Source: Methylohalomonas lacus
GTDB lineage: Bacteria > Pseudomonadota > Gammaproteobacteria > Methylohalomonadales > Methylohalomonadaceae
Direction of reading: 5' to 3'
DNA length: 64,000 nucleotides
Assembly: GCF_024808875.1 (NCBI RefSeq)
Contig: NZ_JANUCT010000004.1
Location: forward strand, 62,001 to 126,000
The translations under genes were made by a program, and so were the position numbers. Positions 1-64,000 of this stretch are shown here, piece by piece. The notes under the pieces were generated by a model. That model did no database searches and was not told where the DNA came from. It saw nothing but the letters and a program-made list of their open reading frames with translations. The first letter of the stretch is position 1. Every line of letters starts with the position of its first letter.

Positions 1-3000
1 CGATGATGTGGGTCATGGGCGAAAGCTCGGCCAAGCATCTGCGTGGTGATGCATTGACCGACGTCATCTTCAACGGTTCCAACGCCCGCAAGCCGGTCGG
101 TCAGGCCATGGTCGAGCTGGTGTTCGACAACAGCGACGGCCGCGTGACCGGCCAGTACGCCAGCTACAACGAGATATCGATCAAGCGCCAGATCGATCGC
201 GAGGGCCAGTCGCAGTATTTCCTCAACGGCGGCCGCTGCCGGCGGCGCGACATCACCGCCATTTTCCTCGGCACCGGGCTCGGCCCGCGCAGCTACTCGA
301 TCATCGAGCAGGGCATGATCTCGCGCTTCATCGAGGCCAAGCCGGATGAACTGCGCCTGTATATCGAGGAGGCGGCCGGTATTTCGAAGTATCGCGAACG
401 CCGTCGCGAAACCGAAAACCGTATTAGTCATACAAAAGAAAATATCAGTCGTCTCAATGATATAAGAGATGAACTTGAGAAACAGCTTGAAAAACTGCAG
501 CGCCAGGCCAAGGCCGCCGAGCGCTACCAGGAACTGAAAAAGGAAGAACGCAAGCTGTCCGGTGAATTGCTGGCGCTCGACTGGCGCCAGTTGAAGACCC
601 GTGCCGACGAGCATGTTGGCAAGCAGGGCGAGGCCGAGAATGCGGTTGAGGCGGCACGCGCCCGGCTGCGCCAGGTCGAGGCGGCGATGGAGCAGCAGCG
701 CAGCGACGTTGCCGAGGCTACCGAGGATTTCAATACCGCCCAGTCCGAGTTTTACCAGGTCGGCGCCGACATCGCCCAGCTGGAACAGAAGCTTGAACAC
801 ACCCGCGAGCGCGTCGCTACCCTGGAACGCGACGTCGAACAGATCGATACCGATACCGCCTCTGCCCGCAGCCAGCTTGAGCAGGACCAGCAGCGCCTGC
901 AGGAACTGGTGGCCGAACAGGAACGCCTGAACCCGCAACTGGAAGGTTCGCGCAACGACAGCGAGCAGGCCTACGAGTACCTGAACGAGGCCGAGCAGGC
1001 CATGCAGGGCTGGCAATCGGAGTGGGACGCCTTCAACGAGCAGGTGGCGCAGACCGCGCGCGCCGAGGAGAACGCCCGAACCCGGCTCGAGCACCTGGAG
1101 CTGAGCGTCGAGGAAGCCGAGCATCGGCGTGAGCAGTTGCAGCGCGAGCAGCAATCACTGGAACCCGAGGAAAGCCGTCAGGCGCGTGCCGAGATTGAGC
1201 AGGCCCTGAAACAGGCCGAGCAGCAGCAGACCGAACAGGGCGAACAGCTTGAGCAGCATCGCCAGGCCATCAGTGAACTGCGCAGCCACATCGAAACGCA
1301 GTCGAAGACGATCGACGAGCAGCGTGCCGCACAGCAGGATCAACGTGGTCGGCTGGCGTCACTGGAAGCGTTGCAGCAGGCGGCGCTGGGTCAGGATCAG
1401 CAGGCCCTCAACGACTGGGTCACGACCAACGGCTACGATCAGGCGCCGCGCCTGGCACAGGCGCTGGAAGTCGACGCCGACTGGACGCTGGCACTGGAAA
1501 CCGTGCTCGGACCGCACCTGCAGGACCTGGTCCTGGACGACATCGACAGCTTTGCACGCGAACTGCAGTCGGCACCGGCCGGTGAGCTGGGCGCCTATGC
1601 CAACGCCGCGGCGGCGGCCACGCCGGCCAATCCGCAGATTGCACTGGCGCCTCTGGCCGATAAAGTGCACGCGCCAGGCAGCCTGGCCGGCCTGCTGGCC
1701 GGCGTCTATGTTGCCGACGATATGGACGCAGCGCTGGTGGCGCGACCGCAGCTTGCGGCGCACGAATCGATCATCACCCGCACCGGCGTCCAGGTTGGTC
1801 CGGACTGGCTACGCAGCAGCCCGGCTGCGGCCGAAGAGGGCGGCACGCTGGATCGCGAGCGCGAACTCAACGAATTGCGCCAGACGCTGGCCGACAGCGA
1901 GCAGCACATCGAGTCCTTGCTGGCCGAACGCCAGACCCTGCGCGAACAGCTGGCCGAACGCGAGCAGGCACTGGAAGATGCCCGCGGCGAACAGCAACGG
2001 CTGCAGGAAACGGTATCGGCGAAGCGCTCGGAGCTGGCCGCCGCCGAGGCGCGGGCCGAACAGCAGGCGGCGCGCGCCCAGCAGATCGAGGACGAACTGC
2101 AGGGTCTGGCCGAACAGATCGAGGCGGACCGCAAGGAACGCGACGAAACACAGACACGCGCCGACAAGCTCAAGCAGGAACACGACGAACTGCTCGGCCA
2201 GCGCGAGGAACTGGCGGCCAAGCGCGAGCGCCACCGCGAGGCGCTGGACAAGGCGCGCGAACAGTGGCAGACCACCAACCAGGAAAGTCACGGCATCGCC
2301 CTGCGGCTGGAGTCGCTGAGTTCACAGCGGGCGTCGCTGGAGCAGGGGCTGCAACGGGTCGAGCGCCAGCTCGAGCAGCAGCGCGCACGCCGCGAGGAAC
2401 TGAGCCGTACGCTTGAGGAAACCCGCGGCCCACTACCGGATATGCAGGAGCAGCTGACCGCGCGCCTGGAAGACAAGCAGGCGGCCGAACAGCGCCTGAA
2501 GGCGGCGCGCGAAAAGCTCCAGGGCCTGGATGAAACGCTGCGCGGCCTGGAACAGCAGCGCAGCGACAACGAACAGCAGCTCGAGGCCGCGCAGAAGAAG
2601 CAGGAAGACGCGCGCATGGCGGCACAGGAAACGCGCGTGCGCCTGGAAACGGTCGAGGAACAGTTGCGCAATGCCGAGCACGATCTCGACACCTTGCTGG
2701 CCGAATTGAGCGACGAGGCGAACCAGGACAGCTGGCGCGAACAGCTGGCTGCCATTCAGCGCAAGATCGATCGCCTCGGCCCGATCAACCTGGCCGCGAT
2801 CGACGAGCACCAGCAGTTGTCGGAACGCAAGGACTATCTCGACAGCCAGTACAACGACCTGGCCGAGGCACTGGAGACGCTGGAAAACGCGATCCGCAAG
2901 ATCGACAAGGAAACCCGGACCCGTTTCAAGGAAACCTTCGATCAGCTCAACGACAACCTCGCCAGCCTGTTCCCGGAACTCTTTGGCGGCGGTCATGCCT

Positions 3001-3392
3001 ACCTGGAAATGACCGGCGACGATCTGCTGGAAACCGGTGTCGCCATCATGGCGCGGCCGCCGGGCAAACGGAACAGCAACATTCACATGCTGTCCGGTGG
3101 CGAGAAGGCATTGACGGCGGTGGCGCTGGTGTTTTCGATCTTCAAGCTCAACCCGGCGCCATTCTGCATCCTCGACGAGGTCGATGCGCCGCTGGACGAT
3201 ACCAACGTCGGCCGCTTCAGTGAGATGGTTCGCAAGATGTCCGAGGAGATCCAGTTTATCGTGATCACGCACAACAAGATCACCATGGAAATCGCCAGTC
3301 AGCTGATCGGCGTCACCATGCAGGAGGCCGGTGTCTCGCGCCTGGTGACCGTGGATATGGACGAGGCTGTTGCCATGGCCGCAGCCGGCTAG
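1..3392 (+). CDS. smc: Chromosome partition protein SMC (5' end outside window)
   Basis: SMC ATPase that compacts and helps segregate the chromosome as a long antiparallel coiled-coil dimer. The reading frame is open from the first base and already sits in the N-terminal head (WVMGESSAKHLRG, the stretch after Walker A), so a few dozen N-terminal residues, including Walker A, lie upstream. Seen within the ~1,130 residues present: head (1-150), long Gln/Glu/Arg-rich coiled coil, a globular hinge around 465-615, returning coiled coil, then the C-terminal head with the signature LSGGEKA (about 1033), Walker B FCILDEVDAPLDD and the H-loop ITHNK. zipA follows 15 bp later and ligA after that, a known gammaproteobacterial order. 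Identity is certain; only the start is missing. Confidence 0.97.
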   Translation, partial: MMWVMGESSAKHLRGDALTDVIFNGSNARKPVGQAMVELVFDNSDGRVTGQYASYNEISIKRQIDREGQSQYFLNGGRCRRRDITAIFLGTGLGPRSYSIIEQGMISRFIEAKPDELRLYIEEAAGISKYRERRRETENRISHTKENISRLNDIRDELEKQLEKLQRQAKAAERYQELKKEERKLSGELLALDWRQLKTRADEHVGKQGEAENAVEAARARLRQVEAAMEQQRSDVAEATEDFNTAQSEFYQVGADIAQLEQKLEHTRERVATLERDVEQIDTDTASARSQLEQDQQRLQELVAEQERLNPQLEGSRNDSEQAYEYLNEAEQAMQGWQSEWDAFNEQVAQTARAEENARTRLEHLELSVEEAEHRREQLQREQQSLEPEESRQARAEIEQALKQAEQQQTEQGEQLEQHRQAISELRSHIETQSKTIDEQRAAQQDQRGRLASLEALQQAALGQDQQALNDWVTTNGYDQAPRLAQALEVDADWTLALETVLGPHLQDLVLDDIDSFARELQSAPAGELGAYANAAAAATPANPQIALAPLADKVHAPGSLAGLLAGVYVADDMDAALVARPQLAAHESIITRTGVQVGPDWLRSSPAAAEEGGTLDRERELNELRQTLADSEQHIESLLAERQTLREQLAEREQALEDARGEQQRLQETVSAKRSELAAAEARAEQQAARAQQIEDELQGLAEQIEADRKERDETQTRADKLKQEHDELLGQREELAAKRERHREALDKAREQWQTTNQESHGIALRLESLSSQRASLEQGLQRVERQLEQQRARREELSRTLEETRGPLPDMQEQLTARLEDKQAAEQRLKAAREKLQGLDETLRGLEQQRSDNEQQLEAAQKKQEDARMAAQETRVRLETVEEQLRNAEHDLDTLLAELSDEANQDSWREQLAAIQRKIDRLGPINLAAIDEHQQLSERKDYLDSQYNDLAEALETLENAIRKIDKETRTRFKETFDQLNDNLASLFPELFGGGHAYLEMTGDDLLETGVAIMARPPGKRNSNIHMLSGGEKALTAVALVFSIFKLNPAPFCILDEVDAPLDDTNVGRFSEMVRKMSEEIQFIVITHNKITMEIASQLIGVTMQEAGVSRLVTVDMDEAVAMAAAG

Positions 3393-3407
3393 GGCAGGAC
3401 CACGCTC

Positions 3408-6394
<2,987 letters not shown>

Positions 6395-6455
6395 GTTACT
6401 AGTGAATAGTGACGGGATTGTTCCTTGACACTGAAACGGTGTCGGTCACGCTATT

Positions 6456-8465
6456 TTAATCCCCCATCTCCCGTACCACGCGGAAACCGATGTTGTCATA
6501 ACCCTGGCTGGCGTCGAACTTGTCGCGGCGTGAATGGCGCAGTGAGGTTGGCGGACTGTTGTACGAGCCGCCACGGACACCGCGTAACCGGCAACTGCCG
6601 TTGGCCTGGCGCGGCTGATGTGCCGTGCCATTGGCGTTTTCGTAATCCGGGTGCCAGCAGTCGGCAGTCCACTCGGCGACATTGCCGAGCATGTCATGTA
6701 CGCCGTAGGGATTGGCCGGAAAGTTGCCGATGGCGGTGGGCATGCGCGGCTGCAGTTCCTCGTCGCAACCGAAACAGTAGGCGCGGCCCGGCTCCATGGT
6801 CACGCCCCACCAGTAATCCGTCTCCTGGCCACCGGCAGCAGCGTATTCCCATTCCGCCTCAGTGGGCAGGCGATAGTCATGTCCGGTCTGGCGCGACAGC
6901 CAGTCGGCGTAACCGGCGGCATCAGCCCAGCTGACGTTGATCACCGGATGATCGCTGCGGCTCTGGCCGAACGACTCCGGCATGGCCTTGCCGGTGGCGC
7001 GCGCATAACGTTCGTACTCGGCGATCGTGATCTCGTACTGGCTGATGGCAAAGCGTTGTACCGTGACCGTATGTTCCGGGCGCTCCTCGCGAAAGCGACT
7101 GCTGCCCATCTGGAACTGGCCGGCCGGTAGCGGGCGCATCAGCGGCCCCTGTCCGCCGCCGGCCAATGGATCACGGAAGGCCGGTTTCGGCAGGGGGGCG
7201 CTGACCGGTTCGGTTTCCGTCGTCGATGCGGTTGCCGGCGCCGTTTCTGCTTCCTCAGCCGGAGCCGATTCGGGCTCACTGGCGGGCCTGTCTTCGGCGG
7301 GTGCCGGGGCGGCGTCGCGCGCCGTTTCCGATGCTGTCTGTTCCGCCGTTATACGCGGCTCGCTGCCGGGTTCATCGCCGGGTATACGCGCCAGCCAGTA
7401 ATAGCCGAACACGGCGATCAGAATCACGCCACCGGCAATCACGGCAATGGCAGCGGCAAAGCGTTTGCGTCCATCGGCGGTCGTTTCATCGACGTTGGCG
7501 GACAGGTCGATGTCGGAACCACGCGGTGCGATTTCATCCTCACCGGCTGTTATATCCAGCATCGGCACCGGATCGGCGGCGTCACTGATCGTGCTACCGG
7601 CGGCGGCATTGGGGACGGTCTGATCGGTCAGGTCGACCTCACCGGCGTCGTTGATTGCAAGACCGGCCGAGGCAGTGCTGTCTGGGGGAAAGGCAACGTC
7701 GGCGTCCAGGGACAGGGCATCGATTACGAGCACGGTGGTATTGTCCTGCCGTGGCATGGCCTCGTCTTCGATCGCCTGCAGCAGGGTCTGCACGCAGGCT
7801 TTGGGTTTGTCCGACCACTCGGAGAACTGGATGATCTTGCCGCCGCCCAGCGTGTCGAGACCATCGCTGCTGAGAATGATGCGATCGTCATGCTGCAGCT
7901 CCAGCGGCGCTTCCGGGCAATCGATCTCGGTGATCTCTTCACCGGTGACCGCGCTCATGAGCATGTTGCGCGACAGCCCCGGTTCCGGCTCCATGGGCTG
8001 GCCGGCGGCTGCCAGCCGATCAAGGAAGCCGCCGTAGCTGTGATCGGCGTTTTTCTTGCTCAGCTGCTTATCGCGCAGCAGGTACAGGTGGCTGTCGCCG
8101 ACACTGGCCCACCAAAGGTGATTCTGCTCAAGCAGCACGGCGACCATGGTACAGCCCATACCCTGCAGGGCGGGGGTTTCGCGGATGGTTTCGGCGATCG
8201 AGCCGTTCGCCTTGAGGATGCCGCCCTGAAGCAGGCCGGTTACATCGTCGCTGGGGTAATTGGCGCTGACGTACTTGTTGAACGCCTGCACGGCCATGTT
8301 GCTGGCGACATTGCCGGCGGCGTGACCGCCCATGCCGTCGGCGACAATCGCCAGAACGCTGGGCTGACCTTCGGCATCGGTCAAGTGTGTTACCAGGAAA
8401 GCATCTTCCTGATAATCGCGGGCACCGTCTATCTGGTTGCCTGCGATCTCATACTGCAACCCCAT
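6456..8465 (-). CDS. PP2C-type Ser/Thr phosphatase - membrane helix - FGE/SUMF1-fold fusion
   Basis: A 669-residue single-pass protein. Residues 1-250 are a PP2C phosphatase with all metal-site motifs: YQEDAF (19-23), ADGMGGHAAG (42-51), SVGDSHLYLL (121-130), SSDGL (199-203) and RQDNTTV (239-245), so it should be a metal-dependent Ser/Thr phosphatase in the cytoplasm. A disordered acidic stretch leads to one membrane helix (about 335-358), a Pro/Glu/Ala-rich linker (360-430) and an FGE-sulfatase (SUMF1, C-type-lectin-like) domain (441-665) with YRLPTEAEWEYAAAG, GNVAEWTAD and GGSYN...IGFRVV. The catalytic cysteines of true formylglycine-generating enzymes are absent after GGSY, so the outer domain is more likely a binding or sensing module. 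No partner kinase is in the window. It is transcribed divergently from hrpA with a good Shine-Dalgarno (AGGGGAAA). Confidence 0.85.
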   Translation of the reverse strand: MGLQYEIAGNQIDGARDYQEDAFLVTHLTDAEGQPSVLAIVADGMGGHAAGNVASNMAVQAFNKYVSANYPSDDVTGLLQGGILKANGSIAETIRETPALQGMGCTMVAVLLEQNHLWWASVGDSHLYLLRDKQLSKKNADHSYGGFLDRLAAAGQPMEPEPGLSRNMLMSAVTGEEITEIDCPEAPLELQHDDRIILSSDGLDTLGGGKIIQFSEWSDKPKACVQTLLQAIEDEAMPRQDNTTVLVIDALSLDADVAFPPDSTASAGLAINDAGEVDLTDQTVPNAAAGSTISDAADPVPMLDITAGEDEIAPRGSDIDLSANVDETTADGRKRFAAAIAVIAGGVILIAVFGYYWLARIPGDEPGSEPRITAEQTASETARDAAPAPAEDRPASEPESAPAEEAETAPATASTTETEPVSAPLPKPAFRDPLAGGGQGPLMRPLPAGQFQMGSSRFREERPEHTVTVQRFAISQYEITIAEYERYARATGKAMPESFGQSRSDHPVINVSWADAAGYADWLSRQTGHDYRLPTEAEWEYAAAGGQETDYWWGVTMEPGRAYCFGCDEELQPRMPTAIGNFPANPYGVHDMLGNVAEWTADCWHPDYENANGTAHQPRQANGSCRLRGVRGGSYNSPPTSLRHSRRDKFDASQGYDNIGFRVVREMGD

Positions 8466-8581
8466 TATGGCTTTCCCCTACCGATGTTGGCGCTATCTTG
8501 CTGTCTTGCCTGTTATTATTCAGGGCGATTCAATAATGTATCCTACCAGCCCCTTGTCAGTTTACAAAAACAAACATGAAT

Positions 8582-8597
8582 TGCATGCAAGCATGCA
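8582..8597. promoter_or_regulatory. Perfect inverted repeat in the divergent hrpA promoter region
   Basis: TGCATGC-AA-GCATGCA, a 7-2-7 perfect inverted repeat, lies 24 bp before the hrpA start in the 156-bp gap shared with the divergent PP2C-FGE gene. The short spacing and symmetry suggest a protein-binding operator rather than a terminator, as no T run follows. No known regulator was matched to it. Confidence 0.35.
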
Positions 8598-8621
8598 TTT
8601 TACGAGCATTATTTTTCTGTC

Positions 8622-11600
8622 ATGAGCAGCCCTGATACAGCCCAGCCGGAAACCGCGGCACTGAACGAGTGCACGGTACGCGATCGTCGGCGTCTTTCGC
8701 GCCGCCGGCAGCAGGACGCCGAGCAGTGGCGTACCGAGCTGGCCGCTGCCCGCAGCCGTTACCAGGCACGCCGCGAGCACGTGCCGACGGTCGATTTTCC
8801 CGCTGATCTGCCGATCACCGCTGCCAGCGATGACATCATCGCCGCGATCCGCGATCATCAGGTGACCATCGTCTGTGGTGAGACCGGTTCCGGCAAGACC
8901 ACCCAGCTGCCGAAGCTGTGCCTGGCGGCCGGCCGTGGGGTCGCCGGGTTTATCGGACATACCCAGCCGCGACGACTGGCGGCCCGTACTCTGGCAGCGC
9001 GTGTCGCCAGCGAGCTGGGCAGCGAGATTGGTGCGGCAGTCGGCTACAAGATCCGCCACCAGGACAGCACCAACAGCGACAGCTACATCAAGCTGATGAC
9101 CGACGGCATCCTGCTTGCGGAACTGCGTTCGGATCGCGATCTGCTCGACTACGATACGCTGATCATCGACGAGGCCCACGAGCGCAGTCTCAACATCGAT
9201 TTCATCCTCGGCTATCTCCGGCAACTGCTGAAGCGACGGCCGGACCTGAAGGTGATCATCACCTCGGCAACCATCGATGTGGAACGCTTTTCCGAGCATT
9301 TCGATAATGCACCGATCATCGAGGTCTCCGGGCGCAGCTACCCGGTCGAGGTGCGTTACCGGCCGTATGAGGATGATGACGATGACCTGGCGTTCGAACA
9401 CGCCGTGCTGAATGCCGTGCGCGAACTGTCCGGTCGTGATCGCGGCGATATCCTGGTGTTTCTCGAGGGTGAACGCGAGATTCACGAGCTGGCCAGGTTT
9501 TTGCGCAAGCAGGATCTGCCGGACACCGACGTGTTGCCGCTGTACGCACGCCTGGGCGCGGCCGGACAGGGGCAGATATTCCAGCCGCACCAGCGCCGGC
9601 ATATCGTGCTGGCGACCAATATCGCCGAAACGTCGCTGACCATCCCCGGCATTCGTTATGTCATCGACAGCGGCTACGCCCGCATCAGCCGTTACAGTCC
9701 GCGTAGCAAGGTGCAGCGCCTGCCGATCGAGAAAATCGCCAAGGCCCCGGCCAACCAGCGCAAGGGTCGCTGCGGCCGCGAAAGCGATGGCATCTGCATT
9801 CGCCTCTACAGCGAGGCGGATTTCGAGGCTCGCCCCGACTTCACTGAACCGGAGATCCGCCGTACAAATCTTGCTTCCGTGGTCCTGCAGATGAAAACGC
9901 TGGGGCTCGGCGAGGTGGAAAAGTTTCCGTTCCTGGAACCGCCGGACCAGCGCCAGATCAACGACGCGGTCAACCTGCTCGTCGAACTCGGTGCGATTGA
10001 CAGTAACGGCAGCAAGAAAGCGATCAGTGGCGGTAAGCTGACGCCGATCGGCCGACAGCTGGCGAAACTGCCGCTCGACCCGAGCTTCGGGCGCATGCTG
10101 CTGGCCGCCGGCGACATGCAGTGCCTGAACGAGGCGCTGATTATTGTCAGCGGTTTGAGCATCCAGGATCCGCGCGAGCGACCGCTGGAAACGCAGCAAA
10201 AAGCCGATCAGTCGCATCAGCAGTTTCGCGACGAACGTTCCGACTTCCTCGAATTTCTCAAGCTGTGGGATTTCTTCGAGCGCCTGTCCGCGAAGCTGTC
10301 GAAGAACCAGTTCCGCCACGCCTGCCGCGAGAATTTTCTCGCCTATGTGCGCGTGCGCGAATGGCGCGATATCCATCGCCAGTTGAGTCAGCAGATGCGC
10401 GAGCTGGGCTATAAGCGCAATAGTGAGGCGGCCGGCTACGAGAGCCTGCATACGGCCCTGGCGACCGGTTTGCTTGGCCATGTGGCGCAGAAGACCGGTC
10501 CCGGCGAATACACCGGCGCTCGTAACATCAAGCTGAAAATATTTCCCGGCTCGTCGCAGTTTGCCAAACAGCCGAAGTGGTTCATGGCCGCCGAACTGGT
10601 GGAGACCTCGCAGTTGTTTGCCCGCACCGTCGCCGCCATTGATCCGGAATGGTTGCTGAAACCGGCCGCGCACCTGCTGCGCACGGAAACCTTCGAGCCG
10701 CAATGGAATGCCGAGGCGCAGCGCATCAACGCGCGCCAGCGGGTGACGCTGTACGGCCTGCCGCTGGTGACCGCGCGGCCGGTCGATTATGCGCGCATCG
10801 ATCCGGATGAGGCGCGCAAGCTGTTCATCCAGCACGCCCTGGTAGAAGGCGAGTTGCGCAGCCGTGCCGGTTTCTACCAGCACAATCGCAAATTAATCGA
10901 ACAAATCAGGCGCGAGGAACAGAAGATCCGGCGTCCCGATGTGCTCGATGAACAGCGCCTGTTCGCGTTCTACGATGACCGTTTGCCGGCGACGGTGACC
11001 GATGGTGCGTCGCTGGAGAAATGGCGCCGCCGGGCGGAACAGAACGATCCGCATAGCCTGTACGCCGAGCGCGATCAGCTGATCCGCAAGGAGACCGCCA
11101 CGGCCGCGGATTACCCGGATGAACTGCACGTCAACGGCATCGTGCTGCCGGTCGACTACGCTTTCAGACCCGGTGCCGAGGACGACGGTGTCACCATCGA
11201 TGTGCCGCTGCAGTTGCTGAACCAGTTCGACAGTGAGGCGTTTGAACGACTGGTGCCGGGTCTGCTGGAAGAGAAGATCACCGCCTTGCTGAAGTCATTG
11301 CCGAAAAGCCTGCGCCGCCGTTTCGTGCCGATTCCGGACACGGCCCGGCGCTGCCTGGCCGATGTGCGCGAAAGCAGCGCACCGCTGCCGGAGGCGCTGG
11401 CCGCCTGCCTGCTGCGCCAGACCGGTGTCGAGATTCCGGCCGATGCCTGGCAGGCGGCGGAACTGCCGGCGCATCTGACGCCGCGCTTTCGTCTGATCGA
11501 TGACAACGGCAGTACGCTGGCAAGCGAACGCGACTACCAGGTACTGCGCGAGCAATTCGGCGGCGAGGCGGCACGCAGTTTTGCCGGCCGCCTCGATACC

Positions 11601-12479
11601 GGCGTCGAGCGCGAGGACCTGACCGACTGGAATTTCGGCGAGTTGCCCGAGGTGGTGGAACTGGAGCAGGGCGGCTACCGGATGCGTGCCTACCCGGCAC
11701 TGGTCGACTGCGCCGATCGCGTTGCGATTCGCTGTTTCGATACTGCCGCGAAAGCCGCGTCACACATGCAGGCAGGCTTATTGCGACTGTTCTGTCTGGC
11801 GCTCGATAAGGAGATCAAATACCTGCGCCGCAATCTGCCCGACCATAAAAAGCTTTGTCTGGCTTACAGTGCCCTGGGCAATTGCGAGGAGCTGACGCAG
11901 CGCGTGGTTGAACAGGCGGTCATTCACGCCTGCCAGCTGGATCATGCGCAGCCGCGCACGCAGGCAGACTTTGAACAGCAACTGGAAACGGGGCGCAAGC
12001 AACTCGTCAGCGAGGCCAACAGCCTGTGCGCACTGCTGAGCGAGATTCTGCAGCGACATACGAAGCTGCGTAGTCACCTGTCCGGCAATGTATCGCCGCA
12101 ATGGCTGGCCGCGATCAAGGACATTCGCGAACAGCTCGATCACCTGGTGTTTGCCGGTTTCATCAATGCCGTACCCGTTTCGGCGCTCGAACACTACCCG
12201 CGTTATCTCGACGCCATCGACAAGCGCCTGCAACAGCTGGAACAGAACCCGGCACGGGATCGCGAGCGGGCCGCACTCGTTGCACCCTGGTGGCAGGATT
12301 ACCTGAAACTTGCCAGCGCCCATACGGGACAGGACAATGGCCCGGAACAGCTGCACCAGTATCGCTGGCTGATCGAGGAATACCGGGTATCGGTATTCGC
12401 CCAGGAACTGAAAACCGCCCAGCCGGTGTCGCCGCAACGCCTGCAGGCCGCGCGCGATGAACTGCGCCGTGCGCGCTAA
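8622..12479 (+). CDS. hrpA: ATP-dependent RNA helicase HrpA
   Basis: DEAH-box RNA helicase; in E. coli HrpA acts in mRNA processing and rescue of stalled ribosomes. At 1,285 residues it matches the long HrpA family (E. coli 1,300). Visible motifs: Walker A GETGSGKTTQLPK (about 86), motif Ia QPRRLAARTLAARVA, DEAH box IIDEAHERSLNIDF (about 183), motif III TSATID, motif V TNIAETSLTIPGI and motif VI QRKGRCGR. The winged-helix/ratchet region, an OB fold and the C-terminal DUF3418 region (ending near RWLIEEYRVSVFAQELKTA) follow. The ATG lies 25 bp after a palindrome. The next gene starts 33 bp downstream. Confidence 0.96.
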   Translation: MSSPDTAQPETAALNECTVRDRRRLSRRRQQDAEQWRTELAAARSRYQARREHVPTVDFPADLPITAASDDIIAAIRDHQVTIVCGETGSGKTTQLPKLCLAAGRGVAGFIGHTQPRRLAARTLAARVASELGSEIGAAVGYKIRHQDSTNSDSYIKLMTDGILLAELRSDRDLLDYDTLIIDEAHERSLNIDFILGYLRQLLKRRPDLKVIITSATIDVERFSEHFDNAPIIEVSGRSYPVEVRYRPYEDDDDDLAFEHAVLNAVRELSGRDRGDILVFLEGEREIHELARFLRKQDLPDTDVLPLYARLGAAGQGQIFQPHQRRHIVLATNIAETSLTIPGIRYVIDSGYARISRYSPRSKVQRLPIEKIAKAPANQRKGRCGRESDGICIRLYSEADFEARPDFTEPEIRRTNLASVVLQMKTLGLGEVEKFPFLEPPDQRQINDAVNLLVELGAIDSNGSKKAISGGKLTPIGRQLAKLPLDPSFGRMLLAAGDMQCLNEALIIVSGLSIQDPRERPLETQQKADQSHQQFRDERSDFLEFLKLWDFFERLSAKLSKNQFRHACRENFLAYVRVREWRDIHRQLSQQMRELGYKRNSEAAGYESLHTALATGLLGHVAQKTGPGEYTGARNIKLKIFPGSSQFAKQPKWFMAAELVETSQLFARTVAAIDPEWLLKPAAHLLRTETFEPQWNAEAQRINARQRVTLYGLPLVTARPVDYARIDPDEARKLFIQHALVEGELRSRAGFYQHNRKLIEQIRREEQKIRRPDVLDEQRLFAFYDDRLPATVTDGASLEKWRRRAEQNDPHSLYAERDQLIRKETATAADYPDELHVNGIVLPVDYAFRPGAEDDGVTIDVPLQLLNQFDSEAFERLVPGLLEEKITALLKSLPKSLRRRFVPIPDTARRCLADVRESSAPLPEALAACLLRQTGVEIPADAWQAAELPAHLTPRFRLIDDNGSTLASERDYQVLREQFGGEAARSFAGRLDTGVEREDLTDWNFGELPEVVELEQGGYRMRAYPALVDCADRVAIRCFDTAAKAASHMQAGLLRLFCLALDKEIKYLRRNLPDHKKLCLAYSALGNCEELTQRVVEQAVIHACQLDHAQPRTQADFEQQLETGRKQLVSEANSLCALLSEILQRHTKLRSHLSGNVSPQWLAAIKDIREQLDHLVFAGFINAVPVSALEHYPRYLDAIDKRLQQLEQNPARDRERAALVAPWWQDYLKLASAHTGQDNGPEQLHQYRWLIEEYRVSVFAQELKTAQPVSPQRLQAARDELRRAR

Positions 12480-12512
12480 CCGGTTTATGCACCACGAAAG
12501 GACCCTGCAGAC

Positions 12513-12992
12513 ATGACTGCCTACAAACGCCCACTCGCCGTCCTTGTCGGCATAGTCTGTCTGGCCGGTATGTTTGTCGCCGCCGATTACCTCGGCCTGT
12601 TTGGCGTGCGCGAAAGTACCAGCACGGATTTCGTCGATTTCCGCGTCAGAACGCTGGACGCCGAAACCGGGCGTGAAATCAGTGATGTGAAAATACGCTG
12701 TTTCCAGTTTGGCACCACCAATGCCTGCGGCCAGCCACCCAGCCGCGAACGCGGTGTCGTGCGCGTCAGCCTGCTGGTGGAAAAGCATGTCCGCGAATCG
12801 CTGCTGTTCACGCACGCGGTACGCTATTCGCCGGTCAGCGAGGAGGAGCTGCGCATCATGTTCATTCACGGCGATTACGACAAGCCGGTGCAGCGTTACA
12901 ACATACCCGATCTGCTGGTCAAACCGGGGCGCACATTCAGCGTGGAAATGAAGCCGTTGGCAACAGCGGCTGGACAGGAGAATGGTGCATGA
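12513..12992 (+). CDS. Membrane-anchored or secreted protein of unknown function
   Basis: Not recognised. The 159-residue product starts with a basic tip and a hydrophobic segment (about 8-27, LAVLVGIVCLAGMFVAADYL) that is either a signal anchor or an uncleaved signal peptide. The rest is predicted soluble and outside the inner membrane, with two cysteines (in RCFQFGTTNACGQPP) that could form a disulfide. Its stop overlaps the ATG of the AhpD/Rieske fusion gene (ATGA), so the two are translationally coupled and probably work together. A short Ig-like or carboxypeptidase-regulatory-like beta fold is possible from the alternating pattern, but this is a guess. Confidence 0.65.
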   Translation: MTAYKRPLAVLVGIVCLAGMFVAADYLGLFGVRESTSTDFVDFRVRTLDAETGREISDVKIRCFQFGTTNACGQPPSRERGVVRVSLLVEKHVRESLLFTHAVRYSPVSEEELRIMFIHGDYDKPVQRYNIPDLLVKPGRTFSVEMKPLATAAGQENGA

Positions 12993-13612
12993 GTGACGCG
13001 ATCGACTATCTGCTGCAGGCACGTCCGGAGGCAATGCAGCCGTACTTCAGCTTTCTGAAGCAGTCGGGCAAGAAACTGGATCCGAAGACGCGCGCGTTGA
13101 TTTCCGTGATCAGCAAGGTGCACGGTCGTACCGAACGTGGCTTTAGGCAATACCTGACGCGCGCCTTGCGCGTCGGCTGCAGTGCCGACGAGGTGCTTGA
13201 TGCGCTGCTGGCCGCCTTTCCCATGATCGGTCTGTCCGGCTTGATCTGGGCGACCGATATCCTGCTCGACATGGATCTGCCGGAGTTCAAGCCGGAGGCG
13301 CTGGGCAGTGAACCACAATGGCATACGGTGGGCCGGATTGATGAAATCGACGATGGCGTCAGTCGCCTGGCCTGCGACAACCGCGAACTGTTCATCTACC
13401 GCAATGGTGATGTGATCAAGGTCTATGACAGTCGCTGCCCGCACCAGGTCACCAACATTCCCCAACTGGCCTTAAGCGACTGCACGCTGACCTGTCCGAA
13501 ACACGAATGGCAGTTTGATATAAGTACCGGCGAATGCATCGCCAAGGGCAACCGGCCGCTGACCGAGTTCGAGCACAAGATCGAGGACGGTCGGTTGCTT
13601 GCCTATTGGTAA
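12989..13612 (+). CDS. AhpD-like (carboxymuconolactone decarboxylase) - Rieske [2Fe-2S] fusion protein
   Basis: A 207-residue two-domain protein. Residues about 10-95 resemble the helical AhpD/CMD fold (KLDPKTRALISVISKVHGRTERGFRQYLTRALRVGCSADEVLDALLAAFPMIG), without the CxxC redox pair of AhpD. Residues about 108-207 form a Rieske ferredoxin domain with both cluster ligand pairs intact: Cys150-Pro-His152 and Cys169-Pro-Lys-His172, the CxH-x16-CxxH pattern. This should bind a [2Fe-2S] cluster and act in electron transfer. It overlaps the preceding gene by 4 bp and is followed 42 bp later by a nitroreductase, a plausible flavin-dependent partner. The substrate is unknown. Confidence 0.85.
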   Translation: MSDAIDYLLQARPEAMQPYFSFLKQSGKKLDPKTRALISVISKVHGRTERGFRQYLTRALRVGCSADEVLDALLAAFPMIGLSGLIWATDILLDMDLPEFKPEALGSEPQWHTVGRIDEIDDGVSRLACDNRELFIYRNGDVIKVYDSRCPHQVTNIPQLALSDCTLTCPKHEWQFDISTGECIAKGNRPLTEFEHKIEDGRLLAYW

Positions 13613-13654
13613 GCGAGATGCCTTCCGCTGGCAGAACAACAGGCGCATGAACGC

Positions 13655-14257
13655 ATGATAGAAAAGAAAGCGATAACTCAGGTCCCCATCGACAACCTGC
13701 TGGCACGACGCTGGAGCGGCCGCTTTTTTGATCCGGAACGCTTGCTGGACCGCGACCAGATCCTGGCATTGCTGGAAGCGGCGCGCTGGGCGCCGTCTTG
13801 CTTTGGCGAACAGCCGTGGCGTTATGTGGTCTGCGATCGTGCTGCCAACCGGCCTGCCTGGGAGCGGGCGCTCGGCTGCCTGTCTGGGGGTAACCAGGGT
13901 TGGGCGCAGGATGCGCCATTACTGCTGTTGGTACTGGCGCACGAGCATTTTGTCAGCCGTGACGGCAATAATCGCTGGAGTCATTACGACACCGGTGCGG
14001 CCAGTGAGAACCTCTGTCTGCAGGCGACCAGCATGGGTCTGATGGCCCACCAGATGGGCGGTTTTGACAGCGACCGGGCGTTGCGAGACTTTTCCGTGCC
14101 GCAAGGCCACGCCGCCCTGGCCATGATCGCGGTGGGTTATCCTTTGCCGTTGGCCGCGATGAGCGCCGAACAGCAGCAGCGCGCGCAGGCCGAACGGGCC
14201 CGCTGGCCGCTGGGTGAATTATTCTTTGACGGTGACTGGGGCCAGGCCTACGACTAG
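13655..14257 (+). CDS. Nitroreductase family FMN protein
   Basis: FMN-dependent NAD(P)H oxidoreductase of the nitroreductase fold, 200 residues. The N-terminal LLARRWSGRFFDPERLLDRDQ and LLEAARWAPSCFGEQPW patterns are the phosphate- and isoalloxazine-binding regions; the C-terminal part carries GAASENLCLQATSMGL, the conserved helix of the family. It follows the Rieske fusion gene on the same strand and converges with hslR, 24 bp apart. The natural substrate (quinone, nitro-compound, enone or flavin) cannot be read from the sequence. Confidence 0.9.
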   Translation: MIEKKAITQVPIDNLLARRWSGRFFDPERLLDRDQILALLEAARWAPSCFGEQPWRYVVCDRAANRPAWERALGCLSGGNQGWAQDAPLLLLVLAHEHFVSRDGNNRWSHYDTGAASENLCLQATSMGLMAHQMGGFDSDRALRDFSVPQGHAALAMIAVGYPLPLAAMSAEQQQRAQAERARWPLGELFFDGDWGQAYD

Positions 14258-14281
14258 GGTTGTTTTCCCCGGCTGCCGTGG

Positions 14282-14683
14282 CTAGTCGGGCAGACTGTTT
14301 TTCTGGTTGAAGTGGATGATCTGGCGCCGCTCGCGTTTGGTCGGCCGGCGTGGCGGCCGCGGCTGACTGGTGGCTTCGGCCTTGATCTGGGCCGCCAGCT
14401 GCTCGCGTGCCGCGCGGCTGGCGGCCGATTCGGTATAGAGTTCGGCGGCGGCGCTGGCGCCCAGACGCTGGTGGCTGAGCGCATTCACCTCGATGTGGTA
14501 TTCATACGGCCCGCGTCTGACGATCAGTTCGGCGCCCGGCGCGATCGTTTTCGCCGGCTTGGGCCGCTGGCCGTCGACTTTCACCTTGCCGCCCTTGATC
14601 GCACTGGCAGCCCGGCCCCGGGTCTTGAAGAAGCGGGCACACCACAGCCATTTGTCCAGGCGCATGGCCGTCTGGTCATTCAT
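14282..14683 (-). CDS. hslR: Ribosome-associated heat shock protein Hsp15 (S4 domain)
   Basis: Small RNA-binding protein that in E. coli binds free 50S subunits carrying a nascent chain after dropped translation. The 133-residue product has an S4 domain at residues 7-70 (MRLDKWLWCARFFKTRGRAASAI...GGKVKVDGQRPKPAKTI) and a basic Arg/Pro/Lys-rich tail (RPPRRPTKRERRQI), the Hsp15 layout. I looked for a sigma-32 promoter upstream and found no convincing one. It is divergent from moaB with 80 bp between the starts. Confidence 0.92.
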   Translation of the reverse strand: MNDQTAMRLDKWLWCARFFKTRGRAASAIKGGKVKVDGQRPKPAKTIAPGAELIVRRGPYEYHIEVNALSHQRLGASAAAELYTESAASRAAREQLAAQIKAEATSQPRPPRRPTKRERRQIIHFNQKNSLPD

Positions 14684-14763
14684 GGATCAATGCGTCGTCG
14701 ACTGTTATTCCGGTGCTTAAGTGTTTTACTATGCCATCTGTCCTGTTCATGGTAATCACTCGT

Positions 14764-15291
14764 ATGGCCGAAGCAAAGCAGCGTGCATTCAAGCCGTTAG
14801 GCATCGCGGTACTGACCGTATCCGACAGCCGTGACGAGGCTTCGGACAAGTCCGGTCGGCTGCTTGCCGAGCGCCTGCAACAGGCCGGTCACGAGCTGCG
14901 CGACAAGCAGATCGTGCCCGACGATATCTATCGCATCCGCGCGATCGTCAGCCAGTGGTGCGTCACCGACACTATCCAGGTGATTCTGCTCACCGGCGGT
15001 ACCGGAGTAACCGGCCGCGATGGCACACCGGAAGCCGTCCGCGTTTTGCTGGACAAGGAGATCGACGGCTTCGGTGAAATGTTCCGGCAGATATCCTATG
15101 CCCAGATTGGCACGTCGACGCTGCAGTCACGGGCGATCGCGGGCGTTGCCAACGGCCACTATATTTTTTCCCTGCCCGGATCCGCCGGTGCCTGCGCGAC
15201 AGCCTGGGACGATCTGATCAGCGCGCAGCTCGATTATCGCACCCGGCCGTGCAACCTGGTCGAGCTGATGCCGCGTCTGCTGGAAAAATAA
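14764..15291 (+). CDS. moaB: Molybdenum cofactor biosynthesis protein MoaB
   Basis: Adenylyltransferase-fold protein of molybdopterin synthesis (MoaB/MogA family). The 175-residue product has LGIAVLTVSDSRDEASDKSG at the N-terminus, the substrate-binding ILLTGGTGVTGRDGTPEAV (about 74-92), IGTSTLQSRAIAGVANGHYIFSLPGS (about 116-141) and the typical ending DYRTRPCNLVELMPRLL. I chose the ATG at 14764 because alignment with E. coli MoaB begins just after it; earlier in-frame ATGs at 14713 and 14749 would add an unmatched extension. It stands alone here without other moa genes. Confidence 0.93.
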   Translation: MAEAKQRAFKPLGIAVLTVSDSRDEASDKSGRLLAERLQQAGHELRDKQIVPDDIYRIRAIVSQWCVTDTIQVILLTGGTGVTGRDGTPEAVRVLLDKEIDGFGEMFRQISYAQIGTSTLQSRAIAGVANGHYIFSLPGSAGACATAWDDLISAQLDYRTRPCNLVELMPRLLEK

Positions 15292-15299
15292 CCACTCCT

Positions 15300-16313
15300 T
15301 CAATCAACCAGTTCGAAATACAACAGCAGGGTTTTCTGAACAAAAAAGCCATTGTTGTCGCTGATCATGAAGTAGCGGTTGTCGCGATGATGCGTCAGGC
15401 CCTCGAAGTTGTCGATGTTGTGGCCGGCGTCGCGATCCAGACGCGCGATTGTTTCCACGCGTGTCGATCCGGTGTCAGCGCCCGCCGGATCCAGCCGGTG
15501 GATGACGGCGGCGATGATGCCGAAGGCGCCGGAAAAAATGCGTTCAAGAGCCAGCAGTCGGCCGTCCGGCGTTAGTGCAATGTCGGTCAGGCTGCCGTAG
15601 TCGGCATCGGCCCGGGCCAGTTCGGCCACCGGGCCGTTCCGATCGTAGATGCGGAAATGACTCTGTCGCGTGTCCGCCACGGGCCGTTCCGGTGCGGTCA
15701 GCAGACCAAGCTGTGGATGCATGACCACGCCTTCCAGGGCCTGGTTGGGCGTGCGGTAGTTGTCGATTTCGGTCAGTCGCGCTGGCAGCGGCATATCCTC
15801 CAGCCACAGGCCGTAGGTTCGGTAGCGGCTGACGCGCGGCCGGCGTTCAAAGCTGACCAGCAACTGTTCATCGCCGGAGATGCCATTGGCGCCGTTCAGT
15901 ACCGTCATGCCTTCGCTGTCGCCATTGTGGGTATCCAGCGGCTGGTCATCCGGCCCGCGCAGGGGAAAGGCGTCGACTACCCTGACATCGGTGAGGCGGT
16001 TTGCGTGGATGACTGGACGCAGATGCAGGACATGGCCGCGGTCCGAGAGTGCGTAAAGAATTTGCGTGTCGGCGGACCAGGCGAGTGCCGACAGTCCCAT
16101 CAGCGGCAAGCTCTTGCACTGCGTTTCGTGCAATTCCAAGCTGCCCAGCAGCCGCAGACCCATGTACTCATCGCCGCTGTTTAAATCCGATCCCGGAGCA
16201 TGCTCACTGGTATGGCTGGCGCAGTCCGGGTCGGCACTGACAGCGGCAGACAGGCAAGAAAGGATTATTGTAATGGCAATCCGGCAGGGTGACCGGCGGA
16301 CAGGGATGGACAT
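15300..16313 (-). CDS. Secreted esterase-like/phytase-like beta-propeller protein
   Basis: Probable periplasmic protein of the 'esterase-like activity of phytase' family (PF13449). From the ATG at 16313 the product is 337 residues with a signal peptide (basic tip, IAITIILSCLSAAVSA, cleavage near 28). Family-type stretches are seen: LSALAWSADTQILYALSDRG, DSEGMTVLNGA, SFERRPRVSRY, NQALEGVVMHPQLGLLTAPER and the C-terminal NIDNFEGLTHHRDNRYFMISDNNG. Substrate is not known for most members. An upstream in-frame ATG at 16358 would place 15 residues before the signal peptide and is less likely. It is convergent with moaB (8-bp gap) and divergent from the L,D-transpeptidase. Confidence 0.8.
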   Translation of the reverse strand: MSIPVRRSPCRIAITIILSCLSAAVSADPDCASHTSEHAPGSDLNSGDEYMGLRLLGSLELHETQCKSLPLMGLSALAWSADTQILYALSDRGHVLHLRPVIHANRLTDVRVVDAFPLRGPDDQPLDTHNGDSEGMTVLNGANGISGDEQLLVSFERRPRVSRYRTYGLWLEDMPLPARLTEIDNYRTPNQALEGVVMHPQLGLLTAPERPVADTRQSHFRIYDRNGPVAELARADADYGSLTDIALTPDGRLLALERIFSGAFGIIAAVIHRLDPAGADTGSTRVETIARLDRDAGHNIDNFEGLTHHRDNRYFMISDNNGFFVQKTLLLYFELVD

Positions 16314-16425
16314 CGAAACTGCTTCGGCAAGGGGCGTTGAAGCAGCGATAATATCCAAGTGTCGGAATTCCTGCTAGTCTGATTGTCCAATTCTGTGGTC
16401 AACAAGCCGGAACACTAGCACCGTC

Positions 16426-17439
16426 ATGTTTTACGTCTGCCGTCCCTTGCTCTTGGTTGTCGCATTATGGTTGGCCACCGCAATCGCGCCGGTTATGGCC
16501 GAACGTTTTGCGCTGCCTGATGGCGACAGCGTCATCGGCGAATTCGGTCAGGCGCGTGCCGAGCACCAGGACACGCTCCTTGATATCGCTCGCCATAATG
16601 GCCTGGGCTACAACGAGATCCGGCTCGCCAACGAACATGTCGATACCTGGTTGCCGGGTGATGGTCAGGAAGTGGTGCTGCCAAAGCGCTACATACTGCC
16701 GGCGACACCGCGCGAAGGACTGGTGCTGAACATCCCGGAAATGCGCCTGTACCACTATACCAGCAGCGAAGATGGCGAGCCTGGGGTGGTGACTTATCCG
16801 CTGGGAGTCGGCCGGCAAGGCTGGTCGACACCGTACGAGACCACCACGGTGACCGCGAAGGTTGCCGATCCGGCCTGGTACCCGCCGGAGTCCATCCGCG
16901 AGGAACACGCCGCAGAGGGCGACCCGTTACCAAGTGTGGTTCCGGCCGGGCCGGACAACCCGCTTGGCGCTTTTGCCATGCGCCTGGGGCTGCCGAGTTA
17001 CCTGATCCACGGCACGAACAGGCCCTGGGGCGTCGGCATGCGCGTCAGCCACGGTTGCATCCGGCTCTATCCCGAGCATATCGAGGCCCTGTTCGAGGAA
17101 GTGGAAGTCGGCACGGTGGTCAGAATCATCAACCAGCCGTTCAAGATCGGTATGAAGGATGAGGTGCTGTACCTGGAAGTCCACCCCCATCTGCAGGAAG
17201 ACAAGGACCAGTTCGCTAACGCCTACAGCCAGATCGTCAGCCGGGTACTGGCACGGATTGGCCCGGACACGCGTTTCGAGGTCGACTGGGAACTGGCTCG
17301 TGAAGTGACTGAGGCGGCGCAGGGTGTGCCCATCGCCATCGGCATGCGGCTGCCGGAAGTGCAAGCGACCCGGGCCGCAACCGTGAACCCGCGACGGGAC
17401 TTGCCGCTGGCCGCGGCGGGTGGTGCTGGCCGGAACTGA
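16426..17439 (+). CDS. L,D-transpeptidase (YkuD/ErfK family) with LysM-like region
   Basis: Periplasmic peptidoglycan cross-linking or Braun-lipoprotein-attaching enzyme. The 337-residue product has a signal peptide (cleavage after APVMA, about residue 25), a LysM-like segment (about 46-90, HQDTLLDIARHNGLGYNEIRLAN...LPGDG) and a YkuD domain (about 98-235). The catalytic motif is complete: His195 in IHGTN and His209-Gly-Cys211 in SHGCIRLYP. The C-terminal 100 residues form the usual extension. The same window encodes an Lpp/OprI-like lipoprotein ending in Lys (21381-21665), a possible substrate if this is the ErfK/YbiS type; this pairing is inference. Confidence 0.93.
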   Translation: MFYVCRPLLLVVALWLATAIAPVMAERFALPDGDSVIGEFGQARAEHQDTLLDIARHNGLGYNEIRLANEHVDTWLPGDGQEVVLPKRYILPATPREGLVLNIPEMRLYHYTSSEDGEPGVVTYPLGVGRQGWSTPYETTTVTAKVADPAWYPPESIREEHAAEGDPLPSVVPAGPDNPLGAFAMRLGLPSYLIHGTNRPWGVGMRVSHGCIRLYPEHIEALFEEVEVGTVVRIINQPFKIGMKDEVLYLEVHPHLQEDKDQFANAYSQIVSRVLARIGPDTRFEVDWELAREVTEAAQGVPIAIGMRLPEVQATRAATVNPRRDLPLAAAGGAGRN

Positions 17440-17481
17440 TCTGCTCTGCACCGCCGGGTGCCGGCCACCGGGGCCGTGGCG

Positions 17482-18252
17482 CTAGTCGCGGGCGTGGTAG
17501 CCGCCGTCGACGTGCAGGGTCTCGCCGGTGATCGAATAGGCGCCGTCCGCGACCAGGAAGGCGGCCAGCGAGCCGACATCGGCGACGCTCAAGGGCCGGT
17601 TCAGTGGTGCGTGCTGGTTGGCGCGCTCGATTAGCTTTTCGAAGTCGGCCAGGCCGGAGGCTGCGCGCGTGGCCACTGGACCGGCCGAGATCGCGTTGAC
17701 GCGGATATCTCGCGGCCCGAGCTCGTGGGCCAGGTAGCGCACCGCGCTTTCCAGTGCCGCCTTCACCGGACCCATGAGGTTGTAGTTTGCCACCGCGCGT
17801 TCGGCGCCGATGTAACTCATGGTGAGGATGCTGCCGCCGTCCTTCATCAGTGGCTCGGCCTGTTTCGCCAGTCGCATGAGTGAGTGACAGGAGATGTCCA
17901 TCGCCTCGAGAAAGCCGTCGCGGCTGGAATCAATCAGTCGGCCCTGCAGATCGGCCAGCGGCGCGTAGGCGATCGAATGTATGAGAAAATCCAGCCCGCC
18001 CCAGTGCTCGCGGATCTGCGTGAAGACGGCGTCGACTTCATCCGGCCGGGTGACGTTGCAGGGCAGAAACAGTTCCGATCCGAGTTCATTCGCCAGCGGC
18101 TCGACGTGCGGCCTGGCCTTGTCATTGAGATAGGTGATGGCGAGGCGCCCGCCCTGTTCGCGGATTGCCTGCGCGCTGCCGTAGGCAAGTGATTGTTCGT
18201 TAGCGATGCCGACGATCAGGCCCTTCTTGTTACTCAGATCGAAGCGGGTCAT
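17482..18252 (-). CDS. fabI: Enoyl-[acyl-carrier-protein] reductase (NADH) FabI
   Basis: Catalyses the last step of each fatty-acid elongation cycle. At 256 residues it is of usual FabI length. The SDR cofactor loop is the FabI type (GLIVGIANEQSLAYGSAQAI) and the active site is the FabI pattern Tyr147-x(9)-Tyr157-x(6)-Lys164 in SYIGAERAVANYNLMGPVK. It is the last gene of a minus-strand run maoC-pta, ackA, fabI: its ATG overlaps the end of ackA by 4 bp, so it is probably cotranscribed and translationally coupled. This links acetyl-phosphate metabolism to fatty-acid synthesis. Confidence 0.97.
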   Translation of the reverse strand: MTRFDLSNKKGLIVGIANEQSLAYGSAQAIREQGGRLAITYLNDKARPHVEPLANELGSELFLPCNVTRPDEVDAVFTQIREHWGGLDFLIHSIAYAPLADLQGRLIDSSRDGFLEAMDISCHSLMRLAKQAEPLMKDGGSILTMSYIGAERAVANYNLMGPVKAALESAVRYLAHELGPRDIRVNAISAGPVATRAASGLADFEKLIERANQHAPLNRPLSVADVGSLAAFLVADGAYSITGETLHVDGGYHARD

Positions 18253-19436
18253 GTTCTCGTATCCTTCAATTCTTCGGGGTGGTTGAGTCGTTCACGCGTG
18301 TGGCGGGCGATCATGCCTTCCTCGTCGGTGGGAATGACACAAAGCTTTATTCGGCTGCCAGCTGTAGAGATGACGCGCGCGTTGCGTTCGTTGGCTGCTT
18401 CGTCCAGTTCCGCGCCCAGCCAGCCGAGGCATTCGCTGACGCGTCGCCGGATGTGCGCGCTGTTCTCGCCGATGCCGCCGGTGAAGACCAGGCCGTCGAT
18501 GCCCTGCAGGCCGACGGCCAGCGCGCCGAGTTCGGCGAGGATGCGGTAGACGTAAAGATCGATGGCCTCGCGCGTCTGCGGGGCGTCACTGGTTTCGAGG
18601 TCGCGCATATCGTGGCTGATGCCGGATACACCTTTCAGGCCCGACTCGTGATATAGCAGTGCGGTCACGGCTTCGACGTCCATGCCCATGGATGCCTGCA
18701 TATAGAGCAGGGCGCCCGGGTCGAGGCGGCCGCAGCGCGTGCCCATCATCAGGCCTTCGAGGGTGCTGAAGCCCATGCTGGTGTCGACGCTCTGGCCGCC
18801 GTGCAGGGCGCAGAGGCTGGCGCCGTTGCCCAGGTGCGCGGCGATGACGCGACCAGCGGCCAATTGTGGATCAGTATCGGCCAGGCGCGTGGCGATGTAT
18901 TCGTACGACAGGCCGTGAAAGCCATAGCGGCGCACGCCGGCGTCATGATAACGCGCCGGCAGGCCGAACTGCGTGGCCGGCTTGCCGATGTTCGCGTGAA
19001 AGGCGGTATCGAAACAGGCCACCTGCGGCGTATCCGGATAGATGTCGCGGATGGCCCCGATCGCGGCCAGGTTGTAGGGTTGATGTAATGGCGCCAGCGG
19101 AACGATCGCCTGCAACCGCTGCAGTACGCTGTCGTCTATCGTTACCGGTGCGCTGAAGTCGCTGCCGCCGTGCACCACGCGGTGGCCGACGGCTAGGTGA
19201 TCGGTCTGCGCCTCGCTGGCCATGAGTTCGTCGAGCAGTTGCTCCAGCGCCTGCGCATGACTGGTGCCGGCGTGCAGTTCGCGACTGTGCGCTTCGCCGT
19301 CGCGTCGGCTCGTCAAGGTGGGCTGGCCGCCAAGGCGGTCGATCTGGCCGCGGTCGAGGCATTTGAGATCGGTACTGTAGAGACAGTACTTGATGCTCGA
19401 CGAGCCGCTGTTGATGACCAGTATGGGTCGGTTCAT
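18249..19436 (-). CDS. ackA: Acetate kinase
   Basis: Interconverts acetyl phosphate plus ADP with acetate plus ATP. The 395-residue product starts MNRPILVINSGSSSIKY, the typical acetate/butyrate kinase N-terminus, and carries the second nucleotide-binding pattern FTGGIGENSAHIR (about 318-330) and the substrate motif VGHRVVHGG. The open frame runs on upstream to 19832, but that part overlaps the pta coding region in another frame; alignment fixes the start at 19436, where ATG overlaps the pta stop (ATGA). It sits between maoC-pta and fabI in one operon. Confidence 0.96.
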   Translation of the reverse strand: MNRPILVINSGSSSIKYCLYSTDLKCLDRGQIDRLGGQPTLTSRRDGEAHSRELHAGTSHAQALEQLLDELMASEAQTDHLAVGHRVVHGGSDFSAPVTIDDSVLQRLQAIVPLAPLHQPYNLAAIGAIRDIYPDTPQVACFDTAFHANIGKPATQFGLPARYHDAGVRRYGFHGLSYEYIATRLADTDPQLAAGRVIAAHLGNGASLCALHGGQSVDTSMGFSTLEGLMMGTRCGRLDPGALLYMQASMGMDVEAVTALLYHESGLKGVSGISHDMRDLETSDAPQTREAIDLYVYRILAELGALAVGLQGIDGLVFTGGIGENSAHIRRRVSECLGWLGAELDEAANERNARVISTAGSRIKLCVIPTDEEGMIARHTRERLNHPEELKDTRT

Positions 19437-20835
19437 CGCCGTACGCTTTTGTAATGCCTGTGGTAAAGCAGCGCCAGCGAGCTTGAGGCGATGCGCTGTA
19501 TGACCGAGTCCGAGCGGCTGGTCAGGATGATCGGCAGGCGCGCGCCCATGACGATACCAGCGCCCTTGGCGTCGGCCAGGTAGATAAGCTGCTTGGCGAG
19601 GATGTTCGCCGCTTCCAGGTCCGGCGCGACGAGAATGTCGGCCTGACCGGCCACCTTTGATTCGATTTGCTTGGCCTCGACCGCCGCCGGCGAGACGGCG
19701 TTGTCGAAAGCCAGCGGGCCATCGAGTACGCCGCCGGTGATCTGGCCGCGATCGGCCATCTTGCAAAGCGCCGCCGCCGTCAGGGTCGAGCTGATATCCT
19801 TGTTGACTTTTCCACCGCCGACAGCAGCGCAACTTTCGGCCGTTCGATTTCCAGCGCGTGGGCGAGGTCGATGGCGTTCTGGACGATATCGCGCATTTCG
19901 TCGAGCATCGGCGCGATGTTGATCGCGGCGTCGGTGACCAGTACCGGGCGCGGATAGGTCGGTACGTCGAAGGCGTAAACGTGGCTGATACGCCGTTCCG
20001 AGCGGATGCCGCGTTCCTTGTGTATGACGGCGCGTAGCAGTTCGTTGGTATCCAGGCTGCCTTTCATCAGCGCGTCGACTTCACTGGCGCGGCCCATGTG
20101 CACGGCCTTTTCGGCCGCAGAGTGACTGTGTTCGACGTCGACGAGCGGATAGTCACTGATGTCGAGTTCCAGCTCGTCGGCCAGGCGGCGGATGCGGTCG
20201 GCCGGACCGACCAGGTGCGGCCGTATCAGGCCGGCTTGGGCCGATTCCACGGCGCCGCGCAGAGCATATTCGCTACACGGATGAACCACTGCCGTCGCTA
20301 GTGGGTCGAGTGGTTCGGCGGCTTCGAACAGTTCCTTCAGGCGGCCGCGCTCGGACAGGCGTATCTCGGGCAGATCCGGGCGCGGGCGCTCGATCTTATC
20401 GGTCGGGGCGATAACCTCGGCCTCGCCCTCGATCACGGTCTCGCCGTTCTGGTTGATGCAGCAGCAGTCGAACACGACAATGTTGCGCTCGGCTCTTTTC
20501 TCCCTTGCCGTGACGCTGACCGTGAGTAAATCGCCGAGATGGACCGGGCGCCTGAACTTCAGTGACTGACCCAGGTAGATGGTCCCCGGTCCCGGCAGGA
20601 TCGTGCCGAGCACCGTGGAAATCAGTGAACCGCCCCACAGCCCGTGGGCGATGATTTCATGAAAATGACTGCTTTTGGCGTAGTCGGCGTCCAGGTGCGC
20701 CGGATTGACATCGCCGCTCATGACCGCAAACAGCTGGATGTCGCGTTGGGTCAGGCGCCGTTCGATGCTGGCGCTGGCGCCGATCTCGATCTCATCAAAA
20801 ACCTGGTTGGCGATGACGGGTCGTGAATTCGGCAT
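19433..20835 (-). CDS. Bifunctional MaoC-like hydratase / phosphate acetyl(butyryl)transferase, frameshifted
   Basis: Two-domain enzyme: an N-terminal MaoC hot-dog domain (about residues 10-140; SGDVNPAHLDADYAKSSHFHEIIAHGLWGGSLIS) and a C-terminal Pta/Ptb domain (about 155-465) making acyl phosphate from acyl-CoA and phosphate, next to ackA. The frame opened at 20835 ends early at 19780. The rest of Pta (ITGGVLDGPLAFDNAVS, GQADILVAPDLEAANILAKQ, GARLPIILTS) continues in the -1 frame down to 19433. The break lies in a run of four T (four A in the message) at 19808-19811; five would restore VEKVNKDIS as in relatives. This is either a sequencing/assembly error or a true one-base deletion. Shine-Dalgarno AGGA is 12 bp before the ATG. 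Confidence 0.85.
19808..19811 (-). other. Frameshift site in maoC-pta
   Basis: Homopolymer of four A on the coding strand (GTGGAAAAGTCAAC). One more A would join the two halves of the Pta domain in one frame. The context GGAAAAG is only a poor match to a -1 slippery heptamer (X XXY YYZ), so programmed frameshifting is less likely than a deletion or a read error. Confidence 0.7.
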
Positions 20836-20891
20836 GACGCTGTTTTTCCTAAAAATTCGGTACGTTGACCGGGCGGTGGTTCAATACGCCC

Positions 20892-20920
20892 TTTATTTCA
20901 CGAATGCTGCGCTGCGTCAA
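20892..20920 (-). promoter_or_regulatory. Candidate sigma-70 promoter of the maoC-pta-ackA-fabI operon
   Basis: On the minus strand TTGACG (-35, 5 of 6 matches) and AATAAA (-10, 4 of 6) are 17 bp apart. The -10 ends 56 bp before the maoC-pta ATG, giving a leader of about 50 nt. Confidence 0.5.
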
Positions 20921-21323
20921 CCAACCTCCAAGACCCGGACTATTGCGCCGTTCGGTCTGATCGACAGTACAGGATGGCCGGGTCTGGATATATGTATCGT
21001 CTGCGGTATGGGGAAATGCTGGCTCAGCCTGGTAACGCTGATGATTCTACTGCCGTGCTCAGTCACCCCAGTCATCCCGGTCTGTTGGAGTCACTGTTCA
21101 AGGTATTGATTGTCGATGATCTGGTTGAGGCTTGGAGTAAAAGGAACCGTGAAGTTGACGGTCGGGGCGTGGCTAAATGGCGGACTATGCCGTGTTTGGC
21201 CAGTGGCTAATCAATATCAAATCAGTATCCGTGGCTGGTTGTCATCGCTGATGACCTGTATCCATAATCGACTGGCGCTACTGCTTATGCTTTAACCTGT
21301 CCCGTTAATCTACGAATAACAAT
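20921..21323. other. Intergenic stretch with no recognisable gene
   Basis: About 400 bp between the maoC-pta promoter and the lipoprotein terminator. Short open frames exist on the plus strand (for example 20974-21210), but none has a Shine-Dalgarno, recognisable motifs or the codon pattern of its neighbours. It ends at a strong terminator that also works in the plus direction, so a plus-strand small RNA or a decayed gene could be hidden here. I could not identify either. Confidence 0.4.
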
Positions 21324-21358
21324 AAAAAAAGCCCTGTATCGCTACAGGGCTTTTTTTT
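21324..21358. terminator. Bidirectional Rho-independent terminator
   Basis: A perfect 8-bp stem GCCCTGTA/TACAGGGC closes a four-base loop (21331-21350), flanked by seven A on the left and eight T on the right, so it can terminate transcription in both directions. On the minus strand the loop is GCGA, a stable GNRA tetraloop. It lies 23 bp past the stop of the lipoprotein gene, which it most likely ends. Confidence 0.93.
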
Positions 21359-21380
21359 ACTGAACTGCTGTAAAACGAAG

Positions 21381-21665
21381 TTACTTGGCCATGGCCTTTT
21401 CGAACATACGGTCCAGGCGGTCAGAGTTTTCGTTGCAGCAGTCGAGTGCAGTCTGGACGCTCTTCTGGGCTTCGGAAGCGGCATAGGCTGCTTCTGAGGC
21501 GACAGTATGAGCATTGTCAGCACGCTGCTGGGCGTTCTTGGCTTCAGCCAGTGCGGTTTCGGCAGTGGCGCGAACTTCGTCGAGCTGTTCCTGCGTGGCA
21601 CCACAGCCGGCGATCAGCCCAAGCGCCAGGGCAAGTGCTGAGATTTTCACAAGCTTTGTTTTCAT
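21381..21665 (-). CDS. Lpp/OprI-like alanine-zipper outer-membrane lipoprotein
   Basis: Small lipoprotein of 94 residues. The signal peptide MKTKLVKISALALALGLIAGC ends in a good lipobox (LIAGC). The mature chain is a helical Ala-rich heptad coiled coil (ATAETALAEAKNAQQRADNAHTVASEAAYAASEAQ) ending in Lys, as in Lpp and OprI, where the C-terminal Lys can be joined to peptidoglycan. Two adjacent cysteines near the C-terminus (DCCNEN) are unusual. I chose the ATG at 21665 with GGGAG 8 bp upstream; an in-frame ATG at 21680 would add five residues that do not fit a signal peptide. It is a single-gene unit with its own promoter and strong terminator, as expected for an abundant structural lipoprotein. 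Confidence 0.88.
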   Translation of the reverse strand: MKTKLVKISALALALGLIAGCGATQEQLDEVRATAETALAEAKNAQQRADNAHTVASEAAYAASEAQKSVQTALDCCNENSDRLDRMFEKAMAK

Positions 21666-21719
21666 TGATGATTCTCCCATTGGACTTGAGTCTGAGGATT
21701 CCCCAGTTCACGTCTGCTA

Positions 21720-21748
21720 ATAATGACGTATTTTTTAGTCTATAGCAA
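21720..21748 (-). promoter_or_regulatory. Candidate sigma-70 promoter of the alanine-zipper lipoprotein gene
   Basis: On the minus strand TTGCTA and CATTAT (4 of 6 each) with 17-bp spacing in an AT-rich stretch, about 55 bp before the ATG. The local AT richness contrasts with the GC-rich surroundings. Confidence 0.5.
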
Positions 21749-21920
21749 TTTGCGCCACTGTAAATGATGGCCGTTGTCATCCGGGCCGGATCGGCCTCGG
21801 TACAGCCCCTCTACCCCGGTAACGCAACGCACAAGATAACCGTTCTGCCGGCCACTGACCAGAGGTGGCGGCCATTTTTTCAGCGGGCGTGACCTGCGTC
21901 ACGGCCGCCGGCGGCCTGTC

Positions 21921-22301
21921 TCAGCGGCCGTATGGATTCTTCTGGCGCAGGGTCTTCTTGCGGTCCTCGTAATGTTCACTAATGAAGTTTGCGAGCGCGC
22001 TTTCGAAACTGTGGACGGCGTTGTTGGTACAGAAGTCGTCGAACCAGGCCATGATGTCGGGCATCTCCTGCAGATTACTGATGCTGTAGGTCTCGCTCTG
22101 GTGGACATTGTAAGCCGTCAGATAGCCCATGATGTAGTAACGGAATTCGTCGGTGCCATCCTTTTCCCGGGCCTTGTTGTAGGAATGGCAGGAGGCGTTG
22201 CCCATACCCCAAATGGCGTAGTTGCCTTCGGCATCGGCGGCATACAATGATGAACTGAACAGTACGCTGACAACAGCAGTCAATAAAATCCTGAAACGCA
22301 T
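21921..22301 (-). CDS. Secreted protein of unknown function
   Basis: Not recognised with certainty. The 126-residue product has a clear signal peptide (MRFRILLTAVVSVLFSSSLYA, cleavage near 21) and a mature domain of about 105 residues with two cysteines (NASCHSY and DDFCTNN) placed for one disulfide. The pattern (YIMGYLTAYN, MPDIMAWFDDFCTNN, SFESALANFISEH) resembles small periplasmic helical proteins of the HdeA or Rap1a-immunity type, but I cannot assign a family. A good Shine-Dalgarno (AGGGAG) precedes the ATG. No operon partner. Confidence 0.75.
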   Translation of the reverse strand: MRFRILLTAVVSVLFSSSLYAADAEGNYAIWGMGNASCHSYNKAREKDGTDEFRYYIMGYLTAYNVHQSETYSISNLQEMPDIMAWFDDFCTNNAVHSFESALANFISEHYEDRKKTLRQKNPYGR

Positions 22302-22453
22302 GTGCTACTCCCTGATGAGGGCCGCGTGCGGCCGCTTTATTTGTTGTTGGTAATGGCCGTTAGAGTGAACGGCACGGGAATATATCCCGACCATGGCCAT
22401 GATGGCCAGCGCTGTGTGCCTGGCCCCAAGTTGCCTTGAACAAAACCCGCGCA

Positions 22454-23653
<1,200 letters not shown>

Positions 23654-23731
23654 GGTTCTGATCGGTTACGGGCAAAGCCCGCCATCATACCTGTCGTCAG
23701 GGCCGCTGGGCAGGGTGGCCCCGGTGCACGG

Positions 23732-24304
23732 CTATTGCCGGTGAAAGGGCATCGGCCGGCCGGAGAACTGCGACTTCAGGAAGTCCATCTGGTCAGCGAG
23801 AATGCGCCGGTTCGACAGTGCCAGGTACTCGGCCCAGTTCGGCACATACGGTACGGCCAGCAGCGGCATGTGCGCTTCTTCAGGGATACGGTTGCCCTTG
23901 CGGGTATTGCAGGTACGACAGGCGGCAACGACGTTGGACCAGCTGTCCCGGCCACCGCGCGATATCGGCAGCACATGGTCGCGCGTCAGCAGGGTGTTAC
24001 GCTGATCGTTACCGCAATACATGCACATATGAGCATCGCGCAGGAACAGTTCGCGATTGGTCAGGGGCGGTACGCCGCGGCGGACGTATTTGTTTTGTGC
24101 CGAGCGCTTGATGGCGATGATGGAATTGACATTGACGGCGGAGCGCTGGCCGGTGGCTCGGCATATGCCGCCCTGGAAACGGAACATGTGCTCGCCCGCG
24201 GTCCAGGCGACCATGTTGCGGCTGTAAAGGCAGACCGCATCCTGCCAGGGTATCCACGTGACCGGGGTACCCGATACATCGAGACGTAAAATCAAGTGGC
24301 TCAT
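23732..24304 (-). CDS. HNH endonuclease family protein
   Basis: A 190-residue protein with a C-terminal HNH nuclease domain (about 90-150): zinc cysteines in CMYCG and CRTCN, the HNH core TRDHVLPISRGGRDSWSNVVAACRTCNTRKGN. The N-terminal 80 residues form the extension seen in chromosomal HNH proteins present in many gammaproteobacteria and cyanobacteria (VTWIPWQDAVCLYSRNMVAWT). It is not next to restriction or phage genes, so it is probably a housekeeping nuclease of unknown role. GAGG 10 bp before the ATG is a fair Shine-Dalgarno. Divergent from mazG. Confidence 0.88.
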   Translation of the reverse strand: MSHLILRLDVSGTPVTWIPWQDAVCLYSRNMVAWTAGEHMFRFQGGICRATGQRSAVNVNSIIAIKRSAQNKYVRRGVPPLTNRELFLRDAHMCMYCGNDQRNTLLTRDHVLPISRGGRDSWSNVVAACRTCNTRKGNRIPEEAHMPLLAVPYVPNWAEYLALSNRRILADQMDFLKSQFSGRPMPFHRQ

Positions 24305-24505
24305 TTATTGTTATCCTCGTTCCCGCGCCGACCGTTCCGGAGTGTTGCGCCGGCACGGACGGAGGGTCTTTATAAAACCCGGGATGCAACCCTTGTGAGG
24401 CTGACGCTTGTTATCATTATGCAAAATGTACCTCTGAATCAAGTCTTTCTCACCACAATCTGAGACGGGCCATCGATTTTCAGCGCCAATCTTTTGGACA
24501 AAATC

Positions 24506-25312
24506 ATGACACTTGAAGCGACTCAACGCCTGCTTGCGATCATGCGCCAGCTGCGCGATCCCGACAATGGCTGTCCCTGGGACCGGCGCCAGGATTTCGC
24601 CAGTATCGTCCCGCATACCCTTGAGGAGGCCTACGAACTGGCCGAGGCCATCGAGACGGGCGATGCCGAAAGCATTCGCGGCGAGCTTGGTGATCTGCTG
24701 TTCCAGGTCGTTTTCTATGCCCAGCTGGGCAGTGAACGCGACTGGTTTGATTTCGACAGCGTCGCTGCGACCATCGCCGGGAAACTGGAACGCCGTCATC
24801 CGCATGTGTTTGCCGAGACTGCTACTGACGAGGCCGAACTCAGTGGCCAGTGGGAACGCATCAAGGCCGAGGAGCGCCGCCAGTCAGGAGCCGGTGATGG
24901 TGCGCTGGCCGACGTGCCACGGGCCCTGCCCGCCCTGAGCCGGGCGCGCAAGCTGCAAAAGCGCGCCGCCCACGTTGGTTTTGACTGGGGCGACCCGGCG
25001 CCGGTGTTCGCCAAGATCGAGGAAGAACTGGACGAGTTCCGCAGCGAAATGGCCCGCGGTGCGGACAATCATGTGCGCGTGGAGGAAGAGTTCGGTGACT
25101 TGCTGTTTGCCTGCGTCAATCTTGCCCGCCATGCCGGCATCGATCCGGAATCCGCGCTACGCCGTGCCAACCGCAAGTTCGAGTCCCGTTTCGCCTTTAT
25201 TGAGGAACGGCTTGCCGCGCAGGGCAGGACACCGGAAGACAGCAGCCTGGAAGAAATGGATGCGCTGTGGGAGGAAGCGAAGACGAATGGGGTAGCGGAG
25301 GCTGGTGATTAG
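24506..25312 (+). CDS. mazG: Nucleoside triphosphate pyrophosphohydrolase MazG
   Basis: House-cleaning enzyme that hydrolyses NTPs and dNTPs to the monophosphate plus pyrophosphate. The 268-residue product has tandem MazG domains: the first with LRDPDNGCPWDRRQDFASIVPHTLEEAYELAEAIE and ELGDLLFQVVFYAQL (the ExxE...ExxD metal site), the second with KIEEELDEFRSEMA and VEEEFGDLLFACVNLARH. I chose the ATG at 24506 (MTLEATQRLL); a TTG four codons earlier is possible. The stop is embedded in a GGTGATTAGTGACTGGTGATTGG repeat. Confidence 0.95.
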   Translation: MTLEATQRLLAIMRQLRDPDNGCPWDRRQDFASIVPHTLEEAYELAEAIETGDAESIRGELGDLLFQVVFYAQLGSERDWFDFDSVAATIAGKLERRHPHVFAETATDEAELSGQWERIKAEERRQSGAGDGALADVPRALPALSRARKLQKRAAHVGFDWGDPAPVFAKIEEELDEFRSEMARGADNHVRVEEEFGDLLFACVNLARHAGIDPESALRRANRKFESRFAFIEERLAAQGRTPEDSSLEEMDALWEEAKTNGVAEAGD

Positions 25313-25327
25313 TGACTGGTGATTGGT
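25304..25327. repeat. Dispersed GTGATT(A/G)GTGA repeat at the mazG 3' end
   Basis: A tandem GGTGATTAGTGACTGGTGATT-type stretch overlaps the mazG stop codon. It matches the unit at the ligA stop (6287-6305) and the arms of the inverted repeat at 44134-44258, defining a small repeat family in this window. Confidence 0.5.
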
Positions 25328-25403
25328 GGGGTTCACCATGCACAAATGGCGCGCAGCGCACGCTTGTTTCTTCAACCTTGTGACGACGGAAGCAAGAGCC
25401 TGT

Positions 25404-25424
25404 CCCGGCATGCAGTAAGCCGGG
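25404..25424. repeat. Hairpin-forming sequence
   Basis: CCCGGC and GCCGGG (6-bp perfect stem, 9-base loop) lie between mazG and the convergent small secreted protein gene. No T run follows on either strand, so it is a hairpin of unknown role rather than a clear terminator. Confidence 0.4.
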
Positions 25425-25499
25425 AATGGGGGGAGTTGGTAACTGGTGACAGGCAAGGCCCGCCGTCGAGATACGCTTCACCAGCGACGCACGACGCAA

Positions 25500-25799
25500 C
25501 TACGGCTTGTACCGCTTCAGATCCCTGATGCGGCCATGGGAATCGAAGATGATCTCGCTGATCCAGCCGTTGGCTGACGCGGGAATGTAGTACCAGATGA
25601 TCCGGGTGGGACCGTGAATGCCGTCGCCGAGCACCGATTCGCGGTCCGGTGGCCCGACCCGGTACTCGACCTCGGCCTGCGACATGCCGGTATCGAGCAG
25701 ACTGTAGTCACGCAGGTCCAGACTGTCGGCACCGGCCGTCAGCGGCATCAGTGCGAGCAGCAAGGTACGGGCGGATTGTTTCAGGAACAGGGTCGACAT
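25500..25799 (-). CDS. Small secreted protein, SmpA/DUF2845-like
   Basis: A 99-residue product with a signal peptide (about 1-24, TLLLALMPLTAGA) and a mature domain SLLDTGMSQAEVEYRVGPPDRE...RIIWYYIPASANGWISEIIFDSHGRIRDLKRYKP. The 'GMSxAEVxxRxGxPD' pattern followed by two or three beta strands is the SmpA/OmlA-like fold also seen in DUF2845 proteins. Role unknown; such domains often bind envelope partners. It precedes no obvious partner and ends 56 bp after the folE2 gene's downstream end begins. Confidence 0.72.
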   Translation of the reverse strand: MSTLFLKQSARTLLLALMPLTAGADSLDLRDYSLLDTGMSQAEVEYRVGPPDRESVLGDGIHGPTRIIWYYIPASANGWISEIIFDSHGRIRDLKRYKP

Positions 25800-25855
25800 A
25801 CCCCCTGAGAGCGGCGCGTCGCGGCAACAGTTCCGCCGCGACGCGCGCGGAGCGG

Positions 25856-26680
25856 TTATTTGCTCTTTTTATCCTTAATGATCTTGGCGTAGGCCGAATG
25901 GTTGTGAATCGACTCGAAGTTTTCCGATTCCACGGTGTAGCCGGCGATACGATCGTCGCGGTTGAACTGGACGGCGACATCGCGAACGATGTCCTCGACA
26001 AACTTCGGGTTGTCGTAGGCACGCTCGGTGACCCATTTTTCGTCGGGCCGCTTGAGCAGGCCATAGAGTTCGCACGAGCCCTCGGCCTCGACCATTTCGA
26101 TCAGGTCCTCGATCCAGATGAAACCGTTGGTCTTGACGGTGATGGTGATGTGCGAGCGCTGGTTATGGGCGCCGTAATCGGAGATGCCCTTGGAGCATGG
26201 GCACAATGAGGTTACCGGGACGATGATCCGGACCAGCACCTGTGGCTTGCCGTTGTCCTGGATCTGGCCGATGAAGGTCACCTCGTAGTCGAGCAGGCTC
26301 TTGACGCCGGTTGCCGGCGCGGCTTTCTCGATAAAATAGGGAAACGACATTTCAATATGGCCGGACTCGGCATCGAGCGTCTCGACCATCTCGCTAATCA
26401 TGCGCTTGAACGAGTCGATGGTGATCTCATACTCGTGGTTGTTGAGAATCTCGACGAAACGCGACATGTGTGTGCCCTTGAAGTTGTGTGGCAGGGCGAC
26501 GTACATGTTGAAGTTGGCAACCGTATGCTGTTCCTGGCCGGAACGCGAGGTCACAACGATCGGGTGGTTGATGTCCTTGATGCCGACCTGGTCGATAGCG
26601 AGATTGCGCGTGTCGGCACTGCCCTGGGTATCCGGCAGCTCGTTGATGGTTTCCTCGTTCATGGTCTCTGGGTGGCTCAT
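25856..26680 (-). CDS. folE2: GTP cyclohydrolase FolE2 (type IB)
   Basis: Makes 7,8-dihydroneopterin triphosphate from GTP for folate (and queuosine) synthesis without the zinc requirement of FolE. The product is 274 residues from the ATG at 26680, which has a strong Shine-Dalgarno (AGAGGAAA). Family motifs: [20 protein letters not shown] (about 70-90) and the catalytic cysteine region [21 protein letters not shown] (about 170). The frame stays open to 26725 but the extra residues are not family-like. In other bacteria folE2 is often induced by zinc shortage through Zur; I see no Zur-like box, but a 17-bp palindrome lies in its leader. It follows ispA by 102 bp. Confidence 0.95.
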
Positions 26681-26728
26681 GCCATTTCCTCTACTCTGAG
26701 TTCGTGCCCGTCTATTGCGGGGCAATTC

Positions 26729-26745
26729 CTTAGTATTTTACTAAG
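26729..26745. promoter_or_regulatory. Palindrome upstream of folE2, operator candidate
   Basis: CTTAGTA-TTT-TACTAAG is a perfect 7-3-7 inverted repeat in an AT-rich stretch, 48 bp before the folE2 ATG and 37 bp after the ispA stop. No T run follows on the minus strand, so it looks more like an operator than a terminator. The bound regulator is unknown. Confidence 0.45.
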
Positions 26746-26782
26746 CTTTAGAGTTCGTCTCAACTCGACGAAGCATAAACAA

Positions 26783-27673
26783 TCATTTATTGCGGTTGAC
26801 GATATAGTTCGCCACCCCACGCAACATGTCGGCCTGCGGGCCGAATCCGGCCAGGCTGTCGAGCGCTTCCTGGTACAGGTCCGCGGCCGCCTGCTTGGCG
26901 CGGCCCATACCGAGCAGGTGCGGGTAGGTCGGCTTGTTGCGGGCGACATCGGCGCCCTGCGTCTTGCCCAGGGTTTCGGTGTCGCTTTCGATATCGAGAA
27001 TGTCGTCACGCACCTGGAAGGCCAGGCCGACACAGTGCGCATAGTGACACACCCGGTCGACTTCGTCGCTGGCCGCCGTCGGGCTGGACAGTGCGCCGAG
27101 CTCGACACTGGCTCGGATCAGGCCGCCGGTCTTATGGATGTGCATGTTTTCCAGCTCGGCGATATTCAGCTGATTGCCCACCGCCGCCAGGTCGATGGCC
27201 TGGCCGCCGGCCATGCCGCGCGAACCGCTGGCCACGGCCAGGGCGTTGATCATCGCCAGACGGCGATCGGCCGCTACCTGAATGGCGTCGTCGCTGGCGA
27301 GAATGTGGAACGACAGCGCCTGCAGGGCATCACCGGCAAGTATCGCGGTTGCCTCGTCGTAGGCGCGGTGGCAGGTCGGTTGGCCGCGGCGCAGGTCATC
27401 GTTGTCCATGGCCGGCAGGTCGTCGTGCACCAGCGAATAGGCATGGATCATTTCCACCGCGCAGGCGGGGCCGTCGAGCGCGGCAAGATCGACCCCGAAG
27501 GCCTCGCCGGTGGCATAGACGAGCACCGGGCGGATGCGTTTGCCATTGCCGAGCACGGCGTAGCGCATCGCCCCGTGCAGATGCTGCGGTTGAATGGTGG
27601 CGTCGGGGAGCCAGCGCTCGAGGGCGGCTTCGGCGCTGCGCTGGTAAAGCTGCAGGCGGGTCTCAAAGGCCAT
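26783..27673 (-). CDS. ispA: Polyprenyl (farnesyl) diphosphate synthase IspA
   Basis: Builds farnesyl diphosphate from IPP and DMAPP/GPP for quinones and undecaprenyl phosphate. The 296-residue product has the first Asp-rich motif DDLPAMDNDDLRRG (about 82-95) with the preceding HAYSLVHDD, the GKRIRPVLVY motif near the N-terminus and the second Asp-rich motif FQVRDDILDIESD (about 217-229). I took the ATG at 27673, directly after the xseB stop; a TTG two codons earlier is possible. xseB-ispA is the standard gammaproteobacterial pair, but dxs does not follow here; folE2 does. Confidence 0.95.
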   Translation of the reverse strand: MAFETRLQLYQRSAEAALERWLPDATIQPQHLHGAMRYAVLGNGKRIRPVLVYATGEAFGVDLAALDGPACAVEMIHAYSLVHDDLPAMDNDDLRRGQPTCHRAYDEATAILAGDALQALSFHILASDDAIQVAADRRLAMINALAVASGSRGMAGGQAIDLAAVGNQLNIAELENMHIHKTGGLIRASVELGALSSPTAASDEVDRVCHYAHCVGLAFQVRDDILDIESDTETLGKTQGADVARNKPTYPHLLGMGRAKQAAADLYQEALDSLAGFGPQADMLRGVANYIVNRNK

Positions 27674-27675
27674 AG

Positions 27676-27990
27676 TCAAGCCTGGTCAGGGTTGTCGTTG
27701 TTCTGTTTGTCGCGCGCGCTATCGCTGTCGAATTCGCTGAGTTCTGCTTCCGGCGTTTCATTCAGCAGTATCTGGACTTTCTGTTCAGCCGCCTGCAGGG
27801 CTTGCTGGCAGGCGCGGGTGAGGGCGATGCCGCGCTCGAACTGCTGGAGCGATTCTTCCAGGCTGAGCTCGCCCTGTTCCATTCGTTCGACCAGCTGCTC
27901 CAGCTCCGCCAGGGCAGCCTCGAAATCGAATTTTTCCGCCGCGGGATCCGCAGCCGGTTTACTGTCGCTGTTTTGTTTTGCCTTGGCCAA
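27676..27990 (-). CDS. xseB: Exodeoxyribonuclease VII small subunit
   Basis: Small subunit of the ssDNA exonuclease ExoVII. The 104-residue product has the XseB helical hairpin FDFEAALAELEQLVERMEQGELSLEESLQQFERGIALTRACQQALQAAEQKVQILL (about 24-78), with a basic N-terminal extension and an acidic Asn/Asp-rich tail. Translation appears to start at TTG (27990), as no in-frame ATG precedes the domain; the Shine-Dalgarno is weak. The stop nearly touches the ispA start. Confidence 0.93.
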   Translation of the reverse strand: MAKAKQNSDSKPAADPAAEKFDFEAALAELEQLVERMEQGELSLEESLQQFERGIALTRACQQALQAAEQKVQILLNETPEAELSEFDSDSARDKQNNDNPDQA

Positions 27991-28282
27991 GGTTGTACTC
28001 GGACGGGTGTCAAATTAAGGCGGCAATCATACCGGTTTGCACACGACTGTACAGACCCCGCGGGTAGGTGCCGGGCGGCGATAACCTGTTGCGATGCATA
28101 ATTGACACTGCCCTGTCGTGGACCCGCTTTGATCCTGAAACAGGTTAGTTTGGCTCTAAAACTGCAAGCATTGAAAGGGCGAGGCGCGAATAACTTGAAA
28201 AGCATTACCAATCAGTGAGTTGCCGGATTTTCTTGTGCGTCTGCATGAGAAGGGTTGCTCTGTCTGAGCTGAAAGGCAGTAA
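27991..28282. other. Intergenic region between xseB and the GlpC-type relic
   Basis: About 290 bp upstream of the divergent xseB gene and next to a pseudogene. It should hold the xseB-ispA promoter, but I found no convincing -35/-10 pair. No gene, tRNA or hairpin terminator was recognised. Given the relic downstream, part may be decayed sequence. Confidence 0.3.
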
Positions 28283-28670
28283 ATGAAGTATTACGGCAGC
28301 AACCTATGCAAGCGCAGCGCCGACCGTGACACGCTGGACATCAAGGCTCAGCCCGCCGCTGATACCTGTGGTCGGGTGGCAATGTTCGTGACCTGCTACG
28401 GCAACCGCAATAACCCGGGCGTGGTCGAGGACCTGCTGGCCGTTCTCGAGCATAACCGCATTCCGGTATCACCGGTTGGACAGGAACGCTGTTGCGGCAT
28501 GCTCAAGCTTGAGCTTGGCGATCTGTAAACGCTGGCGCGATTGAAAGCATACACATGCCGCGGCTCTATACGGCTGCGCAGTTGGCCAGGAATAGATGGC
28601 GCCGGTGCCGTCCTGTGTGCTGATGTTCAAGCAGGAACTGCCGTATGCAGTAGAGTGCGTTCCCGACGCG
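28283..28670 (+). pseudogene. Decayed (Fe-S)-binding oxidoreductase fragment (GlpC-like, CCG domain)
   Basis: Remnant of the C-terminal cysteine-rich (CCG) region of a GlpC/heterodisulfide-reductase-type protein. The first frame (28283-28528) reads VAMFVTCYGNRNNPGVVEDL, VLEHNRIPVSPVGQERCCGM and LKLELGDL, then stops. After at least one frameshift the next conserved block, APVPSCVLMFKQELP, appears in another frame at 28599-28643. In intact relatives these blocks lie in this order in one frame, linked by about 25 residues. The N-terminal ferredoxin part is missing. There is no start signal or intact partner (such as a FAD-linked oxidase) nearby. Confidence 0.82.
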
Positions 28671-28778
28671 CTGCGTGCAGCCCTCATTGTCGATCCCGGC
28701 TGGATCCCTGCCTGTTTCGGTCGCGTTGTCAATGGCTTGACGGCGCCGTCACGTTACAATACAAAACCCGCCTGACAA

Positions 28779-28812
28779 CATGATCGCCACCCCGCATAAT
28801 GCGGCGACCATG
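28779..28812. repeat. Imperfect long hairpin upstream of parE
   Basis: Inner stem CCGCAT/ATGCGG (one-base centre) is enclosed by CATG-a-TCG pairing with CGA-c-CATG, with a bulge on the left. It ends 39 bp before the parE start. It could be a leader structure or operator; it lacks a T run. Confidence 0.4.
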
Positions 28813-28851
28813 TGACCGATGTTTCCAATTGCATAATTTTCGGGGTCATTC

Positions 28852-30744
28852 TTGAATAAACAATACGACGCGGCCGATATTGAAGTCCTGACCGGCCTGG
28901 AGCCGGTACGCAAACGGCCAGGCATGTATACCGACACGTCCCGGCCGAATCACCTGATCCAGGAAGTGGTCGACAACAGCGTCGACGAGGCTATTGCCGG
29001 CTATGCGAAAAAGATCGAGGTCATCCTGCACAAGGACGGTTCGGTCAGCTGCAGCGACGACGGCCGCGGCATGCCGGTCGACATGCATCCCGGTGAAAAC
29101 GTACCCGGCGTCGAGGTTATCCTCACGCGACTGCACGCCGGCGGCAAGTTTTCGCGCAAGAGCTACCAGTTCTCCGGCGGTCTACACGGCGTCGGCGTAT
29201 CGGTGGTCAACGCGCTGTCGAAGCATCTCGAGATCTGGGTCAAGCGCGGCGGCAAGGAGTACAACATGGCCTTTGCCGGTGGCGAGGTGCAGTCGAAGCT
29301 GGAAGAAGTCGGCACGGTCGGCAAGCAAAACACCGGCACGCGCATCCGCTTCTGGCCGGACCCGCAGTATTTCGATACCACGAAGTTCGCACTGCCAAAA
29401 CTCAAGCACCTGCTGCGTGCCAAGGCCGTGCTGTGTCCGGGTCTGACCATCCGGCTGCAGGACGAGGCCAACGATGAAACCGAGGAATGGTGTTACAGCG
29501 ACGGCATTCGCAGTTACCTGTCCGAGGCGCTGAGCGGCCATACGCTGCTGCCGGAAGAGCCCTTTCTCGGCAGCCTGGCGGGCAACAATGAAACCGTCGA
29601 CTGGGCAGTGCATTGGCTGCCGGACGATGGTGAACTGGTAACCGAAAGCTACGTCAACCTGGTGCCTACCGTGCAGGGCGGTACGCACGTGAACGGCTTG
29701 CGCCAGGGCTTGCTGGAAGCACTGCGCGAGTTCTGCGATCAGCGTTCGCTGCTGCCGCGTGGCGTGAAACTGGCGCCGGAAGACGTCTGGGAACGCTGCA
29801 GCTACCTGCTGTCGGTGAAACTGGACGATCCGCAGTTTTCCGGCCAGACCAAGGAACGGCTGACCTCGCGCAATTGCGCCACCTTCGTTTCCGGCGTGGT
29901 CAGCGATGCCTTCAGTGACTGGCTCAACCATCACGTCGAAAGCGGCCAGCAGATCGCCGAACTGGCCGTGCGGCATGCACAGAAACGCCTGAAGGCGGAA
30001 AAGAAGGTGGTGCGCAAGAAGGTCGGCAGCGGCCCGGCACTGCCCGGCAAGCTGGCCGACTGTACCGGCCAGGGGCTGGATCGCACCGAACTGTTTCTGG
30101 TCGAGGGTGATTCTGCCGGCGGCTCGGCCAAACAGGCGCGCGATCGCGACTACCAGGCGGTGATGCCGTTACGCGGCAAGATCATGAACACCTGGGAAGT
30201 CGATCCCGCCGAAGTGCTCGGCTCCAAGGAGGTTCATGATATCGCCGTGGCGCTGGGTGTGGATCCCGGCTCCGAGGATCTGTCGACGCTGCGCTACGGC
30301 AAGGTGTGTATCCTCGCCGATGCCGACTCCGACGGCCTGCATATCGCGACCCTGCTGTGTGCGCTGTTCGTCAAGCATTTCCGGCCGCTGGTCGCAGGCG
30401 GGCACGTGTTCGTTGCCATGCCGCCGCTGTATCGCATCGACGTCGGCAAGGAGGTCTACTACGCCCTGGATGAACAGGAAAAGGAAGGCGTGCTCGACCG
30501 CATAGCCGCCGAGAACAAGAAGGGCAAGGTCAACGTCCAGCGCTTCAAGGGGCTCGGCGAGATGAATCCGCTGCAGTTGCGTGAAACGACCATGGCGCCG
30601 GAAACCCGGCGACTGGTGCGCCTGACCCTGGCCGACGGTGATACCACCGATCAGTTGCTCGACATGCTGCTGGCGAAAAAGCGCGCCGCCGATCGGCGCT
30701 CGTGGCTGGAATCCAAGGGCGACCATGCCGAGGTCATGTACTAG
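28852..30744 (+). CDS. parE: DNA topoisomerase IV subunit B
   Basis: ATPase subunit of topoisomerase IV, which decatenates daughter chromosomes. The 630-residue product (E. coli ParE 630) has the GHKL ATP site EVVDNSVDEAIAG (about 39), DDGRGMPVDMH (about 66) and GGLHGVGVSVVNALS, the transducer domain, and the Toprim domain with LVEGDSAGGSAKQARDR (about 418) and LADADSDGLHIATLL. Translation seems to begin at TTG (28852): the next Met is inside the conserved RPGMYT. GGGG lies about 12 bp upstream. parC follows after one intervening gene. Confidence 0.96.
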   Translation: MNKQYDAADIEVLTGLEPVRKRPGMYTDTSRPNHLIQEVVDNSVDEAIAGYAKKIEVILHKDGSVSCSDDGRGMPVDMHPGENVPGVEVILTRLHAGGKFSRKSYQFSGGLHGVGVSVVNALSKHLEIWVKRGGKEYNMAFAGGEVQSKLEEVGTVGKQNTGTRIRFWPDPQYFDTTKFALPKLKHLLRAKAVLCPGLTIRLQDEANDETEEWCYSDGIRSYLSEALSGHTLLPEEPFLGSLAGNNETVDWAVHWLPDDGELVTESYVNLVPTVQGGTHVNGLRQGLLEALREFCDQRSLLPRGVKLAPEDVWERCSYLLSVKLDDPQFSGQTKERLTSRNCATFVSGVVSDAFSDWLNHHVESGQQIAELAVRHAQKRLKAEKKVVRKKVGSGPALPGKLADCTGQGLDRTELFLVEGDSAGGSAKQARDRDYQAVMPLRGKIMNTWEVDPAEVLGSKEVHDIAVALGVDPGSEDLSTLRYGKVCILADADSDGLHIATLLCALFVKHFRPLVAGGHVFVAMPPLYRIDVGKEVYYALDEQEKEGVLDRIAAENKKGKVNVQRFKGLGEMNPLQLRETTMAPETRRLVRLTLADGDTTDQLLDMLLAKKRAADRRSWLESKGDHAEVMY

Positions 30745-30824
30745 GGATAGACTCGCGCCGTTGACTGACTAACACTGGGTATAGACCGATTCCAGTCATT
30801 ACTTTAACGAAAGGCGGTAATACC

Positions 30825-31964
30825 ATGATTCAATTAAGAACTTTCTCATGCACGCTTGCATTGGCCAGCCTGCTCGCCGGTGCCTGCGGCAACCCGACCA
30901 CGGCGGCGACGTTTGACTCCGAACAGCAGAGTTTTCGCCTGACGCCGGTGGTCAGCGATCTCGATCAACCCTGGGGATTCGCGTTTCTGCCCGACGGAGG
31001 CCTGTTGATAACGGAAAAGTCGGGTGACCTGCGGCGGGTGCGCGACGGTGAACTGCTGGCGGAACCGATCAGTGGCCTGCCGGACAATATCGCCGCAATC
31101 GGCCAGGGCGGTCTGCTCGACGTGGTGCTGGACCCCGACTTCGCCGACAACCGGCGGATCTACTTCAGCTACGCCGGCGAAGGTGAGGGCGGTTACGGCA
31201 CCGAGGTTGCGCGCGGCCGACTCGTTGATAACGCGCTGGAGGATGTCGAGGTGATCTTCCGCGCCCTGCCGAAGTCGGACGGTGGCCGCCACTTCGGTTC
31301 ACGCCTGCAGTTCACGTCCGACGGTATGCTGTACATATCGCTCGGTGACCGTGGTATCAAGGACCAGGCCCAGGATCGCTCCACGCATCCCGGTTCGTTG
31401 ATCCGCATTCACCCGGATGGCCGCGTGCCGGACGACAATCCGTTGGTCGACGCGGATGGTGCACGGCCGGAAATCTATACCTACGGCAACCGCAACATGC
31501 AGGGCATGACGCTGCATCCGGAAACCGGACAGCTGTGGACCAACGAGCACGGTCCGCAGGGCGGCGATGAACTCAACCTGATGCAGGCCGGCAACAATTA
31601 CGGCTGGCCGGTGATCACCTACGGCGTCAACTACGGTACGGGCACGCAAATCGGCGAGGGCACGCACAAGGAAGGCTTGGAACAACCGGTGCATTACTGG
31701 GACCCGTCGATCGCCACCTCCGGGCTGGCGTTCTACGCGGGTGATGCCTTTCCGGAATGGCAGGGCGATGCTTTCGTTGGCTCGCTCAAGTTCGGTTTCA
31801 TCGCCCGGCTCGAGTTGAACGAAGATTTCGAGGTAACCGGCGAGGAACGCCTGCTCGAGGGCACGCTGGAACGGGTGCGCGCCATCCGCCAGGGGCCCGA
31901 CGGCCTGCTGTACGTGCTCGATGAAGCGAAGGGCGAACTGCTTAGAATTGAGCCGGCCTCCTGA
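30825..31964 (+). CDS. PQQ-dependent sugar dehydrogenase (YliI/Asd-like), exported
   Basis: Soluble aldose dehydrogenase of the six-bladed GSDH beta-propeller family. The 379-residue product has an export signal (MIQLRTFSCTLALASLLAGACG; LAGAC may act as a lipobox, giving lipidation at Cys21). Family motifs include DLDQPWGFAFLPDGGLLITEKSGDLRRV, GQGGLLDVVLDPDF, HFGSRLQFTSDGMLYISLGDRG, NRNMQGMTLHPETGQLWTNEHGPQGGDELN and NYGWPVITYGVNY. It should oxidise aldoses in the periplasm using PQQ, if PQQ is made or taken up; no pqq genes are in the window. It lies between parE and parC on the same strand. Confidence 0.92.
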   Translation: MIQLRTFSCTLALASLLAGACGNPTTAATFDSEQQSFRLTPVVSDLDQPWGFAFLPDGGLLITEKSGDLRRVRDGELLAEPISGLPDNIAAIGQGGLLDVVLDPDFADNRRIYFSYAGEGEGGYGTEVARGRLVDNALEDVEVIFRALPKSDGGRHFGSRLQFTSDGMLYISLGDRGIKDQAQDRSTHPGSLIRIHPDGRVPDDNPLVDADGARPEIYTYGNRNMQGMTLHPETGQLWTNEHGPQGGDELNLMQAGNNYGWPVITYGVNYGTGTQIGEGTHKEGLEQPVHYWDPSIATSGLAFYAGDAFPEWQGDAFVGSLKFGFIARLELNEDFEVTGEERLLEGTLERVRAIRQGPDGLLYVLDEAKGELLRIEPAS

Positions 31965-32078
31965 GGCGATGTCCCGGCCGGACACGCCGGTCTATAAACA
32001 ATAAACTTTCCATGCCCCGGGCCGCGGTCGGCCCGGGCCAACATGACTGAACCAGCCACCAGGCGGAATTTCATTACG

Positions 32079-34328
32079 ATGTCAGACAACAGCACCACGG
32101 ACCTGGTTGAAAACAAACCACTGCACGAGTTTACCGAGAAAGCCTATCTCGACTATTCCATGTACGTGGTGCTCGATCGGGCACTGCCGCATATCAGTGA
32201 CGGCCTGAAGCCGGTGCAGCGGCGCATTCTTTATGCCATGTCCGAGCTTGGTCTCAAGGCGCAGTCGAAATACAAGAAGTCGGCGCGCACGGTGGGTGAC
32301 GTGCTCGGCAAGTTCCATCCGCATGGTGATCTGGCCTGTTACGAAGCCATGGTGCTGATGGCGCAGTCGTTCTCCTACCGTTATCCGTTTGTCGACGGCC
32401 AGGGCAACTGGGGGTCGCCGGACGATCCGAAATCGTTCGCCGCGATGCGCTACACCGAGGCCAAGCTGACCGCGTATTCGGAACTGTTGCTGGGCGAACT
32501 GGAGCAGGGCACGGTCGAATGGATTCCGAATTTTGACGGTACGCTGAACGAGCCCGAGCGCCTGCCGGCACGCCTGCCCAATGTCTTGCTCAACGGTACC
32601 ACCGGTATTGCCGTCGGCATGGCCACCGACATCCCACCGCATAACCTGAAGGAGGTCGCCGACGCCTGCGTGCACCTGCTCGATAACCCGAAGGCGGATG
32701 TCGCCGCATTGTTCGAGTACGTCCAGGGGCCGGACTATCCCACCGGCGCCCAAGTCATCAGCACGCGTGATGAATTGCTGAGTGTCTACCAGACCGGTCA
32801 CGGTGCCATCCGCGCCCGCGCGACCTACGAAAAGGAAGACGGCAACATCGTTATTCACACGCTGCCGCACCAGAGTTCCGGCAGCCGCATTCTCGAGCAG
32901 ATCGCCACGCAGATGCAGGCCAAGAAGCTGCCGATGCTGGAAGACCTGCGCGACGAATCGGACCACGAGAACCCGGTACGTCTGGTACTCATTCCGCGTT
33001 CCAATCGCATCGATGTCGATGAATTGATGTCGCACCTGTTCGCGACCACCGACCTGGAACGCAGCTATCGCGTCAACCTCAACATGATCGGCCTCAACGG
33101 CCGGCCGCAGGTCAAGGATCTGAAGACCCTGCTGGGTGAGTGGCTCCAATACCGCACCGAGACGGTACGCCGCCGGCTGCAGTACCGCCTGGACCGCGTA
33201 CTCGAGCAGATCCACGTGCTCGAAGGTTTGATGATCGCCTACCTCAATATCGACGAGGTGATCCGGATCATCCGCGAGGAGGACAAGCCCAAGCCGGTTC
33301 TGATGGAACGTTTCGCGCTCAGCGACATCCAGGCCGAGGCGATTCTTGAGTTGAAGCTGCGCAAACTGGCCAAGCTCGAGGAGATGAAGATCAAGGGCGA
33401 GCTCGACGAGTTGAACAAGGAACGCGCCGAGCTGGAAAAAACGCTGGGCTCGAAGGCGCGCCTGAAAAAGCAGGTGCGTAAAGAGCTGGTTGCCGATGCG
33501 GAAAAATTCGGCGATGCCCGGCGTTCGCCCATCGTCGAATCGGTGGCCGCCGCCCAGGCACTGTCGGAACAGGAACTGGCGCCGGCCGAGCCGGTAACCG
33601 TGGTGCTGTCCGAGAAGGGCTGGATTCGCTCGGCCAAGGGCCACGAAATCGACCCGGCAAGCCTCAATTATCGCAGTGGCGACGGCCTGCGTGCCGCCGC
33701 GCGAACGCGCAGCAACCAGCAGGTGGTGTTGCTGGATTCCACCGGCCGCAGTTACGCGCTCGCCGTGCACAGCCTGCCGTCGGCACGTGGCCAGGGCGAG
33801 CCGGTGGCCAGCCGTCTGACACCGCCCGACGGCGCCACCTTTGCCGGGGTATTGCCGGGGCAAACCGATCAGTATGCGCTGCTGGCCAGTGACGCCGGCT
33901 ACGGCTTTGTCGCCAGCATCGGCGACCTGCAGACGCGCAACCGCAACGGCAAGGCCTGTCTCAACGTGCCCAAAGGCGCCGGCGTGCTTACACCGGTGCT
34001 GGTCAACGACCGTGACAACGACTGGATCGCGATCGCCAATACCAGTGGCCACCTGCTGCTTTTCGCGGCGAGCGAGTTGCCGCTGTTGGCCAAGGGCAAG
34101 GGCGTCAAGCTCATGCAGATCCCGCCGGCGAAACTCAAGGCACGCGAGGAATACTGTGTCAGCATTGTGACATTGCCGGCGGATTCGGCGCTGCTGGTTG
34201 ATGCCGGCCAGCGCACCCTGACCCTGAAGCCGACGGACCTCGAGCATTACCACGGCGAACGCGGCCGCCGCGGCAATCTGTTACCGCGCGGCTTTCGCAA
34301 CGTCAGCCGGCTGCGGCTGGCGGAATAA
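32079..34328 (+). CDS. parC: DNA topoisomerase IV subunit A
   Basis: DNA-cutting subunit of topoisomerase IV, 749 residues (E. coli 752). The N-terminal [44 protein letters not shown] is typical; catalytic Tyr125 is in [10 protein letters not shown]. The C-terminal beta-pinwheel has GWIRSAKGH and [12 protein letters not shown] chose the ATG at 32079 by alignment; an ATG 12 codons earlier is less likely. In the quinolone-resistance region, HPHGD is followed by Leu85 where E. coli has Ser80; the nearby Glu (Glu89, E. coli Glu84) is kept. A Leu here is known from resistant mutants of other species. Confidence 0.97.
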
Positions 34329-34350
34329 AGCTGTAACAAACGAATGCAGA

Positions 34351-34379
34351 CTTGAAACCGTTGCCCGACGGCACTATCT
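34351..34379 (+). promoter_or_regulatory. Sigma-32-like heat-shock promoter of htpX
   Basis: CTTGAAA (perfect -35 for sigma-32), a 14-bp spacer, and CACTATCT against the consensus CCCCATnT (5 of 7 fixed positions). It ends 41 bp before the htpX ATG. htpX is a known heat-shock gene in E. coli. Confidence 0.6.
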
Positions 34380-34420
34380 AACAAACGGTTTAACAACGGG
34401 GTACTCCCGGAGGGAATTGA

Positions 34421-35308
34421 ATGAAGCGTATCGCGCTGTTTCTTGGAACCAACATCGCCATCATGGTGGTGCTGGCCATTGTCATGCAGATGTTTGGCCT
34501 GGAGGGTGTCCTCGACGAACAGGGCGTCGGGCTGGATCTGACCGCGTTGCTGATCATCTCCGCGGTGGTCGGCATGACCGGCTCGTTCATTTCGCTGGCA
34601 CTGTCGAAGTGGATGGCCAAGTCGATGACCGGCGCGCAGGTGATCGAGTCGCCGCGCAACGCCGAGGAACAGTGGCTGATCGAAACGGTGCAGCGCCAGG
34701 CGCGCGCGGCCGGTATCGGCATGCCGGAAGTGGCGGTCTACGACTCGCCGGACATCAACGCCTTCGCCACCGGCATGATGCGCGACAGTGCGCTGGTGGC
34801 GGTCAGCAGTGGCCTGCTGCGCGGCATGAAGCGTGACGAGGCCGAAGCGGTGCTGGCACACGAGGTGACCCACGTCGCCAACGGCGACATGGTTACCCTG
34901 GCGCTGGTACAGGGCGTGGTGAATACCTTCGTGTTCTTCCTGTCCCGCGTCATCGGTCATATCGTCGACCGCGTGGTGTTCAAGGTCGAGCGCGGCCACG
35001 GTCCGGCCTACTGGATCACCGCGATCGTCGCCCAGATCGTGCTCGGTATCCTTGCCAGTGCGATCGTCATGTGGTTCAGCCGCCAGCGCGAATTCCGCGC
35101 CGACGCCGGCGGTGCGCAGCTGGCCGGACGTGAAAAGATGATCGCCGCGCTGCGGCGCCTGAAACAGAGTACCGAGCAGCCGCATCTGCCGGAGCAGCTC
35201 GAGGCGTTCGGTATCTCCGGTGGCATGGGACGTGGCATCAAGCGCCTGTTTCTCAGCCACCCGCCGCTGGATGAACGCATCCAGGCGTTGCAGCAGCAAC
35301 GTTACTGA
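34421..35308 (+). CDS. htpX: Membrane zinc protease HtpX
   Basis: Heat-shock-induced inner-membrane M48 metalloprotease that cuts misfolded membrane proteins alongside FtsH. The 295-residue product has the zinc motif His147-Glu148-x-x-His151 ([12 protein letters not shown]) with the third ligand in the later [13 protein letters not shown] (Glu), and four membrane helices (about 4-25, 40-62, 158-180, 195-215). A strong Shine-Dalgarno GGAGGG sits 6 bp before the ATG, behind a sigma-32-like promoter. A terminator lies 14 bp past the stop, so it is a one-gene unit. Confidence 0.97.
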
Positions 35309-35321
35309 AGTCAGTCATGAA

Positions 35322-35349
35322 TACCCCGGTACACCGGGGTGTTTTTTTA
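35322..35349 (+). terminator. Rho-independent terminator of htpX
   Basis: ACCCCGGT...ACCGGGGT-type stem (CCCCGGT/ACCGGGG) followed by GTTTTTTT, 14 bp after the htpX stop. Confidence 0.9.
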
Positions 35350-35374
35350 TCAGCCAGCCGATGGGACGGGATAG

Positions 35375-35830
35375 ATGCAAATCTGGGTCGATGCCGATGC
35401 CTGTCCGAAGCCGGTCCGAGATATCCTGGTTCGGGCCGCGCGGCGGCGTGAAGTACAGACGACATTTGTCGCCAATCAGTTTTTGCAGTTGCCGCCGTCG
35501 CCCTTCATCAGGGCGGTCAAAGTCGCCCAGGGTTTTGACGTCGCCGATGATCGCATCGCCATCGAGCTGACTGCCGGCGATCTGGTCATCACCGCCGATA
35601 TACCGCTGGCCGCAGCGGTCGTGCGGCGTGATGCGCTGGCGCTGAATCCGCGCGGCACGCTGTACACGACGGCCAACGTCGCCGAACATCTGGCGCGACG
35701 CAACCTGCTCGAGGAGCTGCGCAGCAGCGGCCAGGTCAGTGGCGGGCCGCCGGCACTGGGCAAGGCCGATATCCAGGCCTTCGCCAACCAGCTGGACCGA
35801 CTCATTACGCGTGATTCCGGGTTGAAATAA
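35375..35830 (+). CDS. YaiI/YqxD (DUF188) family protein
   Basis: A 151-residue protein of the UPF0178 family, a PIN-domain-like fold of unknown function. The conserved start MQIWVDADACPKPVRDILVRAA with acidic and Cys residues, and the later VADDRIAIELTAGDLVITADIPLAA (Asp-rich, PIN-like active site) and LNPRGTLYTTANVAEHLARR are all present. A nuclease role is suggested by the fold only. It lies between the htpX terminator and an NlpC/P60 lipoprotein gene. Confidence 0.9.
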   Translation: MQIWVDADACPKPVRDILVRAARRREVQTTFVANQFLQLPPSPFIRAVKVAQGFDVADDRIAIELTAGDLVITADIPLAAAVVRRDALALNPRGTLYTTANVAEHLARRNLLEELRSSGQVSGGPPALGKADIQAFANQLDRLITRDSGLK

Positions 35831-35841
35831 GTCACGTATCC

Positions 35842-35877
35842 TGCTGAAAAAATTCGCTTTAGCGGCTTTTTTTTGCC
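35842..35877 (+). terminator. Weak terminator candidate after the DUF188 gene
   Basis: GCTGAAA and TTTAGC can pair with one bulged base, followed by GGCTTTTTTTT. Position just after the stop at 35830 and the eight T support a terminator; the stem is poor. Confidence 0.45.
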
Positions 35878-35912
35878 ATGCTTGGCCTATCGTAACAAGG
35901 AAAAACGTCATC

Positions 35913-36449
35913 ATGTCGCTAGCTTCTGCAGTGAATCGTAACGGTGTCGTGCTGTGCCTGGTGATGTTCCTGGCCGCCTGTGGCAGTACGCCGACCCGTA
36001 ATACCCCGAATATTGCCGCTACGCCATCGCGGTCCGAGCCGGCAAAGCCGGCGTCTGCGGACGAGTCGATCAAGTCAGCCCTGTACGCCCAGTACCAGGA
36101 GTGGCGCGGCACGCCCTATCGCTACGGTGGCCTGAGCAAGCGCGGCATCGACTGTTCCGGTTTCGTCTACACCACCTTTCGCAAGCGCTTCGATCAACAG
36201 CTGCCGCGAACCACTGCAGGCCAGGTCCGCGTGGGTTACGCGGTACCGCGTCATGCGGTGACAGCCGGCGATCTGGTGTTCTTTCGTACCGGCGCCAAGG
36301 GACGCCACGTCGGCATCTACATCGAGGACGGCAAGTTTCTGCATGCGTCGACCAGCGCGGGCGTGATGCTGTCGAACCTAGAGGACCAATACTGGTCGGC
36401 GCATTACTGGAAAGCCCAACGTCCGTCCGAACAGCTGGCCGGTCGTTGA
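35913..36449 (+). CDS. NlpC/P60 family peptidoglycan hydrolase lipoprotein
   Basis: Cell-wall gamma-D-glutamyl-diaminopimelate endopeptidase of the Spr/NlpC type, 178 residues. Lipoprotein signal with lipobox LAAC (Cys23), a Pro/Thr/Ser-rich linker (25-50) and the NlpC/P60 domain (about 55-172). The catalytic triad is complete: Cys81 in GIDCSGFV, His132 in GRHVGIY and His144 in FLHAS. WRGTPYRYGG is the standard substrate-groove motif. AAGGA lies 11 bp before the ATG. It may act with the L,D-transpeptidase encoded elsewhere in the window, but there is no linkage. Confidence 0.95.
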   Translation: MSLASAVNRNGVVLCLVMFLAACGSTPTRNTPNIAATPSRSEPAKPASADESIKSALYAQYQEWRGTPYRYGGLSKRGIDCSGFVYTTFRKRFDQQLPRTTAGQVRVGYAVPRHAVTAGDLVFFRTGAKGRHVGIYIEDGKFLHASTSAGVMLSNLEDQYWSAHYWKAQRPSEQLAGR

Positions 36450-36479
36450 ACGGGCATCTGATAACCGCGGGAGACGGTC

Positions 36480-36914
36480 ATGACAATATTCGACGCGCTG
36501 CGTGAGGATCACGAGAAACAGCGCACGCTGACCGGGTTGCTGACGCAAACCCATGGCGCGAGCGAAGGCCGTGAGGAACTGTTCCAACGACGCAAGCGGG
36601 AACTCGAGGAACATGCTGCCGCTGAAGAGCGGCATTTTTATATCCCGTTGATGGAACACGATCTGACCCAGGAAAAATCCCGTCACAGCATCGCCGAGCA
36701 TCATGAGATCGACGAACTGGTCAAGAAACTGGAACAGACCGAATACGAGTCACCGGCCTGGCTGGCAACCGCCAGGCAACTGCGGGAAAAGGTCGAGCAT
36801 CACCTTGATGAGGAGGAACAGGAAGTCTTCCAGCTGGCCGGCCGGGTATTGTCTGATAACCAGAAGCAATCGCTGGGTCAGTCCTACCGGGAAGAAAAGG
36901 CGGACAGCCAGTAA
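36480..36914 (+). CDS. Hemerythrin-like (HHE cation-binding) domain protein
   Basis: A 144-residue four-helix protein with the HHE di-iron pattern: DALREDHEKQR (His about 11), ELEEHAAAEERHFYIPLME (His about 44, Glu, His 51), SIAEHHEIDELVKKLE (His about 73) and KVEHHLDEEEQEVFQ (His 104, 105, Glu). This should bind a di-iron centre and may sense or scavenge oxygen, NO or iron. It is followed 8 bp later by a flavin reductase-like gene, so the two are probably cotranscribed, and a redox link is plausible. GGGAG precedes the ATG. Confidence 0.9.
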   Translation: MTIFDALREDHEKQRTLTGLLTQTHGASEGREELFQRRKRELEEHAAAEERHFYIPLMEHDLTQEKSRHSIAEHHEIDELVKKLEQTEYESPAWLATARQLREKVEHHLDEEEQEVFQLAGRVLSDNQKQSLGQSYREEKADSQ

Positions 36915-36922
36915 ACGTCGTC

Positions 36923-37444
36923 ATGGCCCGGTCGATTGCCGAACTGTTTCAGCGCCTGACGACCGGTATTTACGTGATCGGCGTCGCTGATGGCAACCGG
37001 CGTGACGCCTTCACAGCCGCCTGGTTGACCCAGGTTTCGTTCGATCCGCTGATGGTCGCGCTCAGCGTCAATCCTGATAATGCTTCCCATGCAATGTTGA
37101 AAAACAGTGGCCGCTTTGCCGTGACCATTCTCAAACAGGAACAGCTGGAATTGGCGCGGCATTTCGGTACCCGTTCCGGTGCCGATACGGACAAACTGGC
37201 ACCAATCGACTGGGCAGAAACGCCCGCTGGCATGCCGTACCTGAAGGCGGCATTGGCGTGGCTGGATTGTCGCGTCAACACGATAACGCCAGCCGGTGAC
37301 CATGAGCTGGTACTGGCTTCAGTTCATGCTGGTGAGCTGCTGGATGCCGAGGCTGTGCCCATGAGTGACGCCGAGACTGGTAATATGGATAACAGTGCCG
37401 CGCTTTTTCCGGCGTCGTTTCCGTCCGACCATGGCCACTCGTGA
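36923..37444 (+). CDS. Flavin reductase-like (FMN-binding split barrel) protein
   Basis: A 173-residue protein of the flavin reductase/DIM6 family. Motifs: FQRLTTGIYVIGVADGNRRDAFTAAWLTQVSFDPLMVALSVN (FMN phosphate and ring contacts) and FAVTILKQEQLELARHFG. It should bind FMN and use NAD(P)H. It lies between the hemerythrin and the GIY-YIG gene; its last 14 bp overlap the start of the latter. The physiological acceptor could be the di-iron hemerythrin, but that is inference. Confidence 0.88.
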   Translation: MARSIAELFQRLTTGIYVIGVADGNRRDAFTAAWLTQVSFDPLMVALSVNPDNASHAMLKNSGRFAVTILKQEQLELARHFGTRSGADTDKLAPIDWAETPAGMPYLKAALAWLDCRVNTITPAGDHELVLASVHAGELLDAEAVPMSDAETGNMDNSAALFPASFPSDHGHS

Positions 37445-37748
37445 CTGGCATCTATACTTGATACGCACTGACAACGGCACGCTGTACACCGGGATTACCA
37501 CCGATGTCGAGCGGCGCCTGGCCGAACATCAGCAAGGCGGCCGGCTGGCGGCACGTTATCTGCGCGCCAACCTGCCGGTGGAGCTGGTCTATAGCGTTGC
37601 CATCGGTTCACGCTCACTCGCCACCCGGCTGGAATGGGCGGTCAAGCAGTTACCGAAGTCACATAAGGAGGCCATCGTCAGCCAATCGCCCGATAGCGAA
37701 GCACTGCGGGCATTGCTGAAAATACCGGCCGATAGCAATGCCGGCTAG
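37431..37748 (+). CDS. GIY-YIG nuclease superfamily protein (YhbQ-like)
   Basis: A 105-residue minimal GIY-YIG protein of the UPF0213/YhbQ type. Residues 5-80 carry HLYLIRTDNGTLYTGITTDVERRLAEHQQG (the GIY-YIG core is here LYL...LYTGIT, with catalytic Arg in ERRLAEH) and the helix ARYLRANLPVELVY. YhbQ-like proteins are proposed DNA-repair nucleases. I took the ATG at 37431; the frame is open to 37365 but the extra residues lie inside the flavin reductase gene and do not fit the family. Confidence 0.9.
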   Translation: MATRDWHLYLIRTDNGTLYTGITTDVERRLAEHQQGGRLAARYLRANLPVELVYSVAIGSRSLATRLEWAVKQLPKSHKEAIVSQSPDSEALRALLKIPADSNAG

Positions 37749-37801
37749 TCAATCGCGATCAATTCATGATCACTATCCATCGCAGAGGGAGTCAGACATA
37801 A

Positions 37802-38353
37802 ATGAGCCAACGTGCCTTACTGGTTATCGATGTGCAGAACGAATATTTTGATGGGGGTCTACCGATCACCTATCCGAACAATCACCTGGATAATATTCTG
37901 CAGGTGATGGATCGGGCCACCGATGCCGGGGTGCCGGTGATTGTGGTTCAGCACACATTTTTAAACGACGATCTGCCCCTGTTTCAGCGTGGCACGCCGG
38001 CGTGGGAATTGCACGAGCAGGTTGCCGGCCGCCCGAGTAATCTGCACATCGAGAAGAACCTGCCGGGCAGCTTTACCAATACCGGGCTGGAAAACTGGCT
38101 CAAGCAGAACCAGATCGATACCGTCACCATCTCCGGTTACATGACCCACATGTGTTGTGACACCACCGCGCGCCAGGCGGTACATCGTGGCTACAAGGTC
38201 GAATTCCTGAGCGATGCGACCGGTACGCTGTCACTGGATAATCAGGCCGGCAAGGTGGACGCGGAAGAACTGCAGCGCTCGATTCTGTGCGCGCAGCAGA
38301 TGCTGCTCAGCGAAGTCATCAGCAGCGGCGACTGGTTCAAGCGTCTCGGCTGA
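37802..38353 (+). CDS. Isochorismatase-like cysteine hydrolase
   Basis: A 183-residue alpha/beta hydrolase of the isochorismatase/nicotinamidase superfamily. The expected Asp-Lys-Cys triad is visible: Asp10 in LLVIDVQNEYF, Lys about 82 in IEKNLPGSF and Cys118-119 in GYMTHMCCDTTARQAVHRGY, including the cis-peptide region before it. Substrate cannot be told; it lacks the zinc-binding DxH of nicotinamidases, so a generic amidohydrolase (YcaC/biuret-type group) is more likely. Single gene, convergent with epmB (2-bp gap). Confidence 0.93.
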   Translation: MSQRALLVIDVQNEYFDGGLPITYPNNHLDNILQVMDRATDAGVPVIVVQHTFLNDDLPLFQRGTPAWELHEQVAGRPSNLHIEKNLPGSFTNTGLENWLKQNQIDTVTISGYMTHMCCDTTARQAVHRGYKVEFLSDATGTLSLDNQAGKVDAEELQRSILCAQQMLLSEVISSGDWFKRLG

Positions 38354-38355
38354 TA

Positions 38356-39375
38356 TTACAACAGCGGCGTTTTGTAGGGTTCGCCGCTGACCTCGCGCAC
38401 CAGCCGCGGTACCAGGTAGCCGGGCAGGCGGGTGCGCAATTGCTCCAGCAGTTCACCGGCGGCGGCGTCGCTGACGTTGAAATGCGCGGCGCCGGCTACG
38501 GCATCGAGCATGTGCAGGTAATAGGGCAGTACGTTGTTTTCAAACAGCGTCTCGCTGAGATCGATCAGGGCACGCGCATTGTCATTGACCCCCGCCAGCA
38601 ACACGGCCTGGTTCAGCAGCTGTATGCCGCTGCGGTACAGACGCTGCAACGCCGCGACGGCTTCCGGGCCGATTTCATTGGCATGATTGCTGTGCACGAC
38701 CAGCACCGGCTTGAGCCGCGATGCCGTCAGCCAGTCCAGCAGCTCAGCGGTGATGCGTTCCGGTAATACCACGGGCAGGCGGCTGTGAATGCGCAGCCGT
38801 TTCAGGTGTGAAATTGCGGCGAGATCGGCGGCCATTGCCGCAAGCCGCGCATCGGTCAGGGCGAGCGGATCGCCGCCGCTCAGTATGACCTCCGTGATCG
38901 AGGTATCCGCGCGTAGATAGTCGAGCGTCTGTTGCCAGGCGCCGCGCGCCGGGTTGGCATCGGCGTAGGGAAAGTGCCGGCGAAAACAGTAACGACAGTG
39001 AATGGCGCAGGCACCGGTCAGCGTCAGCAGTACGCGACCGTGATACTTGTGCAACAGTCCGGGCTGTTTCTGGGCGGCACCTTCACCCACCGGGTCGTGG
39101 CTGAAGCCCGCGTTCTCGCTGTCTTCGGCGGCCAGCGGCAATACCTGTCGCAGTAGCGGGTCATGCGGATCGCCGCGCCGGATGCGGGCGAGAAACGCCG
39201 GCGGCACGCGCAGCGGAAACTGATCCTGACCGCGCGCGGCGAGTGCCGGCGACGGTTCAATCTGCAGTTTCGCCAGCAGTTGCGCGGCGGTCATGGTCGA
39301 CTGCCGCAGTTGCGCCTGCCAGTGACCGCTGTCGCCGTCAGTGGACTGCACGCTGGGCTGGCTTCGCGGTATCAT
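38356..39375 (-). CDS. epmB: EF-P beta-lysylation enzyme (lysine 2,3-aminomutase-like) EpmB
   Basis: Radical-SAM enzyme that turns (S)-alpha-lysine into (R)-beta-lysine, the donor for EF-P modification. The 339-residue product has the radical-SAM cysteines Cys123-x3-Cys127-x2-Cys130 (ACAIHCRYCFRRHFPY), the PLP and SAM region VILSGGDPLALTD, and LVVHSNHANEI. It is divergent from efp-epmA with 113 bp between starts. Presence of K34 in EF-P and EpmA next door makes the assignment firm. Confidence 0.96.
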   Translation of the reverse strand: MIPRSQPSVQSTDGDSGHWQAQLRQSTMTAAQLLAKLQIEPSPALAARGQDQFPLRVPPAFLARIRRGDPHDPLLRQVLPLAAEDSENAGFSHDPVGEGAAQKQPGLLHKYHGRVLLTLTGACAIHCRYCFRRHFPYADANPARGAWQQTLDYLRADTSITEVILSGGDPLALTDARLAAMAADLAAISHLKRLRIHSRLPVVLPERITAELLDWLTASRLKPVLVVHSNHANEIGPEAVAALQRLYRSGIQLLNQAVLLAGVNDNARALIDLSETLFENNVLPYYLHMLDAVAGAAHFNVSDAAAGELLEQLRTRLPGYLVPRLVREVSGEPYKTPLL

Positions 39376-39488
39376 GGTGGTTTTGGATCATTCTCTGCTG
39401 CGGTGGAGATGTCTTTGGCGTCATCGTCGGCACCGGTCGTGCCGGCGGGCTTATTCTAATCCGTTAACCGACTCAGTGTGACAATAAC

Positions 39489-40055
39489 ATGGCAACCTAT
39501 AGCACCAATGAATTCAAAGGCGGTTTGAAAGTAATGCTCGACGGCGAACCCTGCGCGATCGTCGAGAATGAAATGGTCAAGCCCGGCAAGGGCCAGGGAT
39601 TCGCCCGCGTCAAGCTGCGCAATCTCAACACCGGCCGGATTCTCGAAAAGACCTTCAAGTCCGGTGACACCCTCGAGGGCGCCGATGTTGTCGAGCTGGA
39701 AATGCAGTATCTCTATAACGACGGCGAGATGTGGTATTTCATGGACCCGGCCACTTTCGAACAGCACGCCGCCGACGAGAAAGCCATGGCCGACGCCGGC
39801 AAGTGGCTGAAGACCGAGGAAACCTGCACTGTGACGCTCTACAACGGCCGGCCGCTGAGCGTGACGGCACCCAATACGGTGATGCTGGCGGTCAGCCAGA
39901 CCGATCCGGGCGTGCGTGGCGATACCGCCCAGGGCGGCACCAAGCCGGCGACGCTGGAAACCGGTGCGGTGGTGAAGGTGCCGTTGTTCATCGAGGAGGG
40001 CGAGATCATCAAGGTGGATACGCGCGCCGGTGAATACCTGGGTCGCGCCAAGTAG
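39489..40055 (+). CDS. efp: Elongation factor P
   Basis: Relieves ribosome stalling at polyproline stretches. The 188-residue product has three beta-barrel domains. The modified lysine is Lys34 in [16 protein letters not shown], the beta-lysylation type of loop. The C-terminal domain carries [29 protein letters not shown], standard for EF-P. epmA follows 6 bp after the stop and epmB is divergent, so factor and modifying enzymes are encoded together. Confidence 0.98.
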
Positions 40056-40061
40056 GCTGGC

Positions 40062-41042
40062 ATGAGCCGGGCGTGCGCACCAGTCGACACCGACGCGGCC
40101 ACCTGGCAGCCGCTGGCCAGTCCCGAGCGCCTGCGCCAGCGGGCGGCGTTGCTGACAACGATCCGCCGCTTCATGGACGCGCGCGGCATTCTCGAGGTCG
40201 AGACACCGTTGCTGTCGCGGGCGGCGGTGACCGACCCGGCGCTGCAGTCGTTCGCGGTCGCTGTCGATGGCACGCCGTATTACCTGCAGACCTCGCCGGA
40301 GTTTGCGATGAAGCGGTTGCTGGCGGCCGGCAGCGGCCCGATTTACCAGGTCGCGAAGGTGTTCCGCGATAACGAGCGCGGTCGCTGGCACCACCCGGAG
40401 TTCACCATGCTGGAATGGTATCGGCCGGGTTTCAGCGTTGCCGATATGCTTGACGAAATCGACGCCCTGCTGCTGGCACTGGAGCTGCCGCGCAGCGAGC
40501 GGCTGGATTACGGCGCGCTGTTTCAGCAGGCCACCGGTTGTGATCCGCACTGCGCCGATCAGCAGACGCTGCAGCGGCGGGCACTGGATTTCGGTCTGGT
40601 GTCGCGCGATCTGTCGCGGGTCGAGCTGCTGGATTTCCTGTTCAGCAGTGCGGTCATGCCGGAACTGAAGGACAGGCCCTGTGCCATCGTCAGCGATTTT
40701 CCGCTGGCCCAGGCAGCGCTGGCGCGCATTCGCCGCGGCGCTGACGGCAAGCCGGACGTTGCCGAGCGTTTTGAACTGTTCATTCACGGCGTCGAGATCG
40801 GCAACGGCTTCCACGAACTGGCCGACGCCGCCGAACAGCGGCAACGCTTTCAGGCCGACCAGGCCGAACGCGGCCGCCGCGGCCTGGCGCAGCGGCCGCT
40901 GGACGAAAACCTTCTGGCGGCGCTGACGGCCGGACTGCCGGACTGCTGCGGCATTGCCATCGGCCTCGATCGACTGCTCATGCAGGTCAGCGGCGCCGGG
41001 CGTATCGATGACGTCCTCGCCTTCCCGGTCGAGCGCAGCTGA
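40062..41042 (+). CDS. epmA: EF-P--(R)-beta-lysine ligase EpmA
   Basis: Truncated class II lysyl-tRNA synthetase homologue that attaches beta-lysine to Lys34 of EF-P. The 326-residue product has the catalytic core only, without an anticodon-binding domain: motif 1 (RRFMDARGILEVETPLLSRAAVTDP), motif 2 (QVAKVFRDNERGRWHHPEFTMLEWY) and motif 3 (CCGIAIGLDRLLMQVSGAGRIDDVLAFP). It follows efp by 6 bp. The yoaA helicase gene starts 10 bp after its stop. Confidence 0.97.
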   Translation: MSRACAPVDTDAATWQPLASPERLRQRAALLTTIRRFMDARGILEVETPLLSRAAVTDPALQSFAVAVDGTPYYLQTSPEFAMKRLLAAGSGPIYQVAKVFRDNERGRWHHPEFTMLEWYRPGFSVADMLDEIDALLLALELPRSERLDYGALFQQATGCDPHCADQQTLQRRALDFGLVSRDLSRVELLDFLFSSAVMPELKDRPCAIVSDFPLAQAALARIRRGADGKPDVAERFELFIHGVEIGNGFHELADAAEQRQRFQADQAERGRRGLAQRPLDENLLAALTAGLPDCCGIAIGLDRLLMQVSGAGRIDDVLAFPVERS

Positions 41043-41052
41043 ACGCCCGGTC

Positions 41053-42996
41053 ATGCTGAGCGCGGCCGAGATCCTGGCACAAGACGGTCCCGTCGCCCGC
41101 CTGATCGACGGTTTTCATGCCCGTGCCGACCAGCAGTCCATGGCGACGGCGGTCGAAGCCGCGCTGGCCGCTGGCGAACCATTGCTGTGTGAGGCCGGCA
41201 CCGGTACCGGCAAGACCTTTGCTTACCTGGTGCCGGCGCTGCAGTCCGGCCAGCGCGTGGTCATATCGACCGGTACCAAGCACCTGCAGGACCAGCTCTT
41301 TCAGAAAGACCTGCCGCTGATCCGCAAGGCGCTTGGCCAGCCGATCGAGGTGGCGCTGCTGAAGGGGCGTGGCAATTACCTGTGTCGCTATCGTTTCCAG
41401 CAGACGCTGGAGTCCGGCAACGGCCCGCGGGCGCGCCTGCAGGCCTTGAACGAATGGGCACGGAGGACCACGGACGGCGACCTGTCGGAATTTGCCGAGC
41501 TGGCCGATAACGACGCGCTGCGCGCCAGCGTGACTTCCACGACCGACAATTGCCTCGGCCAGGACTGCCCGGAGTTCGAGCAGTGCTTCGTGCTCAAGGC
41601 ACGGCGCCGGGCGGTGCAGTCGGAAGTCGTGGTCGTCAATCATCACCTGCTGCTGGCCGACATGACCCTGCGCGAAACCGGCTTCGCCGAACTGTTGCCG
41701 GCCGTGGATGCCATTATTTTCGACGAGGCGCACCAGCTGCCGGCGCTGGCTGCCGAGTTTTTCAGCGAGGGCCTGAACAGTCGCCAGCTGCTGGGGCTGG
41801 CGCGCGACTGTCGCCAGGCGCAGGCGACCGAGGCCAGCGACACGCGCGATCTTCTAACCCTGGCCGCGGATCTGGAATTCGCCGTGCAGCACCTGCGGCT
41901 GGCCTTTGGTAACCGCGACCTGCGCGCGCCCTGGGATGACTGGGCACGGCGCGACAGCGTCGAGGCGGCGCTCGACGAACTCGACCAGGCGTTGGCCGAT
42001 CTCGATCAGGCCCTGGCGCTGGTGGCCGAACGCGGTCGTCTGCTGACTTTCGCGCGGCGCCGTTGTGCCTTGCAGATCCAGCGCCTGCACGCGTTTCGCG
42101 CGGACACTTCCGAACACTGGGTGCGCTGGGTCGAGGCGCAGGGTCAGCAGCTGCAGCTGCATCGTACGCCGATCGACGTCTCCGGCGCGTTCCAGTCGCG
42201 GCTGCAAGCCTACGGCTGTACATCGATATATACTTCGGCGACGCTGACGGTCGCCGGTGACTTCAGTCACTTCGCCGGCCAGCTCGGCCTGCAGGAAGCG
42301 AGCCAGCAGACCTGGGCCGGACCGTTCGACTACGCGCAGCAGGCGTTGCTGTATCTGCCGCCGGGCCTGCCGAACCCCATGGAAGCCGGCTATACGCAGA
42401 AACTGGTTGCCGCGATGCGGCCGGTGCTGGAAGCCGGCGGTGGCAGCGCGTTTCTGCTGTTTACCAGCCATCGGGCGTTGCAGGAGGCGGCCCGCGCGCT
42501 GCACGAGGCCATCGACTACCCGTTGCTGGTCCAGGGCGAGGCGCCGCGTACCGAGCTGCTGCGCCGGTTTCGCGAACACGGCAACGCCGTGCTGCTCGGC
42601 ACCAGCAGTTTCTGGGAAGGTGTTGATGTGCGTGGCGAGGCTTTGACCTGCGTGGTCATCGACAAACTGCCATTTCCGCCGCCGGACGATCCGGTCTACG
42701 CGGCGCGGGCCGCGCGCATGAAAGAGCAGGGTATCGAACCGTTCATGAACTACGCGCTGCCGCAGGCCATATTGAGCCTCAAGCAGGGCATCGGTCGACT
42801 CATCCGCGACATCAACGATTACGGTGTGCTGGTGCTGTGCGATCCGCGTATTCGCAGCAAGGGCTACGGCAAGCGTGTACTGAAATCACTGCCGCCGCTG
42901 CCACAAACCGCGGACATAGCCGATGTGCAGCGCTTTTTCCAGGACCGGCGTGAGCAGGCGGGCAACCGCGACGACGCCTTACTGACGCGCCAGTAA
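41053..42996 (+). CDS. yoaA: DinG-family ATP-dependent DNA helicase YoaA
   Basis: Fe-S superfamily 2 helicase of the XPD/DinG type; YoaA in E. coli works with HolC (chi) in repair of damaged forks. The 647-residue product has Walker A in CEAGTGTGKTFAYLVP (about 50), an Fe-S cluster set of four Cys (YLCRYRF, then CLGQDCPEFEQC about 168-180), DEAH motif IIFDEAHQLPALA (about 223) and C-terminal motifs LLFTSHRALQEAA, GTSSFWEGVDVRG and QGIGRLIRD. I took the ATG at 41053, 10 bp past epmA; the open frame extends into epmA. It ends 18 bp inside the convergent glutaredoxin gene. Confidence 0.95.
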   Translation: MLSAAEILAQDGPVARLIDGFHARADQQSMATAVEAALAAGEPLLCEAGTGTGKTFAYLVPALQSGQRVVISTGTKHLQDQLFQKDLPLIRKALGQPIEVALLKGRGNYLCRYRFQQTLESGNGPRARLQALNEWARRTTDGDLSEFAELADNDALRASVTSTTDNCLGQDCPEFEQCFVLKARRRAVQSEVVVVNHHLLLADMTLRETGFAELLPAVDAIIFDEAHQLPALAAEFFSEGLNSRQLLGLARDCRQAQATEASDTRDLLTLAADLEFAVQHLRLAFGNRDLRAPWDDWARRDSVEAALDELDQALADLDQALALVAERGRLLTFARRRCALQIQRLHAFRADTSEHWVRWVEAQGQQLQLHRTPIDVSGAFQSRLQAYGCTSIYTSATLTVAGDFSHFAGQLGLQEASQQTWAGPFDYAQQALLYLPPGLPNPMEAGYTQKLVAAMRPVLEAGGGSAFLLFTSHRALQEAARALHEAIDYPLLVQGEAPRTELLRRFREHGNAVLLGTSSFWEGVDVRGEALTCVVIDKLPFPPPDDPVYAARAARMKEQGIEPFMNYALPQAILSLKQGIGRLIRDINDYGVLVLCDPRIRSKGYGKRVLKSLPPLPQTADIADVQRFFQDRREQAGNRDDALLTRQ

Positions 42997-43437
42997 GCGG
43001 TCGAGCGAGCCGGCGTTGAAGCCATGCATGGTCTGCTGACCGACCTGCAATAGCGGCACGCCCTTGCCACCCAGCCGCTCGTAGTCGCGACGCGCAGAGT
43101 CGCTTTTCTCGATATCGCGTTCGCTGTAGGCAATGCTGTGGTTATCCATGTAGCGCTTCGCCTTCTTGCAGACACGGCACCAGTCGGTGGTGAAGATCAC
43201 CACGCGGCCGCTGGCGACGTTTTGTAATCGTGCGGCGTAATCCGCACGCCGCGCGCTGATTTCCGCCGGACCAAGCAGTGAATCGACCTGGATATCCATT
43301 TCTTCCGAGGCGGCATCGGCCGGCGGCCGATCGGTGTAGTGCACCTGGCCGGCGTCATCGACGTACTTGTACAGTATCTGCGCGGACAGACACAGTGGCA
43401 CCAGGCCGAGCAGCAGTAGTAATAGACGTGCAGTCAT
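42979..43437 (-). CDS. Secreted DUF4124 - glutaredoxin-like fusion protein
   Basis: A 152-residue protein with a signal peptide (about 1-19), a DUF4124 segment (about 20-40: ILYKYVDDAGQVHYTDRPP) and a glutaredoxin-like domain (about 76-150) with Cys87-Arg-Val-Cys90 in FTTDWCRVCKKAKRYM and the cis-Pro loop GKGVPLLQVG. The export signal puts this thiol domain in the periplasm, which is oxidising; it may act with Dsb proteins. Its 3' end overlaps the yoaA 3' end by 18 bp, tail to tail. Confidence 0.88.
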   Translation of the reverse strand: MTARLLLLLLGLVPLCLSAQILYKYVDDAGQVHYTDRPPADAASEEMDIQVDSLLGPAEISARRADYAARLQNVASGRVVIFTTDWCRVCKKAKRYMDNHSIAYSERDIEKSDSARRDYERLGGKGVPLLQVGQQTMHGFNAGSLDRLLARQ

Positions 43438-43450
43438 GATTGCCTCCCCG

Positions 43451-44113
43451 CTAGCGTTTGACGGCCAGCGTGATACCGTCGGCTACGGGCAGTTGACTGA
43501 TGGCGACGCGTTCGTCGTGATGAATGAATTCGTTGAAGTCGCGGATGGCGCGGGTGTCGCGATCGTTGATCCTTGCATCGGCAACCTGGCCGTCCCAGAG
43601 CGTATTGTCGATAACGGTTAGACCGCCGGGTCGCAGCAGCTTCAATACCGCTTCATAGTAGTCGCGGTATTCGGCCTTGTCCGCGTCGATGAACGCCAGG
43701 TCAAAGTGCCAGGTTTCGCCGTCGTCCAGCAGCGTCGCCAGGGTTTCCAGCGCCGGCCCCAGGCGCAGTTCGATGCGCTCGGCGACACCGGCCTGTTGCC
43801 AGTAGTCGCGGGCAATGCGGGTATACTCGGTACTGGTATCGCAGGTGACGAGACGGCCGTCGACCGGCAGCGCCTGCGCCAGCCACAGGCTGCTGTAGCC
43901 GGTAAAGGTGCCGATCTCGATAATACGGCGCGCCTGTAGCAGCGTGACCAGCAGTCCCAGCAACTGGCCCTGCTCGGGCGCGATCTGCATGCGCGCCATC
44001 TCGAGGCCGGCGGTGTGCTCGCGCAACTGTCGCAGGACGTCGCTTTCGCGCAACGACACCGACAGCAGGTAGTCATACAGATCGTCGGTCAGCGTGATGC
44101 TTTTGCGGGTCAT
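43451..44113 (-). CDS. SAM-dependent O-methyltransferase (COG4122 type)
   Basis: A 220-residue class I methyltransferase of the catechol/caffeoyl-CoA O-methyltransferase family. Seen: the SAM motif I region RIIEIGTFTGYSSLWLAQALP (about 66-86), the second acid TCDTSTEY, the metal-binding DLAFIDADKAEYRDYYEAVLKLLRPGGL and TVIDNTLWDGQVAD. This is the metal-dependent small-molecule group. Substrate unknown. The glutaredoxin gene lies 13 bp downstream in the same direction, so they may be cotranscribed. Confidence 0.93.
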   Translation of the reverse strand: MTRKSITLTDDLYDYLLSVSLRESDVLRQLREHTAGLEMARMQIAPEQGQLLGLLVTLLQARRIIEIGTFTGYSSLWLAQALPVDGRLVTCDTSTEYTRIARDYWQQAGVAERIELRLGPALETLATLLDDGETWHFDLAFIDADKAEYRDYYEAVLKLLRPGGLTVIDNTLWDGQVADARINDRDTRAIRDFNEFIHHDERVAISQLPVADGITLAVKR

Positions 44114-44133
44114 GGCGGTACCTGGTAACTGAA

Positions 44134-44258
44134 CTGGTAATTGGTGATCAGTGATTGGTCACCAATGACTGGCTAATCGATTGAACGGCTGACTGTCAAG
44201 CTTGACAGCTTTTATCCACGATTCAAACTCTCACCAATCACTGATCACCAATCACCAG
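44134..44258. repeat. Inverted-repeat element with a central palindrome (MITE-like)
   Basis: A 26-bp arm at 44134-44159 is matched by the inverse complement at 44233-44258 with one mismatch; the inner 20 bp (44140-44159 and 44233-44252, ATTGGTGATCAGTGATTGGT) are perfect. Midway lies the 16-bp palindrome CTGTCAAGCTTGACAG (44193-44208). The 125-bp unit fills the gap between the divergent methyltransferase and cpdA genes. Related arms occur singly at 6287-6305 and 25304-25327. No coding capacity. No clear target-site duplication was found. Confidence 0.65.
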
Positions 44259-44261
44259 CCA

Positions 44262-45008
44262 ATGTCCCTGTCTCTCATCCAGATCACCGATACCCACATC
44301 CAGGCCGAGCCGGGCGCGACCTTCGACGGCATCGATTGCGCCGCCAGCCTAGCGGCGGTGCTCGATCACATCAACGCCCATGAACAGCCGGACCGGATAC
44401 TGCTGACCGGCGACCTGGTGCACGATCCGGACAGCACCTCGTACCGTCGGCTGAACGATTTGCTGCAGGCCGTCGAACGGCCGGTGCACGCCATTCCCGG
44501 CAACCATGACGATCCGGCCCTGATGCGTGAACAGCTGGATGCACCGGTACGCCACGAACGCCTGATCGAGCAGGGCGGTTGGCGCGTGCTGTTGCTGAAC
44601 AGTTGGCTAGAGGGCGAGCACGCCGGCCAGTTGCCGGCAGCCGAACTCGACTGGCTCGCGGAGCAACTGGAGCAACAGCCGGATACGCCGAGTCTGGTCG
44701 CCCTGCATCATCCGCCGGTGTCCATCGGCAGTCCGTGGATGGACGCGATGGGGCTGCGCAACGCCGATGACCTGCTGACGGTTATCGATCGCCAGCCGCA
44801 GGTTGCCGGCGTGATCTGGGGTCATATCCACCAGCAGTTCGAGAGCGAGCGTCATGGTGTGCGGCTGCTCGGCTGTCCCTCGACCTGCGTGCAATTCCGG
44901 CCCGGCAGCGATGAATACGCCCGCGACGAACTCGGGCCGGGCTATCGCCACCTGCTATTGACCGACAGCGGCGAGATCCGGACGACGGTGACGCGCGTCA
45001 ACAGCTGA
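44262..45008 (+). CDS. cpdA: 3',5'-cyclic-AMP phosphodiesterase CpdA-like
   Basis: Calcineurin-fold metallophosphoesterase of 248 residues. Metal-site motifs in order: QITDTHIQ (9-ish; DxH), LLTGDLVHD (GDxxHD), IPGNHDD (GNHD), VALHHPPVSIG (H) and GVIWGHIHQQFES (GHxH). This is the CpdA pattern, known to hydrolyse cAMP. I took the ATG at 44262; the earlier TTG frame lies in the inverted-repeat element. There is no good Shine-Dalgarno because the repeat arm reaches to 4 bp before the start. Substrate by homology only. Confidence 0.9.
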   Translation: MSLSLIQITDTHIQAEPGATFDGIDCAASLAAVLDHINAHEQPDRILLTGDLVHDPDSTSYRRLNDLLQAVERPVHAIPGNHDDPALMREQLDAPVRHERLIEQGGWRVLLLNSWLEGEHAGQLPAAELDWLAEQLEQQPDTPSLVALHHPPVSIGSPWMDAMGLRNADDLLTVIDRQPQVAGVIWGHIHQQFESERHGVRLLGCPSTCVQFRPGSDEYARDELGPGYRHLLLTDSGEIRTTVTRVNS

Positions 45009-45009
45009 T

Positions 45010-46452
45010 TCAGTCGGCACACTGCACCTGGTCGCGGCCCCGACTCTTGGCTGCGTAAAGTGCTTTATCGGCACGACTGATGAATGTCGCCATGTCCTCG
45101 TTATGACGATACTCGGCCAGGCCGAGGCTTACCGTGACGCCAATTGCATGATTGCCGACCTGGATAATTTCACTATTGATTGCCGCGCGGATACTTTCGG
45201 CGCGTTCGCGCGCGTTGGCGAGAGAGCAGTCCGACAGCAACAGCAGGAATTCTTCGCCGCCCCAGCGACACAGCGTATCGGTATCGCGGGTGTGCTGACG
45301 GATGACATCGGCAATCTGTCGAATTACCTGATCGCCGGCCTGATGGCCATGATTGTCGTTGACTTCCTTGAAGTGATCGATGTCCAGCGTAATCAGGGTC
45401 ACCGCTTCGTTGCGCCGCCGTGCCGTCTTGATGACATGATCAAAAATCATGTCGAAGACCTGGCGATTGGCCGCGCCGGTGAGTTTGTCGGTAGTCGCCA
45501 TTTCTTCAAGCCGGCGCTGGTAGCCGCGAACCATGAAGTGGGCGACGGTCAGCACCAGAATTGTGATTGCCAGTGATACCAGAATGTTGGCGATCAGCGT
45601 ATTTCGAATGCGGGTCTCGGCGGCATGCTCGTCCTGCTCGACCACCAGGTACCAGTCGAATTCCGAAATCAGACGCGTATTGACGTGGATGGTATGCCCA
45701 TCCGGCCGCTGGTAGGTGAATGACATGCCCGGGCTGGTCAGCACCTGGGTGGCATGTCTGCCGATGCCGGCGCGTTCATGCAGCTGTCGTGGGCCGCTGA
45801 AATCAGTGCCGTTGAGCACGACCTTGCCGTCACGGTCAACGAAATAGATCTGTCGGCCATAGCGTTTCTGATAGCTCGCGATCAAATCGGCGACGGCATC
45901 AACCGACAGGCCAATACCGGTGACGCCGATGAAGTTGCCCTGGTAATCGTTGACCCGATAATTGATGAAAATATTGACGCGCTGACGGTCGGCCGTATCG
46001 TTATCGATGTTGATCTCGTAGGGATCGTTCATTTCGCGGATGCGGAAATACCAGCTGTCGGCGGGATCATCCGCATCGACCTGCTTGATAATGCCGTCGG
46101 GGTGATAGTAATTGCGCGTCCTGTCAGAGACGAAGAAGGCCGTGATCGTCTCGTGCTTTTGCCGGATTTCACTGAGATAGCGGACGATGGCTTCGGGATT
46201 CTCCTCGCCGGACAGGGTCCAGTCGCGTACGAAGGTATCGTGTGCCATAAGAGACGAGATCAGAATGGAGCGCAGCAGGTCGCGGCGTATCTCGGAATAA
46301 ATGTTGTCGCTGGTCAGCGGCAGCGTCTCCTCGGCGAGATAATCGCTCATGGAGTCGTGCGCGACGAAATAACTGATCAGGCTGGTTGCCATAAAGCCAA
46401 TGATCAGCAGTACCGCGAGTGCGGCAGCAAAATAGATCTTTCTGGATAACAC
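45010..46452 (-). CDS. Cache-sensor diguanylate cyclase
   Basis: Makes cyclic di-GMP from GTP. The 480-residue product has membrane helices at about 5-27 and 285-308 enclosing a periplasmic dCache-type sensor (about 35-275; SWYFRIREMNDPYEINIDNDTADRQRVNIFINYRV), and a GGDEF domain (about 318-480) with the active motif GGEEF at 398-402. The inhibitory site RxxD (Arg389-Asp392, HTRDTD) is intact, so product feedback is expected. Translation begins at GTG (46452). No phosphodiesterase or c-di-GMP receptor gene is adjacent. Confidence 0.95.
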   Translation of the reverse strand: MLSRKIYFAAALAVLLIIGFMATSLISYFVAHDSMSDYLAEETLPLTSDNIYSEIRRDLLRSILISSLMAHDTFVRDWTLSGEENPEAIVRYLSEIRQKHETITAFFVSDRTRNYYHPDGIIKQVDADDPADSWYFRIREMNDPYEINIDNDTADRQRVNIFINYRVNDYQGNFIGVTGIGLSVDAVADLIASYQKRYGRQIYFVDRDGKVVLNGTDFSGPRQLHERAGIGRHATQVLTSPGMSFTYQRPDGHTIHVNTRLISEFDWYLVVEQDEHAAETRIRNTLIANILVSLAITILVLTVAHFMVRGYQRRLEEMATTDKLTGAANRQVFDMIFDHVIKTARRRNEAVTLITLDIDHFKEVNDNHGHQAGDQVIRQIADVIRQHTRDTDTLCRWGGEEFLLLLSDCSLANARERAESIRAAINSEIIQVGNHAIGVTVSLGLAEYRHNEDMATFISRADKALYAAKSRGRDQVQCAD

Positions 46453-46574
46453 GATTCGAACCTGTTGCGGATCCCGCCCCTGTCGGAAACCAGTAGGAAC
46501 AGCCAGTAGCCGGCGGGGACCGGTTACGGTAAAAGGCGCCTAGCATGTCCGAGACATGACAGGGAATCAACCGC

Positions 46575-47441
46575 TCAGGCGACCGGCAGACAGCTTTTCA
46601 GGCCGGTCGTGAGATCCGGGTAGCGCAGTTGCAGGCCGAGGGATTCCAGCAACCGGCGGTTGTCGATACGACGCGATTCGTTCAGAAACGACAGCATGCT
46701 GGCGCTGAGCTGCTGTTCGGCTTCCGCGCGGCTGACCTGGGGCGGCCGTGGTAAACCGAGCGTATCGGCGAGGCGGTTGAAGTAATCGGTCATGCTGGTG
46801 GGCTGGCCGTCACTGACATTGTAGATAGCTTCCACCTGCGTCAGGCTGCCGGCCAGGTGCGTCGCGCTTGCCAGGTCGTCGATATGAATGCGGTTGCTCC
46901 ACGGCGCTTCACTTTCGCGAATGATCGGATCGCCGCGCTGAAGCCGGTCTAGCGGCAGGCGGCCGGGGCCGTATATGCCGGGTACCCGTAGAATGACCAG
47001 AGCCACGCCACGCTGTTGCGCCCATATTTCCAGCTGCTGTTCCGCCGCCGCGCGCCGCGAGGCGCGCTGGCTGTGCGGATTGCGTGGCCGGTTCTCCGTG
47101 ACCCAGTCCCCCTGACAGTCGCCGTAAACGCCGGTGGTACTGATGTAGACGAAACGCCGTGGCAACGTGCCGGTATCCAGCCATTGCAACAGGTTGTGCG
47201 TACGTGGGTCATGGCCGCCACTGCCGCCGGGTGGTGCGAGCAGGTAAACCACTTCGGCGGCGATCGGCTGATCCGCGTTGACGTTATCCAGGTCCAGTTG
47301 TCGGCTGGTAAAGCCGTCTTCGGCCAGTAGCGCACAACGTTCTGTGCTGCGGCTGGTTACGGTGACTCCATCACCGGCGTTCCGGTGCAGTTCGGCGAGA
47401 CGCCGCCCGGTATCGCCACAACCGACTATTAATATATCCAT
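46575..47441 (-). CDS. NAD(P)-dependent SDR epimerase/reductase (YeeZ-like)
   Basis: Extended-SDR Rossmann protein of 288 residues. The N-terminal dinucleotide motif is MDILIVGCGDTGRRLAEL (GxGxxG), with the acidic/serine region VTSRSTE. RFVYISTTGVYGDCQGDWVTE contains the Ser/Thr-Tyr region and SRRAAAEQQL the Lys-equivalent segment. This matches the YeeZ/YbjT-like group of unknown substrate. TsaB lies 23 bp upstream in the same direction, so the two are likely one transcript. Confidence 0.88.
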   Translation of the reverse strand: MDILIVGCGDTGRRLAELHRNAGDGVTVTSRSTERCALLAEDGFTSRQLDLDNVNADQPIAAEVVYLLAPPGGSGGHDPRTHNLLQWLDTGTLPRRFVYISTTGVYGDCQGDWVTENRPRNPHSQRASRRAAAEQQLEIWAQQRGVALVILRVPGIYGPGRLPLDRLQRGDPIIRESEAPWSNRIHIDDLASATHLAGSLTQVEAIYNVSDGQPTSMTDYFNRLADTLGLPRPPQVSRAEAEQQLSASMLSFLNESRRIDNRRLLESLGLQLRYPDLTTGLKSCLPVA

Positions 47442-47464
47442 AACAACGATTTATCCCGTTTTCT

Positions 47465-48142
47465 TCAAGTCGATTGTTTGACCTGGGCGACACGATCGCG
47501 CAGGTAGGTGGGCCGCGCCTGCGCCGCCGTCAGCACGCGACCGGCGGTCCAGTTTCGCGCGGCCAACGCGACACTGGCGGCCGCCCGCGGCCAGACGTCG
47601 GCGACAACCGTGATGTCGAGTGCCGGCAGGCGCGCGCGCAGGCGCTCGGCGTAGCTGTACCAGCCACTGCCGGCTGCCAGCCACTGGCGCGTTTCCGGTA
47701 ACGGCACCGTCTCCGGTGAACAAACGTGCTCTGCGCCCTGCAGCTGCATGCCGCTGTCGGCCGGCAGGTAACAGCCCCAGTAGACCTCATCCATGCGCGC
47801 ATCCAGGGCCGCCAGGACCGGCTGATCATGCTCAATCAGCGTTTGTGACAGCGCGGCCAGGGTGGATACGGCAACAACCGGTCGATCGGCGGCCAGTGCC
47901 AGTCCCTGAACAACGCCGGTCGCGATACGTACGCCGGTGAACGAGCCCGGTCCGCAGCCGTAGACGAAGCCATCCATGTCCGCGCTGCGCAAACCGGCCG
48001 CGGCCAGCAGGCTGTCGACCATAGGCAGGATCAGTTCGGTGTGCCGGCGGGGTGCGAATTCAAAGCGCTCGTGAATGTCACCGTCGAGCCATAATGCAGC
48101 CGAGCAGGCTTCAGTGGCGGTTTCGATGGCCAGCAGTTTCAT
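47465..48142 (-). CDS. tsaB: tRNA threonylcarbamoyladenosine biosynthesis protein TsaB
   Basis: Non-catalytic ASKHA-fold partner of TsaD in making t6A37 on tRNAs that read ANN codons. The 225-residue product has LLAIETATEACSAALWLDG at the N-terminus, HTELILPMVDSLLAAAGL, and GPGSFTGVRIATGVVQGLALA (about 68-88), all TsaB hallmarks. E. coli TsaB is 231 residues. It is divergent from lolC with 105 bp between starts. Confidence 0.95.
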   Translation of the reverse strand: MKLLAIETATEACSAALWLDGDIHERFEFAPRRHTELILPMVDSLLAAAGLRSADMDGFVYGCGPGSFTGVRIATGVVQGLALAADRPVVAVSTLAALSQTLIEHDQPVLAALDARMDEVYWGCYLPADSGMQLQGAEHVCSPETVPLPETRQWLAAGSGWYSYAERLRARLPALDITVVADVWPRAAASVALAARNWTAGRVLTAAQARPTYLRDRVAQVKQST

Positions 48143-48233
48143 AACGGTTTCGGTATAAACATCAACATGGGTGCATTGTACAGCCCGTACGCGGCTACGA
48201 GTAATTCGACGGGCACAGGCGTTACGCTTTCGT

Positions 48234-48239
48234 TATAAT
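48234..48239 (+). promoter_or_regulatory. Perfect -10 hexamer right before lolC
   Basis: TATAAT ends 8 bp before the lolC ATG. A start site 6-7 bp after it would give an mRNA with a leader of about 0-3 nt. No Shine-Dalgarno and no strong -35 are present. Confidence 0.5.
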
Positions 48240-48247
48240 CGCCGCCC

Positions 48248-49492
48248 ATGTTTCAAGCATTCGAAGCCTTCATCGGCCTGCGTTATCTGCGCGCCAAACG
48301 CCGGAACCATTTCATTTCCTTCATCTCGCTGACATCGATCATCGGCCTGGCGCTCGGCATCATGGTCATGATTACGGTGCTGTCGGTCATGAATGGTTTC
48401 AAGAAGGAACTGACCGACCGTATTCTCGGCATGGCCTCGCATGCCACGGTGATGGCGCGTAGCGGCGATCTTCAGGACTGGCAGGATGCCGAAAAGCGCG
48501 TTCAGGGGCAGCCCGGCATCGTCGGTGCAGCGCCCTATATCGACGGCGAAGGCATGTTGATGAAGGGCAAGAACGTCAAGGGCACGCTGATTCGCGGCGT
48601 ACTGCCGGACGAGGAGGTTGAGGTATCCGATGTCGCCAACAATATCGAGTCGGGCAGCCTGCAGGATCTGGTCGCCGGCGAATTCAATATTGTTCTCGGC
48701 GCCGATCTGGCCCGCGTCCTGGGGGTGGGGGTCGGCGACAAGGTAACTCTGGTCGCGCCGAAGACGAATGTCACCCCCGCGGGTGTATTGCCGCGCCTGA
48801 AACAGTTCAACGTGGTCGGACTGTTTCGCATCGGCATGTACGAATTCGACAGTTCGCTGGCGCTGATCCAGATGGACGATGCCGCCAAGCTGTTTCGCAT
48901 GGATGGCGTAACCGGTCTGCGCCTGAAAACCGACGACATCATGCGGGCGCCGCAGATCAGTCGCAGCATCGTCGCGCAGCTGCCGGGCGAGTACTGGGTG
49001 GTCGACTGGACCCAGCGGCATTCCAATTTCTTCAAGGCGCTGCAGACCGAGAAGATGGTCATGTTCGTCATCCTCGCCATGATCATCGCCGTGGCCGCCT
49101 TCAACATCGTCTCGACCATGGTCATGGTGGTTACCGACAAGCAGACCGACATCGCGGTGCTGCGCACACTCGGTGCCTCGCCTCGCAGCATCATGCGCAT
49201 CTTCATTATCCAGGGCACGGTAACGGGCCTCATCGGCATGCTCAGCGGCCTGGTCGGCGGCGTCTGGCTGGCGCTTAACGTCGAGACCATCGTGCCGGCG
49301 ATCGAACAGCTGTTCCAGGTCCAGTTCCTGTCCCCCGAGGTCTACTACATCAGCGAGCTGCCTTCCGACCTGCAGTGGGCGGACGTCATCTGGATCTGCT
49401 CGGTCGCGTTTGTCATGAACATACTGGCGACGATCTACCCGGCGCTGCGGGCCGCCAAGACCCAGCCGGTGGAGGCATTGCGCTATGAGTGA
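48248..49492 (+). CDS. lolC: Lipoprotein-releasing system permease LolC/LolE
   Basis: Permease of the LolCDE ABC transporter that extracts lipoproteins from the inner membrane and hands them to LolA. The 414-residue product has four membrane helices (about 20-45, 270-295, 315-340, 375-400), a large periplasmic domain between the first two, and the family N-terminus [47 protein letters not shown]. Only one permease gene is next to lolD, so this may be a LolF-type system using one permease as a dimer (E. coli uses both LolC and LolE). Start matches E. coli LolC. It overlaps lolD by 8 bp. Confidence 0.95.
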
Positions 49493-50171
49493 TACGGCCG
49501 TTATCGAAACACAACAGTTGCGCAAGTCGTTCCACCAGGGCGACTCCGAGATCGAGGTATTGCGTGGCATCGATCTGCGCGTGGCCAATGGCGACACGCT
49601 GGCGATCGTCGGCAGTTCCGGCTCCGGCAAGAGCACGCTACTGCATTTGCTCGGCGCGCTGGACCGGCCGACCTCGGGCGAAGTCACGGTCACCGGAACG
49701 GCGGTATCGACACTGTCGGAAACCGCCCGCGGCAACCTGCGCAATGCCGCGCTCGGTTTCGTCTACCAGTTCCATTACCTGTTGCCGGAATTCACCGCCG
49801 AGGAGAACGTCGCCATGCCGCTGCGTATCCGCGGCGAGAGCCACAGTGCGGCACTGGCAGCGGCGCGCTCGCTACTCGAACGGGTCGGTCTGGGTCACCG
49901 TGGTACGCACAAGCCGGGCGAACTGTCCGGCGGTGAACGCCAGCGTGCTGCCATCGCCCGGGCGCTGGTGACGCGGCCGCAATGCCTGCTGGCCGACGAG
50001 CCGACCGGCAATCTTGATGAACACACGGCCGACAAGGTATTCGAGCTGGTGCTGGAACTGAATCGCGAGATCGGCACCAGCCTGGTGATGGTGACGCACA
50101 ACCTGGAACTCGCCGCACGCATGCAGCGCCGCTACGAACTTACCGAAGGCCACCTGCAGGCGCTGGCCTAG
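49485..50171 (+). CDS. lolD: Lipoprotein-releasing system ATP-binding protein LolD
   Basis: ABC ATPase of the LolCDE complex. The 228-residue product has Walker [28 protein letters not shown] (about 41), Q-loop region [18 protein letters not shown], the signature [15 protein letters not shown] (about 145), Walker [18 protein letters not shown] (about 165) and the H-loop MVTHNLELA. It overlaps lolC by 8 bp and ends 4 bp inside the convergent DUF2062 gene. Confidence 0.97.
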
Positions 50172-50794
50172 GCAGCGCCCGGGGGATCGTCACTGTCGTC
50201 GTCCAGGCGGCGCATGAATGGTCGCTTGCTGCGCCGTTCATCGCGCTTGCGCAGCAACAGCAGCCGCCACAGCAGGCTGGTACCGTAATAGCCGGCCACC
50301 GCCGCCAGCGCGCCCAGCAGCAGACTGCCGAGCAATACCGGCAGCCATATCTCGTGCAGTACGGCACTGAACCACTCGTAGGAAAGATGAAACTGGGTGT
50401 AGCGCACCGGCAGGTCGAGAAACAGGCTGCCAATGCGATAGGTCATGTAAAAGATCGGCGCAAAGGTCAGCGGATTGCTGGCCCAGGTGAATACCACCGC
50501 GATGGGCAGGTTGACGCGCCAGTAGATCGCCAGCGCGGCGGCAATGATCATCTGGCCGAAGAATGGAATGAAAGCACAGAACAGGCCGATGGCGATGGCG
50601 CCGGCCACCGAGCGCCGCGTCAGCCGCCACAGTGTATGATCGTGCAGCAGATCGCCGAACAGGCGGATATGCCGATGTTCACGGAAAATGTGATGCTCGG
50701 GCAGGTACCGCTTGAAGAGTTCGCGCAGGCTCATGTAATGATACGTTGCATAGGTGCTCGCGGTACCCTGACCCGGGACGGAACGGTCTACCAA
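50168..50794 (-). CDS. DUF2062 membrane protein
   Basis: A 208-residue inner-membrane protein of the DUF2062 family. Membrane helices at about 60-110 ([58 protein letters not shown], the family signature) and about 145-175 ([27 protein letters not shown]). The ends are charged (N-terminal [22 protein letters not shown]-terminal [12 protein letters not shown]). Function unknown; genes of this family are often near glycosyltransferases or lol genes. Convergent with lolD. Confidence 0.88.
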
Positions 50795-50880
50795 AAGCGC
50801 GCATTATAACGGACTTGCCAGCACTGTCATGTGCCGTTCAGACTGTCTGACCGTGTCCAACAGGGATAGTTGGAAGCTTC

Positions 50881-53208
50881 ATGCCAACAGGGATATTGGC
50901 CTTCATGCTGGGTGTACTGGCGCTGCTGCAGTGCCCGGCGTTACCGCCGCCGGCATTGGTCGCCGGTTTACCGGTATGTCTGTTACTGGCCTGCACCCAG
51001 CCGCGCAGTCGCGCGGTCCTGTTGTTTGCCGCCGGTTTCCTCTACGCCCTGGGCCATGCCCAGCTGAGACTGCAACAGCAACTGCCGGCTGCGCTGGAAG
51101 GTGAAAGCCTGACGCTGCGCGGTACCATCGCGTCGTTGCCCGATTACCTGCCGGAACGTACGCGTTTCAACCTGGCGGTCAGCGAATGGCCGCCCGGCGC
51201 CAGGTCGGCGATGGACACGTTGCCGCAAACGATCCGACTGAGCTGGTACGACAGCGCGCAACGACCGCGTGCCGGTGAATCCTGGCAGTTGCGCGTACGC
51301 CTGAAACGACCGCACGGTTTTCTCAACCCGGGCGGGTTTGATTACGAGGCCTGGCTGTTCGAGCAGGGCATACGTGCCAGCGGTTATGTCCGCAGCCATG
51401 CCGATAACCGGCGGTTGCCCCGGCCGGCGCGCGGCATTCATCACTGGCGCCAGCAGCTGCGTGAGCGTTTGCAGGCCGTTCTCGGCACCGGCAACGGCGC
51501 GGCCCTGGTCAGGGCGCTGGCGCTGGGCGATCGCAGCGGCCTGAAACCGGCCGACTGGGACCGCCTGCGCGCCACCGGCACCAGCCATTTGCTGGCCATT
51601 TCCGGCCTGCACATCGGCCTGGTGGCGGCACTGGCCTATTTGCTGGTACGTCCGATTGGGTCGTTGTTCGTCGGACTCACGAGCCGGGTCCCGGCACAGC
51701 GGGCCGGACTACTGGCCGGCCTGATCGCGGCCGGCGGTTATGCGGCCCTGTCCGGGCTTGCCATTCCTGCCCGGCGCGCGCTTATCATGCTCGCTGTCGT
51801 CGTGCTGGCATTGCTGCTGCAGCGGCGCTGGCGACTGGGCGATGGCCTCGCGCTGGCCCTGCTGCTGGTCCTGCTGTTCGATCCATTCGCGCTGCTCGCG
51901 CCCGGTCTTTGGCTGTCTTTTGCAGCCGTGGCGGTGATCGGCTGGGGGCTGGCCTGGCGCCTGCCGCAGAACGGCTTCTGGTGGCGTTATGGCCGTACCC
52001 AGGCCTTGATCGCGCTCGGTCTGGCGCCGTTGTTGCTGTTCTGGTTCCAGCAGGTGCCGCTGGCCGGTTTTTGCGCCAACCTGGTTGCCGTGCCCTGGGT
52101 CAGCGCCGTGGTGGTGCCACTGATACTGCTCGCATTGCTGTTGCTGGGCGTCTGGCCGGCAGCCGCGGCGCTGCTGCTGCACATGGCCGCGCTGGCGCTG
52201 GACTGGCTGTGGCAGGGGCTCGACCTGCTGCTGGCGTGGCTGCCGGCATTGCTGATCCGGCCGCAGCCGGCGGCGCCATTGCTGCTTGCCGGCCTGGCCG
52301 GTGCCGCGCTGCTGCTGTTGCCGCGGGCCGTGCCGGCGCGCTGGCTCGGTCTGCTGTGGCTATTGCCGCTGCTGTTGCCCGCGCAACCGCGCCCGGACAA
52401 CGGCGCCTTTCGCCTGGCGGTGCTTGATGTCGGTCAGGGTCTTGCTGCCGTGATCGAGACGCAGCGGCATGTGCTCGTCTATGACACCGGTGCGCGCTTC
52501 AGCGACCGCTTCGATGCCGGTTCCGCCGTGTTGCTGCCGTACCTGCTCAGTCGTGGTCATGAACGTATCGACCAGTTGATCGTCAGTCATGGTGACAACG
52601 ACCATATCGGCGGTACCGCTGCACTGGCCGCACAACTGCCAATCATGGCCAGCCTGAGCAGCGTGCCGGCGGCATTGCCGCTGGACCATGCCCAACATTG
52701 CCGGGCGGGTCAGTCGTGGCACTGGGATGGTGTCGATTTCACCATACTGCATCCGCGTGATACTCAGGCCGCGGCCGATAACGATCAGTCCTGCGTACTG
52801 AAAATCGACAGTCCGGTCGGCAGTGTACTGCTGCCAGGCGATATCGAGGCAACCAGTGAATACGATCTGGTCCGCCGCGCAGCGGCTCAATTGCCGGCCG
52901 ATGTCCTGCTGGCGCCGCATCACGGCAGCCGGACATCATCGACTGCCGTGTTTATCCGTACCGTCGACCCGGATTACACTGTCTTCAGTGCCGGTTACCG
53001 TAATCGCTATCAGTTCCCGGATCGCGATATAATCCGGCGCTATCATTCATGCTGTCAGGGTGATACCGCGCTCTACAGCACCGCCAGTGACGGCGCGCTG
53101 CTGTTCGATTTCCGCCACGACGGTCTGCAGCGCAGGCGACTGCGGGTTGATGCGCGGCGCTTCTGGCACAACAAACCGGAGCCGGTCGTCGCGGCTGGCG
53201 ACCGTTAA
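50881..53208 (+). CDS. comEC: DNA internalization competence protein ComEC/Rec2
   Basis: Inner-membrane channel for incoming single-stranded DNA in natural transformation. The 775-residue product has an N-terminal ComEC-N region with an OB-like DUF4131 part (about 30-180), the competence permease domain with about eight membrane helices (about 215-490, HLLAISGLHIGLVAALAY signature) and a C-terminal metallo-beta-lactamase-fold domain (about 505-760; VSHGDNDHIGGTAAL is the HxxxDH motif, LLAPHHGSRTS). The gene starts an envelope run: exbB begins 33 bp after its stop. E. coli ComEC is 754 residues. Confidence 0.95.
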   Translation: MPTGILAFMLGVLALLQCPALPPPALVAGLPVCLLLACTQPRSRAVLLFAAGFLYALGHAQLRLQQQLPAALEGESLTLRGTIASLPDYLPERTRFNLAVSEWPPGARSAMDTLPQTIRLSWYDSAQRPRAGESWQLRVRLKRPHGFLNPGGFDYEAWLFEQGIRASGYVRSHADNRRLPRPARGIHHWRQQLRERLQAVLGTGNGAALVRALALGDRSGLKPADWDRLRATGTSHLLAISGLHIGLVAALAYLLVRPIGSLFVGLTSRVPAQRAGLLAGLIAAGGYAALSGLAIPARRALIMLAVVVLALLLQRRWRLGDGLALALLLVLLFDPFALLAPGLWLSFAAVAVIGWGLAWRLPQNGFWWRYGRTQALIALGLAPLLLFWFQQVPLAGFCANLVAVPWVSAVVVPLILLALLLLGVWPAAAALLLHMAALALDWLWQGLDLLLAWLPALLIRPQPAAPLLLAGLAGAALLLLPRAVPARWLGLLWLLPLLLPAQPRPDNGAFRLAVLDVGQGLAAVIETQRHVLVYDTGARFSDRFDAGSAVLLPYLLSRGHERIDQLIVSHGDNDHIGGTAALAAQLPIMASLSSVPAALPLDHAQHCRAGQSWHWDGVDFTILHPRDTQAAADNDQSCVLKIDSPVGSVLLPGDIEATSEYDLVRRAAAQLPADVLLAPHHGSRTSSTAVFIRTVDPDYTVFSAGYRNRYQFPDRDIIRRYHSCCQGDTALYSTASDGALLFDFRHDGLQRRRLRVDARRFWHNKPEPVVAAGDR

Positions 53209-53241
53209 TATTGCGATTCTCAAAAAACAGGGGATGACTAA

Positions 53242-53865
53242 GTGCTGGAATTAATCAAGGCAGGTGGCTGGGTCATGTGGCCAATCCTGCTGTGCTCGGT
53301 GATCGCGCTGGCGATCATCGTCGAGCGTTTCTGGTCCCTGCAGCGCAAGCGCACCGCGCCGCGCAACCTGGTCAACCAGATCTGGCAGTGGGCCCGCGAT
53401 GGTGAACTGGACGCCGAGCGCGTCAAGGAATTACGCCGGAATTCGCCACTGGGACGCATTCTTGCCGCCGGGCTGGTCAACCGTCGCCACGAGCGTGAAG
53501 TCATGAAAGAGGCCATCGAGGAAGTTGGCCGGCATGTGGCGCACGAGCTCGAGCGCTTTCTTAACGCGCTGGGTACCATTGCCTCGATTTCGCCCCTGCT
53601 CGGACTGCTTGGTACCGTGCTCGGCATGATCAAGGTATTCACCGTGATCACCAGCGAGGGTGTCGGCGATGCCTCGGTGCTGGCCTCCGGTATCGCCGAG
53701 GCATTGATCACCACAGCTGCCGGGCTGATCGTCGCCATCCCGACGCTGCTGTTTTACCGTTACTTTCGGGGCCGCGTTGACGAACTGGTCATCACCATGG
53801 AGCAGGACGCGCTCAAACTGGTCGAGGCGCTGTGCGGTCAGCGCGAGCGTGACACGGGCAACTGA
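53242..53865 (+). CDS. ExbB/TolQ-family proton channel subunit
   Basis: A 207-residue MotA/TolQ/ExbB protein that energises outer-membrane processes with the proton gradient. Three membrane helices (about 8-32, 112-135, 155-180) and the family motif GLLGTVLGMIKVF with GIAEALITTAAGLIVAIPTLLFYRYF. It starts with GTG, supported by AGGGGA 9 bp upstream. exbD follows by 11 bp. The comEC-exbB-exbD-lpxK order is the known '2-gene' ExbBD set that in many gammaproteobacteria precedes msbA; its outer-membrane partner is unknown. Confidence 0.95.
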   Translation: MLELIKAGGWVMWPILLCSVIALAIIVERFWSLQRKRTAPRNLVNQIWQWARDGELDAERVKELRRNSPLGRILAAGLVNRRHEREVMKEAIEEVGRHVAHELERFLNALGTIASISPLLGLLGTVLGMIKVFTVITSEGVGDASVLASGIAEALITTAAGLIVAIPTLLFYRYFRGRVDELVITMEQDALKLVEALCGQRERDTGN

Positions 53866-53876
53866 CGGCAGCCGAC

Positions 53877-54305
53877 ATGAATTTTCGCAGCAGACGTACA
53901 GAAGATCCGGATCTCAATATACTGCCGCTGATCGATGTCGTGTTCCTGTTGCTGATCTTCTTCATGGTCACGACGACCTTCGATCGCGACTCCGAGATCA
54001 GCATCACCCTGCCGGAAGCCAGCCAGGACAAGGTCGATAGCAAGCCGCAAGCGGTCGAGATCGATATCGATCGGGAAGGGCGGGTGTTCATCAATGCCCG
54101 GGCGTTGGCCAACGCGCAGTCGGCCACCATCCGCGAGGCGCTCGACCAGGCGGTAAAGGCTAGCGACGACCGCGATGATCCCGCCATTATCATCAATGCC
54201 GACGCCGAAACCTCGCACCAGTCGGTTATCCGGGTCATGGATGCCGCCCGGCAACTGGGGCTGCGCCGGGTGACGTTTGCCACCCGCCTCGAACAGAGCG
54301 AATAA
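53877..54305 (+). CDS. ExbD/TolR-family transport protein
   Basis: A 142-residue partner of the ExbB subunit. Single membrane helix at about 16-36 preceded by the conserved DLNILPLIDVVFLLLIFFMV, which carries the proton-path Asp (Asp24-ish). The periplasmic domain (about 45-140; VEIDIDREGRVFINARAL, VIRVMDAARQLGLRRVTFAT) is the ExbD/TolR fold. It ends 7 bp before the lpxK start. msbA, which usually follows here, is absent. Confidence 0.95.
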   Translation: MNFRSRRTEDPDLNILPLIDVVFLLLIFFMVTTTFDRDSEISITLPEASQDKVDSKPQAVEIDIDREGRVFINARALANAQSATIREALDQAVKASDDRDDPAIIINADAETSHQSVIRVMDAARQLGLRRVTFATRLEQSE

Positions 54306-54312
54306 CGCCGGC

Positions 54313-55314
54313 GTGACAGCAGCAGCCCGACGTCTGCATGCCAGCCTGCAGCGACTCTGGTACCAGCCGCAGCCGTGGCTGTGGCTGCTGGCGCCGTTGG
54401 GCTGGTTCTATCAGCTCATCATGCTGTTGCGCGAATGGCTGTACCGCAGTGGCGTACTGCCGGTGCAGCGGGTCGGTGTGCCCGTCATCGTGGTTGGCAA
54501 TATCACGGTCGGTGGCACCGGCAAGACGCCGCTGGTGTTATGGCTGGCCGATTACCTGCAGCGCCAGGGCTACCGTCCGGGCATCGTCAGTCGCGGCTAC
54601 GGCGGTACGGCCACGGATGAACCGCAACAGGTGCGCGCTGACAGCGACCCGGCCCAGGTCGGCGATGAACCGGTCATCCTGGCGCGCCGCAGTGGCTGCC
54701 CGGTGGCGGTCTGCCGGCAGCGCTATTTCGCCGCCCGCGGTCTAGTCGAGCACAATGGCTGCGATATCATAATCAGTGACGACGGCCTGCAGCACCTGGC
54801 GTTGGGACGCGATATCGAGATTGCGGTGATCGACGGCCAGCGCCGCCTGGGCAACGGCCTGTGCCTGCCCGTGGGGCCGCTGCGCGAGGGGCGCGGCCGC
54901 CTGCGTCGGGTTGCCGCGGTCGTGACCAGCGGCAAGGCCGGCCGCGGTGAGCACAGCATGAGCTACCAGCCGCAACCGTTGCAGTCGCTTAATGATGAAC
55001 GCCGACAGGCCTTGGATGCGTGGCGTGATCGAACCGTACATGCGGTCGCGGGTGTCGGTAATCCGGGGCGCTTTTTTTCACTGCTGCGCCGTCAGGGTCT
55101 GCGCCTGATCACGCATGAATTCCCGGACCATCATGTTTACAGTCACGCCGAGCTGCAGTTCAACGACGAATATCCGCTGGTGATGACGGAAAAGGACGCG
55201 ATAAAATGCACGGGACTGGCACTTCGCAACGCTTGGTATCTGCCAATCATCGCGGCGTTGCCGAAGACATTCGAGTACCGCCTGAATCACCTGCTGCAGG
55301 CGCTGGCCGACTGA
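54313..55314 (+). CDS. lpxK: Tetraacyldisaccharide 4'-kinase LpxK
   Basis: Phosphorylates the lipid A disaccharide precursor at the 4' position in the inner membrane. The 333-residue product has an N-terminal membrane-associated helix (about 20-45), Walker A VVGNITVGGTGKTPLVLWLADYL (about 58-80), SRGYGGTATDEPQQV, GDEPVILARRSGCPVAV and the catalytic region IIISDDGLQHLALGRDIEIAVIDG. I chose GTG at 54313, which follows the exbD stop by 7 bp; an in-frame TTG at 54277 would overlap exbD. ycaR and kdsB follow. Confidence 0.95.
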   Translation: MTAAARRLHASLQRLWYQPQPWLWLLAPLGWFYQLIMLLREWLYRSGVLPVQRVGVPVIVVGNITVGGTGKTPLVLWLADYLQRQGYRPGIVSRGYGGTATDEPQQVRADSDPAQVGDEPVILARRSGCPVAVCRQRYFAARGLVEHNGCDIIISDDGLQHLALGRDIEIAVIDGQRRLGNGLCLPVGPLREGRGRLRRVAAVVTSGKAGRGEHSMSYQPQPLQSLNDERRQALDAWRDRTVHAVAGVGNPGRFFSLLRRQGLRLITHEFPDHHVYSHAELQFNDEYPLVMTEKDAIKCTGLALRNAWYLPIIAALPKTFEYRLNHLLQALAD

Positions 55315-55347
55315 TCAGTCACTCTCGTTATCGAAAACGGAACAGGC

Positions 55348-55560
55348 ATGGATAAAAAGCTGCTCGACATTCTGGTGTGCCCGGTAACCAAGGGGCCCTT
55401 GATTTATGATCGTGATAACCAGGAACTGATTTCCTGCAGCGCGCGGCTGGCTTACCCTATCCGCGATGAGATTCCGGTGATGATCGAGGACGAGGCGCGC
55501 AGCTTAAGCCACGAGGAAGTCGAGCAGTGGCGTAAAAAGCAGCCCACCAGCGTTCGCTAG
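55348..55560 (+). CDS. ycaR: Trm112/YcaR family protein (UPF0434)
   Basis: A 70-residue zinc-ribbon-like protein of the Trm112/UPF0434 family. It has the start [51 protein letters not shown] typical of YcaR between lpxK and kdsB. In E. coli this protein is of unclear role; in archaea and eukaryotes Trm112 activates methyltransferases. Two of the usual four metal Cys are present (CP and SC), which is common in this gammaproteobacterial group. Confidence 0.92.
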
Positions 55561-55574
55561 TTGCCGTCGCAGGC

Positions 55575-56300
55575 ATGGCTTACCAGATCATCATACCGGC
55601 ACGCTATGCCTCGACGCGGCTGCCCGGCAAACCGCTACTCGATATCAATGGCCGCTGTCTTCTGCAGCATGTTCATGAAGCCGCACTGGCCAGCGGAGCC
55701 GAATCCGTCATCATTGCCACCGATGATGAGCGCATTCGCGCGACAGCGGCAGGTTTCGGCGCGCGGGTCTGCATGACGCGCGCCGATCATGCCTCCGGCA
55801 GTGAACGCCTGGCCGAAGTGGTCGAACAACTGCAGTTGCCGGACGACGCGATTATCGTGAACCTGCAGGGCGATGAGTTCGGCATGCCCACCGTATTACT
55901 CGACCAGGTGGCGGAATTGCTCGCGGCAACAACGGACGCAGCGATCGCGACCCTGTGCGAACCCATCGACAACGACGCCGACTATCACAATCCCCATATC
56001 GTCAAGGTCGTCATGGACCGCCGGGGCCGGGCACTGTATTTCAGTCGCGCGCCGATCCCGTGGTCGGATGGCAGTGCGCTTGGCGCAATGCGCCACATCG
56101 GTCTGTACGCCTATCGCAGCGGCTTCCTGCGCCGCTATGTCCAAATGCCGGCAAGCCCGCTGGAACAGAGTGAACGGCTTGAACAACTGCGTGCACTGGA
56201 TGCGGGGGCAACAATTCAGCTGGCGACCGCGGTACAAAAACCGGGGCTGGGTATCGATACCGCGGCGGATCTGGAGCGGGCGCGACAACGCGCCGGTTAA
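55575..56300 (+). CDS. kdsB: 3-deoxy-manno-octulosonate cytidylyltransferase KdsB
   Basis: Activates KDO as CMP-KDO for the LPS inner core. The 241-residue product has the nucleotidyltransferase N-terminus IIIPARYASTRLPGKPLLDINGR, VIIATDDERI, MTRADHASGSERLAEV and VNLQGDEFGMP, and the C-terminal RHIGLYAYRSGFLRRYVQMPASPLEQSERLEQLRAL. ycaR precedes by 14 bp. In the usual QGDEP motif the Pro is Phe here (QGDEFGMP), a mild variant. Confidence 0.96.
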   Translation: MAYQIIIPARYASTRLPGKPLLDINGRCLLQHVHEAALASGAESVIIATDDERIRATAAGFGARVCMTRADHASGSERLAEVVEQLQLPDDAIIVNLQGDEFGMPTVLLDQVAELLAATTDAAIATLCEPIDNDADYHNPHIVKVVMDRRGRALYFSRAPIPWSDGSALGAMRHIGLYAYRSGFLRRYVQMPASPLEQSERLEQLRALDAGATIQLATAVQKPGLGIDTAADLERARQRAG

Positions 56301-56309
56301 CGGTCAGCA

Positions 56310-56816
56310 GTGGAGAACAGCATGACGGACGGCATAACCGGCGTTCTGTTCGTCTGTACCGGCAATATCTGCCGATCACCCACCGCGCACGGGTTGTTGC
56401 AACAGCGGCTGGACGCCGCCGGCCTGACGCCCAGCGTGCAGGTGGATTCAGCGGCCACGCATGCCTACCAACTGGGCCAGCCACCGGATGCTTTTGCGGT
56501 GACAGTCGCGGCCCGGCACGGCATCGACATCAGTGCACTGCGTGCACGCCGTATCGAACGACAGGATTTCTTCGCTGCCGATATTATCGCGGTGATGGAT
56601 CGGGCCAACCTTATGGCCGTGCATAAGCAGGCACCGGCCAGCCAGGCACACAAGATCCGGTTGCTGCTTGATTTTGCCGATGGCGGCGAAATTGCCGATC
56701 CCTACGGCCAGCCGCTGGCCGCGTTCGAGACGGCGTTCGCTCGGATTGATCAGGGCGTGGCGGGACTGCTGGCGACGTTGGGCGAGCGTCCGCCGGCTAG
56801 CGCTGACGGTAGGTAA
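56310..56816 (+). CDS. Low-molecular-weight protein tyrosine phosphatase
   Basis: A 168-residue (164 from the ATG at 56322) LMW-PTP. The active loop is [19 protein letters not shown] (Cys-x5-Arg: Cys16, Arg22) and the general acid Asp lies in [16 protein letters not shown]. It sits at the end of the LPS gene run after kdsB; in other bacteria such phosphatases (Wzb, Etp) control exopolysaccharide kinases, but no kinase is here. Its last 20 bp overlap the 3' end of the convergent infA. Confidence 0.93.
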
Positions 56817-57015
56817 TGCGACCCTTGGTCAGATCGTAGGGGGTCAGCTCAACGGTGACGCGGTCACCGGTGAGGATACGAATGTAGTGTTTGCGCATCT
56901 TGCCGGAAATATGCGCAGTGATCGTGTGGCCGTTGTCGAGCTCGACACGGAACATCGTATTCGGCAGGGTATCGACGATCGTACCCTCCATCTCAATGAC
57001 GTCTTCTTTTGCCAT
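56797..57015 (-). CDS. infA: Translation initiation factor IF-1
   Basis: Essential 30S-subunit initiation factor with an S1-type OB fold. The 72-residue product [19 protein letters not shown]...YRQR matches E. coli IF-1 over its whole length, with the RNA-binding [25 protein letters not shown]. The ATG at 57015 gives the standard start. It lies downstream of bpt and aat, the order seen in many gammaproteobacteria, but clpA is not adjacent. Its 3' end overlaps the phosphatase gene by 20 bp, tail to tail. Confidence 0.98.
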
Positions 57016-57102
57016 ACACCTTGGTCTGGGATTGATTAAAGATGGCGCATTTTGCCCCAGAACCGGGAGCGAAGCAAAATGGATCGCCAAATTGCCGCCG
57101 CT

Positions 57103-57822
57103 TCAGTCCGGCTCGCGGCGCCATTCGCCCTGGCGCAGGTACTCGAGCGGCTGGTATTCGGTCTTGTAACTCATCTTGCGGCAGGCGGCGATCCAGTAGC
57201 CGAGGTACAGCCAGTGGCGACCGGTCTCGTGGGCGATCCGGATCTGCTGGAGGACGGCGTAACGGCCGAGACTGCGCTGGCTCGCCGCCGGGTCAAAGAA
57301 GGTATAGACCGCGGACAGGGCGTCCGGCAGGCGGTCGCTGACGGATACGGCAAGCAGGGCGCCGTCGAGGCGGTATTCCATGAAGATCGTATCGGCCCAG
57401 CTGGCGGTGAGAAAGTTCATGTAGCTGTCCGGCGTCGGATCGTCCATGCCACCGCCGGCATGGCGTGCCGCGATATAACGCCGGTACAGGTCGAAATGTT
57501 CCCGTTCATAGCGCGCCGGGCGTACGCGCACCTGCAGGTCCTGGTTCTGCTGCCAGGTACGCCGCTGCTGGCGCCGCGGCCTGAACTCGGCCACCGGTAC
57601 GCGGATCGGCACGCAGGCGCTGCAGCCGGAGCAGTGCGGCTGGTATAAATGTTCGCCACTGCGCCGGAAGCCGCGTTCCGACAGGGCGGCGTACAGCGCA
57701 TTGTTCTTCGGAAAACGCGGATCGGCGAACAGCGTGATCGCGTCGCGGTCATCCAGGTAACTGCACTGGTGCGGCGGCGTGACATAGAAGCTGAGTTTGC
57801 TGACCCGGGTGCTGTGTGTCAT
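57103..57822 (-). CDS. bpt: Aspartate/glutamate leucyl-transferase (Bpt), N-degron pathway
   Basis: Transfers Leu from leucyl-tRNA to proteins with N-terminal Asp or Glu, marking them for ClpS-ClpAP. The 239-residue product has the family N-terminus TPPHQCSYLDDRDAITLFADP, the Cys set HLYQPHCSGCSACVPIRVPVAEF (about 58-80) and the GNAT-like C-terminal YLGYWIAACRKMSYKTEYQPLEYL. It is the bacterial Bpt (short, about 240 residues) rather than eukaryotic-like Ate1. The aat gene lies 12 bp upstream and infA 87 bp downstream. Confidence 0.94.
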   Translation of the reverse strand: MTHSTRVSKLSFYVTPPHQCSYLDDRDAITLFADPRFPKNNALYAALSERGFRRSGEHLYQPHCSGCSACVPIRVPVAEFRPRRQQRRTWQQNQDLQVRVRPARYEREHFDLYRRYIAARHAGGGMDDPTPDSYMNFLTASWADTIFMEYRLDGALLAVSVSDRLPDALSAVYTFFDPAASQRSLGRYAVLQQIRIAHETGRHWLYLGYWIAACRKMSYKTEYQPLEYLRQGEWRREPD

Positions 57823-57834
57823 GGCATCGGCCTG

Positions 57835-58560
57835 TCAGGTCTGATCGAGCGTCTGCCAGTTGATCGGACCGGGCTGTTCGCACCAGCGATCGAGGCAGGC
57901 GACAAACTCGTGTCGTGGCATGAGCTCGGCACCGAGTCGCTGCAGGTGGCCGGAATCCACCTGGCAGTCTATCAGGGCAAAACCGGCTTCGTTCAGGTGT
58001 TCACACAACCAGACCAGCGCCGTTTTCGAGGCATCACTGACGCGCGAAAACATCGACTCGCCAAAAAAGATGTGACCGATCGCCAGACCATAGAGACCGC
58101 CGACCAGGCGGCCGTTCTGCCAGCACTCGACCGAGTGGCCATAGCCCATATCGTGCAGGCGTTGGTAGGCCTGGTTGACCTCGCGGGTGATCCAGGTATC
58201 GCGAACGCCATCGCGCGGTGCGGCACAGGCCTGGATGACGTCGGCAAAGGCGCGATCGCAGGTGACCCGGAAATCGCGATTGCGCATGGCCTTGCGCAGG
58301 CTGCGCCTGACCTTGAGTTGCGACGGTACTATGACGCAGCGTGGATCCGGTGACCACCAGAGAATCGGCTGGCCCTCGCTGTACCAGGGAAAAATCCCGC
58401 GCCGGTAGGCGCCGAGTATGCGTGCCGGGCTGAGATCGCCACCGATCGCCAGCAGGCCGTCCGGGTCCGCCAGCGCCCGTTCGACCGGTGGAAAGTCGGC
58501 GGCGATGCGGTTGTCGGCCACGCAATATATCTGGTGTTCAATCGTTTCCGCGGTCATCAA
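57835..58560 (-). CDS. aat: Leucyl/phenylalanyl-tRNA--protein transferase Aat
   Basis: Adds Leu or Phe to proteins with N-terminal Lys or Arg for ClpS recognition. The 241-residue product has FPPVERALADPDGLLAIGGDLSPARILGAYRRGIFPWYSEGQPILWWSPDPRCVI (about 25-80), the hallmark of Aat, and GLYGLAIGHIFFGESMFSRVSDASKTALVWL. Its ATGATG start overlaps the upstream GNAT gene stop by 4 bp. GNAT, aat and bpt appear to be one operon. Confidence 0.97.
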   Translation of the reverse strand: MMTAETIEHQIYCVADNRIAADFPPVERALADPDGLLAIGGDLSPARILGAYRRGIFPWYSEGQPILWWSPDPRCVIVPSQLKVRRSLRKAMRNRDFRVTCDRAFADVIQACAAPRDGVRDTWITREVNQAYQRLHDMGYGHSVECWQNGRLVGGLYGLAIGHIFFGESMFSRVSDASKTALVWLCEHLNEAGFALIDCQVDSGHLQRLGAELMPRHEFVACLDRWCEQPGPINWQTLDQT

Positions 58561-59711
58561 TCACTGCTCCCGCGTTTGTAAGCCGTGTGTCGCCCGAGTT
58601 CGGCGATGTAATTGTCGACCAGCGGCCGCTCGCGCTGCAGGAAATCGGTGACTGCCCGGCTGAAGCGGCGATCGCGCAGCCAGTGGTACGACCGCGTCGC
58701 CACGGGCACGAAGCCACGGCTGATCTTGTATTCACCCTGGGCACCGGCATCCAGATGCCGCAGACCCTGTTCAATGCAAAAGTCTATAGTCTGATAGTAG
58801 CACAACTCGAAATGCAGGTTGCGGTAGCCGGTCTGGCAGCCCCAGTGGCGGCCATACAGCGACTTTTCGCCGATGAGTGCCAGCGCACCGGCGACGTATT
58901 CACTGCCGTCATGCGCCAGGATCAGCAACGGTTCGCTGCTGGCGCTGCGGCCCAGGCTGTGGAGGAAATCCGGCGTCAGCCGCGGTTCGCCCCATTTGCG
59001 TTCGAACGTCGAGCGGTAGAAATCGTAAAATACGTTCCAGTGCCGGGCCTCGATGGCACTGCCGCGCAGCTGTTCGATCTGCAGGTTGCTGTCGCGCACA
59101 CTGCGTCGCTCGCGCCGGATTTCCTTGCGCCGCTTGCTGTTCAGGCGGGCGAGAAAGTCGTCAAAGTCGGCATAGCCGTCGTTGAACCAGTGGTACTGGC
59201 AACCGCGGCGCAACTGCAGACCGCTAGCGGCGAACGCCGGGTCATCGCTGTCGGGAAACAGCACATGCAATGACGACAGGCCGTCGCGTTCGGCCAGTGC
59301 GGTCGCCTCCTGCAACAGCAGCTGGCGCAATTGCTGCGGTTGTTCGGCCTGCGGATGCAACAGCAATCGCGGGCCGGTCACCGGGGTGAACGGCACGGCG
59401 CTGACCAGTTTCGGATAATACGGGCCGATCGCGCGTTCATGGGCGTCGGCCCAGCTCCAGTCGAAGACGAATTCACCGAACGAGTTGTCGCGCAGGTACA
59501 GCGGCAATGCCGCCAGCAGTTGGGTATGCTGGCGAATGAGCAGGTGGCGGGGATACCAGCCGTGACGCTCAAGACAACCATGGCGTTCCAGCCCGGCAAG
59601 AAAATCATGGCTGAGGAACGGATTACCACCGCGCTCAAGAGAGTCCCAGTCGGCGGCGGGGACATCGTCCAGTCGCTCGATGCATTCGATTCGGGATTTG
59701 CTGTCGATCAT
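58557..59711 (-). CDS. GNAT/FemAB-like N-acetyltransferase (COG3146)
   Basis: A 384-residue protein of the DUF482/peptidogalycan-biosynthesis-like GNAT family. Characteristic stretches: NPFLSHDFLAGLERHGC, FGEFVFDWSWADAHERAIGPYYPKLVSAVPFTPVTGPRLL, SSLHVLFPD and HLDAGAQGEYKISRGFVPVATRSYHWLRDRRFSRAV near the C-terminus. Substrate unknown. It is translationally coupled to aat (4-bp overlap), the same neighbourhood as in many other gammaproteobacteria, so a role in protein N-terminus or envelope modification is possible but unproven. Confidence 0.88.
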   Translation of the reverse strand: MIDSKSRIECIERLDDVPAADWDSLERGGNPFLSHDFLAGLERHGCLERHGWYPRHLLIRQHTQLLAALPLYLRDNSFGEFVFDWSWADAHERAIGPYYPKLVSAVPFTPVTGPRLLLHPQAEQPQQLRQLLLQEATALAERDGLSSLHVLFPDSDDPAFAASGLQLRRGCQYHWFNDGYADFDDFLARLNSKRRKEIRRERRSVRDSNLQIEQLRGSAIEARHWNVFYDFYRSTFERKWGEPRLTPDFLHSLGRSASSEPLLILAHDGSEYVAGALALIGEKSLYGRHWGCQTGYRNLHFELCYYQTIDFCIEQGLRHLDAGAQGEYKISRGFVPVATRSYHWLRDRRFSRAVTDFLQRERPLVDNYIAELGRHTAYKRGSSD

Positions 59712-59744
59712 TGAACAGTGGACCGACTCAGGGGCTAAAACAAT

Positions 59745-60293
59745 TCAGCGGGGCAATACCTCAAGTGTACTGCCGAGCACGGCAGACAGTGCACGCTTGG
59801 AACCGTCAAGCGAGAAGCGTGTCTGGTTGTAGTCGGCATTGGCCAGGCGGAAACGAAAATCGATGTGCGTGCCATTCATTAATTCATAGAGCGGCCGCGA
59901 GGCGACCTGGTTCGACTCGATATGGCCCAGATGATAATTGCTGACCTCGGCGCGCATGCTGCAGCCGCTGCCGTCAGCTGCCGTGTTGCGTGGCTGGCGT
60001 TTGTCGATTTGGTAGGTGGGGCAGATGGCCGTGTCAAAGCCGGTCAGCCGATCATTCAGACGCAGCAATGCATGGAGGTTGTCACCGCTGTCGCGGTAGA
60101 TTGTCAGCGTGTAGCCGTCGGCATTTTTGATCCGTGCGTAGGGCGCACGCAGTGTGCTGTCGTCGTCTGCCTCGTCGATGACACGCCATTCAGCGGCGGC
60201 GGGGGCGGCAAACAGCAATCCTGCGGCGAACAATGCTGGTGGCCGGCAACCCCGGACGAGTACCGTAAACAGGGTAACAACTCTGGTATCCAA
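59745..60293 (-). CDS. Secreted protein of unknown function
   Basis: Not recognised. The 182-residue product has a signal peptide (PPALFAAGLLFAAPAAA, cleavage after about 34) and a beta-rich mature domain, with two cysteines (TAICPTYQI and GSGCSMRAE) placed for a disulfide. The pattern 'WRVIDEADDDSTLRAPYARIKNADGYTLTIYRDSGDNLHALLRLND' resembles small periplasmic proteins of the invasion-associated-locus-B type, but the match is loose. Head-to-head with the Tat-exported deacetylase gene, 141 bp apart. Confidence 0.7.
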   Translation of the reverse strand: MDTRVVTLFTVLVRGCRPPALFAAGLLFAAPAAAEWRVIDEADDDSTLRAPYARIKNADGYTLTIYRDSGDNLHALLRLNDRLTGFDTAICPTYQIDKRQPRNTAADGSGCSMRAEVSNYHLGHIESNQVASRPLYELMNGTHIDFRFRLANADYNQTRFSLDGSKRALSAVLGSTLEVLPR

Positions 60294-60399
60294 TGCTAGG
60301 CCCGACCTTAGAATGCGTGGCTAAGTCTTGAAGATTTCAGTATAAATTAATTTCAGCTTTATTCCATCACCATGCGTTCCATCGCTCCGGCGCCGGCTT

Positions 60400-60405
60400 T
60401 ATAAT
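60400..60405 (+). promoter_or_regulatory. Perfect -10 hexamer upstream of the HDAC-fold gene
   Basis: TATAAT 29 bp before the ATG, followed by GGTGTCCGGAG; the -35 at proper spacing (TTCCAT) is weak. GGAG about 11 bp before the ATG could be the Shine-Dalgarno. Confidence 0.4.
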
Positions 60406-60434
60406 CGCTCACTGGTGTCCGGAGCCCAAGCCCC

Positions 60435-61415
60435 ATGCAACGCCGTCAGTTTCTGCAGAATACAACCCTGGTTGCCGCCAGTCTGTGGCTGGCGCCGACA
60501 CGGGCCGCCGCCGTCCGGACCGGACTGGTTTATGACGATCGTTTCCTGGATCATGTCATCACGCCGGATCATCCGGAATCGCCGCGGCGCCTGGAGACAC
60601 TGCGTGCCCATTTTCGCGAGCGCGAATTATGGTCACGGCTGGTTCCGATTCGCCCGCGCCAACACCCTGGCGCTGCGCTTGAGGCCATTCATACGGCAGA
60701 GCACATTGGCGGGATAGCCGAGCGCTACCCGGACAGCCACGATATCGCGCTGCTGGCCAGCGGCGGTGCGGTGGCCGCCGTTGATGCGGTCATGGCGGGG
60801 ACGGTGGACAACGCCTTCTGCGCCAGTCGGCCACCGGGCCATCATGCCCTGAATACCGGCCGCGAGGAGGGCTTCTGCTTTTACAATCACGTCGCCATCG
60901 CCGCGCGCCATCTGCAGCAAGAGCATGGTCTCAAACGCATCCTGATCGTTGACTGGGACTATCACCACGGCAATGGCACCGAGGCGGCGTTCTACGACGA
61001 TCCGGACGTGCTGTTCTTTTCCACCCACGATGTCGACGCCTATCCGGGCACCGGCCGCGCCAGCCGCACGGGAACCGGCGCCGGCGCGGGGTTCAACATC
61101 AACGTACCGTTGTCCTGCGGTGCCGATGACGCTGACATTCGTCGGGCGTTCAGCGACCGGCTGCTGCCGGCAGCCGACGACTTCAAGCCGGAGTTCGTGC
61201 TGATCTCGGCCGGTTTCGACAGTCGCAAGTCGGATCTGCTCGGCTGCTTTGCGATCACGGATGCCGGCTTTCGCCAGCTGACGACGATGATGCGGGAACT
61301 GGCCGGGCGCCACTGCAACGGCCGGCTGGTGTCGATTCTGGAGGGCGGTTACAACCTCAAGGGCAATGCCAGCGCCGCCGCGGCGCATGTCGAGACATTG
61401 CTGGAGGATGCCTGA
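60435..61415 (+). CDS. Tat-exported histone-deacetylase-family (acetylpolyamine-type) hydrolase
   Basis: A 326-residue arginase/deacetylase-fold enzyme expected to remove acetyl groups from polyamines or similar amides with zinc. Catalytic motifs: RPPGHHALNTGREEGFCFYNHVAIAARHL (tandem His), IVDWDYHHGNGTEAAFY (Asp and His zinc ligands), SAGFDSRKSDLLGCF (Asp ligand) and ILEGGYN. The N-terminus MQRRQFLQNTTLVAASLWLAPTRAAA is a twin-arginine signal (RRQFLQ) with an AxA cleavage site, so the folded, metal-loaded enzyme is sent to the periplasm. Most bacterial homologues are cytoplasmic, so this location is unusual. Real substrate unknown. Confidence 0.88.
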   Translation: MQRRQFLQNTTLVAASLWLAPTRAAAVRTGLVYDDRFLDHVITPDHPESPRRLETLRAHFRERELWSRLVPIRPRQHPGAALEAIHTAEHIGGIAERYPDSHDIALLASGGAVAAVDAVMAGTVDNAFCASRPPGHHALNTGREEGFCFYNHVAIAARHLQQEHGLKRILIVDWDYHHGNGTEAAFYDDPDVLFFSTHDVDAYPGTGRASRTGTGAGAGFNINVPLSCGADDADIRRAFSDRLLPAADDFKPEFVLISAGFDSRKSDLLGCFAITDAGFRQLTTMMRELAGRHCNGRLVSILEGGYNLKGNASAAAAHVETLLEDA

Positions 61416-61745
61416 TCAGGATTGGCTATCGGTGCGGGTATAAACGGGAAACGGGCTGACGTTGCCGCCGTCGGTGGCATCGCTGATCTTGCCGCTGCCG
61501 CGCTTGCTGACCTCGTCAATGCGGACGATCGAGTGCATCGGAATGTAGCTGCGCACGACGTCGGCAAATTCCGACTTGAGGTTTTCCTCGGAGGGATCGA
61601 CCACCAGTGCGCTCTTTTCGCCGAACAGCAGTTTTTCGATTTCGACAAAGCCGAACATGGCACCCTGGTGTACCGAGCGTGCGTAGACCTCGTAGACCTT
61701 GCCCTGATTATAGAAAATTACCTTGTAGACCGGCTGTTTGCTCAT
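61416..61745 (-). CDS. DUF1820 family protein
   Basis: A 109-residue cytoplasmic protein of DUF1820, with the family core YKVIFYNQGKVYEVYARSVHQGAMFGFVEIEKLLFGEKSALVVDPSEENLKSEF and SYIPMHSIVRIDEVSKRGSGKI. Function unknown; the family is widespread in gammaproteobacteria. It abuts the HDAC-fold gene tail to tail and is downstream of the AbgT gene's 3' end in the opposite arrangement. Confidence 0.9.
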   Translation of the reverse strand: MSKQPVYKVIFYNQGKVYEVYARSVHQGAMFGFVEIEKLLFGEKSALVVDPSEENLKSEFADVVRSYIPMHSIVRIDEVSKRGSGKISDATDGGNVSPFPVYTRTDSQS

Positions 61746-61800
61746 GATGTTTGCGCATACGGCTGATAAAAATGAGCGGCGGATTCTAGCACAGCCACGG

Positions 61801-63303
61801 CTAGCCGTCGTAGATCAGCGGTCCACCCGGACCCAGCGGTAATCCCAGCGCCAGCCAGATGCCGAGCAGAACACACCAGATGACGAGAAACGCCAGGGAG
61901 TAGGGCAGCATCAGGGACAGTACCGTGCCAAAACCGCTGCCGACGGCGTAGCGCTGGACCAGGGCGATGATGATGATCATGTACGGATTCAGTGGCGTGA
62001 TGATGTTGCTGAAGGAATCGCCGACGCGGTAACCAACCTGGGTCAGTTCCGGACTGATACCGACCTGCATGAACATCGGCACGAAAATCGGCGCGAAAAA
62101 CGCATACTTCGCCGATGCTGAACCGATCAGAAGATTGGCCATGCCGACCAGCAGGATAAAGCTCATCATCAGCGTCGGTGTCGGTATCGCCAGTTGCGCC
62201 AGCAGGGCACCGCCGCTGACCGCGAGCATTTCGCCGAGGCCGGAATAGCGGAAACTCTCGACGAACTGGGCGGCAAAGAAAGCCAGCACGATATACGAGC
62301 CGAGGCCGGCGATGGTCTTGTACAGCATGCCGGCGAGATCGTGGTCCGAGCGAATGCTGCGGCTGCTGATACCGTAGACCAGCCCGGGTATGAAAAAACA
62401 CAGGAACAGCAGTGGTACCGTGGCCTCTACCCAGCGGGCAAAGTTGTCGCCCTGACCATGCAAAGGCGCCCCCGGCACGACAATGGCCGTCACGATCAGG
62501 GCCAGCGTGATCAGCAAGGCGGCACCGGCATGCCACAGGCTGCGATTTGGGCCCTGGCTGTGTGTGACTTCATCGGTAGTTGTCACGACATCATCAGCGG
62601 GCCGGTAAGCAACACGTACCAGGCGCGGTTCGACGTACCAGGCGGTGACCGCCCAGCCGATCAGGGTGAGCAACAATGTCGATGCGATCATAAACCACCA
62701 GTTGGCGGTTACCGCCACCTGGTATTCCGGCGCGATCAGACTGGCACCGCTTTGCGTGAAACCCGCCAGCAACGGATCCAGGGCCGTGATGAACAGGTTA
62801 GCGCTGAAACCCGCCGAGACGCCGGCAAAGACGGCGGCGATACCGGCCAGTGGCGGCCGGCCGGCGGCCAGGTAAAGCGCCGCGGCGATCGGCGGCAGCA
62901 CGACATAACCGGCGTCCATGGCCATCGATGACTGGATGCCGAGAAACACCATGACCGGCGTCAGTAACTGCGCCGGTGTCAGCTGCGCCAGGCGCCGAAA
63001 CAGCGCCGGCAACAGGCCGCTGTGCTCGGCCAGACCGATACCGAGCATGCCGACCAGCACGATGCCGAGCGGCGGAAAATTGATGAAATTGTCGACCAGG
63101 TTGGACAGCAACCACCATAGACCATCGCTGCCCAGCAGGTTGTTGGCCGTCAGCGTGCGATCGCCGGCCGGTGTCGGCAACGACCATTCGCCCCAGGCGG
63201 CCAGCGCCGAGGCGAACATGACTACAAGGGTGCCGATGAAAAACAGCGTTGCCGGCTGTGGCAGGCGGTTGCCCAAGCGTTCGATGCGGTCGAGAAAGGT
63301 CAT
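61801..63303 (-). CDS. AbgT-family transporter
   Basis: Inner-membrane transporter of the AbgT family; members take up p-aminobenzoyl-glutamate or export sulfonamide-like drugs. The product is 500 residues from the ATG at 63303, with about 11-12 membrane segments (IGTLVVMFASALAAWGEW, PLGIVLVGMLGIGLAEHSGLL, LGIQSSMAMDAGYVVLPPIAAALYLAAGR, FLCFFIPGLVYGI, PNPYMIIIIALVQRY-like) and the family pattern STxxMDAGYVVLPP plus DSFSNIITPLNPYMIIII. No abgA/abgB hydrolase genes are adjacent, so a folate-fragment uptake role is not supported by context. Confidence 0.92.
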   Translation of the reverse strand: MTFLDRIERLGNRLPQPATLFFIGTLVVMFASALAAWGEWSLPTPAGDRTLTANNLLGSDGLWWLLSNLVDNFINFPPLGIVLVGMLGIGLAEHSGLLPALFRRLAQLTPAQLLTPVMVFLGIQSSMAMDAGYVVLPPIAAALYLAAGRPPLAGIAAVFAGVSAGFSANLFITALDPLLAGFTQSGASLIAPEYQVAVTANWWFMIASTLLLTLIGWAVTAWYVEPRLVRVAYRPADDVVTTTDEVTHSQGPNRSLWHAGAALLITLALIVTAIVVPGAPLHGQGDNFARWVEATVPLLFLCFFIPGLVYGISSRSIRSDHDLAGMLYKTIAGLGSYIVLAFFAAQFVESFRYSGLGEMLAVSGGALLAQLAIPTPTLMMSFILLVGMANLLIGSASAKYAFFAPIFVPMFMQVGISPELTQVGYRVGDSFSNIITPLNPYMIIIIALVQRYAVGSGFGTVLSLMLPYSLAFLVIWCVLLGIWLALGLPLGPGGPLIYDG

Positions 63304-63409
63304 CGTCGTGTATATCAAAGTATCCGCTAATGCATTCGGACTTTTTGTTAAGGGCTCACCGAGCTATTAACATAACGCTTGCATTTGCATCTGCGTTCAG
63401 TCGCGGTCT

Positions 63410-64000
63410 CTATATTTCAATAATCCTGTACGGATCATAGCCCTCGATTTCCTGATGTCCGTGATAGCCGCGTGGATTGGCTACCACGCGGGTGCCGCCG
63501 CTACGGTAATCGGATACGGTGTGAATGTGGCCATGGATCCAGAGATCGATCGCGTATTTTTTCAGCAGTTCTTCATACTGGTTGCAATAGGCAAAGCGCC
63601 GCAGGTCAGTGCTGTTTTCCTGATCGCGATACCAGCTTTTCAACGTTGGCGCATGATGCGTAACCACCACGGTCTTGCCCTTGTGCGCGGTGGCCAGTTC
63701 ATTCTCCAGCCATTCCAGGCTTTCCCGATGCAATTCCAGCAGGATGTCCGCAGTCAGCGGTGAGCCGTGATACTGGATGTAGTGGTAATCGTTCATGCTC
63801 TGTTCGGCTTCGCGCATGACGTTTTCATTGACGCCGGCATAGTCGGTCCAGAAAGTTGTCCCGAGAAAGCGAACGTCATCGAGATCGGCTCGCACATTTT
63901 CGAGGAACTCCACCTGCGCCGCCTGACTCGTGGTTTCGATTTGCTGACGCGTGTATTCGATGTCGCCGCTGTAGTATTCATGATTGCCGGCAACATAGAT
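63410..64000 (-). CDS. Metallophosphoesterase (5' end outside window)
   Basis: Calcineurin-fold phosphoesterase; the 196 codons present run off the window at 64000. The frame is open from the edge and begins in YVAGNHEYYSGD (the GNHE metal motif), then THHAPTLKSWYRD (metal His) and IHGHIHTVSDYRSGGTRVVANPRGY (GHxH motif) near the C-terminus. It belongs to the cytoplasmic phosphoesterase group with an inserted Trp/Tyr-rich lobe; substrate unknown. The N-terminal DxH and GDxxD motifs lie beyond the window. Confidence 0.9.
   Translation of the reverse strand: MYVAGNHEYYSGDIEYTRQQIETTSQAAQVEFLENVRADLDDVRFLGTTFWTDYAGVNENVMREAEQSMNDYHYIQYHGSPLTADILLELHRESLEWLENELATAHKGKTVVVTHHAPTLKSWYRDQENSTDLRRFAYCNQYEELLKKYAIDLWIHGHIHTVSDYRSGGTRVVANPRGYHGHQEIEGYDPYRIIEI

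Follow-up and report, generated by a model that had tools for sequence, protein, structure and literature searches.

Outer sensor domains are a familiar feature of bacterial Ser/Thr kinases. To our knowledge, phosphatases equipped with an outer sensor are far less common than such kinases, with PstP as the standard example. PstP of M. tuberculosis consists of a cytoplasmic PP2C domain, a juxtamembrane linker, one membrane helix and an extracytoplasmic domain (PMC3052367), and two disulfides have been reported on its extracellular side (PMC3052367, PMC12421883). The FGE fold has also been met in phospho-signalling, as Ser/Thr kinases with C-terminal FGE (NirV/DUF323) domains, for example those of the Chlamydia Pkn1 type, are known (PMC1262709), and FGE-type C-type-lectin folds act as ligand-binding scaffolds in diversity-generating proteins (PMC6328139). 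No description of a PP2C-FGE fusion was found in a search of papers available without subscription, and FGE is not mentioned in a 2025 survey of bacterial PP2Cs (PMC12088040).

Here, a 64,000-nucleotide stretch (the window) of the 2.76-Mb, 99% complete genome of the gammaproteobacterium Methylohalomonas lacus (G000) was analysed. An initial annotation had described one of its genes as a one-piece fusion of a cytoplasmic PP2C phosphatase, a membrane helix and a periplasmic FGE-fold domain, and this layout was recovered by Pfam, hydropathy and AlphaFold. The features of the locus are as follows.

6456..8465, (-) strand: gene for the 669-aa PP2C-membrane helix-FGE protein (ORF, Pfam, hydropathy, AlphaFold)
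7716..8465, (-) strand: PP2C phosphatase domain, residues 1-250 (Pfam, residue invariance, Foldseek)
7467..7703, (-) strand: first linker, residues 255-333, predicted to be disordered (alignment, composition, AlphaFold)
7392..7466, (-) strand: single membrane helix, residues 334-358 (hydropathy, helix in the model)
7182..7391, (-) strand: second linker, a Pro/Ala/Glu-rich tether, residues 359-428 (composition, AlphaFold)
6459..7181, (-) strand: FGE/PvdO-fold domain without the FGE catalytic cysteines, residues 429-669 (Pfam, PDB search, Foldseek, alignment)
6765..6776, (-) strand: C564 and C567, which form an invariant CxxC in the FGE domain (alignment)
6657..6659, (-) strand: C603, invariant, aligned with a cysteine of PvdO (5hha) (PDB search, alignment)
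6591..6593, (-) strand: C625, invariant, aligned with a cysteine of PvdO (5hha) (PDB search, alignment)
8466..8621, no strand: 156-bp intergenic region to the divergent hrpA (window ORFs, loci of relatives)

The ORF begins with ATG, and the starts of its homologues align with the same codon. Residues 7-249 match the Pfam families PP2C_2 (2.2e-10), SpoIIE (2.3e-7) and PP2C (2e-6), and residues 444-665 match FGE-sulfatase (1.7e-54). Hydropathy analysis showed only one hydrophobic segment, peaking at residues 336-354 and present in all aligned rows, and no N-terminal hydrophobic signal. The AlphaFold model, built on 32 sequences, has a mean pLDDT of 74.7. Both the PP2C and the FGE domain are predicted with confidence, the bulk of each lying above 80-90; residues 334-358 form a helix, and the linkers at 263-338 and 358-422 have pLDDT below 50 and are predicted to be disordered. 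The tether that follows the helix, which had been described as Pro/Glu/Ala-rich, is 86% P/A/E/D/S/T/V. In Foldseek searches against the PDB, the PP2C side hit tPphA (2j86, 7.6e-18), PstP (1txo, 2.2e-17) and PppA (6jkv, 5.0e-14), and the FGE side hit PvdO (5hha, 5.8e-18) and FGE (2q17, 2.7e-14).

Like PstP, the window protein has a PP2C domain, one helix and a folded extracytoplasmic domain, and because PstP shares these elements the layout is not unprecedented in principle. The two differ in the outer part, which in PstP is another domain of about 191 residues and here has the FGE/PvdO fold. The soluble, free-standing phosphatases Stp1, PrpC and tPphA share the catalytic residues and the PP2C fold, but the window family forms a separate PP2C clade, and the NCBIfam Stp1/IreP equivalog (NF033484) was matched at 2e-40 with 138.8 bits, short of its cut-off of 230. 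On the FGE side, the PvdO equivalog (NF051459) scored 131 against a cut-off of 500 bits, and the GldK and EgtB cut-offs were likewise missed. The protein is neither an FGE nor a Stp1 equivalog. It is a variant of an established type, the membrane PP2C with an outer domain: an apparently intact PP2C, predicted to be anchored in the inner membrane of a gammaproteobacterium, carries an FGE-fold domain predicted to lie outside.

Genome scans yielded 31 distinct full-length relatives, all of which keep the PP2C-helix-FGE order and the single helix. These fill 33 rows, including two duplicate contig records, and together with the window protein give an alignment of 34 rows (32 distinct). R16, E20, D21, D43, G44, G46, D124, D201, D241 and N242 are identical in 34/34 rows, and the metal- and phosphate-binding motifs of the PP2C/PPM family (Arg, E/D, DG, GD, DG, DN) are complete, with Pfam matches over the cut-off, in agreement with the initial annotation. 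The FGE domain is also rich in invariant residues, among them C564, C567, C603 and C625 (34/34 rows), which are the only four cysteines of the domain in every row. The two catalytic, copper-binding C-terminal cysteines of SUMF1, whose fold the domain shares by Pfam and Foldseek, are absent, as had been stated for the window protein; no row has a cysteine after the RGG motif (residue 631). A role in sulfatase maturation was rejected because these cysteines are missing; the genome contains only one weak sulfatase-type match. A diversified C-type-lectin target of a diversity-generating retroelement was also rejected, as no direct repeat of at least 30 bases occurs at 3500-12000.

The proposed topology, with PP2C in the cytoplasm and FGE in the periplasm, is supported by several features. 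A signal peptide that would place the phosphatase outside was looked for and not found, and the architecture, with its single helix, is kept in all of the relatives. Summed over the family, 76 Lys and Arg residues flank the helix on its N side and 48 on its C side; the N side is richer in 22/34 rows, equal in 7/34 and poorer in 5/34, which suggests a modest positive-inside bias. Moreover, the four invariant cysteines follow the family pattern of the outer domain only, and their even number is the pattern expected from two periplasmic disulfides. They probably form two disulfides, although they could bind metal instead.

The same cysteines bear on the possibility that the FGE domain is a periplasmic PvdO-type enzyme, an oxidase that lacks the FGE cysteines and simply shares its membrane anchor with the phosphatase. 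Among solved structures, PvdO comes closest by both sequence (3.1e-30) and fold, and C603 and C625 align with its cysteines; PvdO itself, unlike the window domain, is a free-standing enzyme of the periplasm. Several points speak against such an enzyme here: the equivalog cut-off is far off, the conserved neighbourhoods contain no siderophore genes, and signalling modules of unrelated kinds carry the same FGE subfamily. We regard a PvdO-type enzyme as very unlikely.

How the outer domain might act on the phosphatase depends largely on the linkers, which vary in the relatives from 35 to 94 aa (first) and from 63 to 92 aa (second) and are weakly conserved. Of the original proposal, in which an external ligand could control dephosphorylation inside, the membrane layout is supported, the receptor role is putative, and the long disordered linkers on both sides of the helix make rigid gating by a ligand less likely than recruitment or clustering. 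A ligand-gated phosphatase, in which ligand binding to FGE alters PP2C activity through the helix, for example by dimerisation, would fit the receptor-like layout, and other PP2Cs such as SpoIIE reportedly have a regulatory switch. Linkers of such length, low conservation and low pLDDT are nevertheless unsuited to rigid signal transfer, and no juxtamembrane signalling helix was seen, making direct gating unlikely. At the other extreme, the FGE domain could be a passive anchor that keeps the phosphatase at an envelope site without sensing, a reading compatible with the disordered tethers and with the lower conservation of FGE than of PP2C in the relatives (about 50% versus 60-70% identity). A mere anchor, however, needs no such fold with so many invariant residues, and this reading also appears highly improbable.

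We therefore somewhat favour a PstP-like inner-membrane Ser/Thr phosphatase with a periplasmic FGE-fold domain that binds a ligand or partner and exerts control by location or clustering. In this model, the N-terminal PP2C, predicted to be active from its sequence, would dephosphorylate membrane-located phosphoproteins from the cytoplasmic side. Its most plausible targets are receptor-like Ser/Thr kinases, together with the substrates of these kinases, whose genes lie in other parts of the genome. The C-terminal domain, probably held by two disulfides, is not a formylglycine-generating enzyme; its most likely role is to bind a ligand or partner in the periplasm. Given the long, variable linkers, predicted to be disordered, on both sides of the helix, such binding would probably set the location or clustering of the phosphatase rather than pull on its active site.

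In an evenly drawn sample of 369 gammaproteobacterial genomes, 37, including the window genome, encode an ORF of 608-734 aa that matches the PP2C part. In the window and in about 15 relatives, the gene and hrpA are arranged divergently, and the neighbours in the relatives are what we take, from reading their sequences rather than from database matches, to be hrpA, a CPA2-type transporter, an AmpG-like permease, a CYTH protein and molybdopterin genes. At about 15 loci (L035:9961-10260 and equivalents), the phosphatase gene is convergent with a gene for a small CxxC protein, SelW/Rdx-like as judged from its sequence. Plasmid records match in the FGE part only, and a split homologue (L056) was rejected as a two-gene version since it looks like a frameshift in the linker. 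The gene thus looks chromosomal, sparsely distributed and mostly vertically inherited, and the family is apparently both sparse and undescribed. PADLOC returned no match, and a defence system was rejected.

The 64-kb window holds no kinase, FHA or T6SS gene, the genome-wide matches sitting elsewhere, which agrees with the earlier statement that neither a kinase nor a T6SS gene is beside the phosphatase gene; PstP differs in that its gene sits with kinase genes. The proposed check of whether homologues sit next to Ser/Thr kinase, FHA or T6SS genes had a negative outcome: the relatives' genes lie among housekeeping genes, and their context points to no partner. A T6SS regulator of the PpkA/PppA kind is accordingly largely refuted for the window genome and retains next to no probability. 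Its basis lies in four other gammaproteobacterial families, where a PP2C gene adjoins a large kinase gene that includes an FGE-like part (L136:7873-12896, L149:4136-9470, L150:7973-13237 and L151:4598-8965), at L151 also next to TssM- and TagF-like genes. However, these free PP2Cs fall outside the PP2C clade of the window family, the window genome has no match to the TssC/VipB sheath gene, and the conserved neighbourhoods lack T6SS genes. Kinase-FGE proteins (Pkn1-type; L137, L136) resemble the window protein in joining a cytoplasmic phospho-signalling domain to an FGE fold, but a kinase replaces the phosphatase, and the FGE parts are only about 30-35% identical and belong to other branches. 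One genome (G008) encodes both a kinase-helix-FGE protein and a PP2C-membrane-FGE phosphatase.

The targets were expected to lie elsewhere, and the genome indeed has ten kinase matches over the cut-off, none of them nearby, together with three PP2Cs, four FHA domains and five class III cyclase matches. Of the three PP2Cs, only the window phosphatase has an outer domain. A CHASE2-kinase, a free PP2C and an FHA protein are clustered at G000:C6 5717-9846 (L138), and at G000:C2 about 177300-179100 (L139) a PP2C adjoins a protein that matches both FHA and class III cyclase. Besides the window gene, the genome has a single FGE-type gene (L002:1258-3182, G000:C5), which is EgtB-like (ergothioneine type) and overlaps a glutamine-amidotransferase-like (EgtC-like) ORF. 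Two kinases, on contigs C16 (631 aa) and C23 (708 aa), combine a membrane helix with an outer region in which Pfam recognises no domain. At E<1e-97, their subfamily occurs in 20/37 genomes carrying the phosphatase versus 2/332 others, whereas a control search with the CHASE2-kinase gave 26/37 versus 72/332; of the 22 best-scoring genomes in each search, 20 and 13 were carriers, respectively (P about 0.03). Since the control kinase is enriched too, the co-occurrence partly reflects kinship, and the C16/C23 subfamily is a suggestive lead to a partner kinase, not a result.

The FGE subfamily is shared with other signalling proteins. At about 45-50% identity, it ends proteins of 1322-1825 aa with cNMP-binding domains, a rhodanese, a long central region that reads as a coiled coil, and one membrane helix (L131:3951-8348, L132:5299-10569, L133:5749-11226, L134:3913-8253 and L178:7090-11058), for which no name or function was found. 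In a quick FGE tree with long branches, the family's FGE parts group with those of these proteins (SH-aLRT 93). Unlike the window protein, they have no PP2C, except for two that carry both.

L173, 5779-10989, (+) strand, G087:C231: one-chain fusion
L174, 3056-8629, (-) strand, G210:C59: one-chain fusion

L173 (1736 aa) consists of two cNMP-binding stretches (1.9e-30), a rhodanese (1.4e-13), PP2C (PP2C_2, 4.6e-15; 50% identical to the window PP2C), a coiled coil, a helix at 1426 and FGE (3.3e-46). L174, from the same family as L173, has the same modules, but its FGE part lies in a second frame. In a PP2C-domain tree, likewise quick and long-branched, the phosphatase family together with L173 and L174 is set apart from the ordinary free PP2Cs of the same genomes (SH-aLRT 100); L017, a free PP2C on a long branch, falls on the side of the family. 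In a Pseudomonadales MAG, three consecutive FGE-domain genes (1140, 378 and 904 aa) are found at L067:5334-14647, two with other N-terminal modules.

By the fusion argument, the presence of cNMP-rhodanese, PP2C and FGE in one chain places them in one pathway. A cNMP-rhodanese gene is present in 37/37 carriers versus 131/332 other genomes (Fisher 2e-14, kinship ignored), and among the genomes listed 0/26 have a long cNMP protein together with PP2C-FGE (naive P about 0.002, kinship ignored), suggesting that the two may be mutually exclusive. In the window genome, a free 354-aa cNMP-rhodanese protein is encoded at G000:C19 about 40553-41617 (L179:7554-8618) beside an aroE-like gene, a position that recurs in other genomes, and two longer ones are encoded on C6; all three have a cysteine at the rhodanese active-site loop. 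The C19 protein is a candidate partner of the phosphatase. As the same FGE subfamily is joined through one helix to other cytoplasmic signalling modules, FGE can be seen as an exchangeable outer domain. It is conceivable, though doubtful, that a periplasmic FGE receptor subfamily serves phosphatases, kinases and cNMP-rhodanese coiled-coil proteins alike, as a gammaproteobacterial set for envelope signalling, with the window protein and the C19 protein working together as a split form of the L173 chain. If so, one phosphatase would bring together a periplasmic ligand and a cyclic-nucleotide or sulfur signal from the cytoplasm.

In summary, the fused relative L173 provides a concrete hypothesis for the partner of the phosphatase, and a family that is conserved and has a fold recognisable as ligand-binding would make outside-regulated dephosphorylation directly testable. 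Through this family, protein dephosphorylation inside the cell may come under the control of the cell envelope.
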